From Gordonia sp. X0973 (GTDB taxonomy: Bacteria; Actinomycetota; Actinomycetes; Mycobacteriales; Mycobacteriaceae), in contig NZ_CP054691.1 in NCBI RefSeq assembly GCF_013348785.1, positions 1,426,001 to 1,490,000 of the forward strand: a stretch of DNA of 64,000 nt, read 5' to 3'. This document shows positions 1-64,000 of the stretch, piece after piece. Each line of letters opens with the position of its first letter. The stretch's first letter is position 1. Made by a program: the position numbers and the translations under genes. The notes beneath the pieces are model-generated. The model saw only the letters and a list, made by a program, of their open reading frames with translations, did not search any database and was not told where the DNA came from.

Positions 1-228
1 CAGGTCGCCGAAGTGCGCAATCCGCTGTGCGTGGTACTCGATTGCCTTGTCAAGCGCGATCGCCGAGTCACCCAGGCTGCGGGCCACCAGCGCCCCTCGG
101 GCGTCGGATTCTGGGTCGTGGCCGCCGTTCAGCGGCTTCGCCTGGCCGATAGCCTTCGACGCGGACCGCGCACTCGTCGCGAGATCATGCAGGTGCGAGA
201 CGTTGACCGTGGTCGGATCCGGGGCCAT
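1..228 (-). CDS. Partial ESX-associated helical protein (N-terminus only)
   Basis: Only the first 76 codons lie in the window; the gene runs off the left edge. The ATG at 228 is preferred because GGAG lies six bases upstream; an in-frame ATG at 240 is the alternative. The visible part is Ala/Ser-rich and predicted helical, with no signal peptide or membrane segment. It sits 75 bases downstream of an espG gene on the same strand, so it is probably another small T7SS-linked protein of the EspC/WXG type. That family call is by context and composition, not by a diagnostic motif, and the C-terminus where a YxxxD/E signal would lie is missing. Confidence 0.55.
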   Translation of the reverse strand, partial: MAPDPTTVNVSHLHDLATSARSASKAIGQAKPLNGGHDPESDARGALVARSLGDSAIALDKAIEYHAQRIAHFGDL

Positions 229-303
229 CGGGGACTCCATTCGAGGTCTGGATTGTCAGGATTGCGGCGCTGGACCGAAAGCAGGCTATCACCGGGCGCC
301 GGG

Positions 304-1053
304 TCAAACCTTGCGGTGGTACTTCAGATCGCTGACGACTTGCGTGAGGAGTCTGGTGAGTTGCTTTGCGGTGACGGGGGTGGATGACTTGGTCTTTCGG
401 CCATAGGCGGCGTATCGACCGTCGCCGGTGATGTCACCGATGGCGACTCGTGCTCGCGAGAGGACGGTGGTGTCCTGGACGTCGAGCTCTTCGAGGATGA
501 ATTCACCGAGTAGATCCGTGGGGGCCGTCAGGAGGATGTGTCTGGCGCGATCGACCGGGTCGGGCGTGGCGTTGATCAGCACGGAGTCTGGTTCGTCGGT
601 GCTCGTCATGTTGGGGACCGGCGGGAGACGCCCGGGTTCTCTGGGCGGTAGAGCGGAGACGAGGGCGGTGATCCAGCCGGCGAGGTCGGTACTGGTGATG
701 CTGACGCTGCCGCCGCGGTGGGCCCAGGGGTCGCCGGGGGCGGTGGATTGGGAGGCGATGACGGCATTGCCGTCGCGGAACCCGGACGCGATCCGCACCC
801 CGCGCTTGCGGTTGTTGAGCGGGAACGCGACAACGCTGATCCGGTGCGACGGGCGGTTGAGGGTGTCGATGGCGGCAGCCCGTGCCTCGGTCATCGTGGT
901 CAGGAGGTGTGCTTCCGCGGCGTCGTTGACGGCGTCTCGATCGTCTGGATCAACGTCGTCGAGGTTCGCGAACAGTGGGTAAGGCAAGCGATCGAACCCA
1001 TCGGCATCGCACAGGACCGCCAACTCGGTGGGGGTCAGTGTCCACACGCTCAT
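304..1053 (-). CDS. EspG-family ESX chaperone (accessory copy)
   Basis: This 249-residue protein has the layout of EspG: an N-terminal segment opening with TLTPTELAVLC, a central mixed alpha/beta part and a C-terminal helical bundle. EspG proteins are cytosolic chaperones that bind the tip of PPE proteins and keep PE-PPE pairs soluble until ESX export. Its ATG overlaps the stop of the upstream PPE-like gene in an ATGA, so the two are translationally coupled, which suggests that neighbour is its client. A second, divergent EspG is at 14180-14965 in the ESX core. Family assignment is good; the client is inferred from coupling. Confidence 0.8.
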   Translation of the reverse strand: MSVWTLTPTELAVLCDADGFDRLPYPLFANLDDVDPDDRDAVNDAAEAHLLTTMTEARAAAIDTLNRPSHRISVVAFPLNNRKRGVRIASGFRDGNAVIASQSTAPGDPWAHRGGSVSITSTDLAGWITALVSALPPREPGRLPPVPNMTSTDEPDSVLINATPDPVDRARHILLTAPTDLLGEFILEELDVQDTTVLSRARVAIGDITGDGRYAAYGRKTKSSTPVTAKQLTRLLTQVVSDLKYHRKV

Positions 1054-2348
1054 TCGTTGATGACCGGGGGAGCGACGGGCGCCTGCTCGCCGATGATCTC
1101 TTCGGTGTTCTCCTTGGTGACCAGGTAGTCGGCGGCCTTGTGTTCTTTGCCGTCGGCATTCTTCGACGCACTGGCCCCGCGGCCCATCATCGGGTTGCCC
1201 GATCCCTTTGAGGCCGCGGCTTTCTCGGCCTGCATCGCTGCTTGCAGGCCGGTGCGCGGTGACATCGCGGCCGGACGGGTGGATTTGGCCGCGGCGCCGA
1301 GCCCGCCGGCACCGACCTTTCCGCCACCGCCGCCTTTTCCGCTGCCCGCGCCACCGGCGCCGAGTCCGGCCGGTGTCGTCTTGATCTTCTTCTTGTCGAT
1401 CGGAGTACCGGGGACGACCGGGGTGCCGGACTTGTTGGCGTTGCCGTTCTTGTCTCCGTTGCCAGAGCCATTGGGTGCCGAGGGAGTATTGGCGTTGGGG
1501 GATCCCGACGACGGGTTGCCCTTCGACGGCGACGGCGTGTTCCCGGTCGGCGACTTGGGCACATTCACCCCGGCCGGTGACGGGCCCGCACCGCCGGCAC
1601 CACCCGTGCCCCCGCCACCACCCGCACCGCCGGACCCACCCGCGCCACCGCTGCCACCGACGCCGGGCATTCCGCCCACCACTTCGGGGACCATCAAGTC
1701 CTCGATTTTGTGGTTGTTGACGTCGTTGACGGCCGGATTGAACATGCTCGAGACGATCTCGTTGAGACGCCGCTGCTCTTCGGCGGCTTCGTTGACCTCG
1801 TCGCTGATCGAACTATCCCCAAAGACGACATCGCCGAACCTTTGAAACTTGCTTTCGCCGCCTTTGGACGCGGCCTCGATCGCTTCCTTCGTCTTGCCGA
1901 AGCGGTCCGCGGTAGAATGCAGATGGTTCTGCATTTTGATGGCACTGTTCTTCATGGGCTCGCCCACTTGCGAGAATGTCTCCACTGAGGCGAGCATCTG
2001 GTTCGCGGCCTCCCCGGTCCACGAGTTTCCCATGATCTGCATGATTGAGTTCAAGAGATCCTGCGAGTGGGTGTAGGCCTCTTCTCCCGCGCTCCATCTA
2101 TCTGCCCGCGTCGAAATCAGATCACTCTTGATCGGCGCTGCGCTGCCCTTGATGTATTTGGTATCAAGCCCTCGCGGCTCCTGTCCAACATTTCCGCCGG
2201 CGTCAATCTTCCCTTTTCTTCCCGTTGTGGTGGGATTCTTTCCGCCTTGGATGAGGTCGGCGTTTCTTTGCGAACGTTCGTCCGGATGGTCGTGACGATA
2301 GCGCCCAAAGAATCTCTCACGTAGGCTATGGGGATGTTCCTTGGACAC
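1050..2348 (-). CDS. PPE/WXG-like ESX substrate with Gly/Pro-rich tail
   Basis: A 432-residue protein starting at a GTG with AGGAG nearby. Residues about 1-60 are charged. About 60-215 are helical and contain a WTG (WXG-type) turn in NSWTGEAANQM. About 220-360 are low-complexity Gly/Pro/Ala/Ser, and the tail is short and mixed. A helical T7SS domain followed by a flexible Gly-rich region resembles PPE and EspB-type secreted proteins, but there is no N-terminal Pro-Pro-Glu. It ends inside the start codon of an espG gene and follows a small helical PE-like gene, giving a PE-PPE-EspG arrangement. It is probably exported by the ESX system encoded downstream; its function outside is unknown. Confidence 0.7.
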   Translation of the reverse strand: MSKEHPHSLRERFFGRYRHDHPDERSQRNADLIQGGKNPTTTGRKGKIDAGGNVGQEPRGLDTKYIKGSAAPIKSDLISTRADRWSAGEEAYTHSQDLLNSIMQIMGNSWTGEAANQMLASVETFSQVGEPMKNSAIKMQNHLHSTADRFGKTKEAIEAASKGGESKFQRFGDVVFGDSSISDEVNEAAEEQRRLNEIVSSMFNPAVNDVNNHKIEDLMVPEVVGGMPGVGGSGGAGGSGGAGGGGGTGGAGGAGPSPAGVNVPKSPTGNTPSPSKGNPSSGSPNANTPSAPNGSGNGDKNGNANKSGTPVVPGTPIDKKKIKTTPAGLGAGGAGSGKGGGGGKVGAGGLGAAAKSTRPAAMSPRTGLQAAMQAEKAAASKGSGNPMMGRGASASKNADGKEHKAADYLVTKENTEEIIGEQAPVAPPVINE

Positions 2349-2416
2349 TAAAGAACTCCTGTTAATTCGGGAGAAGGTAGGATTCGGGCGTACTGAAGAT
2401 CAGCGCGGAGTGTAGA

Positions 2417-2794
2417 TCAGTGCGGACCAGAACCGGCGATATGGCTTTGGTTGATTTGTTCTTGCGTAACGATGCACTTCGCTGCAGCCTCGAAAGCGTC
2501 TGCCATGGACTTTGCAACGTCTGCACAGTCGCTGGCTTGCTGTGCCCACTTCTTAGATTGAATGTCGTAGAATTCCTTGGCCTCGATTGACGTGCCGAAT
2601 CCTCCAAATCCATCCAGCGACTTAAGGTTCGCAATCGTGCGACTTAGATCACGCATTTTAGCAATGTATTCATTACATGCGACAACAGCTTTAGAGGCGG
2701 CTGCCGAATCGAAGGTCATCTCGCCGTTGCCTGCTCGCGTCGAAAGACTGTGGAAATCGTCAGCTAAATTGCCCAGAGTCTTATGCTCACTCAT
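2417..2794 (-). CDS. Small helical PE-like/ESX-associated protein
   Basis: A 125-residue, largely helical protein with a good ribosome site (AAGGA before the ATG). It has no signal peptide or membrane segment. Its place directly upstream of a PPE-like gene and an espG makes it the likely PE-type partner that would form a helical pair with the PPE-like protein. I see no YxxxD/E secretion motif near its C-terminus, so export would have to depend on the partner. Two cysteines lie in the C-terminal half (DCADVAK, AKCIV). Base composition is clearly AT-richer than the core genome. The PE-like call is from context. Confidence 0.55.
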   Translation of the reverse strand: MSEHKTLGNLADDFHSLSTRAGNGEMTFDSAAASKAVVACNEYIAKMRDLSRTIANLKSLDGFGGFGTSIEAKEFYDIQSKKWAQQASDCADVAKSMADAFEAAAKCIVTQEQINQSHIAGSGPH

Positions 2795-2804
2795 AGCATG
2801 TTCC

Positions 2805-3581
2805 TTATTTCTTGAGGGGTGCGGTCGGGGTGAAGGGTTGAACGTGTTGCGCTGCTTGTTCCACTTTGTCGCAAGCCTGTTCCTGGGTCAGTGGATAATG
2901 CGAGCTTTCCGATACCGTGTATGAGGCTGTGCCGAATACTGTGCCGACGGAAATTGAGCAAGTATGGGGATCTCCGGGGCCGTCCCATCCTTCAACACGG
3001 TAGATGCTGGCAGGCTGACCATTTAACTTAGTGTCTTTCTTGTGAATTCTCGATTGGTTGTCGAGATGTTCTTGGTAGGTGTACACAAGGTAGTCAATGC
3101 CGAACCCCCATGTCTCGGTCGCATCGCCGCCCGGTGGTACCGGTGAGTTGTAGAGGCAGGTCAGCATGACTTGGTAGCTGGCTTTGGGGTGGGCTTCGCC
3201 GACTGCTCGGCTGCTGGGGTCGAGTCCGGCGGCGCGGAGTGCGGTGTCGGGGATGCCGGTGCAGGGGTCGGGGAGGTGTCCGGTCCAGCCGGATTCGTCG
3301 CCGCGGACGCCTTTGAGGGTGGGTGTGGGGTCGCTGGGGGTGAAGGGTGAGTGTCCGGTGGTGATGGCGATGACGGCGGCGGCGAGGCCGATGACGACGA
3401 CGATCGCGGCGGTGCTCAGTCCGATGACCAGGCCTCGGCGCTTCTTCTTGGGCTGTGTCGGCGGCACCGGTGGGTACGGGTTTACCGGGTAGTTGCTGGT
3501 CGGGTAGCCGCCAGCTGAATAGACAGGGGGCGGTGGCACGGGTGGCCCGGGCGGCGGGTAGCCGGGTGGTGGTGTGCTCAC
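2805..3581 (-). CDS. DUF3558-like membrane-anchored protein, paralog 1
   Basis: The GTG at 3581 is chosen because the three close paralogs all start at this VSTPPPGY position; an ATG at 3614 would add 11 residues. Layout: Pro/Tyr-rich cytoplasmic tail of about 45 residues, a basic KKKRR stop, one transmembrane helix, a short linker, then an external domain with four conserved cysteines (DPC, a central C, C before SVGTVFG, and ACDK near the end). The HLPDPC start and the cysteine spacing match DUF3558, a family of actinobacterial lipoprotein-like domains of unknown function. Here the anchor is a helix, not a lipobox. It is the last copy of a five-gene array. Confidence 0.75.
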   Translation of the reverse strand: MSTPPPGYPPPGPPVPPPPVYSAGGYPTSNYPVNPYPPVPPTQPKKKRRGLVIGLSTAAIVVVIGLAAAVIAITTGHSPFTPSDPTPTLKGVRGDESGWTGHLPDPCTGIPDTALRAAGLDPSSRAVGEAHPKASYQVMLTCLYNSPVPPGGDATETWGFGIDYLVYTYQEHLDNQSRIHKKDTKLNGQPASIYRVEGWDGPGDPHTCSISVGTVFGTASYTVSESSHYPLTQEQACDKVEQAAQHVQPFTPTAPLKK

Positions 3582-3797
3582 GGTGTGCTCAGTTCCCCTC
3601 GTGGTCGTCGTCACGGCCAGTACCGGAGAACTTTACCGTATCGGTGGCGCCTGTCGATCGTCTCGCCGACGGCTTGCGCGGTGCTGGTTCCGCGTCGCTG
3701 TGCGGGCTCTTCGGAAGCGATGAACGTGGATCAGCATGGCGAATTTGCCGGAATCCGAACAAAACGTCCGGTTAATCGATCCTCACTTCTGTAGCGG
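3567..3797. repeat. Duplicated spacer and gene ends, copy A
   Basis: This stretch holds the end of DUF3558 paralog 2, the spacer and the start of paralog 1. It is nearly base-for-base the same as 4531-4760, with only scattered substitutions and a few single-base indels. The unit length between copies is about 964 bp. It shows recent tandem duplication, or homogenisation by gene conversion, of the array. Confidence 0.85.
3630..3657 (-). promoter_or_regulatory. Candidate promoter of DUF3558 paralog 1
   Basis: On the minus strand TCGACA and TAAAGT are separated by 16 bases, about 50 bases before the GTG start. The same layout (TCGA.A, 16 bases, TAAGTT) stands before paralogs 2 and 3, and this conservation is the main support. 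The -35 is weak. Confidence 0.4.
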
Positions 3798-4547
3798 TGT
3801 GGTGGGAATAAAAGGCTGGAATGCGTTTGCTGCCGCCAATACTTTGTCGCAGGTTTGCTGCTGTGTGAGGTGGACATTCTGGTCATCTGCGATGGTGTAG
3901 GAAACCGTTCCAAACACGGTTCCGACTACAAGAAGACACTGATGCTCACCATCCGGAGGGAACCATCCCTCGACGCGATAGAAGTTGGCGCGTTGTCCTT
4001 GTACCCGGGTCTCCCTCTTATCCACACGCGAGGTATTATCCAGGTGCTCCTGGAAGGTGTATACGAGGAAGCTGACGGTCAATGAGTATGTCCACGTGAC
4101 GTCATGGTTGATACCAGGAGGTATCGGGGAGTCGTAGAAGCAGGAGACCATGACTTTGCCGTGGTCGCGCTTGCGGCTCTGAGGGTTGAAGCCGGCTTCG
4201 CGTATTGCGGCATCGGGGACGCCAGCGCAGGGATCGGGCAGGTGCCCCATCCAGCCGGAGTCTTCGCCTCGGACGCCTTCGAGGGTGGGTGTTGGGTCGC
4301 TGGGGGTGAAGGGTGAGTGTCCGGTGGTGATGGCGATTACCGTGGCTGCGAGTCCGATCACCACAACCAGTGCGGCGGTGCTCAGTCCGATGACCAGGCC
4401 TCGGCGCTTCTTCTTTGGCGGTGTCGGTGGCATCGGCGGGTACGGGTTCGTCGGGTAGTTGCTGGTCGGGTGGCCGCCGGCCTGATAGGCAGGGAGCGGT
4501 GGCACGGGTGGTCCGGGCGGCGGGTAGCCGGGTGGTGGTGTGCTCAC
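3783..4547 (-). CDS. DUF3558-like membrane-anchored protein, paralog 2
   Basis: 254 residues from a GTG start. The Pro-rich N-terminus, KKKRR boundary, transmembrane helix and HLPDPC entry to the external domain are almost identical to paralog 1. The rest of the external domain has diverged strongly but keeps the four cysteines (DPC, SCFYDSP, QCLLVVGTVFG, TCDK). Conserved anchor and variable ectodomain suggest the family diversifies in what it binds outside the membrane. DUF3558 has no known biochemical role. It ends in TPLQK inside the duplicated spacer. Confidence 0.75.
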   Translation of the reverse strand: MSTPPPGYPPPGPPVPPLPAYQAGGHPTSNYPTNPYPPMPPTPPKKKRRGLVIGLSTAALVVVIGLAATVIAITTGHSPFTPSDPTPTLEGVRGEDSGWMGHLPDPCAGVPDAAIREAGFNPQSRKRDHGKVMVSCFYDSPIPPGINHDVTWTYSLTVSFLVYTFQEHLDNTSRVDKRETRVQGQRANFYRVEGWFPPDGEHQCLLVVGTVFGTVSYTIADDQNVHLTQQQTCDKVLAAANAFQPFIPTTPLQK

Positions 4548-4760
4548 GGTGCGGTCAGTCCCCTCGTGGTCGTCGTCACGGCCAGTTCCCGAAAACTTAC
4601 CGTATCGGTCGCGTCTCTCGATCGTCTCGCCGACGGCTTGCCCGGTGCTGGTTCCGCGTCGCTGTGCGGGCTCTTCGGAAGCGATGAACGTGGATCAGCA
4701 TGGCGAATTCGCCGGAATCCGAACAAAACGTCCGGCTGATCGATCCTCACTTCTGTAGCG
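4531..4760. repeat. Duplicated spacer and gene ends, copy B
   Basis: Second copy of the unit described at 3567-3797. It spans the 3' end of DUF3558 paralog 3, the spacer and the 5' end of paralog 2. A partial third copy covers about 5510-5620 and then diverges. Confidence 0.85.
4594..4621 (-). promoter_or_regulatory. Candidate promoter of DUF3558 paralog 2
   Basis: TCGAGA and TAAGTT on the minus strand with a 16-base gap, at the same distance from the GTG start as in the other copies. Supported only by conservation between the duplicated spacers. Confidence 0.4.
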
Positions 4761-5526
4761 GGGCGGTTGAAATATAGGGTTGAAAATGGGTTGCTGCAAG
4801 GACGGTTTTATCGCATGTTTGCTGCTGAGTCATTTTTGCATTGGTATCGTCATTTATCGTATAGATCGCGATTCCAAACACTGTTCCGATAGCGACCATG
4901 CATTCGTGTAGGCCTCGGGATGCCCCCCAGTTCTCGACCCGAAAGAATGTGGCTGGCTGGCCATTGATCTTTGTCCGCCGCTGGTCCACTCGCGATGAGT
5001 TCTGGAAATATTCCTGATAGGTGTCTATAAGGAAGTCGATACTGAGTGACCAAGTGTATGTGGCGTTGTACTCGATTCCGACGGGTTGAGGAGAGCTATA
5101 GTAACAACTGATTATTACCTCATTCTCACCTTTCAGGTCCCTCCATCCGCGATTCCGGGTTGTCGGGTCGAGGCCTGCGGCGCGGATAGCGTCATCGGGT
5201 ACGCCGACACAGGGATCGGGGAGGTGTCCGGCCCAACCTGAGTTGTCACCGCTGCCTTTGAGTGTCGGCGTCGGATCAGACGGGGTGAAGGGGGAGTGTC
5301 CGGTGGTGATAGTGATGACGGTGGCTGCGAGTCCGATCACCACAACCAGTGCGGCGGTGCTCAGTCCGATGACCAGGCCTCGGCGCTTCTTCCTGGGCCT
5401 TGCCGACGGTACAGGCGGGTATGGGTTCGTCGGGTAGTTGCTGGTTGGGTGGCCGCCGGCTTGGTAGGCAGGGGGTGGTGGCACGGGTGTTCCGGGCGGC
5501 GGGTAGCCGGGTGGTGGTGTGCTCAC
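4747..5526 (-). CDS. DUF3558-like membrane-anchored protein, paralog 3
   Basis: 259 residues from a GTG start. N-terminal half as in paralogs 1 and 2: Pro/Tyr-rich tail, KKRR, one helix, then SGWAGHLPDPC. The ectodomain is again diverged, with four cysteines (DPC, SCYYSSP, ECMVAIGTVFG, TCDK). Its 3' half is noticeably AT-rich compared with its GC-rich 5' half, so the gene is a mosaic of a homogenised anchor and an older or transferred ectodomain. No function is known. Confidence 0.75.
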   Translation of the reverse strand: MSTPPPGYPPPGTPVPPPPAYQAGGHPTSNYPTNPYPPVPSARPRKKRRGLVIGLSTAALVVVIGLAATVITITTGHSPFTPSDPTPTLKGSGDNSGWAGHLPDPCVGVPDDAIRAAGLDPTTRNRGWRDLKGENEVIISCYYSSPQPVGIEYNATYTWSLSIDFLIDTYQEYFQNSSRVDQRRTKINGQPATFFRVENWGASRGLHECMVAIGTVFGIAIYTINDDTNAKMTQQQTCDKTVLAATHFQPYISTAPLQK

Positions 5527-5573
5527 GGTGCGGTTAGTTCCCCTCGTGGTCGTCGCTACGGCCAGTTCCCGGG

Positions 5574-5601
5574 AACTTACCGTATAGGTGGCGTCTCTCG
5601 A
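5574..5601 (-). promoter_or_regulatory. Candidate promoter of DUF3558 paralog 3
   Basis: Third instance of TCGAGA, 16 bases, TAAGTT on the minus strand, at the same distance from the start as in paralogs 1 and 2. Weak by itself. Confidence 0.4.
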
Positions 5602-5688
5602 TCGTCTCGCCGACGGCCTACCAGTGCCGGGTCCGGGTCGCGAGCGGACGGAAGTCGGACTAGCTCTCCGCGATGCGACAACGCGGCC

Positions 5689-6744
5689 TCATTTCGTGGG
5701 AACGCGCGGGTAGAGGACGGTAGCGACTTCGGTGGCCTTGTCGCACGGCCTATTCCCTCCTCGGGAGAGGCGATATTCGACGCTGCCGAACACTGTGCCC
5801 GTGGTGATGGTGCACGTTTGGGAATCCTCGGGATGGTTCTTGCTAGCCGTCGACCGAATCGCGCGCTGGCCGAGAATCGTCGCGGCGTGTAGCTCTGGGT
5901 CGCGGGGGTCGGAGCGCACCCGCTCATCGAGGTTCGCCGTGGAGTACGTCACGTAGACAAGCCACGTCGGCTTATCTCGTCCGAGGAAAGCGAGGAAAGC
6001 ACAGACACGTTCGTCGGGCGTACCTTCGGATACCGCGTCGCGCTGGGCGTTACCGCCTAGGCGGATCAGGTCTCGTGTCGACAGCGTGGAGCACGGATCG
6101 GGAAGCTGCCCCTTCCATGGTGAGTCTTTGCTGGCCACCGTCGCCGTCGTAATCGAGTTCGACGGCAGGCTGGGGGAGTTGCGTCCGTTGATCGTTGTGG
6201 CCGAAGCAGCGACGACGGTGATGGCTACCAGTGCGAGGAGTCCGGTGCCGATACGGGCTATCCGTGCGCCAACGGCGCCGAGGGTGATGAGTGCCGGGAT
6301 CATTGTGATCACGAATGGTGTGACGATCATCCAGGGATTCCACATCGCTGTTGCGTCGCTGAAGACCGATGCGACTGCGCCGACGAGGAGGAGGACGGAC
6401 ACTGCCAGGGCGGCGATGGCCAGGGTCCTTCTGGGTAGTAGGCGGGGTGCGCAGGCGATTGCGGTGAGCACGTAGCCGATGGCTGCGGAGACAAGCGGGA
6501 GGAAGACGACCCACGGTGTCGTGTGTGCGCTGTTGATCCCGGTCGCCCAGTGGATACCGCCGACGGCGATGAACGCGATCGAAGATGCCGTGGCTAGCAA
6601 CAGTCCGACGATCGAGCTGGTGAAGCAAACGACGCGGACAATGCGATTGTCGCTGGCGCCAGTTGACTGTGGGAAGCCGTAGGGCGGAACCCGGGTAGGT
6701 CTGGGACTGGCCGCTGAGTACGGCGTGGGGGGTGGCATGGTCAC
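5689..6744 (-). CDS. Multi-pass membrane protein with C-terminal DUF3558-like domain
   Basis: 351 residues. The GTG at 6744 is chosen because GAAGGAAG lies 11 bases upstream. After a Pro-rich tail (about 1-30) come four to five hydrophobic helices (about 35-185), then an ectodomain beginning SPWKGQLPDPC with the four-cysteine DUF3558 pattern (DPC, VCAFLAF, TCTITTGTVFG, PCDK). The helical part replaces the single anchor of the neighbouring paralogs, so this is a fusion variant. A broken copy of its C-terminus is found at 8271-8430. It lies in the same minus-strand array and is probably in the same transcription neighbourhood. Function unknown. Confidence 0.7.
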   Translation of the reverse strand: MTMPPPTPYSAASPRPTRVPPYGFPQSTGASDNRIVRVVCFTSSIVGLLLATASSIAFIAVGGIHWATGINSAHTTPWVVFLPLVSAAIGYVLTAIACAPRLLPRRTLAIAALAVSVLLLVGAVASVFSDATAMWNPWMIVTPFVITMIPALITLGAVGARIARIGTGLLALVAITVVAASATTINGRNSPSLPSNSITTATVASKDSPWKGQLPDPCSTLSTRDLIRLGGNAQRDAVSEGTPDERVCAFLAFLGRDKPTWLVYVTYSTANLDERVRSDPRDPELHAATILGQRAIRSTASKNHPEDSQTCTITTGTVFGSVEYRLSRGGNRPCDKATEVATVLYPRVPTK

Positions 6745-6832
6745 GGGCGATCAATCTTCCTTCACGGGGATGTTCTCGTTGGAGACCGGAGTCAACGGCT
6801 CCCGTCGCAGTGAAGATACTCAAAGGAGTTCT

Positions 6833-7546
6833 TCATTTTGGTTGAGTATCGGTAGGTACAAAGGGTTGCATGGTGTTCGCCGCGTTCCAAGCTTTTTCGC
6901 ATACTTGCAGTGGTGTGAGGGGGTGGTTGGTATCGTCGCCCGCATAGTAGTATGCAACCCCAAATGTCGTTCCGACCATTACTCCGCATTTGTTCCCTGG
7001 GGTATTTCTCTCTATTTCTTGTTGGAAGTAGCTGGCAGGTTGTCCGTGAAGAGTCGTTGGGCGCAGGTCGTAAATTGTGTCGGTGTGTAGTTGTTCGTCA
7101 TACGGATATGTGGAAAACCAAACGTTGAGACTCCAGGTGTAGGTTGCGTCGTATTGAAGTCCCTTAGGCTGCGGCGAAAAGTACATACATCCTCGGATGC
7201 TTTTGACGTGTGATTGGACGTCGTGGCGTGCAGCGGGGTCGAGGCCGGCGGCTTTGACTGCGCTGTTGGGGATGGTGTCGCAGGGGTTGGGGAGTTTGCC
7301 GCGCCATGGGGACTGGTCGCTGGCGACGGTGGCTGTCTTGGTGGGGTCGGTGCTGCCGGGCGTGGTCTTGTTGGTGACCAGCAGGGCGATTCCGCCGCCA
7401 AGGACGATGACGGCGAGGAGTGCGGCTGCCACGATCCACCCGGTTCGTCGTCGGCGTGGGTTCGGTACATGCGGTTCGGGGTAGGCGTACCGCGCGCCGT
7501 TGGGATGGGCGCCGTAAGGCGGTCCAGGTGAAGGTGGGATGCTCAC
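6833..7546 (-). CDS. DUF3558-like membrane-anchored protein, paralog 5
   Basis: 237 residues from the GTG at 7546, the position homologous to the other copies (VSIPP). ATG codons at 7558, 7573 and 7582 are possible longer starts. Short Pro/Tyr-rich tail, RRRR, one transmembrane helix, then SPWRGKLPNPC and an ectodomain with four cysteines (NPC, GCMYFSP, KCGVMVGTTFG, VCEK). It is the first gene of the DUF3558 array and the most diverged of the single-anchor copies. A 14-base direct repeat (GAAAGGTATGGTCC) covers its start region. Confidence 0.7.
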   Translation of the reverse strand: MSIPPSPGPPYGAHPNGARYAYPEPHVPNPRRRRTGWIVAAALLAVIVLGGGIALLVTNKTTPGSTDPTKTATVASDQSPWRGKLPNPCDTIPNSAVKAAGLDPAARHDVQSHVKSIRGCMYFSPQPKGLQYDATYTWSLNVWFSTYPYDEQLHTDTIYDLRPTTLHGQPASYFQQEIERNTPGNKCGVMVGTTFGVAYYYAGDDTNHPLTPLQVCEKAWNAANTMQPFVPTDTQPK

Positions 7547-7822
7547 GGGGCGGACCATACCTTTCAGGACCATACCTTTCATAGGTGTCTTGTGCGACGG
7601 ACGTTATCGCAGCGTCGGGCATCGACAGGCAGGTTGGCGACCTTCCAACGACGTGCCCGCCGCCGACGTCGAAGGTCTGACCTTACTGGCCGCGAGCCGT
7701 TTGAACAGGCTGCTGTTTTGGCGCGCACGCCGTGATCGCTCGATCGTCTGCGATTCGGTGTTCGACGTTGCGAATGTCGGCGTAGACGGTTGGTCCTGGG
7801 GGACTGCCGACTGAATCACAAT

Positions 7823-8227
7823 CTATTTGTTGGAGCCGCGGCGCCTCCCGATTCGGGCGGAGCGGGGGATGGTTCCGGTGACGACGAAAAATAACGTCAA
7901 GATAGGAAGTCCCACGTAGATAATGGATGAATGTGCATCAACCACCCCTGCAGCAATCAAAACGCCCGCAGCAATCCCAGCCAGGGCGGCGGCCACTCCG
8001 CAGATAATGCGAATGAGTCCACGCGGCAAAGGCCGTTTCAAACAAGCGAGCGCGATGATGACAACAAGAGTGGCCGCGAGCGAGAGGCCGATGTATACGA
8101 AGGCGTGCTCTTTGCCGTAGCTCTGGGACCAGAGCACGAGCGCCTGGCCGAGGCAGAAGAGAAATGCCACGACAGCGCAGGTGATGGTTGCAGCCCGGTC
8201 TCCCCGATCGCTGTCTTGGGTGCTCAT
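7823..8227 (-). CDS. Small four-helix membrane protein, paralog A
   Basis: 134 residues from the ATG at 8227, which has GGAG eight bases upstream. There is a short charged N-terminus (SDRGDR), four hydrophobic helices and a basic C-terminus (RSARIGRRRG). I do not recognise a named family. It is clearly homologous along its length to the protein at 8504-8908, sharing FLFCLGQ, VYIGL, CGVAA/CGAAA and GTIPRSARI. It belongs to the ESX-linked accessory cluster. Small paralogous membrane proteins beside secreted proteins can be immunity proteins, but nothing here proves that. Confidence 0.65.
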   Translation of the reverse strand: MSTQDSDRGDRAATITCAVVAFLFCLGQALVLWSQSYGKEHAFVYIGLSLAATLVVIIALACLKRPLPRGLIRIICGVAAALAGIAAGVLIAAGVVDAHSSIIYVGLPILTLFFVVTGTIPRSARIGRRRGSNK

Positions 8228-8270
8228 CGTGTTGCTCCGTTTCTCGTACACTGGTGCGTCACGTCGGCTT

Positions 8271-8430
8271 CTACTTAGTCGGGACGCCAGGGTATAGCGC
8301 GGTCGCTACCTTTACGGCCGTGTCGCAAGGTCGATGGTACCGATCGCTGACTCGGTACTCGACGGTACCGAACACAGTGCCGATAGTGATGACGCACTCG
8401 TCAGAATGCCCGGGTGTCAGCACTGACTTG
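8271..8430 (-). pseudogene. C-terminal remnant of a DUF3558-like gene
   Basis: Read on the minus strand this stretch encodes about 50 residues ending ATALYPGVPTK and containing a C, ITIGTVFG and RPCD. This matches the C-terminus of the protein at 5689-6744 (ITTGTVFGSVEY, RPCDKA, VLYPRVPTK). In the same frame a stop lies just upstream, and no anchor or DPC half is present. It is a broken copy left between the two small membrane-protein paralogs. Confidence 0.7.
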
Positions 8431-8503
8431 ATTCAGATTAGTGCGCAGTGCCGCGAATCTGGTTGATGACTTCGGTGAGATCGGCGCGACCAGCCCAGGA
8501 AAT

Positions 8504-8908
8504 CTATTCGTCGGGGCTGCGGTGCCTCCGGATCCGAGCGGACCGAGGAATGGTACCAGCGACGACGAAAACGAACATCAACATGGGCAATCCCACATAG
8601 GTAGTCGATAACTTCGAATCAACCATGCCCGCCGCAATCAAAGCCCACGCAGCGATCCCGGCGAGGCAGGCAGCAGCTCCGCAGATGACGCGAATGGGTA
8701 CGCGTGGAAATGGGTGTTTGAACCACGCTAGCACGATGATGGCGACGAAGATGGCAGCAAGTGGGAGACCGATGTAGACGAAACGGCGCTCATCGCTGTG
8801 GTTCTGAGACAAGAGCATCAGCGTCTGGCCGAGGCAGAATAGAAATCCCACCATGGCGTAGATAGCGGTTTCAATACGGTCTCCACGCTCGCTGTCTGGA
8901 GTCTTCAA
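8504..8908 (-). CDS. Small four-helix membrane protein, paralog B
   Basis: 134 residues with four hydrophobic helices, paralogous to the protein at 7823-8227 over the whole length (roughly half the residues identical by eye). The pair and the DUF3558 remnant between them indicate duplication of a membrane-protein plus DUF3558 unit. No family is recognised and no catalytic motif is visible. Confidence 0.65.
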   Translation of the reverse strand: MKTPDSERGDRIETAIYAMVGFLFCLGQTLMLLSQNHSDERRFVYIGLPLAAIFVAIIVLAWFKHPFPRVPIRVICGAAACLAGIAAWALIAAGMVDSKLSTTYVGLPMLMFVFVVAGTIPRSARIRRHRSPDE

Positions 8909-8942
8909 GAGGCCTCTGCTTCCTTCGGGTCATCGAAACTAG

Positions 8943-9728
8943 TCACGCCGGTTTCACCGACCAATCGGCATCGCCGTCGAGCACCGTCGCATCGCTGAAA
9001 TCGCCCGATGTTGTCGCTTTTGGCCACTTACCGTCTTCGAAGCCGTTTGCGCTGTCACCTTCGACGTTGAGGCTCGAAATGTTTGATGACTGAGTATTAA
9101 TCATGTTGGTTATAGCCGCCGCAAGCCCAAGGAGTATAATGATTCCCTTCACTGAACTTGCCACGGCTGCCGCGGCCGCAGGTATCGCTCCAATCACCGT
9201 TTCCGCAGCGCCAAGTTCTGCGCCCAACTCAACAAGAAAGCTTATCGTTGCAGCCGTCACGCCGATGTAGAAAGCGATTCCGGCCCCGCCAGCTGAAGAC
9301 AGTGCGGTCCGCAGACTTCCCGACATGCTCGCCACCCGCGCTGCGGCGGGCGCCTGCTTTCCGGTCGCACCTCGGTAGTTGTCCGCGGCTGATCCCTGCC
9401 ATGACCCGAGGGCAAGCTTTGGGGAGGTGATGCCAGCATTCAGATTGTTGGCGCTAATCTGGATATGTCCCCAGCCGTGGGAGGCTTTGATGAAGTAGAC
9501 CGGCGCCCAGCATCCCCGGAGGTACTCGAGAATCTTGTCGAGTAGCTTCTGGGCGGTCTCCAATGCCCATTTTCCGGCTGAGATGATCGCATCTGAATTG
9601 TTCAGAATGAAGCGTGCAAGAAAACTGTTTGCAGCGACGGTGAACACCACGCCGATATCCGGAATTTTGTGGCTGATCTCTTCCAGTTTATCTAGAAAGT
9701 CTTGGATCGCCTTTTCGGCATCATTCAT
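8943..9728 (-). CDS. WXG-motif T7SS-type protein with hydrophobic C-terminal half
   Basis: 261 residues with a near-perfect ribosome site (AGGAG, seven bases, ATG). The N-terminal 90 residues are helical. The middle carries a WXG turn (GSWQGSAADNY) followed by an Ala/Ser-rich helix. Residues about 140-215 hold two long hydrophobic stretches, and the tail of about 45 residues is acidic and polar. It lies in a row with a YbaB-like and an EspC-like gene, the order seen in many actinobacterial T7SS substrate cassettes. It is likely the cassette's main secreted or membrane-inserting protein. No toxin domain is recognisable. Confidence 0.65.
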   Translation of the reverse strand: MNDAEKAIQDFLDKLEEISHKIPDIGVVFTVAANSFLARFILNNSDAIISAGKWALETAQKLLDKILEYLRGCWAPVYFIKASHGWGHIQISANNLNAGITSPKLALGSWQGSAADNYRGATGKQAPAAARVASMSGSLRTALSSAGGAGIAFYIGVTAATISFLVELGAELGAAETVIGAIPAAAAAVASSVKGIIILLGLAAAITNMINTQSSNISSLNVEGDSANGFEDGKWPKATTSGDFSDATVLDGDADWSVKPA

Positions 9729-9802
9729 TTGTATCTCCTCGAATTTGGGGAATGGTTGTGGTCAGCTCTGAGTGCCCTAGAGACTATGACTATCTGTGGC
9801 GC

Positions 9803-10111
9803 CTAGTACAAGCCGCGAATCGCGTGTTCGTTGTTGCGCTCCTCAGCTTCATAGGTTTTGCCGGCCTGGATCAGTGTGCTCGCGATAGCTGTCATCTCGT
9901 CGTGCCCTTCTCGGCACCGGGTTGAGATTCCCTTGCGAACTTTGTCGTACGGCCCCGACATTGGAAAGAATATTCCAGATTCAAGGGTAGTGAAATCCAA
10001 TTCGTCAGCCTTCGTTGCGATACCTTCTACGGTTTTCGCGTGTTCGTCCCAGAGTGGACCGGCGGCCTTTAGTTCTCCGATTGCTACCCAGAGATTCTTG
10101 GGGGGTGCCAT
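9803..10111 (-). CDS. EspC-like type VII secretion target
   Basis: 102 residues, helical, start supported by GGAG. The C-terminal part carries the T7SS export signal YxxxD/E as Y87-x3-E91 (TYEAEE). Size, helix-turn-helix outline and signal match the EspC/DUF2580 group, which are co-exported with partner substrates by ESX systems. It sits five bases after the stop of the YbaB-like gene, so the two are co-transcribed, and 74 bases before the WXG protein. It is the probable export partner of that protein. Confidence 0.7.
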   Translation of the reverse strand: MAPPKNLWVAIGELKAAGPLWDEHAKTVEGIATKADELDFTTLESGIFFPMSGPYDKVRKGISTRCREGHDEMTAIASTLIQAGKTYEAEERNNEHAIRGLY

Positions 10112-10116
10112 ACTAT

Positions 10117-10818
10117 TTACTCCTTCGCGTCTGGATTGTTGCCGTTTGTTGTGGCGGTGATGTATCCGAGGACTTGAGATATTAGCTCTCTCGTCGCGTC
10201 TTCGGTCTGTTGCGCTGACTCCTCAACTCGGCGTAGGGCGTCGTGAGCGAGTTCGAATGCGTAGTTTACTTCGCGGCTGAGCACTGCGGGCGACTGTCCC
10301 GTCGCCCATTCCTGATCGATTTTGAGATCGACAATTCCAAACTTTCCTACTTTGACTTTTACCGTCTTCGCACTATTGGTAACTTCCCGGGTGGAGTCTC
10401 CGACAGATGCAGCGTGACTCTGAAGGTCTTGCGACATTTCAAATATCTGCGCTATGCCGAAGGGATCTGAGGCTGGCGCGACTTCGAAGTCGTGGATACT
10501 GGTCGTCTCCGGTGGAGTCTGATGCCCGGCGGCTCGGAACTCTTCCTCGGCGCGTTCCCACGCGTTGTTGGCTGCGATCGCGATGGCTTCAATGATCGTC
10601 GCGTCGAGTCTTGTTCCACTGGTTGCCCACGAGCCGAAGATAGTCACATCTTGAGGGAGGTTGTTTCTCGCCAGAGTTACCTGCACGCTGCGCGAGCGAT
10701 CTTCGGCTTGTCGCGGATGTTGAGGGTTCTTTGCCCACTGGTCTATCGTTTCGAGTTCCGCGACGGTGCCTAGCAGGTCGTTGGCGAGGTCTTCGAACTC
10801 TCGCATCATATCTTTCAT
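10117..10818 (-). CDS. YbaB/EbfC-like protein with two related halves
   Basis: 233 residues, first gene of the minus-strand cluster. Residues about 1-90 follow the YbaB pattern: an N-terminal helix, then strands (SVQVTLARN, VTIFGSW) and two C-terminal helices. Residues about 145-215 repeat it (TVKVKVGKF, VDLKIDQEW, then helices), with a shared WAT-SG/GQ turn. YbaB-like proteins such as EspL accompany ESX substrates in mycobacteria and many actinomycetes, and may stabilise them or act on DNA. The family call rests on pattern, not on close identity. Confidence 0.5.
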   Translation of the reverse strand: MKDMMREFEDLANDLLGTVAELETIDQWAKNPQHPRQAEDRSRSVQVTLARNNLPQDVTIFGSWATSGTRLDATIIEAIAIAANNAWERAEEEFRAAGHQTPPETTSIHDFEVAPASDPFGIAQIFEMSQDLQSHAASVGDSTREVTNSAKTVKVKVGKFGIVDLKIDQEWATGQSPAVLSREVNYAFELAHDALRRVEESAQQTEDATRELISQVLGYITATTNGNNPDAKE

Positions 10819-11223
10819 GTGGTGGGTCTCATCCTTAGATTTCGTGCTGCTGAAGGGTGTCCGCCTTCGTCGACATGGTCGGGTCAGGAGCGGTTGTGGC
10901 TACCGAGCGCAGGGTCGACGATGGTGGGAGCGTACATCTTCGGTTTGTCCGAATTGGCGAGCCGGTGTGGCGTAGCTCACACTGGGCCGTGACCTGCTGG
11001 TCTTTCACGTTCAGGGGCCAACCGGGTATCGTTTGACCGAATGATGCCGGTGGGCGGCAGGCCCTCCGCGAGCGTGATTGCAGGGGGAGTACGAGGCCAT
11101 GCGCCGCGGGCACTGCGTGCCGGGCGGGCGCGGGAACGCAGAGTTTGTCATTCAATGGATCCACGCAGACGAGGCGTGTGCGAAGATTGTCCGCCGTAGG
11201 GCTACTTGATGAGGGGAAAGACA
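10819..11223. other. Divergent intergenic region between the ESX cargo cluster and the ESX core
   Basis: About 400 bases separate the divergent YbaB-like gene and the first plus-strand ESX gene. The right half is GC-rich. No convincing gene was found: reading frames here have biased composition without a family match. It must contain promoters in both directions; I could not pick a confident -35/-10 pair. Confidence 0.5.
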
Positions 11224-11544
11224 TTGAGCGAGCAAGTATCAGCAGAAACCGACGGCATCCGTGCTTACGGGGTCGCGACCGCAGCGATCGGTGACGTCAT
11301 CACCGCAGCTAGCGGCATGAATCTGGCGGCCAACGTTGCCGTCATGGTGCCCGTTTTCGGTCTGATCGGCCAGGACTTCCTGGCATCGTTCGGCGTCGCG
11401 CAGTTCAACAACGCGGCGTCGTCGGCGCTGCTCGCGGCCGTACACAACGGCACCGCGGCCGGTGCGCTCGCCGGTGCGGAGCAGTACGACACGACCGACG
11501 CCTCCACCGCGACCGCGCTCACGTCCGCGGGCAAGGGTCTGTGA
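11224..11544 (+). CDS. EspC-like type VII secretion target (ESX core)
   Basis: 106 residues from the TTG at 11224, which is preceded by AGGGG at seven bases; ATG at 11209 is an alternative. The protein is Ala-rich and helical. Near the C-terminus it has Y88-x3-D92 (EQYDTTD), the T7SS export signal. Size and signal fit the EspC/DUF2580 group. Its stop overlaps the GTG of the next gene, so the two are coupled and probably exported together. It opens the plus-strand substrate operon. Confidence 0.7.
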   Translation: MSEQVSAETDGIRAYGVATAAIGDVITAASGMNLAANVAVMVPVFGLIGQDFLASFGVAQFNNAASSALLAAVHNGTAAGALAGAEQYDTTDASTATALTSAGKGL

Positions 11545-12836
11545 CGAACGCGCCCGCGGTCGGGGCGCCTACCGGGTTGGACCTGATCGCTCACAGCCCG
11601 GTCGCTCCGCTGCTGAACGTGCCGGTGCCTGATCTGCTGAACCAGATGGGCTTGCCGCCCCTGCCACAGATGCCGCATCTTCCGCCGCTACCGGGGCTCC
11701 CGGAACTGCCGGCCATCGACGTCGAGGCACTGTTCAAGCCGCTGACCAACCTGCTCGGCGGCTTCGGTACCGGCAACCTCTCGTCGGCACCGTTCGACCC
11801 GACGCAGATTTTCAGTCAGCTTTCCTCCGCCCTGCAGACCGCGGTGACCATGGGGACCACCGCGATGCAGGCGATGCAGTCGGTGTGGAGCGGTGTCGCC
11901 TCGGTGGCCGCCGCGGGGAGCGGGGCTGCCGCCCAGGCCAACGGCGTCGCCACCGGTGCGCAGAGCAAGGGGATTTCGGCGACGACCACTTCGGCCAGCG
12001 TCGTCGTGGCCCGAAACGCGGCCCTGCTGCAGGGAGTGATCTCGAGTTTCGCCAGTGTGGTCGCCGCTATGAACGTCGCGATCTTCACACCGGTCGGCGC
12101 CGGCATTCTGATGGGAGTGGCCGCAGCGCACCTTTCGGCCGGCCTAGCGATCGTCGCCGAAGCGCGCGCCGAGTTGAGCGCGCATACCGGGGAGATGCTC
12201 GCCACCGCCGTTCCGGTCGCGATCACGGCCGTGCCGCAGGTTCTTTCGGCCGCCACGCAGGCGGTCAGCACCGCCGCCCAGGGCGCGACCCAGCTCGCGT
12301 CGACCGTCGCCAATGCCGCCAAGCCGGTCACAGACAATAAGGCGACGCTCAAGACCCGCCCGGACCTCGCGAAGCGAGGGAAGAAGGACGCTCTCAAGGG
12401 CAAAGGCGGCGCAGGCAAGGGCGGCGGCGGCAAAGGTGGCGGCGGTAAGGGCGGCGGCGGAGGTGGCGGCCTCGGTGGCATGGCGACGCCGCTGGGTGCG
12501 CGCCCCGCGGAGTCGTTGGGCTCGCCGAACGGCAAGAGTTCCAGCCGCGCGACCATCGACACCACGACGACGGTCAACGGCACCAACGTTTCCCAGTCCG
12601 GCGGCTACATGCCGATGGGCGGGGGAGCAGGGGCAGCCGGGGCCGCGGGAGCGGCCGGCGCGGGCGGTGCCTCAGCATCCTCGTCGCAAGACCGCAACCA
12701 TGCGGTCTCGGCGTCGCACACCGAACTGGTCGGCGACCTGCCGATGGCCTCACCGGCCACCGTCGGGGGACCCGACTCGCTCGGCCTCAACCTCGACACC
12801 GACGATTCGACGGCCGAAGCGCCGCACCTGAGCTGA
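11541..12836 (+). CDS. EspB/PPE-like ESX substrate with Lys-Gly repeat region
   Basis: 431 residues from a GTG overlapping the previous stop. The N-terminal 70 residues are Pro/Leu-rich (PPLPQMPHLPP). About 85-260 is a long Ala-rich helical region with a WSG turn. About 275-320 is very basic and Gly-rich, with KGGGG repeats. The tail is Gly/Ala then acidic. The helical-plus-flexible architecture and coupling to an EspC-like gene suggest a secreted EspB-like protein. The Lys-Gly block could bind DNA, teichoic-type polymers or envelope phosphates; that is a guess. I know no named family for it. Confidence 0.6.
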   Translation: MTNAPAVGAPTGLDLIAHSPVAPLLNVPVPDLLNQMGLPPLPQMPHLPPLPGLPELPAIDVEALFKPLTNLLGGFGTGNLSSAPFDPTQIFSQLSSALQTAVTMGTTAMQAMQSVWSGVASVAAAGSGAAAQANGVATGAQSKGISATTTSASVVVARNAALLQGVISSFASVVAAMNVAIFTPVGAGILMGVAAAHLSAGLAIVAEARAELSAHTGEMLATAVPVAITAVPQVLSAATQAVSTAAQGATQLASTVANAAKPVTDNKATLKTRPDLAKRGKKDALKGKGGAGKGGGGKGGGGKGGGGGGGLGGMATPLGARPAESLGSPNGKSSSRATIDTTTTVNGTNVSQSGGYMPMGGGAGAAGAAGAAGAGGASASSSQDRNHAVSASHTELVGDLPMASPATVGGPDSLGLNLDTDDSTAEAPHLS

Positions 12837-12849
12837 CCCGGAGGACCTC

Positions 12850-13158
12850 ATGTCGCAGAATTCACTTTCCGTCAACACCGCCGCGACCCAGAAGTCGGCG
12901 GTTCAGCTCGACGACATCGCCCAGCGCATCGAGCGGGTGATGAACCTCGCCCGCGAGACGGTGGCGGTGCAGTCCGCCGGGGCGGACAAAGTGTCGGTGA
13001 CCGCTGCCAACACCTTCAACACCGTCGCCAAGACGTTCGACGAGCAGATGACCGCCGGCACCAAGGTCATGCGTGAAGTCTCGACGGCGATCACCACCCA
13101 CGGCGCCTCTGTCACTCAAGTGGATGACGAGGTCGCCACGACGATCGTCTTCGTGTAA
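12850..13158 (+). CDS. PE-family protein
   Basis: 102 residues with a strong ribosome site (GGAGG before the ATG). The pattern AGADKVSVTAANTFNTVAKTF, followed by a long second helix, is that of the PE domain, which pairs with a PPE protein as a four-helix bundle. Unlike most mycobacterial PE domains it has no tyrosine at the C-terminal YxxxD/E position (HGASVTQVDDE instead). The PPE partner follows 44 bases downstream, then EspG. It acts as an ESX-exported heterodimer. Confidence 0.75.
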   Translation: MSQNSLSVNTAATQKSAVQLDDIAQRIERVMNLARETVAVQSAGADKVSVTAANTFNTVAKTFDEQMTAGTKVMREVSTAITTHGASVTQVDDEVATTIVFV

Positions 13159-13202
13159 GACTTCGCACATCAGCATCACGACGAGCGCGCAGGGAGAGTG
13201 AT

Positions 13203-14183
13203 TTGACCGGCTTCACCGGCGAAGTGTGGCAACGCATTCCGGCCGAGCAACTCGCGCGCGATCTGATGGATGGTGTCGGTCCCAAGGCCCTGTTCGAATC
13301 GGGTCTGACCTGGCTGAATATCGAAGCCGAGTTGAACGAACTCGCCGCCGACGTCGCGCATTCGATCAAGACGGTCGACGAGGGCTGGCAGGGTGACGGC
13401 GGCGAAGGCATGATCGGCGCCCTGCGGAAACTGCACACCTGGCTCGTCGAGACCGCCGACATGGCCCAGCGCAACGCCAAAGCGGCCGAGGTCCAGGCCG
13501 TGGCGACCACCGTCGCCCGGACGACCATGCCGCAGGCCTCCGAGGTCGAGCAGCTCACCGAGCTGCACACGTCGATGAAGACCATGGATTTCCCCGCCGG
13601 CAGCATGCTCGGCGGCGGAATGGCATTCGTCGAATCGTCCCTCAAGACCGTCAAGGCCCAGGCCGCGCGCGTGATGGAGACCTACGAGCAGGCCACCACC
13701 CCCGTCGCCCAGCCATGGGACCCGGTGATCGCGCCCAAACAACTCGTCAAGGTGGTCGAGGTGAAACGCCCCGACGGCACGTTGGTCTCGATGAAGGGCG
13801 GCACCGGACGGGTTCCGGTGGCGGCGCTCAACGCACTTGTCGCGACGGTGATGGCACCGGTGGCGCGCACGGCGGGCACCAGCGAGTACAACGTGCAGAA
13901 GCGGCAGGGCGTCAATCCCGTGTCGGCGAACATCGACGACGAGCTGGTCGAAAGCGCCGTCGTCGATCACGTGGACCAGGCTCAGACGCAGGCCCAGGCA
14001 ACCCAGGCTCACACGCCGATGGTCGGGCCGATGAGTGCCGCACCTGCGACGTCCGTCGGCTCCGGCCACGCGGTCAGCCAGCTCAACCTGACCACCGTCG
14101 ACGACGGTGAATCAGTGGCTCCGCAGGGTGAACAGGTCGCCGCACCGGCGGTCTTCGGAATGGCCGAGGGGAATCAGGCGTGA
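13203..14183 (+). CDS. PPE-family protein
   Basis: 326 residues from a TTG start with AGGGAG upstream. The first 175 residues match the PPE domain: W..IPAEQLARDLMDGVG near the start, an LTWLNIEAELNELA helix, then a WQG (WXG) turn at about residue 62. The remainder is a variable, Gln/Ala-rich tail. The PPE motif itself reads IPAE, a common non-mycobacterial variant. It pairs with the PE protein upstream and overlaps the espG start downstream (GTGA), fitting a PE-PPE-EspG export unit. Confidence 0.8.
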   Translation: MTGFTGEVWQRIPAEQLARDLMDGVGPKALFESGLTWLNIEAELNELAADVAHSIKTVDEGWQGDGGEGMIGALRKLHTWLVETADMAQRNAKAAEVQAVATTVARTTMPQASEVEQLTELHTSMKTMDFPAGSMLGGGMAFVESSLKTVKAQAARVMETYEQATTPVAQPWDPVIAPKQLVKVVEVKRPDGTLVSMKGGTGRVPVAALNALVATVMAPVARTAGTSEYNVQKRQGVNPVSANIDDELVESAVVDHVDQAQTQAQATQAHTPMVGPMSAAPATSVGSGHAVSQLNLTTVDDGESVAPQGEQVAAPAVFGMAEGNQA

Positions 14184-14965
14184 GCGTGCTGACCTCGGCG
14201 AGCCAGATCGCACTCTCCGAAGAGGAATTGACCAGCCTGTGCCGCATCCTCGGCGTCCAGGTGCTGCCCACGGTGCTCGCCGTCGACCTCGACGCGGTTG
14301 ACGCCGACGAGTCCGATGCACCGGTCCGGGCCGCATTGGCCGAGCGCGGCATCCTCGATTCCGACGACGATCTCGACTACGGCCTCGCCGAGCAGCTGCG
14401 GGCGCTCGCGACGCCCGACTGGACGATCGAGTGCCGCCGCGTCGACGCCAAGCAGATGCTTCGGATCTGCCTGGTCGCCCGCGGCGACCTACGTCTGCTC
14501 GTGGTCCGCGACGACGACGGGTTCACGCTCACCCCGCAGACACTGCCGCGCGACGGCGAGCTGATCGTCGCCGCACTCACGCCGTACGTCGGAGTCGGAC
14601 AGTCAGCTTCAGTCGCCGAATTCCGCTGTCTCAGCGACGATTTGGACCGCCACATGAGTACGGCACGGTCCGCGCAGGAGTACGCGGGCGTGTTTGCGGC
14701 CCTAGGGGCCGACGTGAAGCAGGCGGGTCAACTCGGTACCTTGCTCACCTCCTGTGCCGGGCAGACCGAGATCGTCGCATACCATCCCGCGTTGACTGTG
14801 CCGCGCGTCACAGCCATCATTGACACGCCCTATGGGCGGATAGTTTCCACCGCGCTCGCCGAGTTCGGTGACCCACGGCGATGGACCACCATCGCACCCG
14901 GCAGCAGGGAACGAGTGCGCGACGCGCTCGCCCGACTGCTCCACGATTTACCCGAGGGGGGCTGA
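14180..14965 (+). CDS. espG: EspG, ESX-specific PE/PPE chaperone
   Basis: 261 residues with the EspG outline, opening with SEEELTSLCRILGVQVLP, then a central sheet (ECRRVDAKQMLRICLVARG) and a C-terminal helix bundle. The GTG start overlaps the PPE stop, so synthesis is coupled to its expected client. EspG stays in the cytosol and delivers PE-PPE pairs to the EccC motor. It is only distantly similar to the EspG at 304-1053, as expected if each recognises its own PPE. Confidence 0.85.
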   Translation: MSVLTSASQIALSEEELTSLCRILGVQVLPTVLAVDLDAVDADESDAPVRAALAERGILDSDDDLDYGLAEQLRALATPDWTIECRRVDAKQMLRICLVARGDLRLLVVRDDDGFTLTPQTLPRDGELIVAALTPYVGVGQSASVAEFRCLSDDLDRHMSTARSAQEYAGVFAALGADVKQAGQLGTLLTSCAGQTEIVAYHPALTVPRVTAIIDTPYGRIVSTALAEFGDPRRWTTIAPGSRERVRDALARLLHDLPEGG

Positions 14966-15069
14966 CATGTTGGCTCTTAGCGGGGGAAGGAAGGCGGCTT
15001 CGGCCGCACTACACACGCCGAGGCTTTCCGTTCACCGGATGCTGAGGTCACTCAGAAAGGAAAGTCGGT

Positions 15070-15387
15070 ATGCCGTCGACTCAGATTGATATTCCGGCCA
15101 TGACCAAGGCCAAGTCGGACATCTCGAACGTCCAGAACGACATGGAGGGCCTCCTCCGCCAGGTCCACGCCACCCTGGAGAGCTCCTCCGGTGTGTGGAA
15201 GGGCGACGCCCAGGTTGCCTTCGCCAAGGTCACCCAGGACTACAACGACGCCGCGCGAAAGATGAACACCGGCCTGATCGACATGGTCAGCAAGCTTTCG
15301 TCGTCGCTGAACAAGTACGGCCACCAGGAGAGCGAGACCACGCACGCGGTCACCACTGCCGGCGGCTCCCTGAACATGAACCAGTAG
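15070..15387 (+). CDS. esxB: EsxB/CFP-10-like WXG100 protein
   Basis: 105 residues, two helices joined by a W43-K-G45 turn. The C-terminus carries Y83-x3-E87 (KYGHQE), the general T7SS export signal expected on the EsxB-type partner, which is recognised by the third ATPase domain of EccC. AGAAAGG precedes the ATG. The gene is followed after 31 bases by the EsxA-type partner. The pair is the core ESX substrate and part of the active secretion complex. Confidence 0.9.
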   Translation: MPSTQIDIPAMTKAKSDISNVQNDMEGLLRQVHATLESSSGVWKGDAQVAFAKVTQDYNDAARKMNTGLIDMVSKLSSSLNKYGHQESETTHAVTTAGGSLNMNQ

Positions 15388-15418
15388 TCGTTCACACACT
15401 TTCGAAAGGACCCTGAGC

Positions 15419-15709
15419 ATGACCATTCATTACAACTACGCCGGCATCGAGTCGCTCGTCGGCGACGCGCTGCGCGAGCAGAAGGCCCTCCTCGACATGG
15501 GCAACCACCTGCAGGCCATCACCGACAGCACGCAGGACGCCTGGGACGACCCGGAGTCGGCCGAGGCCTTCCGTGCCGCCCACCGCAAGTGGGTCGAGGG
15601 ATCGACCCAGCTGCAGGAGGCGCTCGGCGCCGTCGTCCGGGCCGCCGGCCAGGGCAGCGACGACATGAACCACACCAACAAGAAGATCGCCCAGGTGTGG
15701 GCTCACTGA
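15419..15709 (+). CDS. esxA: EsxA/ESAT-6-like WXG100 protein with altered turn
   Basis: 96 residues, helix-turn-helix of the WXG100 fold. The turn reads W42-D-D44-P instead of W-x-G, so the canonical glycine is missing while the tryptophan and following helix (ESAEAFRAAHRKW) are kept. It follows esxB after 31 bases with AAAGGA upstream. Expected role: heterodimer with the EsxB-like protein and export by this ESX system. A strong terminator follows directly. Confidence 0.85.
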   Translation: MTIHYNYAGIESLVGDALREQKALLDMGNHLQAITDSTQDAWDDPESAEAFRAAHRKWVEGSTQLQEALGAVVRAAGQGSDDMNHTNKKIAQVWAH

Positions 15710-15729
15710 GTCTCTAGCACGGCTTCTGA

Positions 15730-15770
15730 GGCCGGGATCCGCATTTAACGTGCGGGTCCCGGCCTTTGTT
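15730..15770 (+). terminator. Rho-independent terminator after esxBA
   Basis: Two 14-base arms (GGCCGGGATCCGCA and TGCGGGTCCCGGCC, one G-T wobble) around a seven-base loop, followed by TTTGTT. It ends the plus-strand ESX substrate operon. Confidence 0.9.
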
Positions 15771-15828
15771 GCAGCGCGTGTTCGCCGTTTCTGCAAGGTC
15801 AGGTTGCGTACAACGAGGTGAAGGTGCC

Positions 15829-16179
15829 ATGAAGCTGCTGCGAATCCTGTTCCGCCCGTGGTCGCTGTGGCTGTTCTTGCTGTCGGTGCCGCTGAGCTAC
15901 GTACTGTTTGTCGGGCTGTTCAGCATCGTGGTAGTTGCCAACAGTGGGGAATTGAATGACCTCGAACCGTCCCTGGTCGGCTTCTCGATCCTCTGGGTAC
16001 CCGGTACCTACATCCTGATTCCCGGATGTTGGCTGGTGCTGTCGCTCATCGGGTCAGCGATTCGCCGACTATCAGGGAACGCGCCCCGCAACGACGGGGA
16101 GCCAGACAATGCAGTTGCCGGCGAGGGGGCTGTGCACGCGTCCGCGGAGCCGCTCACAGGCGGCCAGGAACTCAGATGA
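15829..16179 (+). CDS. Small two-helix membrane protein of unknown function
   Basis: 116 residues from the ATG at 15829 (GAGGTGAAGG upstream). Two hydrophobic helices (about 10-40 and 50-75), then a polar, acidic C-terminal tail of about 40 residues. It lies after the esxBA terminator and is convergent with eccE. I recognise no family. It may be an accessory of the ESX membrane complex, by position only. Confidence 0.55.
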   Translation: MKLLRILFRPWSLWLFLLSVPLSYVLFVGLFSIVVVANSGELNDLEPSLVGFSILWVPGTYILIPGCWLVLSLIGSAIRRLSGNAPRNDGEPDNAVAGEGAVHASAEPLTGGQELR

Positions 16180-16203
16180 CCCGTAGTGGCGCGTCGCCGG
16201 GCC

Positions 16204-17988
16204 TCACTGCGCGGCGGAAGTCTTGCGGTTCCCGAACAACTGCCGCTCCTCGTTGGTCGACACCAACCGCAGGCGCGTGCGCGAACCGGGGCTGACGACC
16301 GTCACCGTCGTCGGATCATCCGAGTCCTGGTGGAAGGCGAGGTCGACCCCGTCGGAGAGTGACATGCGCATCGCCGGGCGGCGGTGCACCCGGATGTGCG
16401 TCGCGATATTCGCGTCCTCGACGGCCTCGTCGGAATCCAGCAGGCACAGCGTGTACTGCGGCAGCGCCTGCTGGGCGGGCATACGCCAGGCCGAAACCCA
16501 CATGCTGGCCGGGGCGGCAACCGCGTCGACCATCGTCCGCCACACCTCGGGGCGGTCGGTGTGAATCAGGATGCGGGCGCCGATGACGCTGGCGCGCAAC
16601 ACGATCTGCTGGACCAAGGTCAGCCCACCCCACACTTCGACGCGTTTCACGCGAGGCCCGAAGAGGTTCATCGCGACCGCTCGGCCCTTCTCGTCGGCGC
16701 CGACGAGCTGACCGCAGCCGCCGATGGCCAGGTGGATGGAATCGAGGTCCTCCACGGTCCCGAGCCCCTCGGCGACGGGCAGCTGTTGGCGTGCGAGGGG
16801 GAGGGTGGCGCGCAGCGCGGGCAGCTGATCGCCCTCCAGCAGGCTCAATTCCGGCGAGGGCGGCTGTGTCAACGGGCCGGTCGTTCCGTAGCGCACGAGC
16901 GTGTCGATGGAGTGGATGCCCGATCCGTTGTCGTTCTGTACCGCGGTGCGCGTGGTCACCGAGATGCCTGGGTGCGACCAGATGTTCTGCAGGGCGGCGA
17001 CATCCAGGCTCGGTCCGAGTGCGTAGACGGCGCTCCGGTAACCGGCCCAGTCGACGCCGTTCCACTGTTCCGACGCGGTGCGCAGCTGCATCCCGTCCAT
17101 CAGCTGGGCCGAGAGCGCGGTGATCTCGGCAGCGGTCAGCGCCGTCGCGTGGTAGGACTCCGCGGCCATCCGGTTCGCCAGTCGACGCGTCGCGGAGATC
17201 GCCGTGCGCAACGCGCCGGTCGGTCCGCCGCCGCGGGAGGCGACGGCGTCGGGACACTTCGCCGGGTTCAGGCGCATCACCAGGAAGACGTCCTGGTGGG
17301 CGACGGCCCCCAGGGTGCCGACCAGCTCGGTGTACACGCGGGCCAGGTACGGGCTGGTGCGCGTCTGCCAACCGTGGGTGATGATGTCGATCGAGGTGAC
17401 CTCGATGTCGAACTGGTGCAGCGCCCGGGCGATCGTCCCGACGTTGAGCGTGCGCTCCGGACCGACCCCCGGACTCAGTCGCGTCAGCTCGCCGGGCCGG
17501 GTGGCCACCCGTAGCACCGAGAGCAGCTCGGTGCCGTCCCACCGCAGCCCGATCAGACCACCGTCGGGGGTGGGAACGTCGAACGGCGGCCGCGGGTTGG
17601 GCTCCTCGGCACGGGTGCGGCGCCAGAAGGCCAGTCGTCGTTGCAGGTGGGCGCCGAGCGTCATCCCACCGCGCGGCGTCGCGAGCAGCAGACCCAGCCC
17701 GACGCCGACGATGACCGCGACCAATGCCGTCGCCCACACCGGCAGGGAGGTGAACAGCTCGAGGACCGCGAACAATGCGACGGCGAGCAACTCGGTGACG
17801 ACAATGGTCCACAACGGAACCGTCTTGTAGAGCGGTTTGGGGTGTTGCGTCAGGCTCGGCGCGTCGCCGGATGAAAATACCGTCGCCGATCCCGGGTGCG
17901 TGAGCACGGTGCCGGCCGGGGCCAATGCGGGACTTCCCGGGACCACAGGTTTGAGATCCGACGCCCGCCCACGATTTCCCCACCTCAC
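16204..17988 (-). CDS. eccE: EccE, ESX membrane complex component
   Basis: 594 residues. A polar N-terminus of about 50 residues, two adjacent transmembrane helices (about 58-102), then a large soluble domain with RWDGTELLSVLRV and an ordered alpha/beta region. This is EccE, the peripheral subunit of the ESX core channel, found in PE/PPE-bearing ESX systems but absent from ESX-4. In mycobacteria eccE follows mycP on the same strand; here it is convergent with the substrate operon and divergent from eccB. The length is longer than ESX-3 EccE, mainly in the soluble part. Confidence 0.85.
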   Translation of the reverse strand: MRWGNRGRASDLKPVVPGSPALAPAGTVLTHPGSATVFSSGDAPSLTQHPKPLYKTVPLWTIVVTELLAVALFAVLELFTSLPVWATALVAVIVGVGLGLLLATPRGGMTLGAHLQRRLAFWRRTRAEEPNPRPPFDVPTPDGGLIGLRWDGTELLSVLRVATRPGELTRLSPGVGPERTLNVGTIARALHQFDIEVTSIDIITHGWQTRTSPYLARVYTELVGTLGAVAHQDVFLVMRLNPAKCPDAVASRGGGPTGALRTAISATRRLANRMAAESYHATALTAAEITALSAQLMDGMQLRTASEQWNGVDWAGYRSAVYALGPSLDVAALQNIWSHPGISVTTRTAVQNDNGSGIHSIDTLVRYGTTGPLTQPPSPELSLLEGDQLPALRATLPLARQQLPVAEGLGTVEDLDSIHLAIGGCGQLVGADEKGRAVAMNLFGPRVKRVEVWGGLTLVQQIVLRASVIGARILIHTDRPEVWRTMVDAVAAPASMWVSAWRMPAQQALPQYTLCLLDSDEAVEDANIATHIRVHRRPAMRMSLSDGVDLAFHQDSDDPTTVTVVSPGSRTRLRLVSTNEERQLFGNRKTSAAQ

Positions 17989-18099
17989 GACGGCTGATGC
18001 TAGCAGGACGGGTGACGGTCACCGCGACGAGGCAAGTATTGTCAATGCGTTGAAGGTGTACCGCATTGGGCGGCGACGAGTCTCGGGGGAATCCGCAAC

Positions 18100-19497
18100 G
18101 TGGCAAAACGAACTACCACGCCTCAGGTAAACGGCTACCGGTTCCTGGTGCGGCGCTTGGAGCACGCGCTCGTGCGCCGCGACGTCCGCATGATCCAGGA
18201 TCCGATGGGGGCCCAGGTCAAGTCGTTGATGATCGGCCTCATCATCACGGTGCTGATCGTCGGCATCGGTCTGGTGATGTCGTTCTTCAAACCGCAGGGC
18301 TCCGTCGGCGACGCCAAGATCCTGGTGTCGAAGAACTCCGGCTCCCTGTATGCCCTCGTCGACAACAGGCTGCACCCCGTCCTGAACCTCACCTCGGCCC
18401 GCCTCGCGACGGGAAGTGCGGAATCGCCGACGTCGGTGAAGGAATCGCTGCTCGACAAGTTCCCGCGCGGATCGCTGATCGGCATCCCGGGCGCCCCGTG
18501 GTCGTTGGAGGCGAACGGCTCCGGCTCGCCCAGCCAGTGGACGGTGTGCGACAAGACGTCCAACCCCAACAACGCCGACAGTTCGACCGCGGTGGCCGTG
18601 ATCGTCGGCGATGTCGCTTCGACGCCGCACCTGACGGGCAAGTCGGGCCTGCTGGTGACCGTCGGCGGCAAGGAGTACCTGATCACCGACAACAGCCGGG
18701 CCGAGATCAACACCGACGACACCGCCGTCGCCGACGCGTTGAAGCTGCAGATGGTGACCCCGCGCCCAATCTCGCGCGCCGTGCTCAACGCCATTCCGGC
18801 TGCGCGCCCGATCGTCGCACCCACCATCGCCGACGCCGGCAAGCCCAGTCGGTTCGCCCTCGGTGCGCGGACGCCCATCGGATCGATCATCGAGTCCGAC
18901 GCGGTCGGCGGCAAGGAGCTGTACGCCCTTCTCCCCGACGGGGTGGAGTCGATCTCCCCGCTGGTGGCCTCGATGATCCAGGTGCGGTACCGGTCGTCGG
19001 TGGTGCAGGTCAACCCGGCCGACCTCGCATCGGTGCCGCGGGTGAAGGCGCTCGGCGTGCAGAGCTATCCCACCGAGGCGCCGCATATGGTCGACAACCC
19101 GTCGGCCCTGTGCTTCCAGTGGTCGCCGAGTGGCATCGCCTTGACGATGGGACCGGAGGTCCCGGTCCCGACCGGAACCACGATGGTGCCCGTGATCGGC
19201 CGCACCGGCGCCGGAGCGCAGGCCGACGCGGTCGCCCTGCCTCCGGGTAAGGGCTGGGCCGTCCGGACCACCGGCAACACACCGGACAGCACCCGAATGG
19301 ACTCGTACTTCTTCGTCAGCGACACCGGCGTACGTTTCGCCGTGCCCGACGCCGACGTCTCGGTCCTCGGCCTGCCTGAGCCGCAACGCGCACCGTGGGC
19401 GATCGTGTCCCTGCTGCCGTCCGGGCCGATGCTCTCGCGGGAAGCCGCACTGGTCGAGCGTGTCGACATCGACACCGCTTCTCAAACGGGCAAGTAG
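18100..19497 (+). CDS. eccB: EccB, ESX membrane complex component
   Basis: 465 residues from a GTG start. A short cytoplasmic segment with VNGYRFLVRRLEHALVRRD, diagnostic of EccB, then one transmembrane helix (about 43-63) and a large external domain with the EccB repeat fold. A pair of cysteines (VCDK and LCFQW) is present as usual for the family's disulfide. EccB anchors the ESX complex and reaches into the envelope. The gene is divergent from eccE and convergent with mycP, with only 7 bases between stops. Confidence 0.92.
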   Translation: MAKRTTTPQVNGYRFLVRRLEHALVRRDVRMIQDPMGAQVKSLMIGLIITVLIVGIGLVMSFFKPQGSVGDAKILVSKNSGSLYALVDNRLHPVLNLTSARLATGSAESPTSVKESLLDKFPRGSLIGIPGAPWSLEANGSGSPSQWTVCDKTSNPNNADSSTAVAVIVGDVASTPHLTGKSGLLVTVGGKEYLITDNSRAEINTDDTAVADALKLQMVTPRPISRAVLNAIPAARPIVAPTIADAGKPSRFALGARTPIGSIIESDAVGGKELYALLPDGVESISPLVASMIQVRYRSSVVQVNPADLASVPRVKALGVQSYPTEAPHMVDNPSALCFQWSPSGIALTMGPEVPVPTGTTMVPVIGRTGAGAQADAVALPPGKGWAVRTTGNTPDSTRMDSYFFVSDTGVRFAVPDADVSVLGLPEPQRAPWAIVSLLPSGPMLSREAALVERVDIDTASQTGK

Positions 19498-19504
19498 GCG
19501 GACG

Positions 19505-20893
19505 CTAGAAGTCAGTGCCCTCGACGAGTTTGCGACGGTCGTGGGTCGGTCGGGTGCGCAGGAACACCAGCAGCAAGGCCAGCGCCCCGGCGAGTAGCGC
19601 CCCGCCGGTCGCGATCAGCGGCGCCTTCGACTTCGCCGGCGCCACCGTGGGCGTGGGCAGGCGGTTGGTGGCGTAGGGGTTGGCCAGGGCCGACGTCGGC
19701 GGCACCTCGTCGGCGAGCGCGGCGACCGGGTCGATGACGCCGTAGCCGATCGAGGTGTCCCGGGCGCCGGGGCCGTGCGCGGTGCGCTTGATTCGGTCCA
19801 TGACCTGCCCGGCCGAGAGCGAGGGATAGCGGGAGCGGATCAGCGCCGCCAGCCCGGACACGTAGGCCGCCGAGTAGCTCGTCCCGCGGAAGGCGACGAA
19901 TTTGCCCTCGGCGACCTCGCCGTTGGCCAGCTCGGCCTTCGCCGGCTTCGACGAGAGGGAGACGATGTCCGATCCGGGGGCGGCGACGGCCACCCACGGC
20001 CCCCACAGGCTGAAATCGGAGACGGAGCCGTCGGATTCCACCGAGGCGACCGCCAGCGAATAGTCCGAATACCAGGCGGGGGTGGCCACGGTCGACACCG
20101 ACGCCCACGGGTCAGATGTCGACGGAGCCGGGTTCTGCGACTTGCAGCCCGTCTTGTCGCTGACGTTGCCCGCCGCGCTGACCACGACGACGTTCTGCCG
20201 GTACGCATAGGCGATCGCACGCCCCAGCTCACCGCTGCCGTTGATGCTCTCACCCGGGCTCATACACGCGACCTGCGAGATGTTGATGACCGTCGCCCGC
20301 AGTTCCACCGCCCGGACCACGGCGCGGGCCAACGTGGCGGTCGTTCCATAGCCGCTGCTCGTCTTGTTGTTGACGGACTGGTCGCCGCGGTCCTTCTCGC
20401 GATAGGACGGGCTGGACTGCCGGATCGCGATGATCGTCGCGGCGGGTGCGACCCCGGCGAAGGCGTCGCGGCTGCTCGGGTGACCGGCGATGATCCCGGC
20501 GACCGCGGTGCCATGACCGTCGCAATCGGTCGTCCCGTCGCCGCCGGACACGTAGTCGCCGCCGGGGACCACCGAGAGGCGCCGCTGCGGGGTCACGCCG
20601 GTGTCGATGACGGCCACGCGCTGACCCGCGCCGCGCGAGAACGTCCACGCCCGGGCGACCTCCATCGCGGTGAAGGGCTTGCTCGGCATGGTGAAATCCG
20701 ACCCGTTACCCGCGGGCTGCGCGCACACGACGCTCTGCTGCGTCGGCTCGGCCGGTGCGACCGGCCCCGACGACGGCGGGCCTCCCGACACCTTGGGGGG
20801 CGAGATCGCCCAGGCCAGCGGTGCGGTGAAGGTGGCGGCGGCGGTGACGGCCGTCGCGGTGGTCAGCCGGAGGAACGCCTCACGCCTGCGCAT
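19505..20893 (-). CDS. mycP: MycP mycosin, ESX subtilisin-like protease
   Basis: 462 residues from the ATG at 20893. An N-terminal signal peptide (about 1-29, Ala-rich), a subtilase domain with catalytic D97 (VIDTGV), H127 (DGHGTAVAG), oxyanion N243 (AAGN) and S339 (GTSYSAAYVSG), then a Pro-rich linker and one C-terminal transmembrane helix (about 425-446) with a short basic tail. All active residues are present. MycP is membrane-tethered on the outer side and stabilises the ESX complex. It lies five bases downstream of eccD on the same strand. Confidence 0.93.
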   Translation of the reverse strand: MRRREAFLRLTTATAVTAAATFTAPLAWAISPPKVSGGPPSSGPVAPAEPTQQSVVCAQPAGNGSDFTMPSKPFTAMEVARAWTFSRGAGQRVAVIDTGVTPQRRLSVVPGGDYVSGGDGTTDCDGHGTAVAGIIAGHPSSRDAFAGVAPAATIIAIRQSSPSYREKDRGDQSVNNKTSSGYGTTATLARAVVRAVELRATVINISQVACMSPGESINGSGELGRAIAYAYRQNVVVVSAAGNVSDKTGCKSQNPAPSTSDPWASVSTVATPAWYSDYSLAVASVESDGSVSDFSLWGPWVAVAAPGSDIVSLSSKPAKAELANGEVAEGKFVAFRGTSYSAAYVSGLAALIRSRYPSLSAGQVMDRIKRTAHGPGARDTSIGYGVIDPVAALADEVPPTSALANPYATNRLPTPTVAPAKSKAPLIATGGALLAGALALLLVFLRTRPTHDRRKLVEGTDF

Positions 20894-20898
20894 CGCGG

Positions 20899-22401
20899 TC
20901 AGAGTCCGCGGGCGAGGCCGTAGACGCCGGCGATCCCGGCGGCCAATGGGACGCAGACGGTGATCATGACGTATTCGAGGATCTCGCCGGCCCGCCGGAC
21001 GGGCGGGGTGTGCTCGCGCCGGGCGACGACGACTCCGATGTAGGCCGAGCCGGCGGCGAGCAGCAGCAGCCAGGCGAAACCGACGATCATCCACCAGCCG
21101 TTGGCGAGGATCACCATGACGCCCAGCGCGACGGCACCGGCGAGGCCGGCGCCGATCATCGACCCGGCGGCGCTCAGGTCGCGGTGCAGGCGCCCGCGGG
21201 AGGCGATCGCCGTGCTGGCCAGCAGGGCGAGGAGGATCGCCTGCCAGTGGGCGCGGCCCTCGTAGGGGAACGCGGTGATCGTCGCGGCGACCACCGCGAC
21301 CGTCGCGCACCCCAGCACGAGGCCGGCGAGGTAGCTGTTGGCGGCCTTGGCGCGGATCTCCAGCGCCTGCGACTGCGGCATGGCCAGGTTGGCGATGGCC
21401 GAGACACCCGGCTCGACGTTGATCGCCGGATCCGAATCGTCGTCGGTCAGCGGTTCCCCGACGTTGGGGACGGTCGGAATCGGCAGGCGCGCCAACAGAA
21501 TCGTCAGCCGCGGTCCGACGAAGGAGGCGAACATGGCGACGACCGTCATGATCGCCGCGGTCTTCACCAGGTCGTCACCCCAGAGCGTCTGCAATAGCGC
21601 CCCGAGTGCCGCCAACACGGTCCCGGAGATCAGCGCCAGGTGGGCCATCGGGCTGCCGGCCGAGACTCGCAGCGAGATGACGGCGACGATGGCCGCGAGC
21701 GCGAAGCCGAGGAAGAAGGCCAGGGCCACCCGATCCGGTCCGACCGCCAACCAGCCCGTCGCGAAGGCGGTGGTGCAGGAGGCACAGGTCATCAGGGCGC
21801 CGACGGTGACGTCGCGCAGTCGCTGCACGCTGAGGAAGGCACCCAGCAGGAAGCCGGCGGCCCCGACGGCCGCGAACGCCAGCCCCACCCAACGGTAGGG
21901 ACTGGTGTGGGCGGTGAGCAGGAGGGCGACCACACCAGCGAGGGCCGCGACCGGCAGTCCGATCGCACCCATCCACCGGGCCGACCGCGTCGACCAGGAA
22001 CTGAACTCGCGGGCGTTGATGCCGGCGATCGCCTCGATCACGTCGTCGTAGATGACCGGGATCTCGGTGGTGGACTCGGTGCGCAGAACCAGCAGGTCGC
22101 CGTCACGGACTCCGGCCGAGGAGAGGGAGAGGTTGTCGTCGAGCGGGCGCTGGCCGACGCGGCTGAGCGTCCACTGCTCGGTGAGGTCGAGGGGTACGTC
22201 GGCGGGCTCGTCGAATTCGTTGCGCAGCAGCAGGCGGGCCAGCTCGGGCAGCAATGCTGCCACCGATGCCTCCGACGGCACGCCGACGTCGATCTGGCGG
22301 TGTCCGCACAGCACCGAAATCCTCGTCAGCTCGGTGGCGAGCTGCTCTGCGGCCGGCGTCGCATCCGTCGACGTCGTGGCCTGAGGCGAAAGATCAGTCA
22401 C
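20899..22401 (-). CDS. eccD: EccD, ESX channel protein
   Basis: 500 residues from a GTG start. The first 110 residues form a ubiquitin-like domain (RISVLCGHRQIDVGVPSE, then VRDGDLLVLRT), followed by a linker and about eleven transmembrane helices to the end. EccD builds the central membrane vestibule of ESX systems as a dimer per protomer. It is transcribed with mycP (five-base gap) and is divergent from eccC across about 160 bases that must hold both promoters. Confidence 0.92.
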   Translation of the reverse strand: MTDLSPQATTSTDATPAAEQLATELTRISVLCGHRQIDVGVPSEASVAALLPELARLLLRNEFDEPADVPLDLTEQWTLSRVGQRPLDDNLSLSSAGVRDGDLLVLRTESTTEIPVIYDDVIEAIAGINAREFSSWSTRSARWMGAIGLPVAALAGVVALLLTAHTSPYRWVGLAFAAVGAAGFLLGAFLSVQRLRDVTVGALMTCASCTTAFATGWLAVGPDRVALAFFLGFALAAIVAVISLRVSAGSPMAHLALISGTVLAALGALLQTLWGDDLVKTAAIMTVVAMFASFVGPRLTILLARLPIPTVPNVGEPLTDDDSDPAINVEPGVSAIANLAMPQSQALEIRAKAANSYLAGLVLGCATVAVVAATITAFPYEGRAHWQAILLALLASTAIASRGRLHRDLSAAGSMIGAGLAGAVALGVMVILANGWWMIVGFAWLLLLAAGSAYIGVVVARREHTPPVRRAGEILEYVMITVCVPLAAGIAGVYGLARGL

Positions 22402-22561
22402 CTTGGGAACCCCCTATTTCCAACCGCGGGGGATGCTACACGAGCCGTCGGCCTCGAACGTAAGGCGGAGCAGAGGATGCGCTAGCATGACCGAGGCCGG
22501 CGAATGGGCGGGTGGGGCGTTCGACGCTGAGACGACAGACTGCCGAGGTGGGGGAAGCGCA

Positions 22562-25500
22562 ATGACCACAGACGGATTCGTCCGCCGCGCCCGTCGTAAA
22601 CAACCGCGTTCGCCCGGTGGCGATCTGGCATTGCAGGCACCCCCGGAGATTCCCCGCGCCGTACCGGCCAACATTCTGCTGCGCATCCTGCCCGTCGTGA
22701 TGGTGGTCGCGATGATCGGCATGATCGCGCTGTTCATCAGCGTCGGCGGCTCCGCGGCCATGCGGAACCCGATGATGATGATGTTCCCGATGATGATGCT
22801 CATGTCGATGGCCGGCATGTTCTTCGGCGGGGGCCGGGGCAACGGCAAGCGCGCGGCCGAGCTGAACGAGGAGCGCAAAGACTACCTCCGTTACCTGGGC
22901 CGGATGCGCGACGACGTCGCGACGACGACGTCGGACCAGCACGACGCGCTGGCGTGGTCGCATCCGGAACCCGAAGGACTGCTTCCGGCGATCGGCGGCG
23001 ACCGCATGTGGGAGCGCCGGCCCGACGACTCCGACTTCTGCCACGTCCGCGTCGGCGTCGGCTCACAACGCCTCGCGACGCGGCTCTCCCCGCCGGACAC
23101 CGGGCCGCTGGAAGACCTCGAACCGGTCTCCATGATGGCGCTGCGTCGATTCATCCGCGCCCACACCGTGACCCGTGGCATGCCGACCGCGGTGTCGTTG
23201 CGCGGATTCGCGGCCATCGGGATCGAGGGCGCCACCGACCGGGTCCACGGCCTGGTCCGGGCGATGCTGGTGCAGATCGCGACCATGCACGGTCCCGACC
23301 ACGTGCGCATCGCGGTCATCTGTGCGGACCCCGACGCGGAGGCGTGGTCGTGGCTCAAGTGGGTCCCGCACGCGCTGCACCCGACCCGCACCGACGGCAT
23401 CGGCGCCGCCCGGATGATGTACCGCTCACTCGGCGAATTCGACCAGGATCACCACGGCGACCTGATGGAACGCGGCCGGTGGGCGCGCAGCGCACCCCCG
23501 ACGCAGGGCCGCGTGCAGTGGGTCGTCGTCCTCGCCGACGGGTATGTCGCGGGCAACGAGCCGGTCATCAGCGACGGCGGGCTCGACTCGGTCACCGTCA
23601 TCGACGTCCGCGGCGCCGCCTACGAATTGACGGCGCGCAAGGGCCTGCAACTGGAGATCCGCGACACCGGGCTGCTGGCCGCTCGCACCGCGACGGATTC
23701 CGAGGAGTTCGCCGTCGCCGACAACGTCAGCGTCGGGCTCGCCGAGACCATCGCCCGCCGCATGGCGCGCTTCCGACTCGCCACCGCTGCGCAGCTGGTG
23801 AACCTGTCGACCACCGACACCGAGAACGCCGATCCCGGCCTGATGCGGCTGATCGGGGCCGGCGACGCGGCCCGGATCGATCCGTCGGTCGTGTGGAGGC
23901 CCCGCTCGGCGCGCGAACGCCTGCGGGTGCCCATCGGTATCCGTCGCGACGGCAGCCCGATGGAACTCGACATCAAGGAGGCCGCCGAATACGGCATGGG
24001 GCCGCACGGCCTGTGTATCGGCGCGACCGGTTCGGGTAAATCGGAGTTCCTGCGGACGCTGGTGCTCTCCATGGTGACGACGCATTCGCCGGACGCGCTG
24101 AACCTCGTGCTCGTCGACTTCAAGGGCGGCGCGACCTTCCTCGGACTCGACGAACTGCCGCACGTGGCCGCGGTCATCACGAACCTCGAGGAAGAACTCT
24201 CGATGGTCGACCGCATGCGCGACGCGCTGGCCGGCGAGATGAATCGCAGGCAGGAACTGCTCCGCTCGGCCGGAAACTTCGCCAACGTCGGCGACTACGA
24301 GGCGGCGCGGCGCAACGGTGCCGATCTCGACCCGCTGCCTGCGCTCTTCATCGTCGTCGACGAGTTCTCCGAATTGCTCTCGCAGAAGCCCGACTTCGCC
24401 GAGCTGTTCGTCATGATCGGTCGCCTGGGCCGTTCGCTGCACGTCCATCTGCTCCTCGCGTCGCAGCGCCTCGAAGAGGGCAAGCTGCGCGGGCTCGATT
24501 CGCACCTGTCCTACCGGATCGGCCTCAAGACCTTCTCGGCCGCCGAGTCGCGCGCGGTGCTGGGCGTCCCCGACGCCTATCACCTGCCGAGCCAGCCCGG
24601 TTCGGCCTTCCTCAAGTCCGACGCCGACGACCCGGTGCGGTTCAACGCCTCCTACGTGTCGGGGCCATATATCCCCGGCGTCGTCGAGGCCGGTGGCGAC
24701 GACGGCGGGCGGGCGTCGCTGGGCGGCGGCTCGCTGAAGCTGTTCACGGCCTCCCCGGTGGAGGCGGACGCGGTCCCGGAACCGACCGAGACCCCGGCCA
24801 TCACGCGCGCCAGCAGCTCGACCGAGCCGTTGATCCGCGACGGTCGCACGGTCACCCTGCTGGACATGGTCGTCAGCCGACTCGTCGGCCACGGGCGCCC
24901 GGCACACGAGGTGTGGCTGCCGCCGCTCGACGAGTCGCCGGCCGTGAACTCGTTGTTCCCCGGTGACGACTGGCGCTCGAGTGCCTTTGCCCGCGGCTCG
25001 CTCGTCGTGCCGATCGGTATCGAGGACCGGCCCTACGACCAGCGTCGCGACGTACTCACCGTCGACGTCTCCGGTGCCGCGGGCCATGTCGCGGTCGTCG
25101 GCGGACCGCAGTCGGGCAAGTCGACGACGGTCCGAACCTTCATCCTGTCCACCGCGGCGACGCATACCCCGGCCGAGGCGCAGTTCTACTGCCTCGACTT
25201 CGGTGGTGGCACGCTGACCGGCCTGGCCGGGCTCGCACACGTGGGATCGGTCGCCACCCGAATGGAGGACGATCGCGTCCGCCGCACCGTGGCGGAGGTC
25301 GTCACGTTGCTGCGACAGCGCGAGGCGCGGTTCCGCGATCTGGGAATCGAATCCATCCGCGACTTCCGTCGTCGCAAAGCCCTCGCCTTGGCCGCCGATT
25401 CCGACGACCCGATCCTCGAGGACGAATTCGGCGACGTCTTCCTCGTCGTCGACGGCTGGGGAGTGGTCCGCAGCGAGTTCGAGGCCCTCGAGGAACAGTT

Positions 25501-26605
25501 GACCGCGGTGGCCGGCCAGGGGTTGTCCTACGGCATCCACTTGGTGCTGACCGCGTCGCGCTGGATGGAGATTCGGCCCGCCGTCAAGGATCTGCTCGGC
25601 ACCCGGCTGGAGCTGCGACTGGGCGATCCGGGGGATTCGGAGTTCGACCGCAAGGTCGCGCATCTGGTGCCGTCCGGCCGACCGGGACGCGGGTTGACGC
25701 CGGACAACCTACACATGCTCGTCGGCCTGCCCCGGCTCGACGGCGAGACCGACCCCAACACCCTGCAGGACGGGGTCGCCGACGCGATTACGCAGATCGC
25801 CGCCTTCTACGGGGACCTGGCGGCACCTGCGGTCCGCATGCTGCCCGAACGGGTCGATCGGGACGAACTCTCCGCACGCGCGTGGCAGATGCACGAGAAG
25901 AACCCCACGAGCGTCGCGCTCGGCATCAACGAGTCCGAACTCGCGCCGGTCGTCATCGACTTCTTGGCGCAACCGCACGTGTTGGCGTTCGGCGATACCG
26001 AGTCCGGCAAGACGGCGCTGCTGCGGACGATCTTGCGCGGCCTGGTGGAGAACTCCACCCCGTCGCAGACCAAGATCGTCCTCATCGACTATCGGCGGAC
26101 CCTGCTCGGCGAGGTCGAGGGCAACCACCTCGCCGGGTACGCCTCCCAAGCGTCGACGACTCAAACGTTGATGACGGATCTGGCGGCGGTGCTCGACAGC
26201 CGCCAACCCGGTGCCGACATCACGCCGAAAGAACTGCGCGACCGCAGCTGGTGGGAGGGCCCGGAGTTCTACGTCGTGATCGACGACTACGACATGGTGG
26301 CCCTCGCCTCGGGCAACCCGATCCTGCCCATCGTCGACTACCTGGCCCAGGCGCGCGACGTCGGGCTGCACGTGATCCTCGTTCGGCGCTCGGGCGGCGC
26401 GTCACGAGCGCTCTACGACCCGGTCATCACGCGACTGCGCGACGTCTCCGCCGAGGGTCTGGTGATGAGCGGCAACAAGGACGAGGGCGTGCTCCTCGGC
26501 ACCACCAAGTGCTGTCCGCGTCCGCCGGGGCAGGCGATGATGGTGTCGCGCACCCAGGGCGAGGGACTGGTTCAGATCGCCTGGACGCCACCGCGCGAGA
26601 TCTAG
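22562..26605 (+). CDS. eccC: EccC, three-domain FtsK/SpoIIIE ATPase motor of ESX
   Basis: 1347 residues from the ATG at 22562 (GGGGGAAG upstream). Two N-terminal transmembrane helices (about 38-90, very Met-rich second helix), a DUF/stalk ATPase-like region, then three FtsK-type ATPase domains with P-loops at K493 (GATGSGKS), K853 (GGPQSGKS) and K1150 (GDTESGKT). Walker B motifs are clear in the first (FIVVDEF), and present as VVDGW and VIDDY in the second and third. It is the fused form, unlike the split EccCa/EccCb of ESX-1. It energises export and its last domain binds EsxB-type signals. Confidence 0.95.
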   Translation: MTTDGFVRRARRKQPRSPGGDLALQAPPEIPRAVPANILLRILPVVMVVAMIGMIALFISVGGSAAMRNPMMMMFPMMMLMSMAGMFFGGGRGNGKRAAELNEERKDYLRYLGRMRDDVATTTSDQHDALAWSHPEPEGLLPAIGGDRMWERRPDDSDFCHVRVGVGSQRLATRLSPPDTGPLEDLEPVSMMALRRFIRAHTVTRGMPTAVSLRGFAAIGIEGATDRVHGLVRAMLVQIATMHGPDHVRIAVICADPDAEAWSWLKWVPHALHPTRTDGIGAARMMYRSLGEFDQDHHGDLMERGRWARSAPPTQGRVQWVVVLADGYVAGNEPVISDGGLDSVTVIDVRGAAYELTARKGLQLEIRDTGLLAARTATDSEEFAVADNVSVGLAETIARRMARFRLATAAQLVNLSTTDTENADPGLMRLIGAGDAARIDPSVVWRPRSARERLRVPIGIRRDGSPMELDIKEAAEYGMGPHGLCIGATGSGKSEFLRTLVLSMVTTHSPDALNLVLVDFKGGATFLGLDELPHVAAVITNLEEELSMVDRMRDALAGEMNRRQELLRSAGNFANVGDYEAARRNGADLDPLPALFIVVDEFSELLSQKPDFAELFVMIGRLGRSLHVHLLLASQRLEEGKLRGLDSHLSYRIGLKTFSAAESRAVLGVPDAYHLPSQPGSAFLKSDADDPVRFNASYVSGPYIPGVVEAGGDDGGRASLGGGSLKLFTASPVEADAVPEPTETPAITRASSSTEPLIRDGRTVTLLDMVVSRLVGHGRPAHEVWLPPLDESPAVNSLFPGDDWRSSAFARGSLVVPIGIEDRPYDQRRDVLTVDVSGAAGHVAVVGGPQSGKSTTVRTFILSTAATHTPAEAQFYCLDFGGGTLTGLAGLAHVGSVATRMEDDRVRRTVAEVVTLLRQREARFRDLGIESIRDFRRRKALALAADSDDPILEDEFGDVFLVVDGWGVVRSEFEALEEQLTAVAGQGLSYGIHLVLTASRWMEIRPAVKDLLGTRLELRLGDPGDSEFDRKVAHLVPSGRPGRGLTPDNLHMLVGLPRLDGETDPNTLQDGVADAITQIAAFYGDLAAPAVRMLPERVDRDELSARAWQMHEKNPTSVALGINESELAPVVIDFLAQPHVLAFGDTESGKTALLRTILRGLVENSTPSQTKIVLIDYRRTLLGEVEGNHLAGYASQASTTQTLMTDLAAVLDSRQPGADITPKELRDRSWWEGPEFYVVIDDYDMVALASGNPILPIVDYLAQARDVGLHVILVRRSGGASRALYDPVITRLRDVSAEGLVMSGNKDEGVLLGTTKCCPRPPGQAMMVSRTQGEGLVQIAWTPPREI

Positions 26606-26634
26606 CCCCCGCGGGGCTCGCGGGACGGCGCGGA

Positions 26635-28443
26635 CTACACCGGGAGCCGCAGGCCGCCCAGGACGGTGCTCAGTGCGGCCCGCATGTCGTCGGCGGTGAC
26701 CGTCGTCAGATCGTCGGTGGACAGTTCGCTGACGTCGACGTCACCCGAGCTGAGCCGAAACTCGCGCTCTTCTTCGGCGCTCTCGATGACGTTGCGGATG
26801 AATCGGCCGTTGCCGGCGAGATCGATCAACCGCCGCGGGCGCCCGGACTGGTCGACCGACGTCTGGTCGAACAGGGGACCGCAGGCCTGCTCCAGGGTGG
26901 TGATCGCCTCCGGGGTCAGATGGGAGTCACGCTTCTCGGCGAGGACTTCGCCGATCTGGGCGAGCTCGGTCGGCGCGTAGGACTCGAAGGAGAGGCGTCG
27001 GGAGAAGCGCGACGAGAGGCCGTCGTTCGCCGCGAGGAATCGGTCGATCTCACCGTCGTAGCCCGCGATGATGACGATGATGCGGTCGCGCTCGTCCTCC
27101 ATGCGGGCCAGCAGGGTGTCCACCGCCTCCCGGCCGAAGGCGTCGCCGCCGGACAGCCCGTCCTGGATGAGCGTGTACGCCTCGTCGATGAAGAGGACGC
27201 CGTCGAGCGCCGAGTCGATGAGCGCCGAGGTCTTGGGTGCGGTGGAACCCAGGTGCTGTCCGACGAAGTCGCGGCGGCTGGCCTCCACGACCTTGTCGGT
27301 CTTGATGAGGCCCAGGCCGCAATAGATCTTGGCGACGACCCGCGCGATCGTCGTCTTACCCGTTCCGGGCGGGCCGGTGAAGATGAGGTGCTGGCTGCGC
27401 GCGTTGGTGGCCAACCCCTTTTCGGCGCGCACCTGGGCCATCGTCGCGGCGGACTTGAGTTTGGCCACCTGGGTCTTGACCGCCTGCAGCCCGATCTGGC
27501 TGTCGAGTTCGGCCTGTGCCTCGTCGAGCAGTGCGGCTTGTTCTGTCGCCGGGCCGGCGGCCGCATCGGAGGGCACCGATTCCGGGTCCCACCGATCGGT
27601 GCGGCGGTCGATGTCGGCCGGATCGGTGACGATCAATCGTCGACGCGGGTCTTGCAGGGCGAGGGCATTGGCCTCGAAGCCGGGGTCGCGGGAGTAGATC
27701 TCCTCGAAGATGGCCCGTGCCTCGGACTCCTTGTCCTCGGCGCGCAGCACGAGGCCGTGGACGTGGCGGGCCATCGTCGCGGCGGCGGGGATGGGGCCCG
27801 CCTCCGCCAGTTCGAGGCGGCGCAGTGCCTCGCCGTTCAAGCCGGTGCGCGCGCACGCGATGCCGACCATCGTGTCGGCACCGGCCCGCATGTACTCGTC
27901 GCTCCACTCGGCGGAGCCGTTGAGCGCCTTCATCACGTCGGGCCAGCGTTGCGTCGCGAAATGCAGGACGCCGCGGACGTAGTTGGTGATGGGCGTGCTC
28001 TCGGCGCTGTCGAGGACTTCTTCGGCGGCCGAGTAGTCCTGGTCGGCGACCAGGGAGGCCGCGTATGCGGCCTCGACGTCGGTCCGCGTCAGGATGGGGT
28101 AGTCGAGGTAGGAGCCGGTGGCGAACCGGGCGTCGACGGCGGTGGGCGCGAGACCGTTGCGCCGGAACTCCAGGTGGAAGTTGGACCGCGACCGGTAGAG
28201 GTTGAAGATCACCGCGCTGTCGCGGTCACCGCAGGCGATCCGCCCGAGCCACGCGTCGCACATGTCCGGCTCGAACTCGCTGGCGCGCTGGAATGCCAAC
28301 CGCGCCTGCTGACGGTCGACGACGGCCTCCTGGCCGTCGAGCGGCACCCCCAACGACAGGACTCCGACATCGAACAACTGACGAGTCTGCCGCAGGTCGG
28401 CCACTGTGCCCCCAAGAAGATCTGAATTCGTGTGCGTGGACAC
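26635..28443 (-). CDS. eccA: EccA, cytosolic AAA+ ATPase of ESX
   Basis: 602 residues from the GTG at 28443 (STHTNSD); an in-frame start at 28467 is less likely. The N-terminal 270 residues are TPR-like helical repeats. The C-terminal half is a CbxX/CfqX-type AAA+ domain with Walker A GPPGTGKT (about residue 360), Walker B VLFIDEAY and a sensor region. EccA is thought to release or remodel EspG-bound PE/PPE substrates before export. It is absent from ESX-4, so its presence with EspG supports a PE/PPE-handling ESX. It is convergent with eccC (29 bases). Confidence 0.93.
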   Translation of the reverse strand: MSTHTNSDLLGGTVADLRQTRQLFDVGVLSLGVPLDGQEAVVDRQQARLAFQRASEFEPDMCDAWLGRIACGDRDSAVIFNLYRSRSNFHLEFRRNGLAPTAVDARFATGSYLDYPILTRTDVEAAYAASLVADQDYSAAEEVLDSAESTPITNYVRGVLHFATQRWPDVMKALNGSAEWSDEYMRAGADTMVGIACARTGLNGEALRRLELAEAGPIPAAATMARHVHGLVLRAEDKESEARAIFEEIYSRDPGFEANALALQDPRRRLIVTDPADIDRRTDRWDPESVPSDAAAGPATEQAALLDEAQAELDSQIGLQAVKTQVAKLKSAATMAQVRAEKGLATNARSQHLIFTGPPGTGKTTIARVVAKIYCGLGLIKTDKVVEASRRDFVGQHLGSTAPKTSALIDSALDGVLFIDEAYTLIQDGLSGGDAFGREAVDTLLARMEDERDRIIVIIAGYDGEIDRFLAANDGLSSRFSRRLSFESYAPTELAQIGEVLAEKRDSHLTPEAITTLEQACGPLFDQTSVDQSGRPRRLIDLAGNGRFIRNVIESAEEEREFRLSSGDVDVSELSTDDLTTVTADDMRAALSTVLGGLRLPV

Positions 28444-28469
28444 CGAAAGTTTACGTGAGGCGCGCAAAG

Positions 28470-28509
28470 CACTGAGCCGGGCCTTGCATCTGCAAGGCCC
28501 GGCTCAGTG
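28470..28509 (-). terminator. Perfect 19-bp hairpin terminator after the L,D-transpeptidase
   Basis: Two perfect 19-base arms (CACTGAGCCGGGCCTTGCA and its complement) around two bases, 13 bases after the stop of the minus-strand L,D-transpeptidase gene and 26 bases before the eccA start. It is followed on the minus strand by CTTTG. It separates transcription of the two genes. Confidence 0.85.
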
Positions 28510-28522
28510 TGCGATTACGTGC

Positions 28523-29197
28523 TCAGTCGCGCGGCGTGCGCCAGTTGCCGCCGCCGACGGTGCCGCGAACGACGATCGGGGTGCCGCGCGGGATGTTGTC
28601 GAACACCCACTTGCCGTTGGCCTCGCTGATGTTGATGCAGCCGTGGCTCGCGTTGCTGCGACCCTGCTGGGCGACCGACCACGGAGCGGCGTGGATGAAG
28701 ATGCCGTCCCACGACATGCGGGTCGCGAAGTCGACCGGGGTCTTGTAACCCTCCGGGCTGTTCACCGCGACGCCATACGTGGACGAGTCCATGATGATCA
28801 TCCGGTGCTTCTCTTTGGTGTAGTACGTCCCGTTGGGCGTCGGGTGCTTGTTGGTGCCCATCGAGATCGGCATCTGGCGGTTGTAGGTGCCGTTGTGCCA
28901 CCAGAAGATCGTGTGCGTGTTGTCGTCGGCCAGCGCCACCCAGCCGGTGCGGCTCGCGACGGCGGGCATCGCGGGCACGCCGGGAGCCTGGTTGACCTGA
29001 GGCTTGGGCTTGTTCGGCTTCGGCTTCGGCGGCGCCGGGACTCCGGGGATCTCGACCGGGGGGAGACCCGGGATGATCGTGATCGGAGCGGCGTTGGCCG
29101 CGGCCGGCAGGGCGATGCCCATGGCCAGAGCGCCGGCGACGGCGGCAACCACGGCCTTGGCAGCGGTGCGCCGAGCATGCTCGGTGGTGCTAAGCAT
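28523..29197 (-). CDS. Secreted L,D-transpeptidase (YkuD domain)
   Basis: 224 residues from the ATG at 29197, nine bases after GAAGGA. A signal peptide (about 1-37, Ala-rich, cut near ANA-AP), a Pro/Lys linker (about 45-75), then a YkuD domain with H169 and the catalytic S-H185-G-C187-I-N motif. Such enzymes make 3-3 cross-links in peptidoglycan or attach proteins to it. It lacks the Ig-like domains of the mycobacterial LdtMt2 type and is a short form. No link to the adjacent ESX genes is needed; a terminator separates it from eccA. Confidence 0.9.
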   Translation of the reverse strand: MLSTTEHARRTAAKAVVAAVAGALAMGIALPAAANAAPITIIPGLPPVEIPGVPAPPKPKPNKPKPQVNQAPGVPAMPAVASRTGWVALADDNTHTIFWWHNGTYNRQMPISMGTNKHPTPNGTYYTKEKHRMIIMDSSTYGVAVNSPEGYKTPVDFATRMSWDGIFIHAAPWSVAQQGRSNASHGCINISEANGKWVFDNIPRGTPIVVRGTVGGGNWRTPRD

Positions 29198-29424
29198 TCT
29201 CAAAAGTCCTTCACATTCTCGGATTCAACATGTGCGGACTCAAAGTCCACTCAGCTTTCTCATCGTCAATCGTTGCATAATTGTTTCACATCGGCCACAC
29301 GCTGAGCCGCTTCCACAGGGGATTGGCAGGATGGCGCGCAGCCCTGACCGGTGGTTTCGCGGAAGAGCCGACGGGGCTGTGACATTTTCCACTGATCGTC
29401 GGCGGGTGCGCCGCGCCCCTAGAT
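29198..29424. other. Intergenic region between ldt and the tRNA genes
   Basis: This AT-richer gap of about 230 bases plus the tRNA promoter region holds no open frame with coding character. It must contain the promoter of the minus-strand L,D-transpeptidase; TTGACG occurs on that strand near 29270, but a fitting -10 is unclear. Confidence 0.5.
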
Positions 29425-29453
29425 TTCGACGCGTGCCCGCGACACTGTACAGT
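29425..29453 (+). promoter_or_regulatory. Promoter of the tRNA-Gly gene
   Basis: TTCGAC, 17 bases, TACAGT. The predicted start is near 29460, about 40 bases before tRNA-Gly. Close to the main sigma-factor consensus. Confidence 0.6.
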
Positions 29454-29500
29454 CGGTCATCGCAGCGGCGATTGCGGCGACCCCGCGATGCTGCCTGCAC

Positions 29501-29571
29501 GCGGGTGTAGCTCAATGGTAGAGCCCTAGTCTTCCAAACTAGCTACGCGGGTTCGATTCCCGTCACCCGCT
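29501..29571 (+). tRNA. tRNA-Gly (UCC)
   Basis: A complete cloverleaf: acceptor arms GCGGGTG and CACCCGC, D-loop AGCTCAATGGTAGAGC, anticodon stem CTAGT/ACTAG with loop CTTCCAA giving anticodon UCC, and T-arm GGGTTCGATTCCC. The CCA end is not encoded. It is followed by tRNA-Pro after 31 bases. Confidence 0.96.
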
Positions 29572-29602
29572 CTGCGGCGAGCCCCGCTCGACGGCGAGCC
29601 TG

Positions 29603-29676
29603 CGGGATGTGGCGCAGCTTGGTAGCGCATCCGCTTTGGGAGCGGAGGGTCGCAGGTTCAAATCCTGTCATCCCGA
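29603..29676 (+). tRNA. tRNA-Pro (UGG)
   Basis: A complete cloverleaf: acceptor arms CGGGATG and CATCCCG, D-arm with GCGC pairs, anticodon stem CCGCT/AGCGG with loop TTTGGGA giving anticodon UGG, and T-arm CAGGTTCAAATCCTG. No encoded CCA. It stands 39 bases before tig. Confidence 0.96.
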
Positions 29677-29715
29677 CAACGACACCACCGACAGACGTAT
29701 ATAAGGAGAACGCGC

Positions 29716-31068
29716 GTGAAGAGCAGCGTCGAGCAATTGACCCCGACCCGGGTGAAGCTGAACGTCGAGATTCCGTTCGAGGAACTCTCGAAGGAGTTCG
29801 ACGGCGCTTACGCGGCGCTGGCCCAGCAGGTCCGGATTCCCGGCTTCCGCCCGGGTAAGGCGCCGGCGAAGCTGATCGAGGCCCGCGTCGGTCGTGACGC
29901 GGTGCTCGCCCAGGTCGTCAACGACGCCCTGCCCGCCAAGTACTCCGAGGCCGTCGAGCAGGCCGACCTCAAGGTCATCAGCAACCCCGACATCGAGTTG
30001 GGCGAACTGGTCGACGGCCAGCCGGTCACCTTCACCGCCGAGGTCGACGTCCGCCCCGAGATCACCCTGCCCGACTACTCCAAGCTCGCCGTCACGGTCG
30101 ACGCCCTCAAAGAGGACGACGAGGCCGTCGCCGAGCAGCTCGAGGGCCTGCGTGAGCGCTTCGGCACCCTCAAGGCGGTGGAGCGCGGCGCGCAGAACGG
30201 CGACCACGTCACCCTCGACCTCGAGGCCACCGTCGACGGCAAGCCCGTCCCGGACGCCACCACCGAAGGCCTCTCGCACGAGGTCGGCTCCGGCCAGCTG
30301 ATCGACGGGCTCGACGAGGCCGTCGTCGGGCTCAAGGCCGGCGAGCAGGCCGAGTTCACCACCAAGCTGGTCGCCGGCGAATTCGCCGACTCGGACGCCA
30401 CCGTCACCGTGAAGGTGAGTTCGGTCAAGGAGCGCGAGCTGCCCGAACTCGACGACGAGTTCGCCCAGATGGCCAGCGAGTTCGACACCATCGACGAACT
30501 GCGGGAATCGGCGCGCGAGCGCGTCGCGCAGTCCAAGAAGATGGAGCAGGCCAACGCCATCCGCGACAAGGTCCTCGACGAGCTGCTCGAGAAGACCGAC
30601 TTCCCGCTGCCGGAGAAGGTCGTCGACGAAGAGGTCGACGGCCAGCTCGAGCAGGTGCTGCACAGCATCGGCCACGACGAGGAGATGCTCGGCCGCCTCT
30701 TGGAGGCCCAGGGCACCACGCGCGAGGACTTCGAGAAGGACGCGCGCGAAGGCGCGGAGCGGTCCGTCCGCACGCAGCTGCTGCTCGACGCCATCGCCGA
30801 CGAGAAGGGCACCGAGGTCAGCCAGGAAGAGCTGACCCAGCAGATCATCTTCTCCGCGCAGCGCTACGGCATGGCCCCGCAGGAGTTCGTCAACCAGCTC
30901 CAGCAGGCCAACCAGATCGGTGCGGTCTACGCCGACGCCCGGCGCGGCAAGGCGCTGGCCTCGGTGGTCAACCAGGTCACCGTCACCGACGACAAGGGTG
31001 CCGCCGTCGACACCGAGGAGTTCTTCGGCGAGCCGGCCGCTCCGGCCGAGGATGCCGTCGACGCCTGA
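29716..31068 (+). CDS. tig: Trigger factor, ribosome-associated chaperone/PPIase
   Basis: 450 residues from a GTG with AAGGAG upstream. The N-terminal ribosome-binding domain contains the signature IPGFRPGKAP (residues about 42-51); the FKBP-type prolyl isomerase domain covers about 155-245 (GDHVTLDLEA); the C-terminal helical chaperone arm follows, ending in an acidic tail. It binds nascent chains at the tunnel exit. The position ahead of clpP1-clpP2-clpX is conserved in bacteria; here a strong terminator separates tig from clpP1. Confidence 0.96.
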   Translation: MKSSVEQLTPTRVKLNVEIPFEELSKEFDGAYAALAQQVRIPGFRPGKAPAKLIEARVGRDAVLAQVVNDALPAKYSEAVEQADLKVISNPDIELGELVDGQPVTFTAEVDVRPEITLPDYSKLAVTVDALKEDDEAVAEQLEGLRERFGTLKAVERGAQNGDHVTLDLEATVDGKPVPDATTEGLSHEVGSGQLIDGLDEAVVGLKAGEQAEFTTKLVAGEFADSDATVTVKVSSVKERELPELDDEFAQMASEFDTIDELRESARERVAQSKKMEQANAIRDKVLDELLEKTDFPLPEKVVDEEVDGQLEQVLHSIGHDEEMLGRLLEAQGTTREDFEKDAREGAERSVRTQLLLDAIADEKGTEVSQEELTQQIIFSAQRYGMAPQEFVNQLQQANQIGAVYADARRGKALASVVNQVTVTDDKGAAVDTEEFFGEPAAPAEDAVDA

Positions 31069-31085
31069 CGACACGTCTTTACCGC

Positions 31086-31125
31086 AAACGGTCGGGCCGG
31101 GGAGCATTCCCCGGCCCGACCGTTT
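31086..31125 (+). terminator. Terminator after tig
   Basis: Perfect 18-base arms starting AAACGGTCGGGCCGGGGA around a GCAT loop, 17 bases after the tig stop. The 3' arm ends in TTTCGCTT. Confidence 0.9.
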
Positions 31126-31145
31126 CGCTTGCGGCGATCATCGTT

Positions 31146-31161
31146 TAGCTGTGAGCGAATC
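31146..31161 (+). promoter_or_regulatory. Possible ClgR-type operator before clpP1
   Basis: The segment TAGCTGTGAGCGAATC keeps the GCGAA half and the central spacing of the actinobacterial ClgR box but departs in the left half. ClgR activates clpP1P2 in corynebacteria and mycobacteria. Weak match; placed by context. Confidence 0.25.
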
Positions 31162-31265
31162 GGCGTGTTACGGGGATGGGTTGGGCGCGTCGATTGGTTA
31201 GTGTCGGTTACAAGCCAGAGCGCGAGATCGAAACCGACCGCGAGAAGATCCGAAGGTAGGAACCC

Positions 31266-31862
31266 GTGAGCAATTCCCCGATCCACATGCCGCCCGCGAT
31301 GTCGTCGGGCGTCGCCGGCCTGACGCTGAACGACTCGGTGTACGAACGGCTGCTGCGCGAGCGCATCATCTTCCTCGGGACCCAGGTCGATGACGACATC
31401 GCCAACCGGCTGTGCGCGCAGATCCTGCTGCTCACCGCCGAGGCGCCGGACAAGGACATCCAGTTCTACATCAACTCACCGGGCGGATCGGTCACCGCGG
31501 GCATGGCGATCTTCGACACCATGCAGCTCTCGCCGTGTGACATCTCCACCTACGCGATGGGCATGGCCGCGTCGATGGGGCAGTTCCTGCTCACCGCGGG
31601 CACCAAGGGCAAGCGTTTCGCCCTGCCGCACGCGCGGATCATGATGCACCAACCGTCTGCCGGAATCGGCGGTACCGCGGCCGACATCGCGATCCAGGCC
31701 GAGCAGTTCGCGCTCACCAAGAAAGAGATGAACAAGCTCAACGCCGAGCACACCGGCCAGAAGCTGGCGAAGATCGAGGCCGACTCCGACCGCGACAAGT
31801 GGTTCCGCGCCGACGAGGCCAAGGACTATGGCCTCGTCGACCACGTCGTCACCTCCCTCTAG
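31266..31862 (+). CDS. clpP1: ClpP1, ATP-dependent Clp protease proteolytic subunit
   Basis: 198 residues from a GTG start. Catalytic S103 (GMAASMGQ) and H128 (MMHQPS) are clear, and the Asp lies in the DSDRD segment. In Actinobacteria ClpP1 and ClpP2 form a mixed 14-mer in two homoheptameric rings that works with ClpX or ClpC1. The gene is followed by clpP2 after 31 bases, and both are expected on one transcript. Confidence 0.96.
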
Positions 31863-31893
31863 CCACCGCCACCACCGACTTCGAAAGAGCAAC

Positions 31894-32580
31894 ATGAGCA
31901 ACGACGCGAATCTGACCGCCGCTCCGGGCGCCGGCGTGCCGGCCTCGGCGCAGGCCCTGCGCGACATGCAGGCCCGCTACATCCTGCCGAGCTTCATCGA
32001 GCAGACCCCCACCGGGCACCGCCAGTACGACCCGTACGCCAAGCTGTTCGAGGAGCGCATCGTCTTCGTCGGCACCCCGATCGACCAGACCGTGGCCAAC
32101 GACGTGATGGCGCAGCTGCTGGTCCTGGAGAGCCAGGACCCCGACCGCGACATCACGATGTACATCAACTCGCCCGGCGGCAGCGTGCCCGACATGCTGG
32201 CCATCTACGACACGATGCAGTACGTCCACTGCGACATCATGACCGTCTGCCTCGGCGAGGCGGCGTCGGCGGCGGCGATCCTGTTGGCCGGCGGCACCCC
32301 GGGCAAGCGCGCCGCGCTGCCCAACGCCACCATCCTGATCCACCAGCCGCGCACGGGTGGCGCGTACCAGGGCCAGGTGTCCGACCTGGAGATCCAGGCC
32401 GCCGAGATCGAGCGCATCCGCAACAGGCTCGACGAGATCCTGGCCGGTCACACCGGTCAGACGCCGGCGAAGATCCGTGAGGACACCGACCGCGACAACA
32501 TCCTGACCGCCGACCAGGCGAAGGACTACGGGATCATCGACGAGGTCTTCGGCTACCGCAAGAAGTCGCTGAAGAAGTAG
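31894..32580 (+). CDS. clpP2: ClpP2, ATP-dependent Clp protease proteolytic subunit
   Basis: 228 residues from the ATG at 31894; the frame is open upstream into clpP1 but homology starts here. Catalytic S125 (GEAASAAA) and H150 (ILIHQP) are present. It differs from ClpP1 by a longer N-terminus with [14 protein letters not shown], typical of ClpP2, the ring that docks the unfoldase. A 102-base gap leads to clpX. Confidence 0.96.
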
Positions 32581-32682
32581 TCGCGCCAACCGGCGACATT
32601 CGCGCTAAGTAACGCGACGTTGCCCGCGGACGCGGGTACCGTCTCCAGTACCGGGTTGTGAGCAGGAAGTAGGTAAAGATAG

Positions 32683-33963
<1,281 letters not shown>

Positions 33964-33982
33964 CCCGCAGGAGGAACCCCGG

Positions 33983-34576
33983 TCAGCTCGTCGTGTGAAC
34001 GCCGGCGGCCCGCAGCTTGGCCAGGGCGTCGTCGGGAAACAACGCACCCGGGTAGACCGAGCGGCAGATGGTCAGGCGACTCGTACCGCGCAGGGTGATC
34101 GTCGCGACGTCGGCGTAGCGCGCGACTGTCTTGATCGTGCGGTAGTCGATCCGTCGGAAATCCACGCCATCCAGGGCGAGGTCGAGGTGGTGGGTATCGA
34201 ACCTCGCGGCGTAGGTATACGCGGCGAGGTCACACCCCTGGCCGAGCTGGGCCAGGTACTGCCGGTGGCGGCTCTTTCTGGAGAGGAAGAGCAACAGCGC
34301 GGTCACCGCGGCAATCAAGACGAACACGACGGGGATCGCCGCGAAGTAGATCCAGCGCCAATCCTGCGGTGCGCTCATCGCGGCGACGCTGAGGTTGGCC
34401 GAGAACACCACGGCCCACAATGCCGCGACGCCATAGGTGTTCCCCACCATGGCAGCCAGATCCTTGACGTGCGTCGCCATCGCGTCGAGTTGTTCCGGGC
34501 TCACGGTGACGACCGCGTCCGGCTCGTCGATGACCGGAAAGGCACATGCGGAAGTCGAGGTGGACTCGGGTTGCAT
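33983..34576 (-). CDS. Two-helix membrane protein of unknown function
   Basis: 197 residues from the ATG at 34576; the open frame continues upstream but runs into valS. The N-terminal 75 residues are soluble. Two transmembrane helices (about 80-100 and 108-130) follow, then a soluble domain of about 65 residues with alternating strands (DLALDGVDFRRIDYRTIKTV). No family recognised. It is convergent with clpX and divergent from valS. A TACTAT hexamer seven bases before its ATG suggests a leaderless mRNA. Confidence 0.65.
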   Translation of the reverse strand: MQPESTSTSACAFPVIDEPDAVVTVSPEQLDAMATHVKDLAAMVGNTYGVAALWAVVFSANLSVAAMSAPQDWRWIYFAAIPVVFVLIAAVTALLLFLSRKSRHRQYLAQLGQGCDLAAYTYAARFDTHHLDLALDGVDFRRIDYRTIKTVARYADVATITLRGTSRLTICRSVYPGALFPDDALAKLRAAGVHTTS

Positions 34577-34583
34577 GCGGTGA

Positions 34584-34589
34584 ATAGTA
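34584..34589 (-). promoter_or_regulatory. -10 element for a leaderless start (minus-strand membrane protein)
   Basis: TACTAT on the minus strand, seven bases before the ATG at 34576. The spacing places transcription start at or next to the start codon. Confidence 0.5.
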
Positions 34590-34627
34590 CAAACTGCACC
34601 CGTGCGCGGCTTCATCGTGGTCATCCC

Positions 34628-34633
34628 TAGAAT
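34628..34633 (+). promoter_or_regulatory. -10 element for leaderless valS
   Basis: TAGAAT lies seven bases before the GTG at 34641, with no Shine-Dalgarno sequence between. The -35 is not clear. The site supports 34641 as the true start over the in-frame GTG at 34602. Confidence 0.5.
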
Positions 34634-34640
34634 TGACGTC

Positions 34641-37298
34641 GTGACTACCCCCGAAGCGACCAGCTCGCTGCCCGCTGCCTGGAATCCCGCCGACTTCGAA
34701 GAGGCGCTGTACCAGGGGTGGGTAGACGCCGGGTATTTCACCGCCGATGCGAACAGCGAGAAGCCGCCGTTCTCCATCGTCATCCCGCCGCCCAACGTCA
34801 ACGGGTCGCTGCACATGGGGCACGCCTACGAGCACGTCCTGATGGACACGCTGAGCCGCCGTCGCCGCATGCAGGGCTACGAGGTGCTGTGGCTACCCGG
34901 GATGGATCACGCCGCGATCGCCATGCAGACGATGGTCGAGCGGAAGCTGGCCGACGAGGGCAAGACCCGCGACGACCTGGGCCGCGAGGCGTTCATCGAC
35001 CGGGTCTGGCAGGAGAAGGCCAACATCTCCGGCAGCATTGCCGACCAGATGCGTCGGCTCGGTGACAGCGTCGACTGGTCGCGCGAGCGTTTCACGATGG
35101 ACGAGGGCCTGTCGCGCGCCGTCCACACCATCTTCAAACAGCTCTTCGACGACGGGCTGATCTACCAGGCCGAGCGCCTGGTCAACTGGTCGCCCACGCT
35201 GCAGACCGCGGTCAGCGACATCGAGGTCAAATACGAAGACGTCGACGGCGAGCTGGTCTCCTTCCGCTACGGCTCGATGAACGACGACGAGCCGTATATC
35301 GTTGTCGCGACCACACGCCTGGAGACGATGCTGGGTGACACCGCGATCGCCGTGCACCCCGACGACGAGCGGTACGCGAAACTTGTCGGCACCGAACTCG
35401 AGCACCCGTTCCTGGACCGCCGTATCCCGGTGATCGCCGACGATTACGTCGACCCCGAGTTCGGTTCCGGCGCGGTGAAGATCACCCCGGCCCACGACCC
35501 GAACGACTTCGCCATCGGACAGCGCCACGACCTGCCGATGCCGACCATCCTCGACGAGCAGGCCCGGGTCGTCGACACCGGCACGCGCTTCGACGGGCTG
35601 GACCGGTTCGAGGCCCGCAAGGCCGTCTGCGAGGCGTTGCGCGAGCAGGGGCGCATCGTCAAAGAGGTGCGTCCGTACAACCACAGCGTCGGCCATTCCG
35701 AGCGCACCGGCGAGCCGATCGAGCCGCGCCTGTCCATGCAGTGGTGGGTGGCGGTCGAGTCGCTGGCCAAACGCGCCGGTGACGCGGTCCGCGACGGCGA
35801 GACGACCATCCACCCGCAGTCGATGGAGCCGCGCTGGTTCGGCTGGGTCGACGATATGCACGACTGGTGCATCTCGCGCCAACTCTGGTGGGGCCACCGC
35901 ATCCCGATCTGGTACGGGCCCGACGGCGAGGTCGTCTGCCCGGCGCCGGGGGAGGAGCCGCCCGCCGGCTACAGCCAGGAGACCGACGTCCTCGACACCT
36001 GGTTCTCCTCCGGACTATGGCCGTTCTCGACGATGGGCTGGCCCGACGACACCGCCGATCTGCGCAAGTTCTATCCGACGTCGGTGCTGGTCACCGGTTA
36101 CGACATCCTCTTCTTCTGGGTCGCGCGGATGATGATGTTCGGCACCTACGTCGGCGCCAAGGACACCGCGGGTCTCGCCCAGCGCGACGCCACGGTGCCC
36201 TTCACCGACCTCTTCCTGCACGGCCTGGTGCGCGACGAGCACGGTCGGAAGATGAGTAAGTCGCGGGGCAACGGCATCGACCCGCTGGACTGGGTGGAGC
36301 GCTTCGGCGCCGACGCGCTGCGCTTCACCCTGGCGCGCGGCGCCAACCCGGGCAGCGACATCTCCGTCGGCGAAGACCACGCGCAGAGTTCGCGCAACTT
36401 CGCCACGAAGCTGTTCAACGCCACCAAGTTCGCCCTCATGAACAATGCGACGTGCGACGGGGAACTCCCGCCGCGCGAGGCGCTGACCGCCGCGGACCGG
36501 TGGATTCTGGGCCGCCTCGACGAGGTGCTCGCCGTCGTCGACGAGGGGTTCGAATCCTTCGAATTCTCCCGGGCGTGCGAGGCGCTCTACCACTTCGCCT
36601 GGGACGAGGTGTGTGACTGGTATCTGGAGCTGGCCAAGGTCCAGCTGTCCGACGAGGCGCTCGCGGCGTCGACGGCCCGCGTCCTCGGCGCGGTGCTCGA
36701 CCCGCTGCTGCGCGCGCTGTCACCGGTGATGCCGTTCGTCACCGAGACCCTCTGGAAGGCGTTGACCGGCGGTGAGTCCGTCGTCGTGGCGCCGTGGCCG
36801 CAGCCGAGCGGCGCCGCGCGCGACGAGGCCGCTGCGACGACCATCGACGACCTGCAGAAACTGATCACCGAGGTGCGACGTTTCCGCAGCGACCAGGGCC
36901 TGCGCCCCGGACAGCGCGTCGCGGCGAAACTGACCGGACTCGACGAGGCCGGGCTGGCCGACCAGCGCCACTTCCTCGATTCGCTCGCGCGACTGGACCC
37001 GGCCGAGGAGGGCTTCACCGCGACCGCATCCATCGAGGTGCGGCTCAGCGGGGCAACCGTCCTCGTCGACCTCGACACCTCCGGCACCGTCGACGTCGAG
37101 GCGGAGAAGCGCCGCGTCGCCAAAGACCTCGCCGTCGCGGAGAAGGAGATGGCCTCCACCACGGCCAAGCTCGGCAACGAGCAGTTCCTGGCCAAGGCCC
37201 CCGACGAGGTCGTCGCGAAGATCCGGGCCCGCCAAGAGGTCGCCCGCGAGGAGATCGCCCGCCTCGGCGCGAAGCTCGCGGCGCTGGGCGGCTCGTGA
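34641..37298 (+). CDS. valS: Valyl-tRNA synthetase
   Basis: 885 residues from the GTG at 34641. Class I signature HMGH ([17 protein letters not shown]) near residue 60 and KMSKS ([13 protein letters not shown]) near 550, an editing domain between them, an anticodon-binding domain and the C-terminal coiled-coil arm (residues about 820-885, [18 protein letters not shown]) typical of ValRS. It charges tRNA-Val. Its stop overlaps the folC start (GTGA), as in mycobacteria. Confidence 0.97.
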
Positions 37299-38725
37299 GC
37301 GATCCGCAACCGGGGACCGCTCCGGCACAGCCGGTGGACCCGGCCGACCTCGCCGAACTCGCCGAGGTCGAGGCCGAGCTGGATACACGCTGGCCGGAGA
37401 CCAAGATCGAGCCGTCGTTAACCCGGATCACCGCGCTCATGGACCTGCTCGGGTCGCCGCAGAACGCGTACCCGTCCATCCACATCGCCGGCACCAACGG
37501 CAAGACGTCGGTGACGCGCATGATCGACGCGCTCCTCACGGCCATGCACCGCCGCACCGGCCGCATCACCAGCCCGCACCTGCAATTGGCCACCGAGCGG
37601 ATCTCGGTCGACAACGCTCCGATCAGTCCGCGCGCCTACGTCGACGCCTACCGTGAACTCGAACCGTTCATCACCATGGTCGACGACTCGTCGACGGCCG
37701 AAGGCGGCCCGCGGATGAGCAAATTCGAGGTTCTCACCGCGATGGCCTACGCCGTTTTCGCCGAGGCGCCGGTCGACGTCGCCGTCGTCGAGACCGGGAT
37801 GGGTGGCCGCTGGGACGCGACGAACGTCATCGCCTCGCAGGTCGCCGTGATCACCCCGATCGCCATGGACCACGCCGACTACCTCGGCGACACGCTCGCG
37901 GCGATCGCGGGGGAGAAGGCGGGGATCATCTCCGGCGCAGACCCGGAAGCGCTGATTCCCCTCGACCCGGTCACCATCCTCGCTGCGCAGGCACCCGAGG
38001 TGGCCGAAGTGCTGCTGCGGGCCACCGTCGACGCCGGGACCGTCGTCGCCCGCCAGGACTCGGAGTTCACCGTCTTGGAGGCCCGCACCGCGGTGGGCGG
38101 GCAGCTACTGGAGCTCCAGGGCCTGGGCGGGGTGTACTCGGAGATCTTCCTGCCCTTACACGGTGCGCACCAGGCGGCGAACGCGTCGCTGGCACTCGCC
38201 GCCGTCGAAGCATTCTTCGGCGCCGGCCCGGACCGTCAGCTCGATGTCGACGCGGTGCGCGCAGGCTTCGCCTCGGTCACCAATCCAGGCAGGCTCGAAC
38301 GCGTGCGCAGCGCCCCGACGGTATACCTCGACGCGGCGCACAATCCGCACGGCGCCCAGGCGCTGGCCACCGCGCTGGCCGACGAATTCGACTTCCAACG
38401 GCTGATCGGCGTCGTCTCCGTACTCGGCGACAAGGACGTCGTCGGCCTGCTCGAGGCGCTGGAACCGGTGCTCGACAAGATCGTCCTCACCAACAACGGT
38501 TCCCCGCGCGCACTCGACACCGCCGCGCTCGCCGACGCCGCCGAACCGATCTTCGGCGAAGACCGCATCGTCGTCGCGCCATTCCTGCCCGACGCCGTCG
38601 AGCAGGCCATCGCGTTGGCCGAAGAAGACGAGGGGGCACCCCTATCGGGAACCGGTGTGGTCGTCACCGGCTCGGTGGTCACGGCTGGCGCGGCGCGATC
38701 GCTGTTCGGAAAGGAACCGGCATGA
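37295..38725 (+). CDS. folC: FolC, dihydrofolate/folylpolyglutamate synthase
   Basis: 476 residues from a GTG overlapping the valS stop. Mur-ligase-like fold: ATP loop G66-TNGKTS (K70), [13 protein letters not shown], the H/D metal region [20 protein letters not shown], and a C-terminal domain with [10 protein letters not shown]. It adds glutamate to folates. It is coupled at both ends: the next gene starts inside its stop (ATGA). Confidence 0.95.
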
Positions 38726-39126
38726 CCGACGAGCATCCCGAGTTCACCCCGCCGACCACCGACCCCTGGAAGGGGTTGCGCGGCATCACCTCGGGCCTGC
38801 TGATCCTGCAGGCCATCGTCGTCGGCTTGGCGTTCCCCGTGGTCGCCAAGATCGGCAACGGGCTGACGTGGTTCTCCGTCGGCTATCTGAGTGTGCTGAT
38901 CGTGGCGCTCGTGCTCGCCTGCGGCGTGCAGAGTCGCCCCTGGGCGCTGTGGCTCGACTGCGGGCTGACCCTGCTGACCATTGTCGGCGGGATCATCCAC
39001 TGGTCGATCGCCGTCATCGGGCTCATCTTCGCCTGCGTGTGGGCCTACGTCCTCTACATCAAGCGCGACGTCGCCGAACGCGAGGCACGCGGACAACTCC
39101 CCGGCCAGGAGCGCATCGACGGCTAG
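38722..39126 (+). CDS. DUF4233 membrane protein
   Basis: 134 residues with four hydrophobic helices, a W-rich cytoplasmic start (DPWKGLRGITSGLLILQAI) and a polar tail. This is the DUF4233 family, found almost always between folC and ndk in Actinobacteria. Function unknown. It is coupled to folC through ATGA, and its stop shares the bases CTAG with the stop of the convergent coiled-coil gene. Confidence 0.85.
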   Translation: MTDEHPEFTPPTTDPWKGLRGITSGLLILQAIVVGLAFPVVAKIGNGLTWFSVGYLSVLIVALVLACGVQSRPWALWLDCGLTLLTIVGGIIHWSIAVIGLIFACVWAYVLYIKRDVAEREARGQLPGQERIDG

Positions 39127-39521
39127 CCGCCCAAGCGGTCGAGTACCAGGTCGAGCTTCGTGTCGATGGTCTCGACCTTGGTCTCGATCCCGTCGAACCG
39201 GCTCTCGATCCCGTCGAACCGGCTCTCGATCCCGTCGAACCGGCTCTCGAGACCGTCGAATCGGGTTTCGAGGTTGTCGAACCGGGTCTCTAAGCCATCG
39301 ATCCGCCCGGTGAGCCGGGTGTCGAGTTCGTCGATCCGCCCGGTGAGCCGCACATCGAGGTCGTCGATCTTGCGATCGAGGCCTTCCAACAGGACGGTGT
39401 GTTGGTTGAGCAGCGCGGTGTGCTGACCGAGAGTGACCGTGTGGTCGGCGAGGATCTCGTAGATCGCACTGATGTCGTTGTCGTGCTGCCTGAACTTTCG
39501 TTCCACTTCGGTGGCGTCCAT
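39123..39521 (-). CDS. Coiled-coil heptad-repeat protein
   Basis: 132 residues, almost wholly a coiled coil of seven-residue units ([14 protein letters not shown] and similar) between about 55 and 115. No signal peptide or membrane helix. Similar short coiled coils occur scattered in actinobacterial genomes, some as phage-tail-like or scaffold segments; the function of this one is unknown. It is inserted between DUF4233 and ndk, on the opposite strand. Its repeat region is built of 21-base tandem units, so length variation in frame is easy. Confidence 0.65.
39186..39290. repeat. 21-bp in-frame tandem repeats
   Basis: Three perfect copies of a 21-base unit (GATCCCGTCGAACCGGCTCT plus C) at 39186-39248, then two degenerate copies to 39290. 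Each encodes one coiled-coil heptad on the minus strand. Adjacent 33-base repeats encode the LTGRID units. Confidence 0.9.
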
Positions 39522-39621
39522 GGTCGAAGAGTACGCCGGGACGAGGGGCGTCGGAATCGTCGAACGGCAGGTTGTGGATAACTCGGCGGAGGCCGATTCC
39601 GTGCTGTGGAATACGGTCGTT

Positions 39622-39627
39622 TACGAT
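39622..39627 (+). promoter_or_regulatory. -10 element for leaderless ndk
   Basis: TACGAT ends six bases before the GTG of ndk, with no ribosome site in between. A leaderless transcript is likely. The -35 is not convincing. Confidence 0.5.
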
Positions 39628-39633
39628 TCCAGC

Positions 39634-40053
39634 GTGACCGAACGCACCCTGGTACTCATCAAGCCCGACGGCGTGGCCCGCGGCCTCGTCGGAGAAGTGA
39701 TCCGCCGTATCGAGAGCAAGGGCCTGTCCCTCGTCGCGATGGATTTGCGGACCGCGACGCGCGACGTGGCCTCGGGTCACTATGCCGAGCACGCCGACAA
39801 GCCGTTCTTCGGTGACCTGCTCGAATTCATCACCTCCGGGCCGCTCGTCGCCGCCGTCGTCGAGGGTCCCCGTGCGATCGCGGCATGGCGACAGATCGCC
39901 GGTGGCACCGACCCGGTGGAGAAGGCCACGCCCGGCACCATCCGCGGTGACTTCGCCCTGGAAACCCAGACCAACCTGGTCCACGGCTCCGACTCGCCGG
40001 AGTCCGCCGCGCGCGAAATCGCCCTCTGGTTCCCCGGTTTCGCCGCCGTCTGA
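39634..40053 (+). CDS. ndk: Nucleoside diphosphate kinase
   Basis: 139 residues from the GTG at 39634. It has the N-terminal [18 protein letters not shown] and the catalytic H117 in NLVHGSDS. It transfers phosphate from ATP to other nucleoside diphosphates through a phospho-histidine. Usual length for the family. It lies in the conserved order folC-DUF4233-ndk-rne, interrupted only by the coiled-coil gene. Confidence 0.97.
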
Positions 40054-40109
40054 TCGACCCGCCGCGCGCCGATCGGCGCGTGAATTCTCCCTAACCGACC
40101 GGGGTGTGG

Positions 40110-40115
40110 GATAAT
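40110..40115 (+). promoter_or_regulatory. -10 element of the rne leader
   Basis: GATAAT after an extended TGTGG, about 345 bases before the rne start. If used, it yields a long 5' leader of about 335 bases. No clear -35 was found. Confidence 0.45.
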
Positions 40116-40456
40116 GGTCGAGTTGTGCCCGACACATTCGTCTCGGTGCCCACAACACCCGGTGACGGTCCACCGCCCGCGGGAAGAATGCGACTTCTCC
40201 GCGAGCAGGCCCTCCCCACGATGCGAATCTCCGTCAGCGGAGAATCCAGCGCGGCGTCGAGGTTCGTGAACCAGGCTCACCACGAGGGGCGTTTGCGCGT
40301 TCTGACCGGGCATCCCCGGGCGCTCGCGGAACCACCCCGAAAGACCAGCTCACGCGGTCGCCGCCGGTCACACGGCGCGACCCACAACCGCATACCGAAT
40401 GAGCCCCCGAGTGGCCGCGTTGATGTCCGACGCGCCCGGGGGTGCAAGGAGAATAC
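40116..40456 (+). other. Long leader region before rne, with a possible upstream ORF
   Basis: The gap between ndk and rne is about 400 bases. It contains a frame from GTG 40125 to TGA 40460 (111 codons, Arg-rich) whose stop overlaps the rne GTG. I cannot tell whether it is translated. E. coli rne mRNA is autoregulated through its long 5' UTR, so a regulatory role is plausible. Confidence 0.4.
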
Positions 40457-43420
40457 GTGACCGAGAACGGGTCGCCGGCTGACGCGAACGCGTCGAGCCC
40501 GACAACAGAACTTCCCGACAAGATGCGCGTGCACGCCCTCGCCCGATTGCTGGGCGCCACGAGCCGCGAGGTGCTCGACCACCTCGAGGCGCTCGGATCA
40601 GAGATCCGCAGCGCTTCCGCCACTATCGAGCGGGGGATCGCCGAACGCGTCGTCGAACGCGTAGGCGGGCTGCCGACCGGTGAGGTCGCCGGATCTGCCG
40701 AGTCGCAGACCGAGGCCCAGGCGGGCGGCAACAGCTTGTTCTCCGCCGCGGCGGAGATCACCGACGCCCCCATCGCGGCACCGGTAGCACCTGCCGCGGT
40801 CAACCCCCTGTTCCTGCCGCCGCAGCAACCCGAGCCGTCCGTGGTGCCGTCCCGCAAGCGGGCCGAAGCCCCGGTAGAGGCCGAAGACGGCGCCGCAACG
40901 GACGAGGCCGCGAGTGACGACGAGGTCGTCGAAAACGAGGACGACTCCCAGCAGGACTCCGACGACCAGCCGAACCGGGCCCGACGGCGACGTCGGGGCC
41001 GCCGCGGCCGCGGTCGGGGACGCGGAGACAACGGCGACGCCCAGGGCGGCGACGATGCCGAGGGCGACGAGCAGACCGAGGACGGCGGCACGGCCGATCA
41101 ATCGGCAGCCGACGCGGAGAAGGGCACGGCGAAGCCCGCCTCGGAGGCCGACGACTCCGAAGCTTCCGACACCGACGGGTCGGACGCCGACGAGTCCGAT
41201 GACGAGGACGGCACCGGCGCGACCTCCAAGCGCCGTCGACGCCGCCGCCGTCGCAAGACGGGCGGGGAGGGTGCCGACGAAGGCTCGCCGGATGATCCGC
41301 CGAACACCGTCGTGCACGAACGGGAGCCGCGCAGCAAGCGGGTCCGTGACGAGGTGCAGGGCATCTCCGGTTCGACGCGTCTCGAGGCCAAGCGGCAGCG
41401 CCGGCGCGACGGGCGCGACGCCGGCCGTCGTCGCCCACCGATCTTGAGCGAGTCCGAGTTCCTGGCGCGTCGCGAGGCCGTCGACCGCGTGATGGTGGTG
41501 CGCGAGAAGGTGCACGCCGCCGCGGAGAAGGACCACGAGGACTACACGCAGGTCGCCGTCCTCGAAGACGGTGTGCTGGTCGAACACTTCGTGACCACGG
41601 CCAACTCGACGTCGATGGTCGGCAACATCTACCTCGGCCGCGTGCAGAACGTCCTGCCCGGCATGGAGGCGGCCTTCGTCGACATCGGCCGCGGCCGCAA
41701 CGGCGTCCTCTACGCCGGCGAGGTGAACTGGGAGGCCGCCGGACTCGACGGCGGTTCCCGCAAGATCGAGCAGGCCCTCAAACCGGGCGACAACGTGCTC
41801 GTCCAGGTGTCCAAGGACCCCGTCGGGCACAAGGGTGCCCGGTTGACCACGCAGATCTCGTTGGCCGGCCGCTACCTGGTCTACGTGCCGGGCGGCTCGT
41901 CGACGGGCATCAGCCGCAAGCTCCCCGATGTCGAGCGCAAGCGTCTCAAGTCCATTCTCGGCAAGATCGTGCCCGAGGGCGCCGGCGTCATCATCCGCAC
42001 CGCGTCGGAGGGGATCAGCGCCGAGGACCTCGAGGCCGACATCAAGCGCCTGGAGGCGCAGTGGACCAAGATCGAGGCCGCGACCGAGGATTCGACCAAG
42101 GGCGGTAAGGGCGGCAAGGCCAAGTCGGTGGCGCCGAAGGCCCTCTACGAGGAGCCGGACCTGCTGGTGCGCGTGGTGCGCGACCTGTTCAACGAGGACT
42201 TCAAGAAATTGGTCGTCGAGGGGCAGACTGCCTGGAGCCTGGTCGAGCGCTACATCAACGACGTGGCGCCGGATCTCATGGACCGTGTCGAGCGCTTCGA
42301 GAAGAACGGCCCCGACGCACCCGACTCCTTCGTCACCCACCGGATCGACGAGCAGCTCGCGAAGGCGCTCGACCGCAAGGTCTGGCTGCCGTCGGGCGGC
42401 ACGCTCATCATCGAGCACACCGAGGCGATGACGGTCATCGACGTCAACACCGGCAAGTTCACCGGTTCGGGCGGCAACCTCGAGGAGACGGTCACCCGCA
42501 ACAACCTGGAAGCGGCCGAGGAGATCGTGCGGCAGGTGCGTCTGCGCGACCTGGGCGGCATGATCATCGTCGACTTCATCGACATGGTGCTCGAATCGAA
42601 CCGCGACCTCGTGCTGCGGCGTCTCACCGAGGCCCTCGCGCGTGACCGGACCCGCCACCAGGTGTCCGAGGTGACGTCGTTGGGCCTGGTCCAGATGACG
42701 CGCAAGCGGTTGGGCACGGGTCTGCTCGAGGCCTTCTCGACCACCTGCACCAACTGCGCCGGCCGTGGGGTCATCGTGCATGCCGACCCCGTCGAGGTGC
42801 GTTCCTCCGACGACGCCGGCCGCGACGGCGGCGGGTCGAAGCGCTCGCGCCGCAAGAAGGGGAAGTCCGAGGGTGGCGCGCCCGACGCGGGCAAGTCGCC
42901 GACGCACAACCCCGCCGAGCACCCGCTGTTCCGCGCGATGCACGCCCACATCCACGAGCACGACGACGAAGCCGTCGATCACATCGACGTCGACGAGGCC
43001 GACGAAGTGATCGGTGTCGACGCCGCCGACGCCGTCGACACCCTGGATGCTGTGGAGGCGGAGGCCGTCGTCGCCACCGAGCCGGATACTGCCGAGCCGG
43101 AGGCCGTGGAGCCCGAGCCCGCGGTAGCCGAGTCCGTCGTCGAAGAGGTTCTCGTCGAAACGGTGGTCGTCGAGGCGGAGCCGGAGCCGGCCCCCGCCCC
43201 GAAGGCGCGCCATCGTCGGGTCCGGCGTGCGCCGGTGTCGACCGGATCGGGCACGACGATCGTGATCGGTGCCGACAACCATGAGACGCCGCCGACCCAG
43301 ACCACGACCACGGCCGGGCCGACGTCGGCCGCAGCAGAATCGGAGGCGGTGGCCGTCGTCAGGCGTCCGCGCCGACGAGCCGCCAGCCGACCGTCGGGGG
43401 CGCCCCAGCACGAGGCGTGA
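40457..43420 (+). CDS. rne: Ribonuclease E/G family endoribonuclease
   Basis: 987 residues from the GTG at 40457 (AAGGAG five bases upstream). An N-terminal helical module (MRVHALARLLGATSREVLDHL, similar to the IF2 N-terminal fold), a long acidic/basic low-complexity region (about 95-330), an S1 RNA-binding domain (GNIYLGRVQNVLPGMEAAFVDIG), then the catalytic DNase I-like domain (VIDVNTGKFTG and VDFIDM hold the metal-binding Asp residues), the Zn-link CTNCAGRG, and an acidic C-terminal tail. Both arms are disordered, as in mycobacterial RNase E. It starts mRNA decay and rRNA processing. Confidence 0.95.
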   Translation: MTENGSPADANASSPTTELPDKMRVHALARLLGATSREVLDHLEALGSEIRSASATIERGIAERVVERVGGLPTGEVAGSAESQTEAQAGGNSLFSAAAEITDAPIAAPVAPAAVNPLFLPPQQPEPSVVPSRKRAEAPVEAEDGAATDEAASDDEVVENEDDSQQDSDDQPNRARRRRRGRRGRGRGRGDNGDAQGGDDAEGDEQTEDGGTADQSAADAEKGTAKPASEADDSEASDTDGSDADESDDEDGTGATSKRRRRRRRRKTGGEGADEGSPDDPPNTVVHEREPRSKRVRDEVQGISGSTRLEAKRQRRRDGRDAGRRRPPILSESEFLARREAVDRVMVVREKVHAAAEKDHEDYTQVAVLEDGVLVEHFVTTANSTSMVGNIYLGRVQNVLPGMEAAFVDIGRGRNGVLYAGEVNWEAAGLDGGSRKIEQALKPGDNVLVQVSKDPVGHKGARLTTQISLAGRYLVYVPGGSSTGISRKLPDVERKRLKSILGKIVPEGAGVIIRTASEGISAEDLEADIKRLEAQWTKIEAATEDSTKGGKGGKAKSVAPKALYEEPDLLVRVVRDLFNEDFKKLVVEGQTAWSLVERYINDVAPDLMDRVERFEKNGPDAPDSFVTHRIDEQLAKALDRKVWLPSGGTLIIEHTEAMTVIDVNTGKFTGSGGNLEETVTRNNLEAAEEIVRQVRLRDLGGMIIVDFIDMVLESNRDLVLRRLTEALARDRTRHQVSEVTSLGLVQMTRKRLGTGLLEAFSTTCTNCAGRGVIVHADPVEVRSSDDAGRDGGGSKRSRRKKGKSEGGAPDAGKSPTHNPAEHPLFRAMHAHIHEHDDEAVDHIDVDEADEVIGVDAADAVDTLDAVEAEAVVATEPDTAEPEAVEPEPAVAESVVEEVLVETVVVEAEPEPAPAPKARHRRVRRAPVSTGSGTTIVIGADNHETPPTQTTTTAGPTSAAAESEAVAVVRRPRRRAASRPSGAPQHEA

Positions 43421-43451
43421 GCGCGCTCACGTCGGGGAGCGGCCCGTCGGT

Positions 43452-43481
43452 TTGACCGGCGGCGAGTCGCTCCCGTAACCT
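43452..43481 (+). promoter_or_regulatory. Promoter of rplU-rpmA
   Basis: TTGACC, 18 bases, TAACCT. The predicted start is about 43488, immediately before the hairpin at 43491. Confidence 0.6.
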
Positions 43482-43490
43482 TGGAAAGTC

Positions 43491-43528
43491 GCCTACCTGC
43501 AGCGCAAACGCAGGCAGGCATTTTATTT
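43491..43528 (+). terminator. Hairpin with U-run between rne and rplU
   Basis: Arms GCCTACCTGC and GCAGGCAGGC (one mismatch) around a nine-base loop, then ATTTTATTT. It has the form of a Rho-independent terminator and could end rne transcripts. Because the rplU promoter appears to start just before it, it may also act as an attenuator or 5' stabiliser in the rplU leader. Confidence 0.65.
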
Positions 43529-43556
43529 GTGACAACGAAGATTGAGGGAATACCCG

Positions 43557-43868
43557 ATGGCTACGTACGCGATCGTCAAGACCGGCGGTAAGCAGTACAA
43601 GGTCGCCGAAGGCGACGTGGTGAAGGTCGAGAAGCTCGACGGCGAGCCCGGCAGCACCGTGAAGCTCCCGGTCGCGCTGGTCGTCGACGGTGCGAAGTTG
43701 ACCACCGAGGCGGACAAGCTTGCCAAGGTCTCGGTCGCCGCCGAGGTCGTCGAGCACGTCAAGGGCCCGAAGATCCGCATCCACAAGTTCAAGAACAAGA
43801 CCGGCTACCACAAGCGCCAGGGCCACCGTCAGCAGCTGACGGTGCTCAAGGTCACCGGAATCAAGTAG
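43557..43868 (+). CDS. rplU: 50S ribosomal protein L21
   Basis: 103 residues from the ATG at 43557 (GAGGGAA upstream). Typical L21: [20 protein letters not shown] at the start and [21 protein letters not shown] near the end. It is part of the large ribosomal subunit, binding 23S rRNA. Followed by rpmA after 13 bases. Confidence 0.98.
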
Positions 43869-43881
43869 AGGAGCACCTCAG

Positions 43882-44145
43882 ATGGCACACAAGAAGGGCG
43901 CATCGAGCTCCCGTAACGGTCGCGATTCCAACGCCCAGCGCCTCGGCGTGAAGCGCTTCGGCGGCCAGAAGGTCAACGCCGGCGAGATCCTCGTCCGCCA
44001 GCGCGGCACCCATTTCCACCCCGGCGTGAACGTCGGCCGTGGTGGCGACGACACCCTGTTCGCCCTGGCGGCGGGTGCGGTCGAGTTCGGCAGCAAGCGC
44101 GGCCGCAAGACCGTGAACATCGTTCCGGATACCGCTTCGGTCTGA
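43882..44145 (+). CDS. rpmA: 50S ribosomal protein L27
   Basis: 87 residues beginning [20 protein letters not shown], the exposed N-terminus that reaches the peptidyl-transferase centre, then [27 protein letters not shown] precedes the ATG. No N-terminal cleavage extension as in Firmicutes. Same transcript as rplU, ended by the terminator at 44169. Confidence 0.98.
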
Positions 44146-44168
44146 TCCGGGGCGCATAAGCTCTCAAG

Positions 44169-44218
44169 CAGGGCGGGCGGGGATCACCGAGATCCCCAGG
44201 CCCGCCCTGTTTGTATTT
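44169..44218 (+). terminator. Terminator after rpmA
   Basis: Nested stem: CAGGGCGGGC with GCCCGCCCTG outside, GGGGATC with GATCCCC inside, loop ACCGA, a two-base bulge, then TTTGTATTT. Confidence 0.92.
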
Positions 44219-44245
44219 CACCGCAGTTCTGATCAGGAGGGACCG

Positions 44246-45784
44246 ATGTCGCGCTTCGTCGACCGGGTGGCGATCCACGTGACCGCCGGAAACGGCGGCC
44301 ACGGGTGTTCGTCGGTGCACCGGGAGAAGTTCAAGCCGCTCGGCGGGCCCGACGGCGGCAACGGCGGCCGCGGCGGCGACGTGCGGCTCGTGGTCGACCC
44401 GCAGGTCCACACGCTGCTCGATTTCCACTTCCGGCCGCATGCCAGCGGCGGCAACGGCAAACCGGGGATGGGTGACAACCGCAACGGCGCCAACGGCGAC
44501 GACCTGGAACTCGCCGTGCCGGACGGCACCGTCATCCTCGACCGGAACGGGAAGATCCTGGCCGACATGGTCGGTGCGGGCACCACCTTCGTCGCGGCCC
44601 AGGGTGGCCGGGGCGGGCTGGGCAATGCCGCGCTGGCCTCCAAGGCGCGCAAGGCGCCCGGTTTCGCGCTGCTCGGCGAGCCCGGTCAGGAGCGGGAACT
44701 CGTCCTCGAACTGAAGTCGGTGGCCGACGTCGGTCTGCTCGGCTTCCCGTCGGCGGGCAAGTCGTCGCTGGTGTCGGTGCTCTCGGCGGCCAAGCCGAAG
44801 ATCGCCGACTACCCGTTCACCACCCTGGCGCCCAACCTGGGCGTGGTGCAGACCGCCCCCGGAAAGGCGGGGGATCGGTCGAGCAGCATCGACGCCTTCA
44901 CCATCGCCGACGTCCCCGGCCTGATTCCCGGGGCCTCGGAGGGGCGCGGCCTGGGATTGGACTTCCTGCGCCACATCGAGCGCTGTGCGCTGCTGGCCCA
45001 CGTCGTGGACTGTGCGACCCTCGAACCGGGACGCGATCCGGTGTCCGACATCGAGGCACTCGAAGCCGAACTCGCCGCGTATCAGCCGGCCCTCGACGAC
45101 GACCACGGCCTCGGCGACCTCGCCAAGCGCCCGCGCATCGTCATCCTCAACAAGACCGACATCCCCGAGGCCGCCGAACTCGCCGACATCGTCGAGAAGG
45201 ACCTGGAGAAGTTCGGCTGGCCGATCTACCGGGTCTCCGCGGTCAGTCGTGAGGGATTGCGCGAACTCGCATTCGCGCTGGCCAAGATGGTGCACGAATA
45301 CCGCGACGCCCAACCGGAGCAGGTGGCCAAGCGCACGGTGATCCGGCCCAAGGCCGTCGACGCGGCCGAGTTCACCGTCGAGCCCGATCCCGAGGTGCCC
45401 GGTGGATTCATCGTGCGCGGTGAACGTCCGGAGCGATGGATCCGGCAGACCCAGTTCGACAACGACGAGGCCGTCGGCTACCTCGCCGACCGGTTGAGCC
45501 GCCTCGGCGTCGAGGACGAGCTGAACCGACTGGGCGCCGAGCCCGGTGCGCCGGTGACGGTCGGCGACGTCTCCTTCGATTGGGAGCCCACCGCCCCGAG
45601 CGGCGACGACGTGCCCATCACCGGACGCGGCACCGACATCCGGCTGGATCGCAGTGACCGCATCGGCGCCACCGACCGCAAAGCCGCACGCAAGTTGCGC
45701 CGCGAGCACCACGACGAATGGGACCACCTCGACACCCTCGACGGCGGCGACGAGGAGGACGGCGACCGGGGGGACGGGCGGTGA
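44246..45784 (+). CDS. obg: Obg-family GTPase CgtA
   Basis: 512 residues. N-terminal Gly-rich Obg fold ([29 protein letters not shown]), a GTPase domain with G1 GFPSAGKS, switch [17 protein letters not shown] and NKTD, then an OCT domain (about 360-430) and an acidic/basic tail of about 50 residues. It acts in 50S ribosome assembly and stress control. The stop overlaps the proB start (GTGA). Confidence 0.96.
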
Positions 45785-46908
45785 ATGCCCCCGCGCTGAC
45801 CTCGCCGACCCGCGAGGCGGTGGCCACCGCGCGCAGCGTCGTAGTCAAGATCGGCTCGGCCGCCATCACCGACCTCGGCGAAGGGCTCGACGTCGACCGG
45901 CTGGATCGGCTTGCCGACGCGCTCGAACACCGCATGCGGTCGGGTACCGACGTCATCATCGTTTCGTCGGGGGCCATCGGCGCCGGCCTGGCTCCGCTGC
46001 GGCTGCGCAAACGCCCGGCCGACCTGGCCACCAAGCAGGCCGCGGCCAGCGTCGGTCAGTTGGCCTTGGCGCACGCGTGGGGTACCTCCTTCGGCCGCTA
46101 CGACCGCGTCGTCGGCCAAGTCCTGCTCACCGCGCACGACATCTCGCGGCGCTCCCACCACGCCAACGCGCAACGCACCCTGGACCGGTTGCGCGCACTC
46201 GGCGCGGTGGCCGTCGTCAACGAGAACGACGCCGTCGCCACCAACGAGATCCGCTTCGGCGACAACGACAGGCTGGCGGCGCTCGTCGCGCACCTGGCCG
46301 GCGCGGAGGCGCTGATCCTGTTGTCCGACATCGACGGGCTGTACGACGGCGACCCGCGCAAGGCCACCCCCGGGCATCCGGTGCGGTTCATCCCCGAGGT
46401 CGCTGGGCCGGCGGATCTCGACGGCGTGATCACGGGTGCCGGCGGCTCCCTCGGCACCGGCGGGATGGCGTCGAAGCTGGCCGCCGCACGGCTGGCCGCC
46501 GACGGCGGCGTCCCGGTGCTGCTGGCCGCCGCCGACGACGCGGACACCGCGCTGCGCGACGCGTCGGTGGGGACGGCGTTCGCGCCACGCGCGGAGCGGA
46601 TGTCGGCGCGACGGTTCTGGGTGCGGCACGCCGCGGAGACCCACGGCCGGCTCATCCTCGACGACGGCGCCGTCGCCGCGGTCGCCCGTCGGCGCTCGCT
46701 CCTCTCGGCCGGAGTGGTCGAGGTGCACGGCGCATTCGACGCCGGTGACGTCGTCGAACTCGTCGACCAGCGCGGAGAGGTCTGCGCGCGGGGCGTGGTG
46801 GGATACGGCACCGACGAGGTGACGCGCATGATCGGGCTCTCGACCGCGGATCTGCCCGCGGATCTGCGCGGCCCGGTGGTCCACGCCGATGACCTGGCGC
46901 TGCTGTAG
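45781..46908 (+). CDS. proB: Glutamate 5-kinase
   Basis: 375 residues from a GTG overlapping the obg stop. Amino-acid-kinase domain with [32 protein letters not shown] and [12 protein letters not shown], then a C-terminal PUA domain (about 280-365). It makes glutamyl-5-phosphate, the first step of proline synthesis. The expected partner proA is not within the window. Confidence 0.96.
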
Positions 46909-46926
46909 ATGACCGGGATGCGCTGA

Positions 46927-47487
46927 ATGCCCAGGATCATCGCCGGGGACTATCGCGGCCGACGGCTCGTCGTCGAGTCCGACGCCACGCGTCCCACGTC
47001 GGACCGGGTGCGCGAAGCGCTGTTCGCCGCGCTCGACGCACGGGTCGACCTCACCGGCATGACGGTGCTCGACCTCTTCGCCGGTACCGGGGCACTCGGC
47101 CTGGAGGCGCTGTCGCGCGGTGCGGCGTCGGCGGTATTCGTCGACGAGGACAGGCGGGCCGTCGAGGGGCTGCGCGCCAATATCGCGGCGTGCGCGGCGG
47201 GGGAGCGGTCGACGGTGGCGCGCCAGGATGCCGCGAGCTTCCTGCGCGGTACGCCGGGACGGTTCGACATGGTGTTCTGCGATCCGCCGTACGGCCTGCC
47301 CGACGACGACCTCGCGACGATCCTGTGCCTGGTGGCGCCCGTGCTCGGCGACGGCTACCTGGTCCTCGAACGCGCCAAGCGTTGCGCTGCGACCCGATGG
47401 CCGGACGGGTTGGAGCCGGTACTGGAGAAGGTCTACGGCGATACCCGCACCGAGTGGGCGCAGGTCGCGACGCCGGGGCAGCCATGA
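46927..47487 (+). CDS. rsmD: RsmD-family 16S rRNA (guanine-N2) methyltransferase
   Basis: 186 residues. MPRIIAGDYRGRRL start, SAM-binding motif LDLFAGTGALGLEALSRGA and the catalytic DPPYGLP, all typical of RsmD, which methylates G966 of 16S rRNA (E. coli numbering). In most Actinobacteria it stands directly before coaD. Here a GH125 gene begins inside its stop codon (ATGA) and separates the two. Confidence 0.93.
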   Translation: MPRIIAGDYRGRRLVVESDATRPTSDRVREALFAALDARVDLTGMTVLDLFAGTGALGLEALSRGAASAVFVDEDRRAVEGLRANIAACAAGERSTVARQDAASFLRGTPGRFDMVFCDPPYGLPDDDLATILCLVAPVLGDGYLVLERAKRCAATRWPDGLEPVLEKVYGDTRTEWAQVATPGQP

Positions 47488-48782
47488 CGACGCCCCTCGA
47501 CCCCGACGTTCTGCTGCCGTCGCCCGTCCTGGCGCGGTGGACCGACCGGGTCGACGCGGCCGCCGGCGCCGAGTGCGCCAACCTCTTCGCCGCCGCAATG
47601 CGCCGGACGTTGGCGCGCACGCTGCACCCGCTCGACGACGGGACCGTCTTCGTCATCACCGGTGACATCCCGGCGATGTGGTTGCGCGACGCCGCCACAC
47701 AGATGCGCCCCTATGTGCGCCTGCTCGCGCTCGACGACGATCCGCGCCTGGGCGCACTGACCGAGGTGATCGGCGCGGTGGTGCGCCGACAGTTCGCCTA
47801 TGTCGCCCACGATCCGTACGCGAATGCGTTCAACGCCGCCCCTAACGGCAACTGCCACGAGCCTCGCGACCTCGGCGACGACCCGTGGTTGTGGGAGCGC
47901 AAATACGAGATCGACTCGCTCTGCTTCCCGTTCCAACTCGCCGAGCAACTGGCCGAAGCGACCGGTACCGCCGACCATTTCGACGATGCCTTCCACGCGG
48001 CCGCCGTGGCCGCGATCGACACGCTGAGCGTCGAACTCGACCACGAGGGCTCCTCGTCGTATCGCTTCGTCCGCCCCGACACCGTCGCGCAGGACACGTT
48101 GCCGCGCGACGGACTCGGTTCGCCGGTGGCGGTGACGGGTATGACCTGGTCGGGATTCCGCCCGTCGGACGACGCCTGCACCTACGGCTATTTGGTACCG
48201 GCGAATCTGATGGCCGCTCATACGCTCGACGGGATCGCCGCGCGCCTGCGCGGAAGCGACGACGGGCTGGCGGCGCGGGCCGGGGAATTGGCCGCTGGCC
48301 TGCGCGACGGGGTGGCGCAGCACGGCCGCGTCGTGCATCTGCGCCACGGCGAGATCTGGGCCTACGAGGTCGACGGTCTGGGATCGGCCCTTCTCGCCGA
48401 CGACGCGAACATGCCGAGCCTGCTCTCGTTGCCACTGGTCGCGGGGATCGCGGCCGACGATCCGCGCTATGTGCGCACCCGGCGGTTCGTCCTCTCCGGC
48501 GACAACCCGTACTTCTACCGCGGCCGGGTCGCCGCCGGACCGGGGAGCCCCCACACCCCGGTCGACCACGTGTGGCCGATCGCGCTGGCCGTCGCCGGGC
48601 TGACCTCGCCCGACCCGGCTGAGTCGATGCGATTGCTGCAGTTGATCGCGGAGACGACCGCGGACACCGAGTACGTCCACGAGAGCTTCCACGTCGACGA
48701 TCCGACGCGCTACACCCGCGAGTGGTTCAGCTGGGCCGACTCGATGTTCTGCGAGTTGGCGCTGCACGTCTGTGCCCCGTGA
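47484..48782 (+). CDS. GH125-family exo-alpha-mannosidase
   Basis: 432 residues. Matches glycoside hydrolase family 125 (DUF1237) along the length: GDIPAMWLRDAATQMRPY, WERKYEIDSLCFP, RPSDDACTYGYLVPANL, DDANMPSLL and the C-terminal HESFHVDDPTRYTREWFSW. Known members are exo-acting alpha-1,6-mannosidases. There is no signal peptide, so it acts in the cytosol, perhaps on imported mannosides or recycled mannan/lipomannan fragments. It starts inside the rsmD stop and precedes coaD, an unusual position, so it is co-translated with an rRNA methyltransferase for no obvious reason. Confidence 0.88.
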   Translation: MTTPLDPDVLLPSPVLARWTDRVDAAAGAECANLFAAAMRRTLARTLHPLDDGTVFVITGDIPAMWLRDAATQMRPYVRLLALDDDPRLGALTEVIGAVVRRQFAYVAHDPYANAFNAAPNGNCHEPRDLGDDPWLWERKYEIDSLCFPFQLAEQLAEATGTADHFDDAFHAAAVAAIDTLSVELDHEGSSSYRFVRPDTVAQDTLPRDGLGSPVAVTGMTWSGFRPSDDACTYGYLVPANLMAAHTLDGIAARLRGSDDGLAARAGELAAGLRDGVAQHGRVVHLRHGEIWAYEVDGLGSALLADDANMPSLLSLPLVAGIAADDPRYVRTRRFVLSGDNPYFYRGRVAAGPGSPHTPVDHVWPIALAVAGLTSPDPAESMRLLQLIAETTADTEYVHESFHVDDPTRYTREWFSWADSMFCELALHVCAP

Positions 48783-48793
48783 CCGGCGCACGG

Positions 48794-48799
48794 TAGGTT
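48794..48799 (+). promoter_or_regulatory. -10 element for leaderless coaD
   Basis: TAGGTT, seven bases before the ATG at 48807, without a ribosome site. It suggests coaD has its own start despite the close upstream gene. Confidence 0.5.
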
Positions 48800-48806
48800 C
48801 GTGCCC

Positions 48807-49295
48807 ATGAGCATCGCATTGTGCCCGGGTTCCTTCGATCCGTTCACTCTCGGCCACCGCTTCGTCGTCGAGCGGGCCGCCGCCCGCTTCGACGAGGTGG
48901 TCGTCACCGTCGTCGTCAATCCGAATAAGCAGGGGATGTTCACCGTCGACGAACGGATCGACCTGATCTCGTCGACATGCGCCGATCTGCCGAATGTGCG
49001 CGTGGACCGCTGGCGCGGCCTGCTGGTGGATTACATGCGCAACGAGGGCATCACGACGATGGTCAAGGGACTGCGATCCACCGTCGACTTCGAATACGAG
49101 GTGCCGATGGCACAGATGAACCGAGAGCTCGCCGACGTCGAGACGCTCTTCCTGTGGGGAGATCCGAAGTTCGCGCACGTGTCCAGTTCACTGGTGAAGG
49201 AGGTGGCGAAGCTCGGCGGCGACGTGGAGCCGTTCCTGCCGCCCGACGTCTTTGCCGCCGTGATGCGGAAGGTCAATGGCGAACTGAGCGTGTAG
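48807..49295 (+). CDS. coaD: Phosphopantetheine adenylyltransferase
   Basis: 162 residues from the ATG at 48807. Nucleotidyl-transferase motif GSFDPFTLGH (H17, the family's second HxGH histidine), the middle MVKGLRSTVDFEYEVPMAQMN and the C-terminal VSSSLVKEVA. It makes dephospho-CoA, the fourth step of CoA synthesis. Usual length. Confidence 0.97.
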   Translation: MSIALCPGSFDPFTLGHRFVVERAAARFDEVVVTVVVNPNKQGMFTVDERIDLISSTCADLPNVRVDRWRGLLVDYMRNEGITTMVKGLRSTVDFEYEVPMAQMNRELADVETLFLWGDPKFAHVSSSLVKEVAKLGGDVEPFLPPDVFAAVMRKVNGELSV

Positions 49296-49368
49296 CCCCT
49301 GCACGGACGACACGACACGCCGACCTGGAAGCCTCCCCAATCACACCAGTAACATTCGGCACAATGGC

Positions 49369-49386
49369 CTCATAAGTCACTATGAG
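49369..49386. promoter_or_regulatory. Inverted repeat before sepIVA
   Basis: CTCATA and TATGAG six bases apart, ending 14 bases before the sepIVA start codon. It could be an operator or part of the promoter; no regulator is known for it. Confidence 0.3.
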
Positions 49387-49400
49387 ACAGGGGTGTTGCT

Positions 49401-50183
49401 GTGTACCGCGTATTCGAAGCCCTCGATGAACTGGTCGCCATCGTCGAAGAGGCGCGCGCCGTGCCGATGACCGCGGGCTGCATGGTTCCGCGCGGGGACG
49501 TGCTCGAACTCCTCGACGACATCAAAGACTCCATCCCGGGCGAACTCGACGATGCCCAAGACGTGCTCGACCAGCGGGATTCGCTCGTCGGCTCCGCGCG
49601 TCAGAACGCCGACTCGATGGTCGCCACCGCCCGCGCCGACGCCGACGCGATGCTCGCCGGGGCCAAGGCCGAGGCCGACCGCATCCTCGCCGATGCGCGC
49701 GCGGTCGCCGATCGCACGGCCGAGGAGGCGTCCAACCACAGCCGCACCCTGATCGAGGACGCGACCGAGGAGGCCCACCGCCTCACCACCAGCGCCGCGC
49801 GCGAACACGAGTCGCTGACCGGTCGCGCCCGCTCGGAGGCCGGTCGGATCATCGAGAACGCCAACGCGCACTACCAGCGCTCGGTGGCCGACGGTATCGC
49901 CGAGCAGCAGCGCCTCGTCGCCGAGACCGAGGTCGTCGCCGCGGCCAAGTCGGAGGCGCAGCGCATCATCGACGCCGCCCACGCGGAGGCCGATCGACTG
50001 CGCGGCGACTGCGACATCTACGTCGACACCAAGCTCGCCGATTTCGAGGAGATCCTCACCGGAACGCTGCGCTCGGTGGGTCGCGGTCGCCAGCAGCTGC
50101 GGACCGGCGCCGGCACGCACGACTACGTCGAGTACCCGCGTGCGGTCGACGACGCCGACCGGGAGCCTCCGGTCGCGGTATAA
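49401..50183 (+). CDS. sepIVA: SepIVA, DivIVA-like septation protein
   Basis: 260 residues from a GTG (CAGGGG upstream). MYRVFEALDELVAIVEEAR, then PRGDVLELLDDIKDSIPGELDDAQDVLDQRD, then a long Ala/Glu/Arg coiled coil (about 60-220). Sequence type and place before DUF177 and rnc match SepIVA of mycobacteria, an essential DivIVA-like protein of cell division and elongation. The last 30 residues are disordered. It may also appear in databases as a Wag31- or ATP-synthase-B-like coiled coil. Confidence 0.85.
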   Translation: MYRVFEALDELVAIVEEARAVPMTAGCMVPRGDVLELLDDIKDSIPGELDDAQDVLDQRDSLVGSARQNADSMVATARADADAMLAGAKAEADRILADARAVADRTAEEASNHSRTLIEDATEEAHRLTTSAAREHESLTGRARSEAGRIIENANAHYQRSVADGIAEQQRLVAETEVVAAAKSEAQRIIDAAHAEADRLRGDCDIYVDTKLADFEEILTGTLRSVGRGRQQLRTGAGTHDYVEYPRAVDDADREPPVAV

Positions 50184-50198
50184 GCCGCCCGTGGGGCG

Positions 50199-50204
50199 TA
50201 TCGT
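50199..50204 (+). promoter_or_regulatory. -10 element for the leaderless DUF177 gene
   Basis: TATCGT ends six bases before the GTG at 50211, again with no Shine-Dalgarno sequence. It lies 16 bases after the sepIVA stop. Confidence 0.5.
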
Positions 50205-50210
50205 GTCGGT

Positions 50211-50777
50211 GTGGCTCAAGCAGTTGACGCACCTTTTGTCCTCGATGTCCGATCATTGGGGCGCCGTCCCGGCAGCATGATCGAGTGTCACCGGACGGTG
50301 GCCAGCCCGATCCGTATCGGCACCGAAATGGTCGCCATCGAACCGGGGACCGAGATGGATCTGGACCTACGTCTGGAGGCGGTTTCCGAAGGCGTCCTGG
50401 TCACCGGTACCGCGTGCGGCGAGACCGAGGGACAGTGCGTTCGATGCCTGGAACCCCTGGAGGACACGGTCACCGTCTTCCTTACCGAACTGTTCGCCTA
50501 CCCCGACAGCGAGACCGACAAGACGACCTCCGACGAGGAGGTCCACCGCATTTCCGACGACCAGATCGACCTCGAGCAGACGCTCATCGACGCCGTCGGC
50601 CTGGAGCTGCCGATGTCGCCGTTGTGCCGTGAGGACTGCCCGGGGTTGTGTCCGGACTGCGGGGTCGCGCTCGCCGTCGCCGAGCCGGGGCATGGGCACG
50701 AGAAGATCGACCCGCGCTGGGCCGGATTGACCGGCAAGCTCGACGAGATGCGCCAGCCCGAGCAGGGCAACGGCTGA
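50211..50777 (+). CDS. YceD/DUF177 family protein
   Basis: 188 residues. DUF177 core (CVRCLEPLEDTVTVFLTELF) and a C-terminal Cys cluster C-x3-C-x3-C-x2-C (CREDCPGLCPDCG) that probably binds zinc. In many bacteria yceD precedes rpmF and influences 23S rRNA/L32; in mycobacteria, as here, it stands before rnc without rpmF. A role with RNase III in rRNA maturation is inferred. Confidence 0.9.
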   Translation: MAQAVDAPFVLDVRSLGRRPGSMIECHRTVASPIRIGTEMVAIEPGTEMDLDLRLEAVSEGVLVTGTACGETEGQCVRCLEPLEDTVTVFLTELFAYPDSETDKTTSDEEVHRISDDQIDLEQTLIDAVGLELPMSPLCREDCPGLCPDCGVALAVAEPGHGHEKIDPRWAGLTGKLDEMRQPEQGNG

Positions 50778-50783
50778 TCGGGT

Positions 50784-51497
50784 ATGGCTGCATCGGACCG
50801 CGACCCCGCGGCACTGCTCTCGTCGCTCGGCATCACCGTCGACGACGATCTGCTGACCCTGGCGCTGACGCACCGCTCCTACGCCTATGAGAACGGCGGT
50901 TTGCCGACGAACGAGCGGCTGGAGTTCCTCGGCGACTCGGTGCTCGGCGTCGTCGTCACCGAGAAGCTGTATCGCGACTACCCGGACCGCCCGGAGGGGG
51001 AGCTGGCCAAGATCCGCGCCAGCGTCGTCAACGGGCAGGCCCTGGCGCGTCTGGCGCGCACCTTGGGGCCGGGCGGACTCGGTCGGCACCTGTACCTCGG
51101 CCGTGGCGAGGAGATGACCGGCGGCCGCGACAAGGACAGCATCTTGGCCGACGGGATGGAGGCGCTGCTCGGCGCGGTGTACCTGGAGCACGGGTTCGAA
51201 CCCGCGAAGAAGGTGATCCTCAAGCTGTTCAGCGACGCGGTTGCCGATGCCGGGCGGCTCGGAGCCGGGCTGGACTGGAAGACCTCGCTGCAGGAGCTGT
51301 CCGCGGCGCGCTCGCTTGGCCCGCCGTCGTACTCCATCACCTCCACCGGTCCAGACCACGACAAGGAGTTCACCGCGACGGCCATCGTCGGCGGGGAGGA
51401 ACTCGGCAGCGGAGTCGGGCGCTCCAAGAAGGAGGCCGAGCAGGTCGCCGCCGAGGAGGCGTGGAAGGTGCTCGACGCGAGGCAGGAGGGTGCCTGA
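50784..51497 (+). CDS. rnc: Ribonuclease III
   Basis: 237 residues. Endonuclease domain with signature [13 protein letters not shown] and the second metal site [15 protein letters not shown], then a C-terminal double-strand RNA binding domain (about 163-232: [20 protein letters not shown], then [16 protein letters not shown]). It processes rRNA precursors. Only six bases after the DUF177 gene, and its stop overlaps the mutM start region. Confidence 0.97.
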
Positions 51498-52395
51498 GCT
51501 TCCCGAAGTCGAGACGGTTCGGCTCGGCGTAGAGAAGCACGTCATCGGTGCGACGTTCACCGGTGTCCAGGTACACCACGACCGGGCCGTCCGACGCCAG
51601 GTCGGGGGAGCGGCCGCACTCGTCGGTCGGCTGCGCGGGACGACCGCGGTCGCGGCCCGGCGACGCGGCAAATACCTGTGGCTCGAACTCGCGGATCCTT
51701 CGGGCGTCGTCGACGAGGCGCTGGTCATCCACCTCGGTATGAGCGGGCAGCTGCGGATCGTCGACGAGGACAAGCCGGCGGGGGAGACCAAGCACCTGCG
51801 CATCCGCTCCGAGCTGATCGGGGCCGACGGCGGCCCGAGTGAGTTCTGGTTCGTCGACCAGCGGACCTTCGGCGGCTGGCAGGTCGACGACCTGGTGCCC
51901 GATCTCCATTCGCTGGGACGGTCGGTGCCGTCGATCATTGCTCATATCGCGCCGGACCCGTTCGACGAGGCTTACGACGCGGAGAGAGTCGCGGGGGTTA
52001 TGCGCCGCAAGCACACCGAGGTCAAACGTGCGCTGCTCGACCAGTCGCTGGTCTCGGGCATCGGCAACATCTACGCCGACGAGGCGCTCTGGCGGGCGCG
52101 CCTGCGCGGCACGAGGCTCACCGATTCGATCTCGAAGGTCAAGCTGGTGGAACTGCTCGGTCACGCGCGGGCCGTGATGGACGAGGCGCTGGCCGTGGGT
52201 GGTAGCTCGTTCGACGAACTGTATGTGAACGTCAACGGCGAGTCGGGGTATTTTTCCCGATCTCTTGACGTTTATGGCCGGGCTGGGGCGCCGTGCAATC
52301 GGTGTGGAGCACCGATTGCACGCGAGCAGTTCATGAATCGCTCCAGTCACTTTTGCCCGCGTTGTCAGCGGAGTTCATCGACGCCAGGCGTCTGA
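51490..52395 (+). CDS. mutM: MutM/Fpg formamidopyrimidine-DNA glycosylase with exchanged 3' end
   Basis: 301 residues from a GTG overlapping rnc by eight bases. Catalytic P2-E3 (PELPEVE), HLGMSGQLR, the helix-two-turn-helix around [12 protein letters not shown] and a C-terminal zinc finger with four Cys (CNRCG, CPRCQ). It removes 8-oxoguanine and formamidopyrimidines. From about 52246 the codons turn abruptly AT-rich (TAT TTT TCC CGA TCT CTT), while a GC-rich alternative end of the same gene lies at 54025-54183. The reading frame and zinc finger are intact, so the hybrid protein should work. Confidence 0.93.
52330..52341. repeat. Direct repeat in mutM end, left copy
   Basis: TTCATGAATCGC, encoding FMNR of the zinc finger. 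The same 12 bases are at 54109-54120. Possible crossover core, or simple codon conservation. Confidence 0.6.
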
Positions 52396-52445
52396 TGGTC
52401 GAGGTGTTCCGCTCCTATCGGGCGCTCGTGTGCGTGGACAAGATG

Positions 52446-53444
52446 TTAGGCGGCCATCTTCGCACCCTTGGCGCGGTTGCAACGCCAGCACAGCGTCTGA
52501 AGGTTCTCGGGCTCGCTGAGGCCTCCCTTGGACACCGGCACGATGTGATCAACTTCGAGGAGCAGGTTCGGCTCGACGGCGACCGAGACGCCGCATGCGG
52601 GGTTCTGACAGGTATGGTCATCACGATCCTTGATCCAGCCGCGTAAGCGGGCGGTCATCAGCGCCCGCTGACCGGCGGCCGACTTCGACCAGCGAATCTT
52701 CTGCGCGAGTGTTTCCGAGAGAGCGTCGAGGGTCGGGGTATTCAGGTCGATATTCACCGTCTGGCCGCTGTTGCCACCGGCGGAGACGTACTGGAACTTG
52801 TAGTTCGGATAGGGCACCGTTATCGGCGAGAGGTGCACGCCGACGAAGATCCAGAACTCGTCCGCGTACCGCTGGAGGATGAACGCGGGCGGGTTGATCA
52901 TTGCTGCAATTTCTGCCTCGCGGCGCTGCACGTTGGCGACGGCCTCTTCTAGTCGCGAGATGTCCTCGGCCACCCGCTGCACGTCGGCCAGCGTCTCTTG
53001 GTTCGCTTTGATCTCAAAGTACTTCATCAGGTACTTGATCGGATCCATGCTCGCGTTGCGCACCACCTGCAGCGACGCGTTATGGACGTGCGGCGCGTAC
53101 TCGGCCACGTTGCGGTTGCGCTGATAGTTCCAGCTCGAAGTGTTCTCGAACGTCGCGAGGTGAGCGTACTGCCCGGTGGAGGACGTGCCCAGCTCGAAGG
53201 CACCCCGTCCGCGAATCTCCGCGACGTAGTTCACGACCTCGTTGTGCTCGGCAACGACGGAGGCAATCTGAGCGCGGAGCCCTTGGAACTCTTCACTGTT
53301 GAAGTACTTGTTCTTCCGGTGCTTCCAGATGATCGGATTCGCGATCAGCACCCCGGCGAGGACGAGAATGAACAGGATCGGATGGATCGAGCCGAAAAGG
53401 AGTGGCAACGTAATGACTAACGTGATGAAGAGCCACTTGGGCAT
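52446..53444 (-). CDS. Membrane-anchored HNH endonuclease
   Basis: 332 residues with AGGAG before the ATG. Two N-terminal hydrophobic segments (about 3-40), a soluble middle with a coiled coil (about 150-190), and a C-terminal HNH domain (about 275-332): CQNPACG, the L-EVDHIVPVSKGG core, N-LQTLC and CWRCN, with zinc-binding Cys pairs. The catalytic DH and N are present. HNH enzymes nick or cut DNA, and membrane-tethered forms occur in phage defence. Carried by the mutM insertion, it could be a defence cargo or take part in spread. Substrate unknown. Confidence 0.8.
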   Translation of the reverse strand: MPKWLFITLVITLPLLFGSIHPILFILVLAGVLIANPIIWKHRKNKYFNSEEFQGLRAQIASVVAEHNEVVNYVAEIRGRGAFELGTSSTGQYAHLATFENTSSWNYQRNRNVAEYAPHVHNASLQVVRNASMDPIKYLMKYFEIKANQETLADVQRVAEDISRLEEAVANVQRREAEIAAMINPPAFILQRYADEFWIFVGVHLSPITVPYPNYKFQYVSAGGNSGQTVNIDLNTPTLDALSETLAQKIRWSKSAAGQRALMTARLRGWIKDRDDHTCQNPACGVSVAVEPNLLLEVDHIVPVSKGGLSEPENLQTLCWRCNRAKGAKMAA

Positions 53445-54021
53445 CCGTGTTTCTCCTAAGTAGAGCTATGTTTTCGTCCGTGACGTCTGCTCCCAGAATA
53501 TAGAGCACCTCCGACAAAGTTGGGGTGTCATCGTCCGCTGATCTGGTGCACTCCGGTGCGGGGCCGGTCTGCTGGCGGACTCTGGCCGTGAGGGCCCCTC
53601 GGGCGCGCTAGGGGCGATGCGACGTGCGTCGATCATCTGATCAGCTTCATACGGGCGCTGCGGACCAGGTTCGTCTTGGTTTGCCGTGGGTCGCGGATCT
53701 CGTGCTCGCCAAGCCGGACCAGGTAGCCCGGCGGAGCTACCTGCTCTCGACGTGGCTGATCGAAGTTCGGCCGGCGGCGACTGACGCGGCACCACTCGCC
53801 ACCTGGCAGCGGGTTGTCGACGCTCTGGTCGTCGCAGGCGACTCGCAGCTGGCGCCCTACTCGGAGTAGCCCGGCACACTCCGCCGCGCGGTACGGCAGC
53901 CACCCCGCGAGAACGCACGCCGGTTCCACATGTTTGTCCGTCGTGCTCTGTCGATTGAGCTAGTCCGCGTTTTCGGCCATGGTCGGACAAACGTGGGCAT
54001 CAATGTCAGATGGTGCTCAAG
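53445..54021. other. Right part of the insertion, no intact gene
   Basis: About 580 bases between the HNH gene and the displaced mutM end. It contains a possible gene remnant at 53624-53869 and a nine-base inverted repeat, GTTTGTCCG (53932-53940) and CGGACAAAC (53984-53992). Nothing else was recognised. Confidence 0.5.
53624..53869 (+). pseudogene. Possible C-terminal gene remnant
   Basis: An 81-codon frame ending WQRVVDALVVAGDSQLAPYSE with protein-like composition and GC-rich third positions. It has no ribosome site and looks like the end of a larger protein. Family not recognised. It may be a relic of an earlier insertion. Confidence 0.3.
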
Positions 54022-54024
54022 TCC

Positions 54025-54183
54025 GGCTACTTCGCCCGCTCCTTGAATGCCTACGGTCGTGAAGGCCGGCCCTGCTACCGCTGCGGCTCGACCATGCGAC
54101 GCGAGTCATTCATGAATCGCAGCTCGTTCTATTGTCCAAGTTGTCAGCGACCGCCGAGACGGCTGGCGGAGCCCGCTTGGTAG
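54025..54183 (+). pseudogene. Displaced original 3' end of mutM
   Basis: Encodes 52 residues, [21 protein letters not shown] through [16 protein letters not shown] to a stop. It aligns without gaps with the end of the intact MutM ([21 protein letters not shown] through [13 protein letters not shown]), with four zinc Cys. The codons are GC-rich like the rest of mutM. No start codon or glycosylase domain is attached. It is best explained as the former end of mutM pushed downstream by the insertion. Confidence 0.85.
54109..54120. repeat. Direct repeat in mutM end, right copy
   Basis: TTCATGAATCGC, the partner of 52330-52341. A further shared ten bases, GTTGTCAGCG, lie at 52361 and 54140, again 1,779 bp apart. 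Confidence 0.6.
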
Positions 54184-54191
54184 CGGGTCGG

Positions 54192-54557
54192 TCAGGACGA
54201 GCGGCCAATCTCGCCCACCTCGTTGATGAACAGCATGAACCGCGCGTTACTTCGAACGCTTTGAATGAGCAGCCACCCCCAGAGATTCCCCAGCCCGGGC
54301 AGCCACCGGAGAATGGTCTCCTTCCGTCGCGCACCATCGGGGCGATGGTCGACCTCGACCAGGTAGGGGTTGATCCAGCGGACCTTTGCCCCGCGCGCGA
54401 TCTCGCGCTGCACCGCCGCGGCCATCGCCCGGGTGCGTTCCTGTTCTGACCAACCCTGTCGCCGGTCGCCGGTCCAGGCATGTCCGTCCCACCACGAGTA
54501 CCAGCCCGGTTCTCCCGAGCGGCTCGAATACCATCCCGCCGCAGCCGTTTTCGTCAC
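54192..54557 (-). CDS. DUF2510-like protein
   Basis: 121 residues from the GTG at 54557 (AGGGGA upstream). The N-terminus has the GWYSSRSGEPGWYSWWDGHAWT pattern similar to DUF2510 (Gly-Trp-Tyr, Trp-Trp-Asp-Gly, Trp-Thr), then a helical, basic region and a strand-rich part (VRWINPYLVEVDHRPDG), ending with an amphipathic segment. DUF2510 is a small domain common in actinobacterial membrane-linked proteins, function unknown. It is convergent with the displaced mutM end, nine bases away, and may have been the host neighbour of mutM or part of the incoming DNA. Confidence 0.6.
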   Translation of the reverse strand: MTKTAAAGWYSSRSGEPGWYSWWDGHAWTGDRRQGWSEQERTRAMAAAVQREIARGAKVRWINPYLVEVDHRPDGARRKETILRWLPGLGNLWGWLLIQSVRSNARFMLFINEVGEIGRSS

Positions 54558-54900
54558 CGTTTCCCCTGCGTTGTCGCCGCCCGCTGACCCTCGGTGCGAT
54601 TGCCCACGTCGATGGTCGCGGTGCGCACCATGCCTCTTCGACGCTCGTTCGTCGTTTTCGATGACGACGCTAGGGTCCGGTTCTCTCCTTGGCAATGGGT
54701 AGAACTCTCCGTCCAGAGCGCGAACGGTACGGTGCGGTTTCGACATCGTCAGCCACCTGGTCTTCTACGTTGAGAGCGCAGAGGGCGTCGATGTGGTCAG
54801 AATCCTGCACCAGCGCATGGATCCGACGCGGCACCTCTGATTGCCTCGACCCGAGACACTCGAGGAATGCCGCCGGACCCGGCACGTGTTGAATAGGACC
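54558..54900. other. Intergenic region before osmC
   Basis: About 340 bases. A minus-strand frame at 54670-54885 (71 codons) has some protein-like composition but no ribosome site or family match. I see no confident gene, terminator or promoter. Confidence 0.4.
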
Positions 54901-55311
54901 ATGACCGAACTCTGGGTACAGCGCACCGGATCACGCCGCTACGTCGGCAACAGCTCACGCGGGGCTACCGTGCAGATCGGCTCCGAAGACGTCGAGGGCG
55001 TCTTCACTCCGGGCGAGCTGCTGAAGATCGCGCTGGCCGCATGCACGGGCATGGCGTCGGACATCACCCTGGCCCGCCGCCTCGGCGACGACTACGACGC
55101 GACCGTGCGGGTCAGTGGCGACGCCGACCGGGAGTCGGAGACCTACCCGCAGCTCAACGAGGTACTCGAGCTGGACGTGTCCGAACTGGGCGACCCCGAG
55201 GCGGTGAAGCGGCTGCTCGTCGTCGCCGAGCGCGCGGTCGACCGGTCGTGCACCGTCGGGCGCACGCTCAAGGCGGGCACCCGAGTATCGCTGACCATCG
55301 AGACGGATTAG
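54901..55311 (+). CDS. OsmC/Ohr-family protein
   Basis: 136 residues from the ATG at 54901. The two reactive cysteines of the family are present: C48 (LAACTG) and C117 (DRSCTVG), with a central sheet VQIGSEDVEGVFTPGELLKIALAA. OsmC-type proteins reduce organic hydroperoxides using thiols. Its position between mutM and acyP-smc is the same as in M. tuberculosis. AGGA stands close before the start. Confidence 0.9.
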   Translation: MTELWVQRTGSRRYVGNSSRGATVQIGSEDVEGVFTPGELLKIALAACTGMASDITLARRLGDDYDATVRVSGDADRESETYPQLNEVLELDVSELGDPEAVKRLLVVAERAVDRSCTVGRTLKAGTRVSLTIETD

Positions 55312-55315
55312 GCCG

Positions 55316-55612
55316 ATGGCCGACGACGCCGACGTGACCGGGCCGCAGCGGCTGAGCGCCTTTGTGCACGGCCACGTCCAGGGCGTCGGTTTCCGCTGGT
55401 CAACCCGGGTGCGGGCCCTCGAACTGGGCCTCGTCGGCTACGCGATGAACCTCGCCGACGGACGCGTCCACGTCGTCGCCGAAGGACCGCGCGCCAAGCT
55501 CGACGACATGCTCGGCTACCTGCGCGGACCCGATGCCCCCGGGCGCGTCGACACCGTCGTCGAACGATTCGAGGAACCACGCGGAGACTTGCGCGGATTC
55601 GTCGAGCGTTGA
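55316..55612 (+). CDS. acyP: Acylphosphatase
   Basis: 98 residues with [12 protein letters not shown] (catalytic R27) and N45 ([17 protein letters not shown]), the two active residues of the family. It hydrolyses acyl phosphates. Only four bases after osmC, and 19 bases before smc. Confidence 0.95.
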
Positions 55613-55617
55613 GTGGG

Positions 55618-55623
55618 TAGTCT
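55618..55623 (+). promoter_or_regulatory. -10 element for smc
   Basis: TAGTCT, eight bases before the GTG of smc, no ribosome site. Compatible with a leaderless or nearly leaderless transcript. Confidence 0.4.
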
Positions 55624-55631
55624 GTACGGTC

Positions 55632-58600
55632 GTGCATCTGAAATCCCTCACCCTTAAGGGTTTTAAATCGTTCGCGTCGGCGACGACGCTGCGATTCGAG
55701 CCCGGGATCACCTGTGTGGTGGGCCCCAACGGGTCGGGGAAGAGCAACGTCGTCGACGCGCTCACCTGGGTGATGGGCGAGCAGGGCGCCAAGGCGCTGC
55801 GCGGCGGCAAGATGGAAGACGTCATCTTCGCGGGCACCTCCGGCCGCCCGCCGTTGGGTCGGGCCGAGGTCACCCTGACGATCGACAACTCCGACGGCGC
55901 GCTCCCGATCGACTACTCCGAGGTCTCCATCACGCGGCGCATGTTCCGCGACGGTGCGGGCGAATACGAGATCAACGGCGAATCCTGTCGCCTCATGGAT
56001 GTGCAGGAACTGCTCAGCGACTCCGGTATCGGTCGCGAGATGCACGTCATCGTCGGGCAGGGGCGCCTCGCCGCGATCCTCGAATCGCGACCGGAGGACC
56101 GTCGGGCGTTCATCGAAGAGGCCGCCGGCGTCCTCAAGCACCGCAAGCGCAAAGAGAAGGCCGTCCGCAAGCTCGAGTCCATGCAGGCCAACCTCGCCCG
56201 GCTCACGGACTTGACCGGGGAACTCCGCCGCCAGCTCAAACCACTCGGACGCCAGGCCGAGGTCGCACGGCGCGCCGCCACCGTGCAGGCCGACCTGCGC
56301 GACGCCCGGCTGCGCCTGGCCGCCGACGACCTGGTGGTCCGGCGCGCGGAGATGGCCGAGCAATCCCAACTCGAGGACACCATCCGACGCCAGCAGGCCG
56401 AGGTCTCCACCGCGCTGGACGCCGCGACCACCGAGTTGACCGCCCACGAGGCACAACTCGCCGAGATCGAACCCGCCGCCGCGGCCGCGGGGCAGGGCTG
56501 GTTCCGACTGTCCGCTCTTGCCGAGCGGGTCGACGCCACGATCCGCGTCGCGCAGGAGCGCAGCAAGCACCTGGCGACCCCGACGACCGTCGCAACCGGA
56601 CCCGACCCCGACGAGCTGGACGCGCAGGCCGCCCGCGCCGCCGAGCAGGAGGCCGAGCTGGCCGCGCAGGTGCAGCAGGCGTCCGCCGCTCTCGACGAGG
56701 TGAAGGGACGCCTGGCGCAGGCCGAGGAGCACGCCACCGCGGTCGAACGCGCACACGCCGCCGCCGTCGCGGCCGTCGCCGACCGTCGCGAAGGGCTGGC
56801 CCGCCTGGAGGGCGAGGTCGCCAATCTGACCACCCGCGCCGATTCGGTCGACGCGGAGACCGCGCGGCTGACGTCGGCCATCGACGCCGCCGCGCAGCGC
56901 GCCGCGAAGGCGCAGACCGAGATGGACACCGTCTCGGCATCGGTCGCCGAGATGGAGTCGGCCGAGCAGGGCCTCGACGAACACCACGAACGCTGCACGG
57001 CCGCGGCTACCGCGGCCGACGAGCGGGTCGAATCGCTGCGGGCCTCGGAACGCGAGGCGGAGCAGAAGATCGCCTCGCTGACCGCCCGCATCGAAGCGCT
57101 GGCCGTCGGCCTCGAGCGCAACGACGGCGGCGCATGGTTGTTGGAACAGGCCGCCGACGGGTTGCTGGCCCCGGTATCGGATCTGCTGACCGTCCAGACC
57201 GGCTACGAGACCGCGGTGGCCGGTGCGCTCGGTTCGAGCGTCGACGCCATCGCGACGGTGGACGCACTGGCCGCGGCGAAAGCACTCGAGGCGCTCAAGA
57301 CCGGCGACGGTGGTCGTGCCGCACTGCTCGTCGGCGGGCTGCGGGCACTGCCCGAGCCCGGCGGGGCGAGTCTGCCAACCGGTGCTCGCTGGGCGCGCTC
57401 GGTCGTCACCTGCCCATCGTCGATCCGGGGAGCCATCGACACCCTGCTGGCCGACGTCGTCGTGCTGGGCACCGACGTCGACGACGCGACGGCGGTGGCG
57501 AGCCGACTCGTCAGCGCGCATCCCCAGCTGACCGTCGTCACCGCCGACGGAGATCGAGTCGGCGCGGCCTCCGTCGAGGGCGGATCGGCTCGCCGGACCT
57601 CCAGCCTGGAGGTGCAGTCGGCGATCGACGCGGCCACCGCTGAACTCGCCCTGGCCAGCCGCAATGCAGAAGAACTCGGCGCGGCGCTGGCCGGCGCGCT
57701 GACCGAGCAGGCCGACCGTCGGGAGGCGGCCGAAGAGGCGCTCGCCGCGCTGCACGAATCGGATTCGTCGCTCGGAGCGGCCTACGAACAACTCGCCCGA
57801 CTGGGCCAGGACATCCGCGCCGCACAGGACGAGGCGGACCGGCTCACCCGCCAGCGTCAACTGGCCGAGGACGGTCATGCCGAGACGGTGGAGAAGCTGG
57901 CGGCCCTGACCGAGCGCCTGCGCCTGGCCCGCGAGGAACCCAGCGACGGGGACGGCAACCCCGCCGGTCTCGTCGACGACGGGCGGCGCGAGGAGGCGAG
58001 CGCCGCCGTCGCGCAGGCCCGCACCGCCGAGGTGGAGGCCCGCCTGGCCCTGCGCACGGCCGAGGAACGCTCGGCCTCGGCGCGCGGCCGCGCCGAGGGG
58101 CTGCGCCGCTCTGCGCGCCAGGAGCGCGAGGCCAGGGAACGGGCCCGCCGGGCGGATGCCACTCGTCGCCACGCGGCGACGGTCGCCGCCGCCGTGGCCG
58201 ATTCGGGTGCCAAGGTCGCCGCCCGCCTCGCCGAATCCGTGGCGCAGGCCCAGGCGGCGCGCGATCACCTGAGCCAGGTCCGCGCCACCCACACCGAGAC
58301 CGTCGCCGAACTCAAGACGCGGGCGAGTGCGTTGACCGCCCAGCTCGACGGGCTGCGCGACGCCGTCCACCGCGACGAGGTCGCCAAGGCGCAGGCGGCG
58401 ATGCGCATCGAACAGCTCGAGGAACAGATCGCCGAGCAGTTCGCGATCACCCCGGAAGACCTCATCAACGAGTACGGGCCGGACGTGCCGATGCCGCCCT
58501 CGGCCCTGGAGATCGCCGAGTACGAGGAGGCGAAGGCGCGCGGCGAACTCGTCGTCGCACCCGCGCCCATGCCCTACGACCGTGCCACCCAGGAGCGTCG

Positions 58601-59249
58601 CGCGAAGCAGGCGCAGAAGGACCTGAACACCCTCGGCAAGGTGAACCCCCTTGCCCTTGAGGAGTTCGCCGCGCTGGAGGAGCGCTACAACTTTCTCTCC
58701 GCCCAGCTCGAAGACGTGAAGGGGGCGCGCGCCGACCTGCTGCAGGTCGTCGAGGACGTGGACGCCCGCATCCTCGAGGTCTTCACGGAGGCCTACGCCG
58801 ACGTCGAGCGCGAGTTCGCCGAGGTCTTCGGCAAGTTGTTCCCCGGCGGCGAGGGGCGCCTCGTCCTCACCGACCCCGCGGACATGCTGACCACCGGCGT
58901 GGAGGTGGAGGCCCGCCCGCCGGGCAAGAAGGTCAAGCGCCTCTCGCTGCTGTCCGGTGGGGAGAAGTCGCTGACCGCGGTGGCGATGCTCGTCGCCATC
59001 TTCCGCGCCCGGCCGTCGCCGTTCTACGTCATGGACGAGGTCGAGGCAGCCCTGGACGACACGAACCTGCAGCGCCTGATCGGGTTGTTCGAGCAGCTGC
59101 GCGAACGGTCGCAGCTCATCGTCATCACGCACCAGAAGCCGACGATGGAGGTCGCCGACGCCCTCTACGGTGTGAGTATGCGCGGCGATGGGATCACCCA
59201 GGTCATCTCGCAGCGCCTGCGCGGGCAAGACCTTGTCAACGCCAACTAG
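55632..59249 (+). CDS. smc: SMC, chromosome condensation ATPase
   Basis: 1205 residues from the GTG at 55632. N-terminal head with Walker A GPNGSGKS (K37), long coiled-coil arms (about 165-500 and 670-1010), a hinge near 510-660, and a C-terminal head with signature [10 protein letters not shown] and Walker [14 protein letters not shown]. Length is typical. With ScpA and ScpB, not in this window, it organises and segregates the chromosome. Followed by ftsY after 40 bases, as in mycobacteria. Confidence 0.97.
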
Positions 59250-59289
59250 GGCCGACGCCGACTAGCGTCACCGCCAACCAGGGAGAACA

Positions 59290-60519
59290 GTGGAAACACC
59301 GGTCATCATCGGGATCGTCGTCGCGGTCGTGCTGGTCCTCGCGATCATCGCCTTGGGCCTGGTGCTGGCGCGGCGTCGTCGCGTCTCGCTGGGCTCGGCC
59401 GAACGCGAACGCGCCGTCGAATCCGCCCGCAAGGGCGGCTACCAGACGCAATCCGGCTTCGACTTCGGGCAGGGCGGCGATACCGCGGTCCTGGAGAAGG
59501 AGCCGCTCGGGTCGAGTACCGCCGAGGCGCCAGCCGAGGAGAAATATCGAGAGCCCGAGCCCCAGCCCGAACTCGCGCCCGAGCCCGAACTCGACGAGAT
59601 CGCCCCGACGGCGGGCCGACTCGGGCGGTTGCGCGGTCGCCTGGCGCGGTCGCAGGGCGCGTTGGGCAAGAGCGTGCTCGGTCTCCTCGGCGGCGGCGAC
59701 CTCGACGAGTCCTCCTGGGAGGAGGTCGAGGACACCCTGCTGATGGCCGACGTCGGGACGACCGCGACGATGGCGATCACCGGAAAGCTCCGAACCGAAT
59801 TGGCCGCGAAGAGCATTCGCAACGGCGACGAGGCGCGTGCGCTGCTGAAGCGTGTGCTCACCGATCAGCTGCGCCCCGAGCTGGACCGGTCGGTCAAGGC
59901 GTTGCCCCACGACGGGCGGCCCGCGGTGGTCCTCGTCGTCGGCGTCAACGGCACCGGGAAGACGACGACGACCGGCAAGCTGGCCCGCGTCCTGGTGGCC
60001 GACGGTCGCCGGGTGCTGCTCGGCGCGGCCGACACGTTCCGCGCCGCCGCGGGCGATCAGCTCCAGACGTGGGGGGAGCGCGTCGGTGCCGATACCGTGC
60101 GCGGCAAAGAGGGGGCGGACCCGGCGTCGGTCGCCTTCGACGCCGTGACCACCGGAATCGACAGCGGAGTCGACGTCGTCATCGTCGACACCGCCGGGCG
60201 GTTGCACACCAAGACCGGCCTGATGGACGAGCTGGACAAGGTCAAGCGCGTCGTCGAGAAGAAGGCCGACGTCGACGAGGTGCTGCTCGTCCTGGATGCG
60301 ACGATCGGACAGAACGGCCTGGCCCAGGCCCGGGTGTTCGCCAACGTCGTCGACATCACCGGCGTGGTCCTGACCAAACTCGACGGCACCGCCAAGGGTG
60401 GCATCGTGTTCGCCGTCCAGGAGGAGCTCGACGTCCCGGTCAAGCTCGTCGGACTGGGGGAGGGTGCCGACGACCTGGCCCCCTTCGACCCGGAGGCCTT
60501 CGTCGACGCGTTGCTGTAG
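59290..60519 (+). CDS. ftsY: FtsY, signal recognition particle receptor
   Basis: 409 residues from a GTG (GGGAGAA upstream). An N-terminal transmembrane helix (about 3-25), an acidic A region (about 70-110), an N helical bundle and a G domain with GVNGTGKTT (K224), DTAGRLHTK and TKLDGTAKGG. It receives ribosome-SRP complexes at the membrane. The N-terminal helix is usual for actinobacterial FtsY. Confidence 0.96.
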   Translation: METPVIIGIVVAVVLVLAIIALGLVLARRRRVSLGSAERERAVESARKGGYQTQSGFDFGQGGDTAVLEKEPLGSSTAEAPAEEKYREPEPQPELAPEPELDEIAPTAGRLGRLRGRLARSQGALGKSVLGLLGGGDLDESSWEEVEDTLLMADVGTTATMAITGKLRTELAAKSIRNGDEARALLKRVLTDQLRPELDRSVKALPHDGRPAVVLVVGVNGTGKTTTTGKLARVLVADGRRVLLGAADTFRAAAGDQLQTWGERVGADTVRGKEGADPASVAFDAVTTGIDSGVDVVIVDTAGRLHTKTGLMDELDKVKRVVEKKADVDEVLLVLDATIGQNGLAQARVFANVVDITGVVLTKLDGTAKGGIVFAVQEELDVPVKLVGLGEGADDLAPFDPEAFVDALL

Positions 60520-60542
60520 ACGCCGCGTGGCCCTTCGGTCGC

Positions 60543-60573
60543 TTGACCTTCACACTGTGTGAAGGGTTGTGCT
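60543..60573 (+). promoter_or_regulatory. MerR-type promoter with 19-bp palindromic spacer
   Basis: TTGACC and TGTGCT with a 19-base gap, the lengthened spacing typical of MerR-controlled promoters. A perfect palindrome with nine-base arms, CCTTCACACTGTGTGAAGG (60547-60565), lies between. It precedes the HEAT and MerR-HEAT genes, so autoregulation is likely. The -10 is weak, as expected for an activator-dependent promoter. Confidence 0.7.
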
Positions 60574-60596
60574 GGAGGTCGAAGGAGGTGGTTTCG

Positions 60597-61241
60597 ATGA
60601 CCACGACCACGACGACCGCCGCGGCGTTGACGGCAACCGATCCCTCGACGCGCCTGCGCGCCGCCCTGATGGCCGGCCGTGCCGCCGATCCCGAACTCGC
60701 CGGTGCACTGATCGCCCGATGCGCGGTGGAACCCGACTTCTTCGTCCGCGACATGCTGACCTGGGCCGTGTGCCGGCTACCGGTCGGCATCGTTGTGCCC
60801 ATGCTGACGGCCCAACTCGACTCGTCGGTTCCGCAGGCCAGGGCGCAGGCCCTGCACACGCTGTCGAAGATCGGTGACTCTTCGGCGTGGCCCCGGGTCC
60901 GCGAGCTGATCGCCGACACCGATGACGATGTCGCCCGCAGCGCGTGGCGGGCCGCGGTCGTCGTGGTGCCCGAGGGCGCCGAAGGCGAGTTGGCCGAGCA
61001 ACTGGCCGGACAGCTCGGGCGCGGCGACCTCGACGTGCACCGCAGCCTCAGCCGGGCCTTGGCCGGGTTGGGGGAGGCCGCGCAGGAGGTGCTGAGCGTC
61101 GCATCGACGAGCGCGGACCACGGTGTCCGCGAGCATGCCGAGGCCACCGAGCGGCTGCGGCGGGATCCGGACAGCGGCTTCGCCCCGTCGGTGGAGATGG
61201 CCAAGCGGATCGCGTCTTTGGGCAGCGCCGGGCAGGGGTGA
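60597..61241 (+). CDS. HEAT-repeat protein
   Basis: 214 residues with an excellent ribosome site (GGAGG, eight bases, ATG). It consists of helical HEAT repeats, for instance LTAQLDSSVPQARAQALHTL and RELIADTDDDVARSAWRAAV. No signal peptide or catalytic motif. Its repeats resemble the C-terminal half of the MerR-family protein encoded next, whose GTG/ATG start overlaps or abuts its stop. The two likely interact or arose by duplication. HEAT repeats serve protein binding; the signal sensed is unknown. Confidence 0.75.
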   Translation: MTTTTTTAAALTATDPSTRLRAALMAGRAADPELAGALIARCAVEPDFFVRDMLTWAVCRLPVGIVVPMLTAQLDSSVPQARAQALHTLSKIGDSSAWPRVRELIADTDDDVARSAWRAAVVVVPEGAEGELAEQLAGQLGRGDLDVHRSLSRALAGLGEAAQEVLSVASTSADHGVREHAEATERLRRDPDSGFAPSVEMAKRIASLGSAGQG

Positions 61242-61246
61242 GCGCG

Positions 61247-62299
61247 ATGCGGATCGGGGAGGTGGCACGACACTCGGGGGTGAGTGCCCGGATGCTGCGC
61301 CACTACGACGACCTCGGACTGGTGGTGCCGAGCGAGCGCACGTCGGCCGGATACCGCGAATACTCGGTCGACGATGTGCGCCGACTCCTCCACGTCGAAT
61401 GCCTGCGGACGCTGGGGTTGTCGTTGAGCGAGGTCCGCCGGGCACTCGACGAACCGACCTTCGATCCGGCGTCGGTGTGGGCCGACCTCCTCGCGCACAC
61501 CCGGGCCCGCATCGACGAGCAGCAGCGACTCCTCCACCGGCTCGAACAGGTCGGGGCGGGTGCTCCGGAGAACTGGGAGGACGTGGTCGACGTCGTCGGA
61601 CTGCTGCACGACCTGGCCTCGGACTCGGGTTCGCGGCGCCAACGAGCCGCACTCGCCCGCCGCGAGGGCACCGACTTGCCGGTCGAGACACTGGTGGAGG
61701 CCCTGTTCTCCGAGGCCGACCCCAACGTCGCCGGCGCGCTGCGGTGGGCGGTCGCCCGGGCCGGCGAGGAGGCGCTGGCGGCCCTGGCCGGCGGGCTGGC
61801 GTCGACGGACGCGCAGGTGAGGCGGCGAGCGTTGGCCGCGGTCACGGAGATCGACGCGGACCGGGCCACCGAGCTTCTCCGCGGTGCGCTCGCCGATACC
61901 GACCTCTCGATACGGGACCGGGCGTCGGTGGAACTCGGTCGACGCGGGGAGCCGGCGGCCGTCGAGCATCTGGTGGGCATGATCGTCGCCGGGCGAAACG
62001 ATGTCGAGGCGGCGGAGACGTTGGGGAGCCTGACCGGCGCCGCCGTGCCTTCGCGGGTCATCGCCTCGGCGCTGTGGACGGCCTTCGAGGGGACGGTCGA
62101 GCCCGCGCAACGGCTGCGCTTGATCCAGGCGCTCGCCGAGATTCCCGGACCGGAGGCGTCTGGTCTTCTCACACGGGTGGCCGCGGAAGACGAGCCGGTC
62201 CTCGCGGCGACGGCGGCCTCGATTCTGCGTCTTAACGCGCCCGAAACACGATCCCGGCGGGCGTTCACACGAGCGAAACCCGATGGGGACAGACGCTGA
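61247..62299 (+). CDS. MerR-family regulator fused to HEAT repeats
   Basis: 350 residues from the ATG at 61247 (AGGGG upstream); a GTG at 61238 overlapping the previous stop is possible. An N-terminal MerR winged helix (MRIGEVARHSGVSARMLRHY, SAGYREYS), a dimer helix (about 80-105), then HEAT repeats to the end (ADRATELLRGALADTDLSIR). The usual small effector domain is replaced by a protein-binding solenoid. It probably controls the palindromic promoter at 60543 and its own operon. Confidence 0.85.
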   Translation: MRIGEVARHSGVSARMLRHYDDLGLVVPSERTSAGYREYSVDDVRRLLHVECLRTLGLSLSEVRRALDEPTFDPASVWADLLAHTRARIDEQQRLLHRLEQVGAGAPENWEDVVDVVGLLHDLASDSGSRRQRAALARREGTDLPVETLVEALFSEADPNVAGALRWAVARAGEEALAALAGGLASTDAQVRRRALAAVTEIDADRATELLRGALADTDLSIRDRASVELGRRGEPAAVEHLVGMIVAGRNDVEAAETLGSLTGAAVPSRVIASALWTAFEGTVEPAQRLRLIQALAEIPGPEASGLLTRVAAEDEPVLAATAASILRLNAPETRSRRAFTRAKPDGDRR

Positions 62300-62369
62300 A
62301 ACAGCGGCCTAGCAATCTTGCTCTCAACACCGGAGCACCCAGGTGTGGTTAAAGCAAGGAGGACGGCCC

Positions 62370-63725
62370 GTGGTGGGACAAACCGTAATGGCATTGCCGG
62401 ACAACGTGTTCGGCGCCGCAGACACAGGCAACACGTCGTGGATGCTGATCAGCGCGTCACTCGTGCTGCTGATGACCCCGGCGCTCGCATTTTTCTACGG
62501 CGGACTTTCCCGAGGGAAATCCGTGCTGAACATGATGATGATGTCGTTCGGCTCGATCGGGGTCGTCGGCATCATCTATGTGCTCTGGGGATTCTCCGAA
62601 TCCTTCGGCAGCACGATCACCGGCAAGAAGGACATCGCCGGGATCTTCTCCAATCCGTTCAGCCTGTTCGGCTCGGACCAGCTGACGGAGACCAAGAAGG
62701 TCGGTGACGCCACCCACGTGGTGCTCAACGCACCCGGCGGCTCGATCCCGGCACTGGTCTTCCTGGCCTTCCAGCTGACGTTCGCCGTCATCGCCGTGGC
62801 GTTGATCAGCGGCGCGCTCGCCGAGCGCGTCTCCTTCGGGACCTGGCTGGTGTTCTCCGGCGTCTGGGCCACCCTGGTGTACTTCCCGCTGTCGCACATG
62901 GTCTGGGGCGGCGGCCTGCTCTCGGCCTCGCCGGACGGCCTCGCGGCCAAGATGTTCGGCAAGAACGAAGCCGGTGACGCCGCGTCGGTGGCGCCGATCG
63001 ACTTCGCCGGCGGCACCGTGGTCCACATCAACGCCGGTATGGCGGCCCTGGTGGTCGTCCTGATCATCGGCGCCCGTCGCGGCTTCGGGAAGGTCGCGTA
63101 CCGGCCCCACAACATCCCGTTCGTGATGCTCGGCGCCGCACTCCTGTGGTTCGGCTGGTTCGGCTTCAACGCCGGTTCGGAACTGGCGGCCGACGGCAGC
63201 GCCGGCCTCGTCTGGGTCAACACCACCGTCGCCACCGCCGCCGCGATGATCGGCTGGCTCGCCGTGGAATGGATCCGCGACCGTCACCCCACGAGCGTCG
63301 GTGCCGCCTCGGGCATCGTCGCGGGCCTGGTCGCCATCACGCCCGCCTGTGCCGCGCTAACCCCGATCGGTTCGATCGCGCTCGGTGCGGTGGCCGGCAT
63401 CCTCTCGGCCCTGGCGATCTCGCTGAAGACCAAGCTGGGCTACGACGACTCGCTCGACGTCGTGGGCGTCCACCTCGTCTCGGGCCTCTGGGGAACCATC
63501 GGCATCGGACTGCTCGCCAAGGAGACGGGTCTGTTCTACGGACACGACCTCAAGCAGTTGGCGGTGCAGACTGTGATCGCGCTCGTGGCGCTGGTGTTCA
63601 CCGGGGTGTTGACTGCGATCATCGTCTTCGTACTGAAGCCGCTCGGGTGGCGGATCAGCGAGGAAGACGAGATGAACGGAATCGACGAGGCGGCACACGC
63701 CGAAACCGCTTACGACTTGGCGTGA
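62370..63725 (+). CDS. amt: Ammonium transporter Amt
   Basis: 451 residues from the GTG at 62370 (AAGGAGG seven bases upstream). Eleven transmembrane helices and the family motifs ALAFFYGGLSRGKSVLNMMMM, DFAGGTVVHINAGMAAL and GAASGIVAGLVAITPACA; the conserved pore histidines are in VVHINAG and DVVGVHLVSG. It brings in ammonium and is blocked by GlnK at high nitrogen. The PII gene follows after 46 bases, the classic amt-glnK pair; glnD would be expected beyond the edge. Confidence 0.96.
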   Translation: MVGQTVMALPDNVFGAADTGNTSWMLISASLVLLMTPALAFFYGGLSRGKSVLNMMMMSFGSIGVVGIIYVLWGFSESFGSTITGKKDIAGIFSNPFSLFGSDQLTETKKVGDATHVVLNAPGGSIPALVFLAFQLTFAVIAVALISGALAERVSFGTWLVFSGVWATLVYFPLSHMVWGGGLLSASPDGLAAKMFGKNEAGDAASVAPIDFAGGTVVHINAGMAALVVVLIIGARRGFGKVAYRPHNIPFVMLGAALLWFGWFGFNAGSELAADGSAGLVWVNTTVATAAAMIGWLAVEWIRDRHPTSVGAASGIVAGLVAITPACAALTPIGSIALGAVAGILSALAISLKTKLGYDDSLDVVGVHLVSGLWGTIGIGLLAKETGLFYGHDLKQLAVQTVIALVALVFTGVLTAIIVFVLKPLGWRISEEDEMNGIDEAAHAETAYDLA

Positions 63726-63738
63726 GCACCGGAACTAG

Positions 63739-64000
<262 letters not shown>

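Follow-up and report, generated by a model that had tools for sequence, protein, structure and literature searches.

What event can leave a DNA-repair gene complete and, some distance downstream, a second copy of its 3′ end without the rest of the gene? The mutM locus of Gordonia sp. X0973 (G000; other G-codes denote congeners) raises this question. Its genome is one contig of 3.75 Mb, and the window analyzed here is a 64-kb stretch of it. The complete mutM gene (51490–52395, + strand) starts with GTG and encodes N-terminal, H2TH, and zinc-finger domains, as identified by Pfam. Its last part retains four zinc-finger cysteines and a stop codon at 52393–52395. The second, in-frame 3′ end lies at 54022–54183 (+ strand), in a 57-codon frame spanning 54010–54183. 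It matched the zinc-finger family zf-FPG_IleRS (E = 2.7e-5), and a whole-genome search of G000 aligned it with mutM codons 251–295 at 64% identity (E = 2.2e-14).

A preliminary description of this DNA had proposed that an element carrying its own replacement 3′ end displaced the old one. It placed the second end exactly 1,779 bp downstream in a gap-free alignment, with AGTC at both joints, and our alignment agreed on both points. The similarity between the two ends begins abruptly at the AGTC/SGYF joint. A scan of the window with the joint pattern, allowing two mismatches, returned four matches, and only the two mutM joints showed zero or one mismatch. The reported shift in codon usage held in part. 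The present end is AT-richer than codons 1–251 (GC3 of 0.56 versus 0.85, with no 50-codon stretch of those codons below 0.76), whereas the displaced end, described as GC-rich, is only moderately so (0.72). Based on codon usage and relatives, the gene would consist of a host-borne part (51490–52242, + strand; codons 1–251, ending in NGE), with the Pfam Fapy_DNA_glyco and H2TH domains and the putative left half of the bacterial attachment site, and an element-borne replacement end beginning with SGYF, plus a left attachment-site half (52243–52395, + strand).

Between the two ends, an HNH endonuclease gene (52446–53444, − strand) was the only one to give a domain match above the curated cut-off. 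Its 332-aa product has a hydrophobic helical N-terminus and matches PF01844 (E = 2.6e-12) and PF14279. No convincing gene was seen in the 577 bp of the segment outside it, and scans for promoters and terminators gave nothing above chance. Domain searches of the segment detected no relaxase or transfer genes, a hallmark of ICEs and IMEs.

Occurrence and origin of second ends in Gordonia

A whole-genome search of 59 Gordonia genomes detected a second mutM end with this SGYF joint as its starting point in nine (G000, G007, G009, G010, G011, G014, G047, G052, and G057). The contents between the ends are mostly unrelated across these nine clean cases. In G047 the ends lie on different contigs, with osmC following the displaced end, as expected. 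When second ends of any kind were counted, 13 genomes besides G000 had one, eight of them clean, three partial, and two as longer copies. Partial ends include that of G055 and weak matches in G023 (26 residues) and G056 (20 residues), which were absent from the whole-genome search. The longer second copies are in G002 and G051, and G057 has a full-length decayed second mutM copy; these three cases indicate that other recombination also occurs at this locus.

Empty sites, which had been predicted to read straight into the displaced end, were found in kind. G040 and G006 (G. araii) have a single mutM end at the locus, with 87% protein identity to the displaced end of G000 and 67–69% to its present end. 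A tree of 67 ends placed the displaced end with those of G040 and G006 (SH-aLRT 93). The present end was nearest to the G010 and G011 rows and not to these relatives, and the smallest drawn group holding it comprises seven rows (support 88). Few branches of this tree are strong (6 of its 64 inner ones starred), and three rows without alignment to the joint were omitted, namely the third end of G011, the second end of G055, and the main end of G057. The labels of “element-type” ends were assigned after sequence inspection, and the shuffle test on the tree is hence partly circular. The tree of mutM cores conflicts with the tree of ends: the G000 core grouped with four close relatives, with G010 close to G000 and G011 far from it. 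The present ends of G000 and G011 are 82% identical in DNA over 125 bp, and the whole MutM proteins are 66% identical. The proposed displacement of the old end by an element with its own is supported, as is the presence of empty sites in relatives.

One old insertion common to G000 and G010 is possible, because the trees give no resolution of the branching order among the five close relatives. The dS values between these two genomes were 0.55 for the HNH gene, 0.59 for osmC, 0.59 for acyP, 0.75 for the new mutM end, 0.80 for rnc, and 0.98 for the mutM core (smc was misaligned and left out). The dS of the HNH genes is only slightly below that of osmC and acyP, so their likeness is no conclusive proof of recent transfer.

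The spacing between the mutM core and osmC was scored in 57 genomes (all except G000 and G005). It was below 900 bp without a second end in 24 and longer without a second end in 15; 11 genomes had a second end, partial and longer copies counted, and osmC was not reached in seven, including G047 and G052. The loci analysis covered G031 in part and did not include G005, whose contig ends about 600 bases past mutM. In G017, G036, and G045, the main end is of the element type and the whole-genome search returned no displaced end, osmC not being reached; loss of the displaced end in these genomes is not certain. A broader scan of genome contigs, mostly from distant genera, was used for one Williamsia locus only.

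Serine recombinases at the joint and possible modes of insertion

A large serine recombinase (LSR) gene lies beside the displaced end in two of the nine clean cases, G052 and G047, with its start codon 42 and 41 nt from the joint, respectively. Each element has a single LSR of 470–486 aa with Resolvase and Recombinase domains, and the two proteins are 64% identical. Across the other 57 Gordonia genomes, the nearest LSR is a 130-residue fragment at a contig end in G043 (59%), and the rest reach at most 45%; the more distant LSRs of G006 and G003 (41–45%) have no mutM end within their 1.5-kb flanks. Phage and plasmid records contained no LSR at or above 60% identity, and viral contigs contained no relative. 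All 494 phage records with an LSR match fell below 60%, and the best phage relative, in Mycobacterium phage Kumao, showed 31% identity. The G052 element spans ~22 kb between the ends on one contig and carries relaxase, NikA-like, coupling-protein, DUF5906/D5-like, HTH_17, and LSR genes. Its displaced end itself belongs to the element type, with a partial end 1.7 kb further on; elements therefore seem to have piled up at this mutM.

We reconstructed attachment sites from the two element arms and scored them as inverted repeats. The repeats in G052 (16/30) and G047 (15/30) are centered on the GG of TCsGG, with a second center in G052 scoring 16/31. The center falls one base further in G000 (15/30), G010 (14/30, tied with another center), and G011 (15/30). 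No distinct peak at the GG center was seen in G009, G014, and G057, and on average across the eight elements, the best center was neither 4.5 nor 5.5. Based on the two LSR elements, the crossover dinucleotide at the left joint of G000 may be the GG at 52246–52247 (+ strand), with its partner at 54025–54026.

The right arm of the G000 segment (53958–54021, + strand), the putative attachment-site half adjoining the displaced end, is 95% identical to that of G014 (G. hirsuta) over 64–65 bp, with no match further left. The break point is nearly the same in both, with about 62% identity between the two MutM proteins. In an evenly drawn set of 401 genomes of the family, a 69-base right arm matched G000 and G014 only, and no copy was found in phages, plasmids, or viral contigs (the last scanned for exact matches). 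The G000 arm also resembles the LSR arms of G052 (28/45, reached by 0 of 5,000 shuffles) and G047 (23/45; p = 0.0004, 5,000 shuffles). The likeness of the G009 (16/45) and G057 (14/45) right arms to the G052 arm is not beyond chance.

This arm contains a six-codon frame, MAENAD-stop (53960–53980, − strand), whose start codon is 42 nt from the joint. A start codon 41–43 nt from the joint occurs in five of seven LSR-less arms, with none there in G011 and G007, and such arms have start codons at other offsets as well. The G000 and G014 frames both end after six codons. Since its start codon occupies the LSR start position, we read the frame as the probable fossil of a deleted LSR gene. Comparison of nine LSR-less interiors revealed neither an LSR relic beyond the start codon nor a convincing common element backbone. 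No recombinase was found in the G000 segment, as the preliminary description had stated, and the LSR domain PF07508 gave no match in the one-contig genome at E ≤ 0.01; the same search gave matches in G047 and G052. The domain was likewise not found in the genomes of G009, G010, G014, and G057, and it occurs elsewhere in the genome in G007 and G011.

The best reading of these sequences is a serine-integrase insertion with 3′-end replacement, and the segment 52243–54021 is quite likely an integrase-less derivative of an LSR element family that enters mutM at the SGYF codons. The family LSR would cut mutM at these codons, and the GG of TCsGG is the probable crossover point. Integration would join the 251 codons of the host to a complete, in-frame, element-borne 3′ end; the zinc finger of MutM would remain whole, and the old end would be pushed downstream. 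The locus has left and right attachment halves that derive from a defined attB, and empty sites occur in relatives. The G000 copy would have lost its recombinase gene and any transfer genes, and the remaining parts would be the replacement end, the HNH gene (probably for defense and kept by selection), and the right arm with the LSR start codon. The absence of an LSR from G000, together with the six-codon frame at the LSR start position, suggests a deletion derivative, which is the most likely origin of this copy. It probably works like an LSR element and derives from one, without being a complete one.

Other modes of insertion were weighed against this one. The integrase-less cassettes might instead be true non-autonomous units, moved in trans by LSRs of other resident elements and spreading defense or toxin–antitoxin genes between species, which we regard as a distinctly less probable, if possible, account. 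It would fit the predominance of LSR-less over LSR-bearing elements among the nine clean cases (seven to two) and the nine LSR-less interiors, for which blastn found little in common beyond the ends (the HNH gene in G000 and G010, and a mutM piece in G002 and G057). It would also fit the G010 and G011 left ends, which are 94% identical over 126 bp and precede different cargo, and the near-identical right arms of G000 and G014, with the same stop after six codons, beside such divergent MutM proteins. However, the five genomes without a detectable LSR domain (G000, G009, G010, G014, and G057) argue against it, the start-codon fossil suggests derivation from an LSR element by deletion, and homologous recombination between ends could also move parts. 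An LSR acting in trans from the G000 genome itself was sought and none was found, with a query that does match in G047. We hold only tentatively the wider proposition that Gordonia and close relatives harbor SCC-like mutM cassettes, each with one defense or toxin–antitoxin locus, which would be moved in trans and reshuffle the MutM zinc finger across species.

The extra end could also have been left by tandem duplication or by recombination between mutM genes, as a decayed second mutM or nei gene. The longer second copies in G002, G051, and G057 and the closely similar main and second ends of G007 are what such events would give. In G000, G010, G011, and G014, however, the second copy starts exactly at SGYF behind a common arm that is not mutM (24–42/45 alike), and the main and displaced ends belong to different types. 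For G000, the common arm and the foreign main end contradict a duplication, which appears very unlikely. Less probable still is homing by the HNH enzyme, which would cut mutM, with the element copied in and the 3′ flank converted. Free-standing homing nucleases do convert flanks, the HNH gene lies in the segment, and G010 has the same HNH gene at the same place. The same joint and end replacement nevertheless recur in genomes without this HNH at the site, its family being absent from the fetched mutM loci except G000 and G010, and from 12 of the 13 other second-end loci (the G047 interior was covered in part). The relatives in G001 and G039 (57–61% identical; the G039 copy is broken) lie away from mutM, and a displaced second end is not an expected product of homing. 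The HNH enzyme and a trans-acting enzyme had been offered as possible movers. The former was rejected, with most insertions at the joint found without it; the latter is possible in principle, with no LSR found in G000.

Cargo and exchanged zinc fingers

A search with the HNH protein gave 2,666 relatives at E ≤ 1e-10; one of these, in Glutamicibacter, an actinobacterium of another order, is 90% identical. The HNH gene itself therefore appears to travel widely. The G010 copy is 89.5% identical. PADLOC profiles cover the HNH part alone (residues 246–330 at most), and the structure model, in which the N-terminal helices are present, is poor (mean pLDDT 55.6, pTM 0.39). Judging from its type and the company it keeps, the protein is likely a putative anti-phage defense factor. 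The other clean sites carry PDC-S06 (G011), SIR2 with HerA (G057), ParDE (G009), a nucleotidyltransferase (G007), and a 98-aa frame without a family match (G014). At less clean sites, we found a DzbA-like gene (G055) and a type IIG-like restriction system (G002). G000 and G010 have the left end and the HNH gene in common but differ to the right of that gene, a pattern that a single simple insertion leaves unexplained.

Public MutM proteins show exchanges at the same point. We compared the best 120 of 7,988 MutM matches, the G000 protein included, of which 112 have the SGYF motif. The cores were at least 88% identical in 362 of 6,216 pairs in this set, and 25 of those pairs had ends less than 75% identical. 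In the pair P0162/P0168, the core is 99.6% identical and the end 68%. Similar core-alike, end-different pairs are P0145/P0148, P0126/P0127, P0132/P0135, P0136/P0147, and P0169/P0199 (P0199 is from Williamsia). With indels not counted, the six pairs begin to differ at +4 past the joint, and the closest difference on its other side is at −17. The P0147 end equals the displaced end of G011 over the 45 residues compared. The near-identical cores suggest that these swaps were recent, and insertion may lie behind them, as far as proteins lacking DNA context can tell. If so, insertion at mutM would explain mosaic MutM proteins in public databases, and mutM would be a natural serine-integrase target at which integration exchanges an entire functional domain and leaves the gene unbroken. 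The site would also be an address for finding defense genes, its integrase-less cassettes a clear test for non-autonomous passengers of serine-integrase elements, and the LSR with its sites a possible tool in actinobacteria.

Relation to known systems

The closest analogue is the SCC/ECC family, in which a serine recombinase acts at the 3′ region of a conserved housekeeping gene, with site remnants and defense cargo. The rlmH gene stays functional after SCC insertion. The mutM elements differ from SCC/ECC, with its CcrAB and rlmH, in host group, in target, and in having a single LSR of 470–486 aa. Their crossover would also lie about 50 codons inside the gene, with the whole zinc-finger domain replaced. 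The G000 segment has neither ccrAB nor rlmH and is an analogue only. PMC6222049 describes large serine recombinases, the rlmH 3′ region, inverted repeats at att sites, site remnants, and defense cargo for SCC/ECC, and PMC3637587 describes an SCC derivative without recombinase genes. Precise insertion at the end of a conserved gene is likewise described for tyrosine-integrase islands, e.g., at the trmE 3′ end or the dusA 5′ end. The mutM elements share this precision and differ in the use of a serine recombinase. Islands of the trmE and dusA type use tyrosine recombinases and rebuild the gene.

The serine integrases of actinobacteriophages and mycobacterial prophages are the same kind of protein as the mutM LSR, that of Kumao being the closest. 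Durrant et al. (2022) predicted attachment sites and target genes of LSR elements by genome comparison (PMC10083194); the main text of that paper has no mention of mutM, glycosylase, or Gordonia, and mutM may be in its supplementary tables. The main texts of two mycobacterial prophage papers do not mention mutM, and the available part of PMC13310844 mentions it as a typing locus only. A mobile island in a DNA-repair gene is known from the SpyCI islands in streptococcal mutL (PMC4129442). SpyCI occupies the 5′ end and gives a mutator phenotype, whereas the gene stays whole with the mutM elements. None of the literature matches listed, subscription papers and supplements being outside their scope, reports mutM as an LSR site. 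The locus combines a target, mutM, unseen in the literature searched with a domain-sized exchange and integrase-less cassettes that mostly hold defense or toxin–antitoxin genes. In kind, the proposed mechanism is ordinary, a serine-integrase insertion with gene restoration, as in SCC/ECC.

Sequence between the displaced mutM end and osmC

The C-terminal half of a ParE toxin gene is retained as a relic on the forward strand (54703-54837), directly upstream of osmC. This segment shows 59% identity to the ParE of G009, whose cassette lacks a large serine recombinase (LSR) and carries ParDE; in G040, a close relative with an empty site, a ParDE pair occupies the position matching the relic. An open frame of 184 aa lies on the reverse strand, 3' of the displaced mutM end (54192-54746). 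It yielded no match in a Pfam search to E 0.1 and no counterpart among the fetched mutM loci.

mutM ends and spacing at other loci

A wide mutM-osmC gap also occurs outside Gordonia, in Williamsia muralis (~9 kb; L125:10870-19725), where no second mutM end was detected. Another mutM-end match, with 51% identity over 51 residues, was observed on a separate contig of G011 (G011:C39:21631-21783).

Apparently stacked ends and additional mutM copies

The displaced mutM end that follows the LSR element of G052 is itself of the type brought by elements (L037:3052-4825). A second, partial mutM end was detected 1.7 kb past it within the same interval, and elements appear to have stacked up at mutM in this genome. 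Close to the SGYF-joint site, G057 possesses an additional full-length, decayed mutM copy (L038), and G002 an additional 5'-truncated one (L039). The copies in these two genomes point to further recombination, other than at the SGYF joint.
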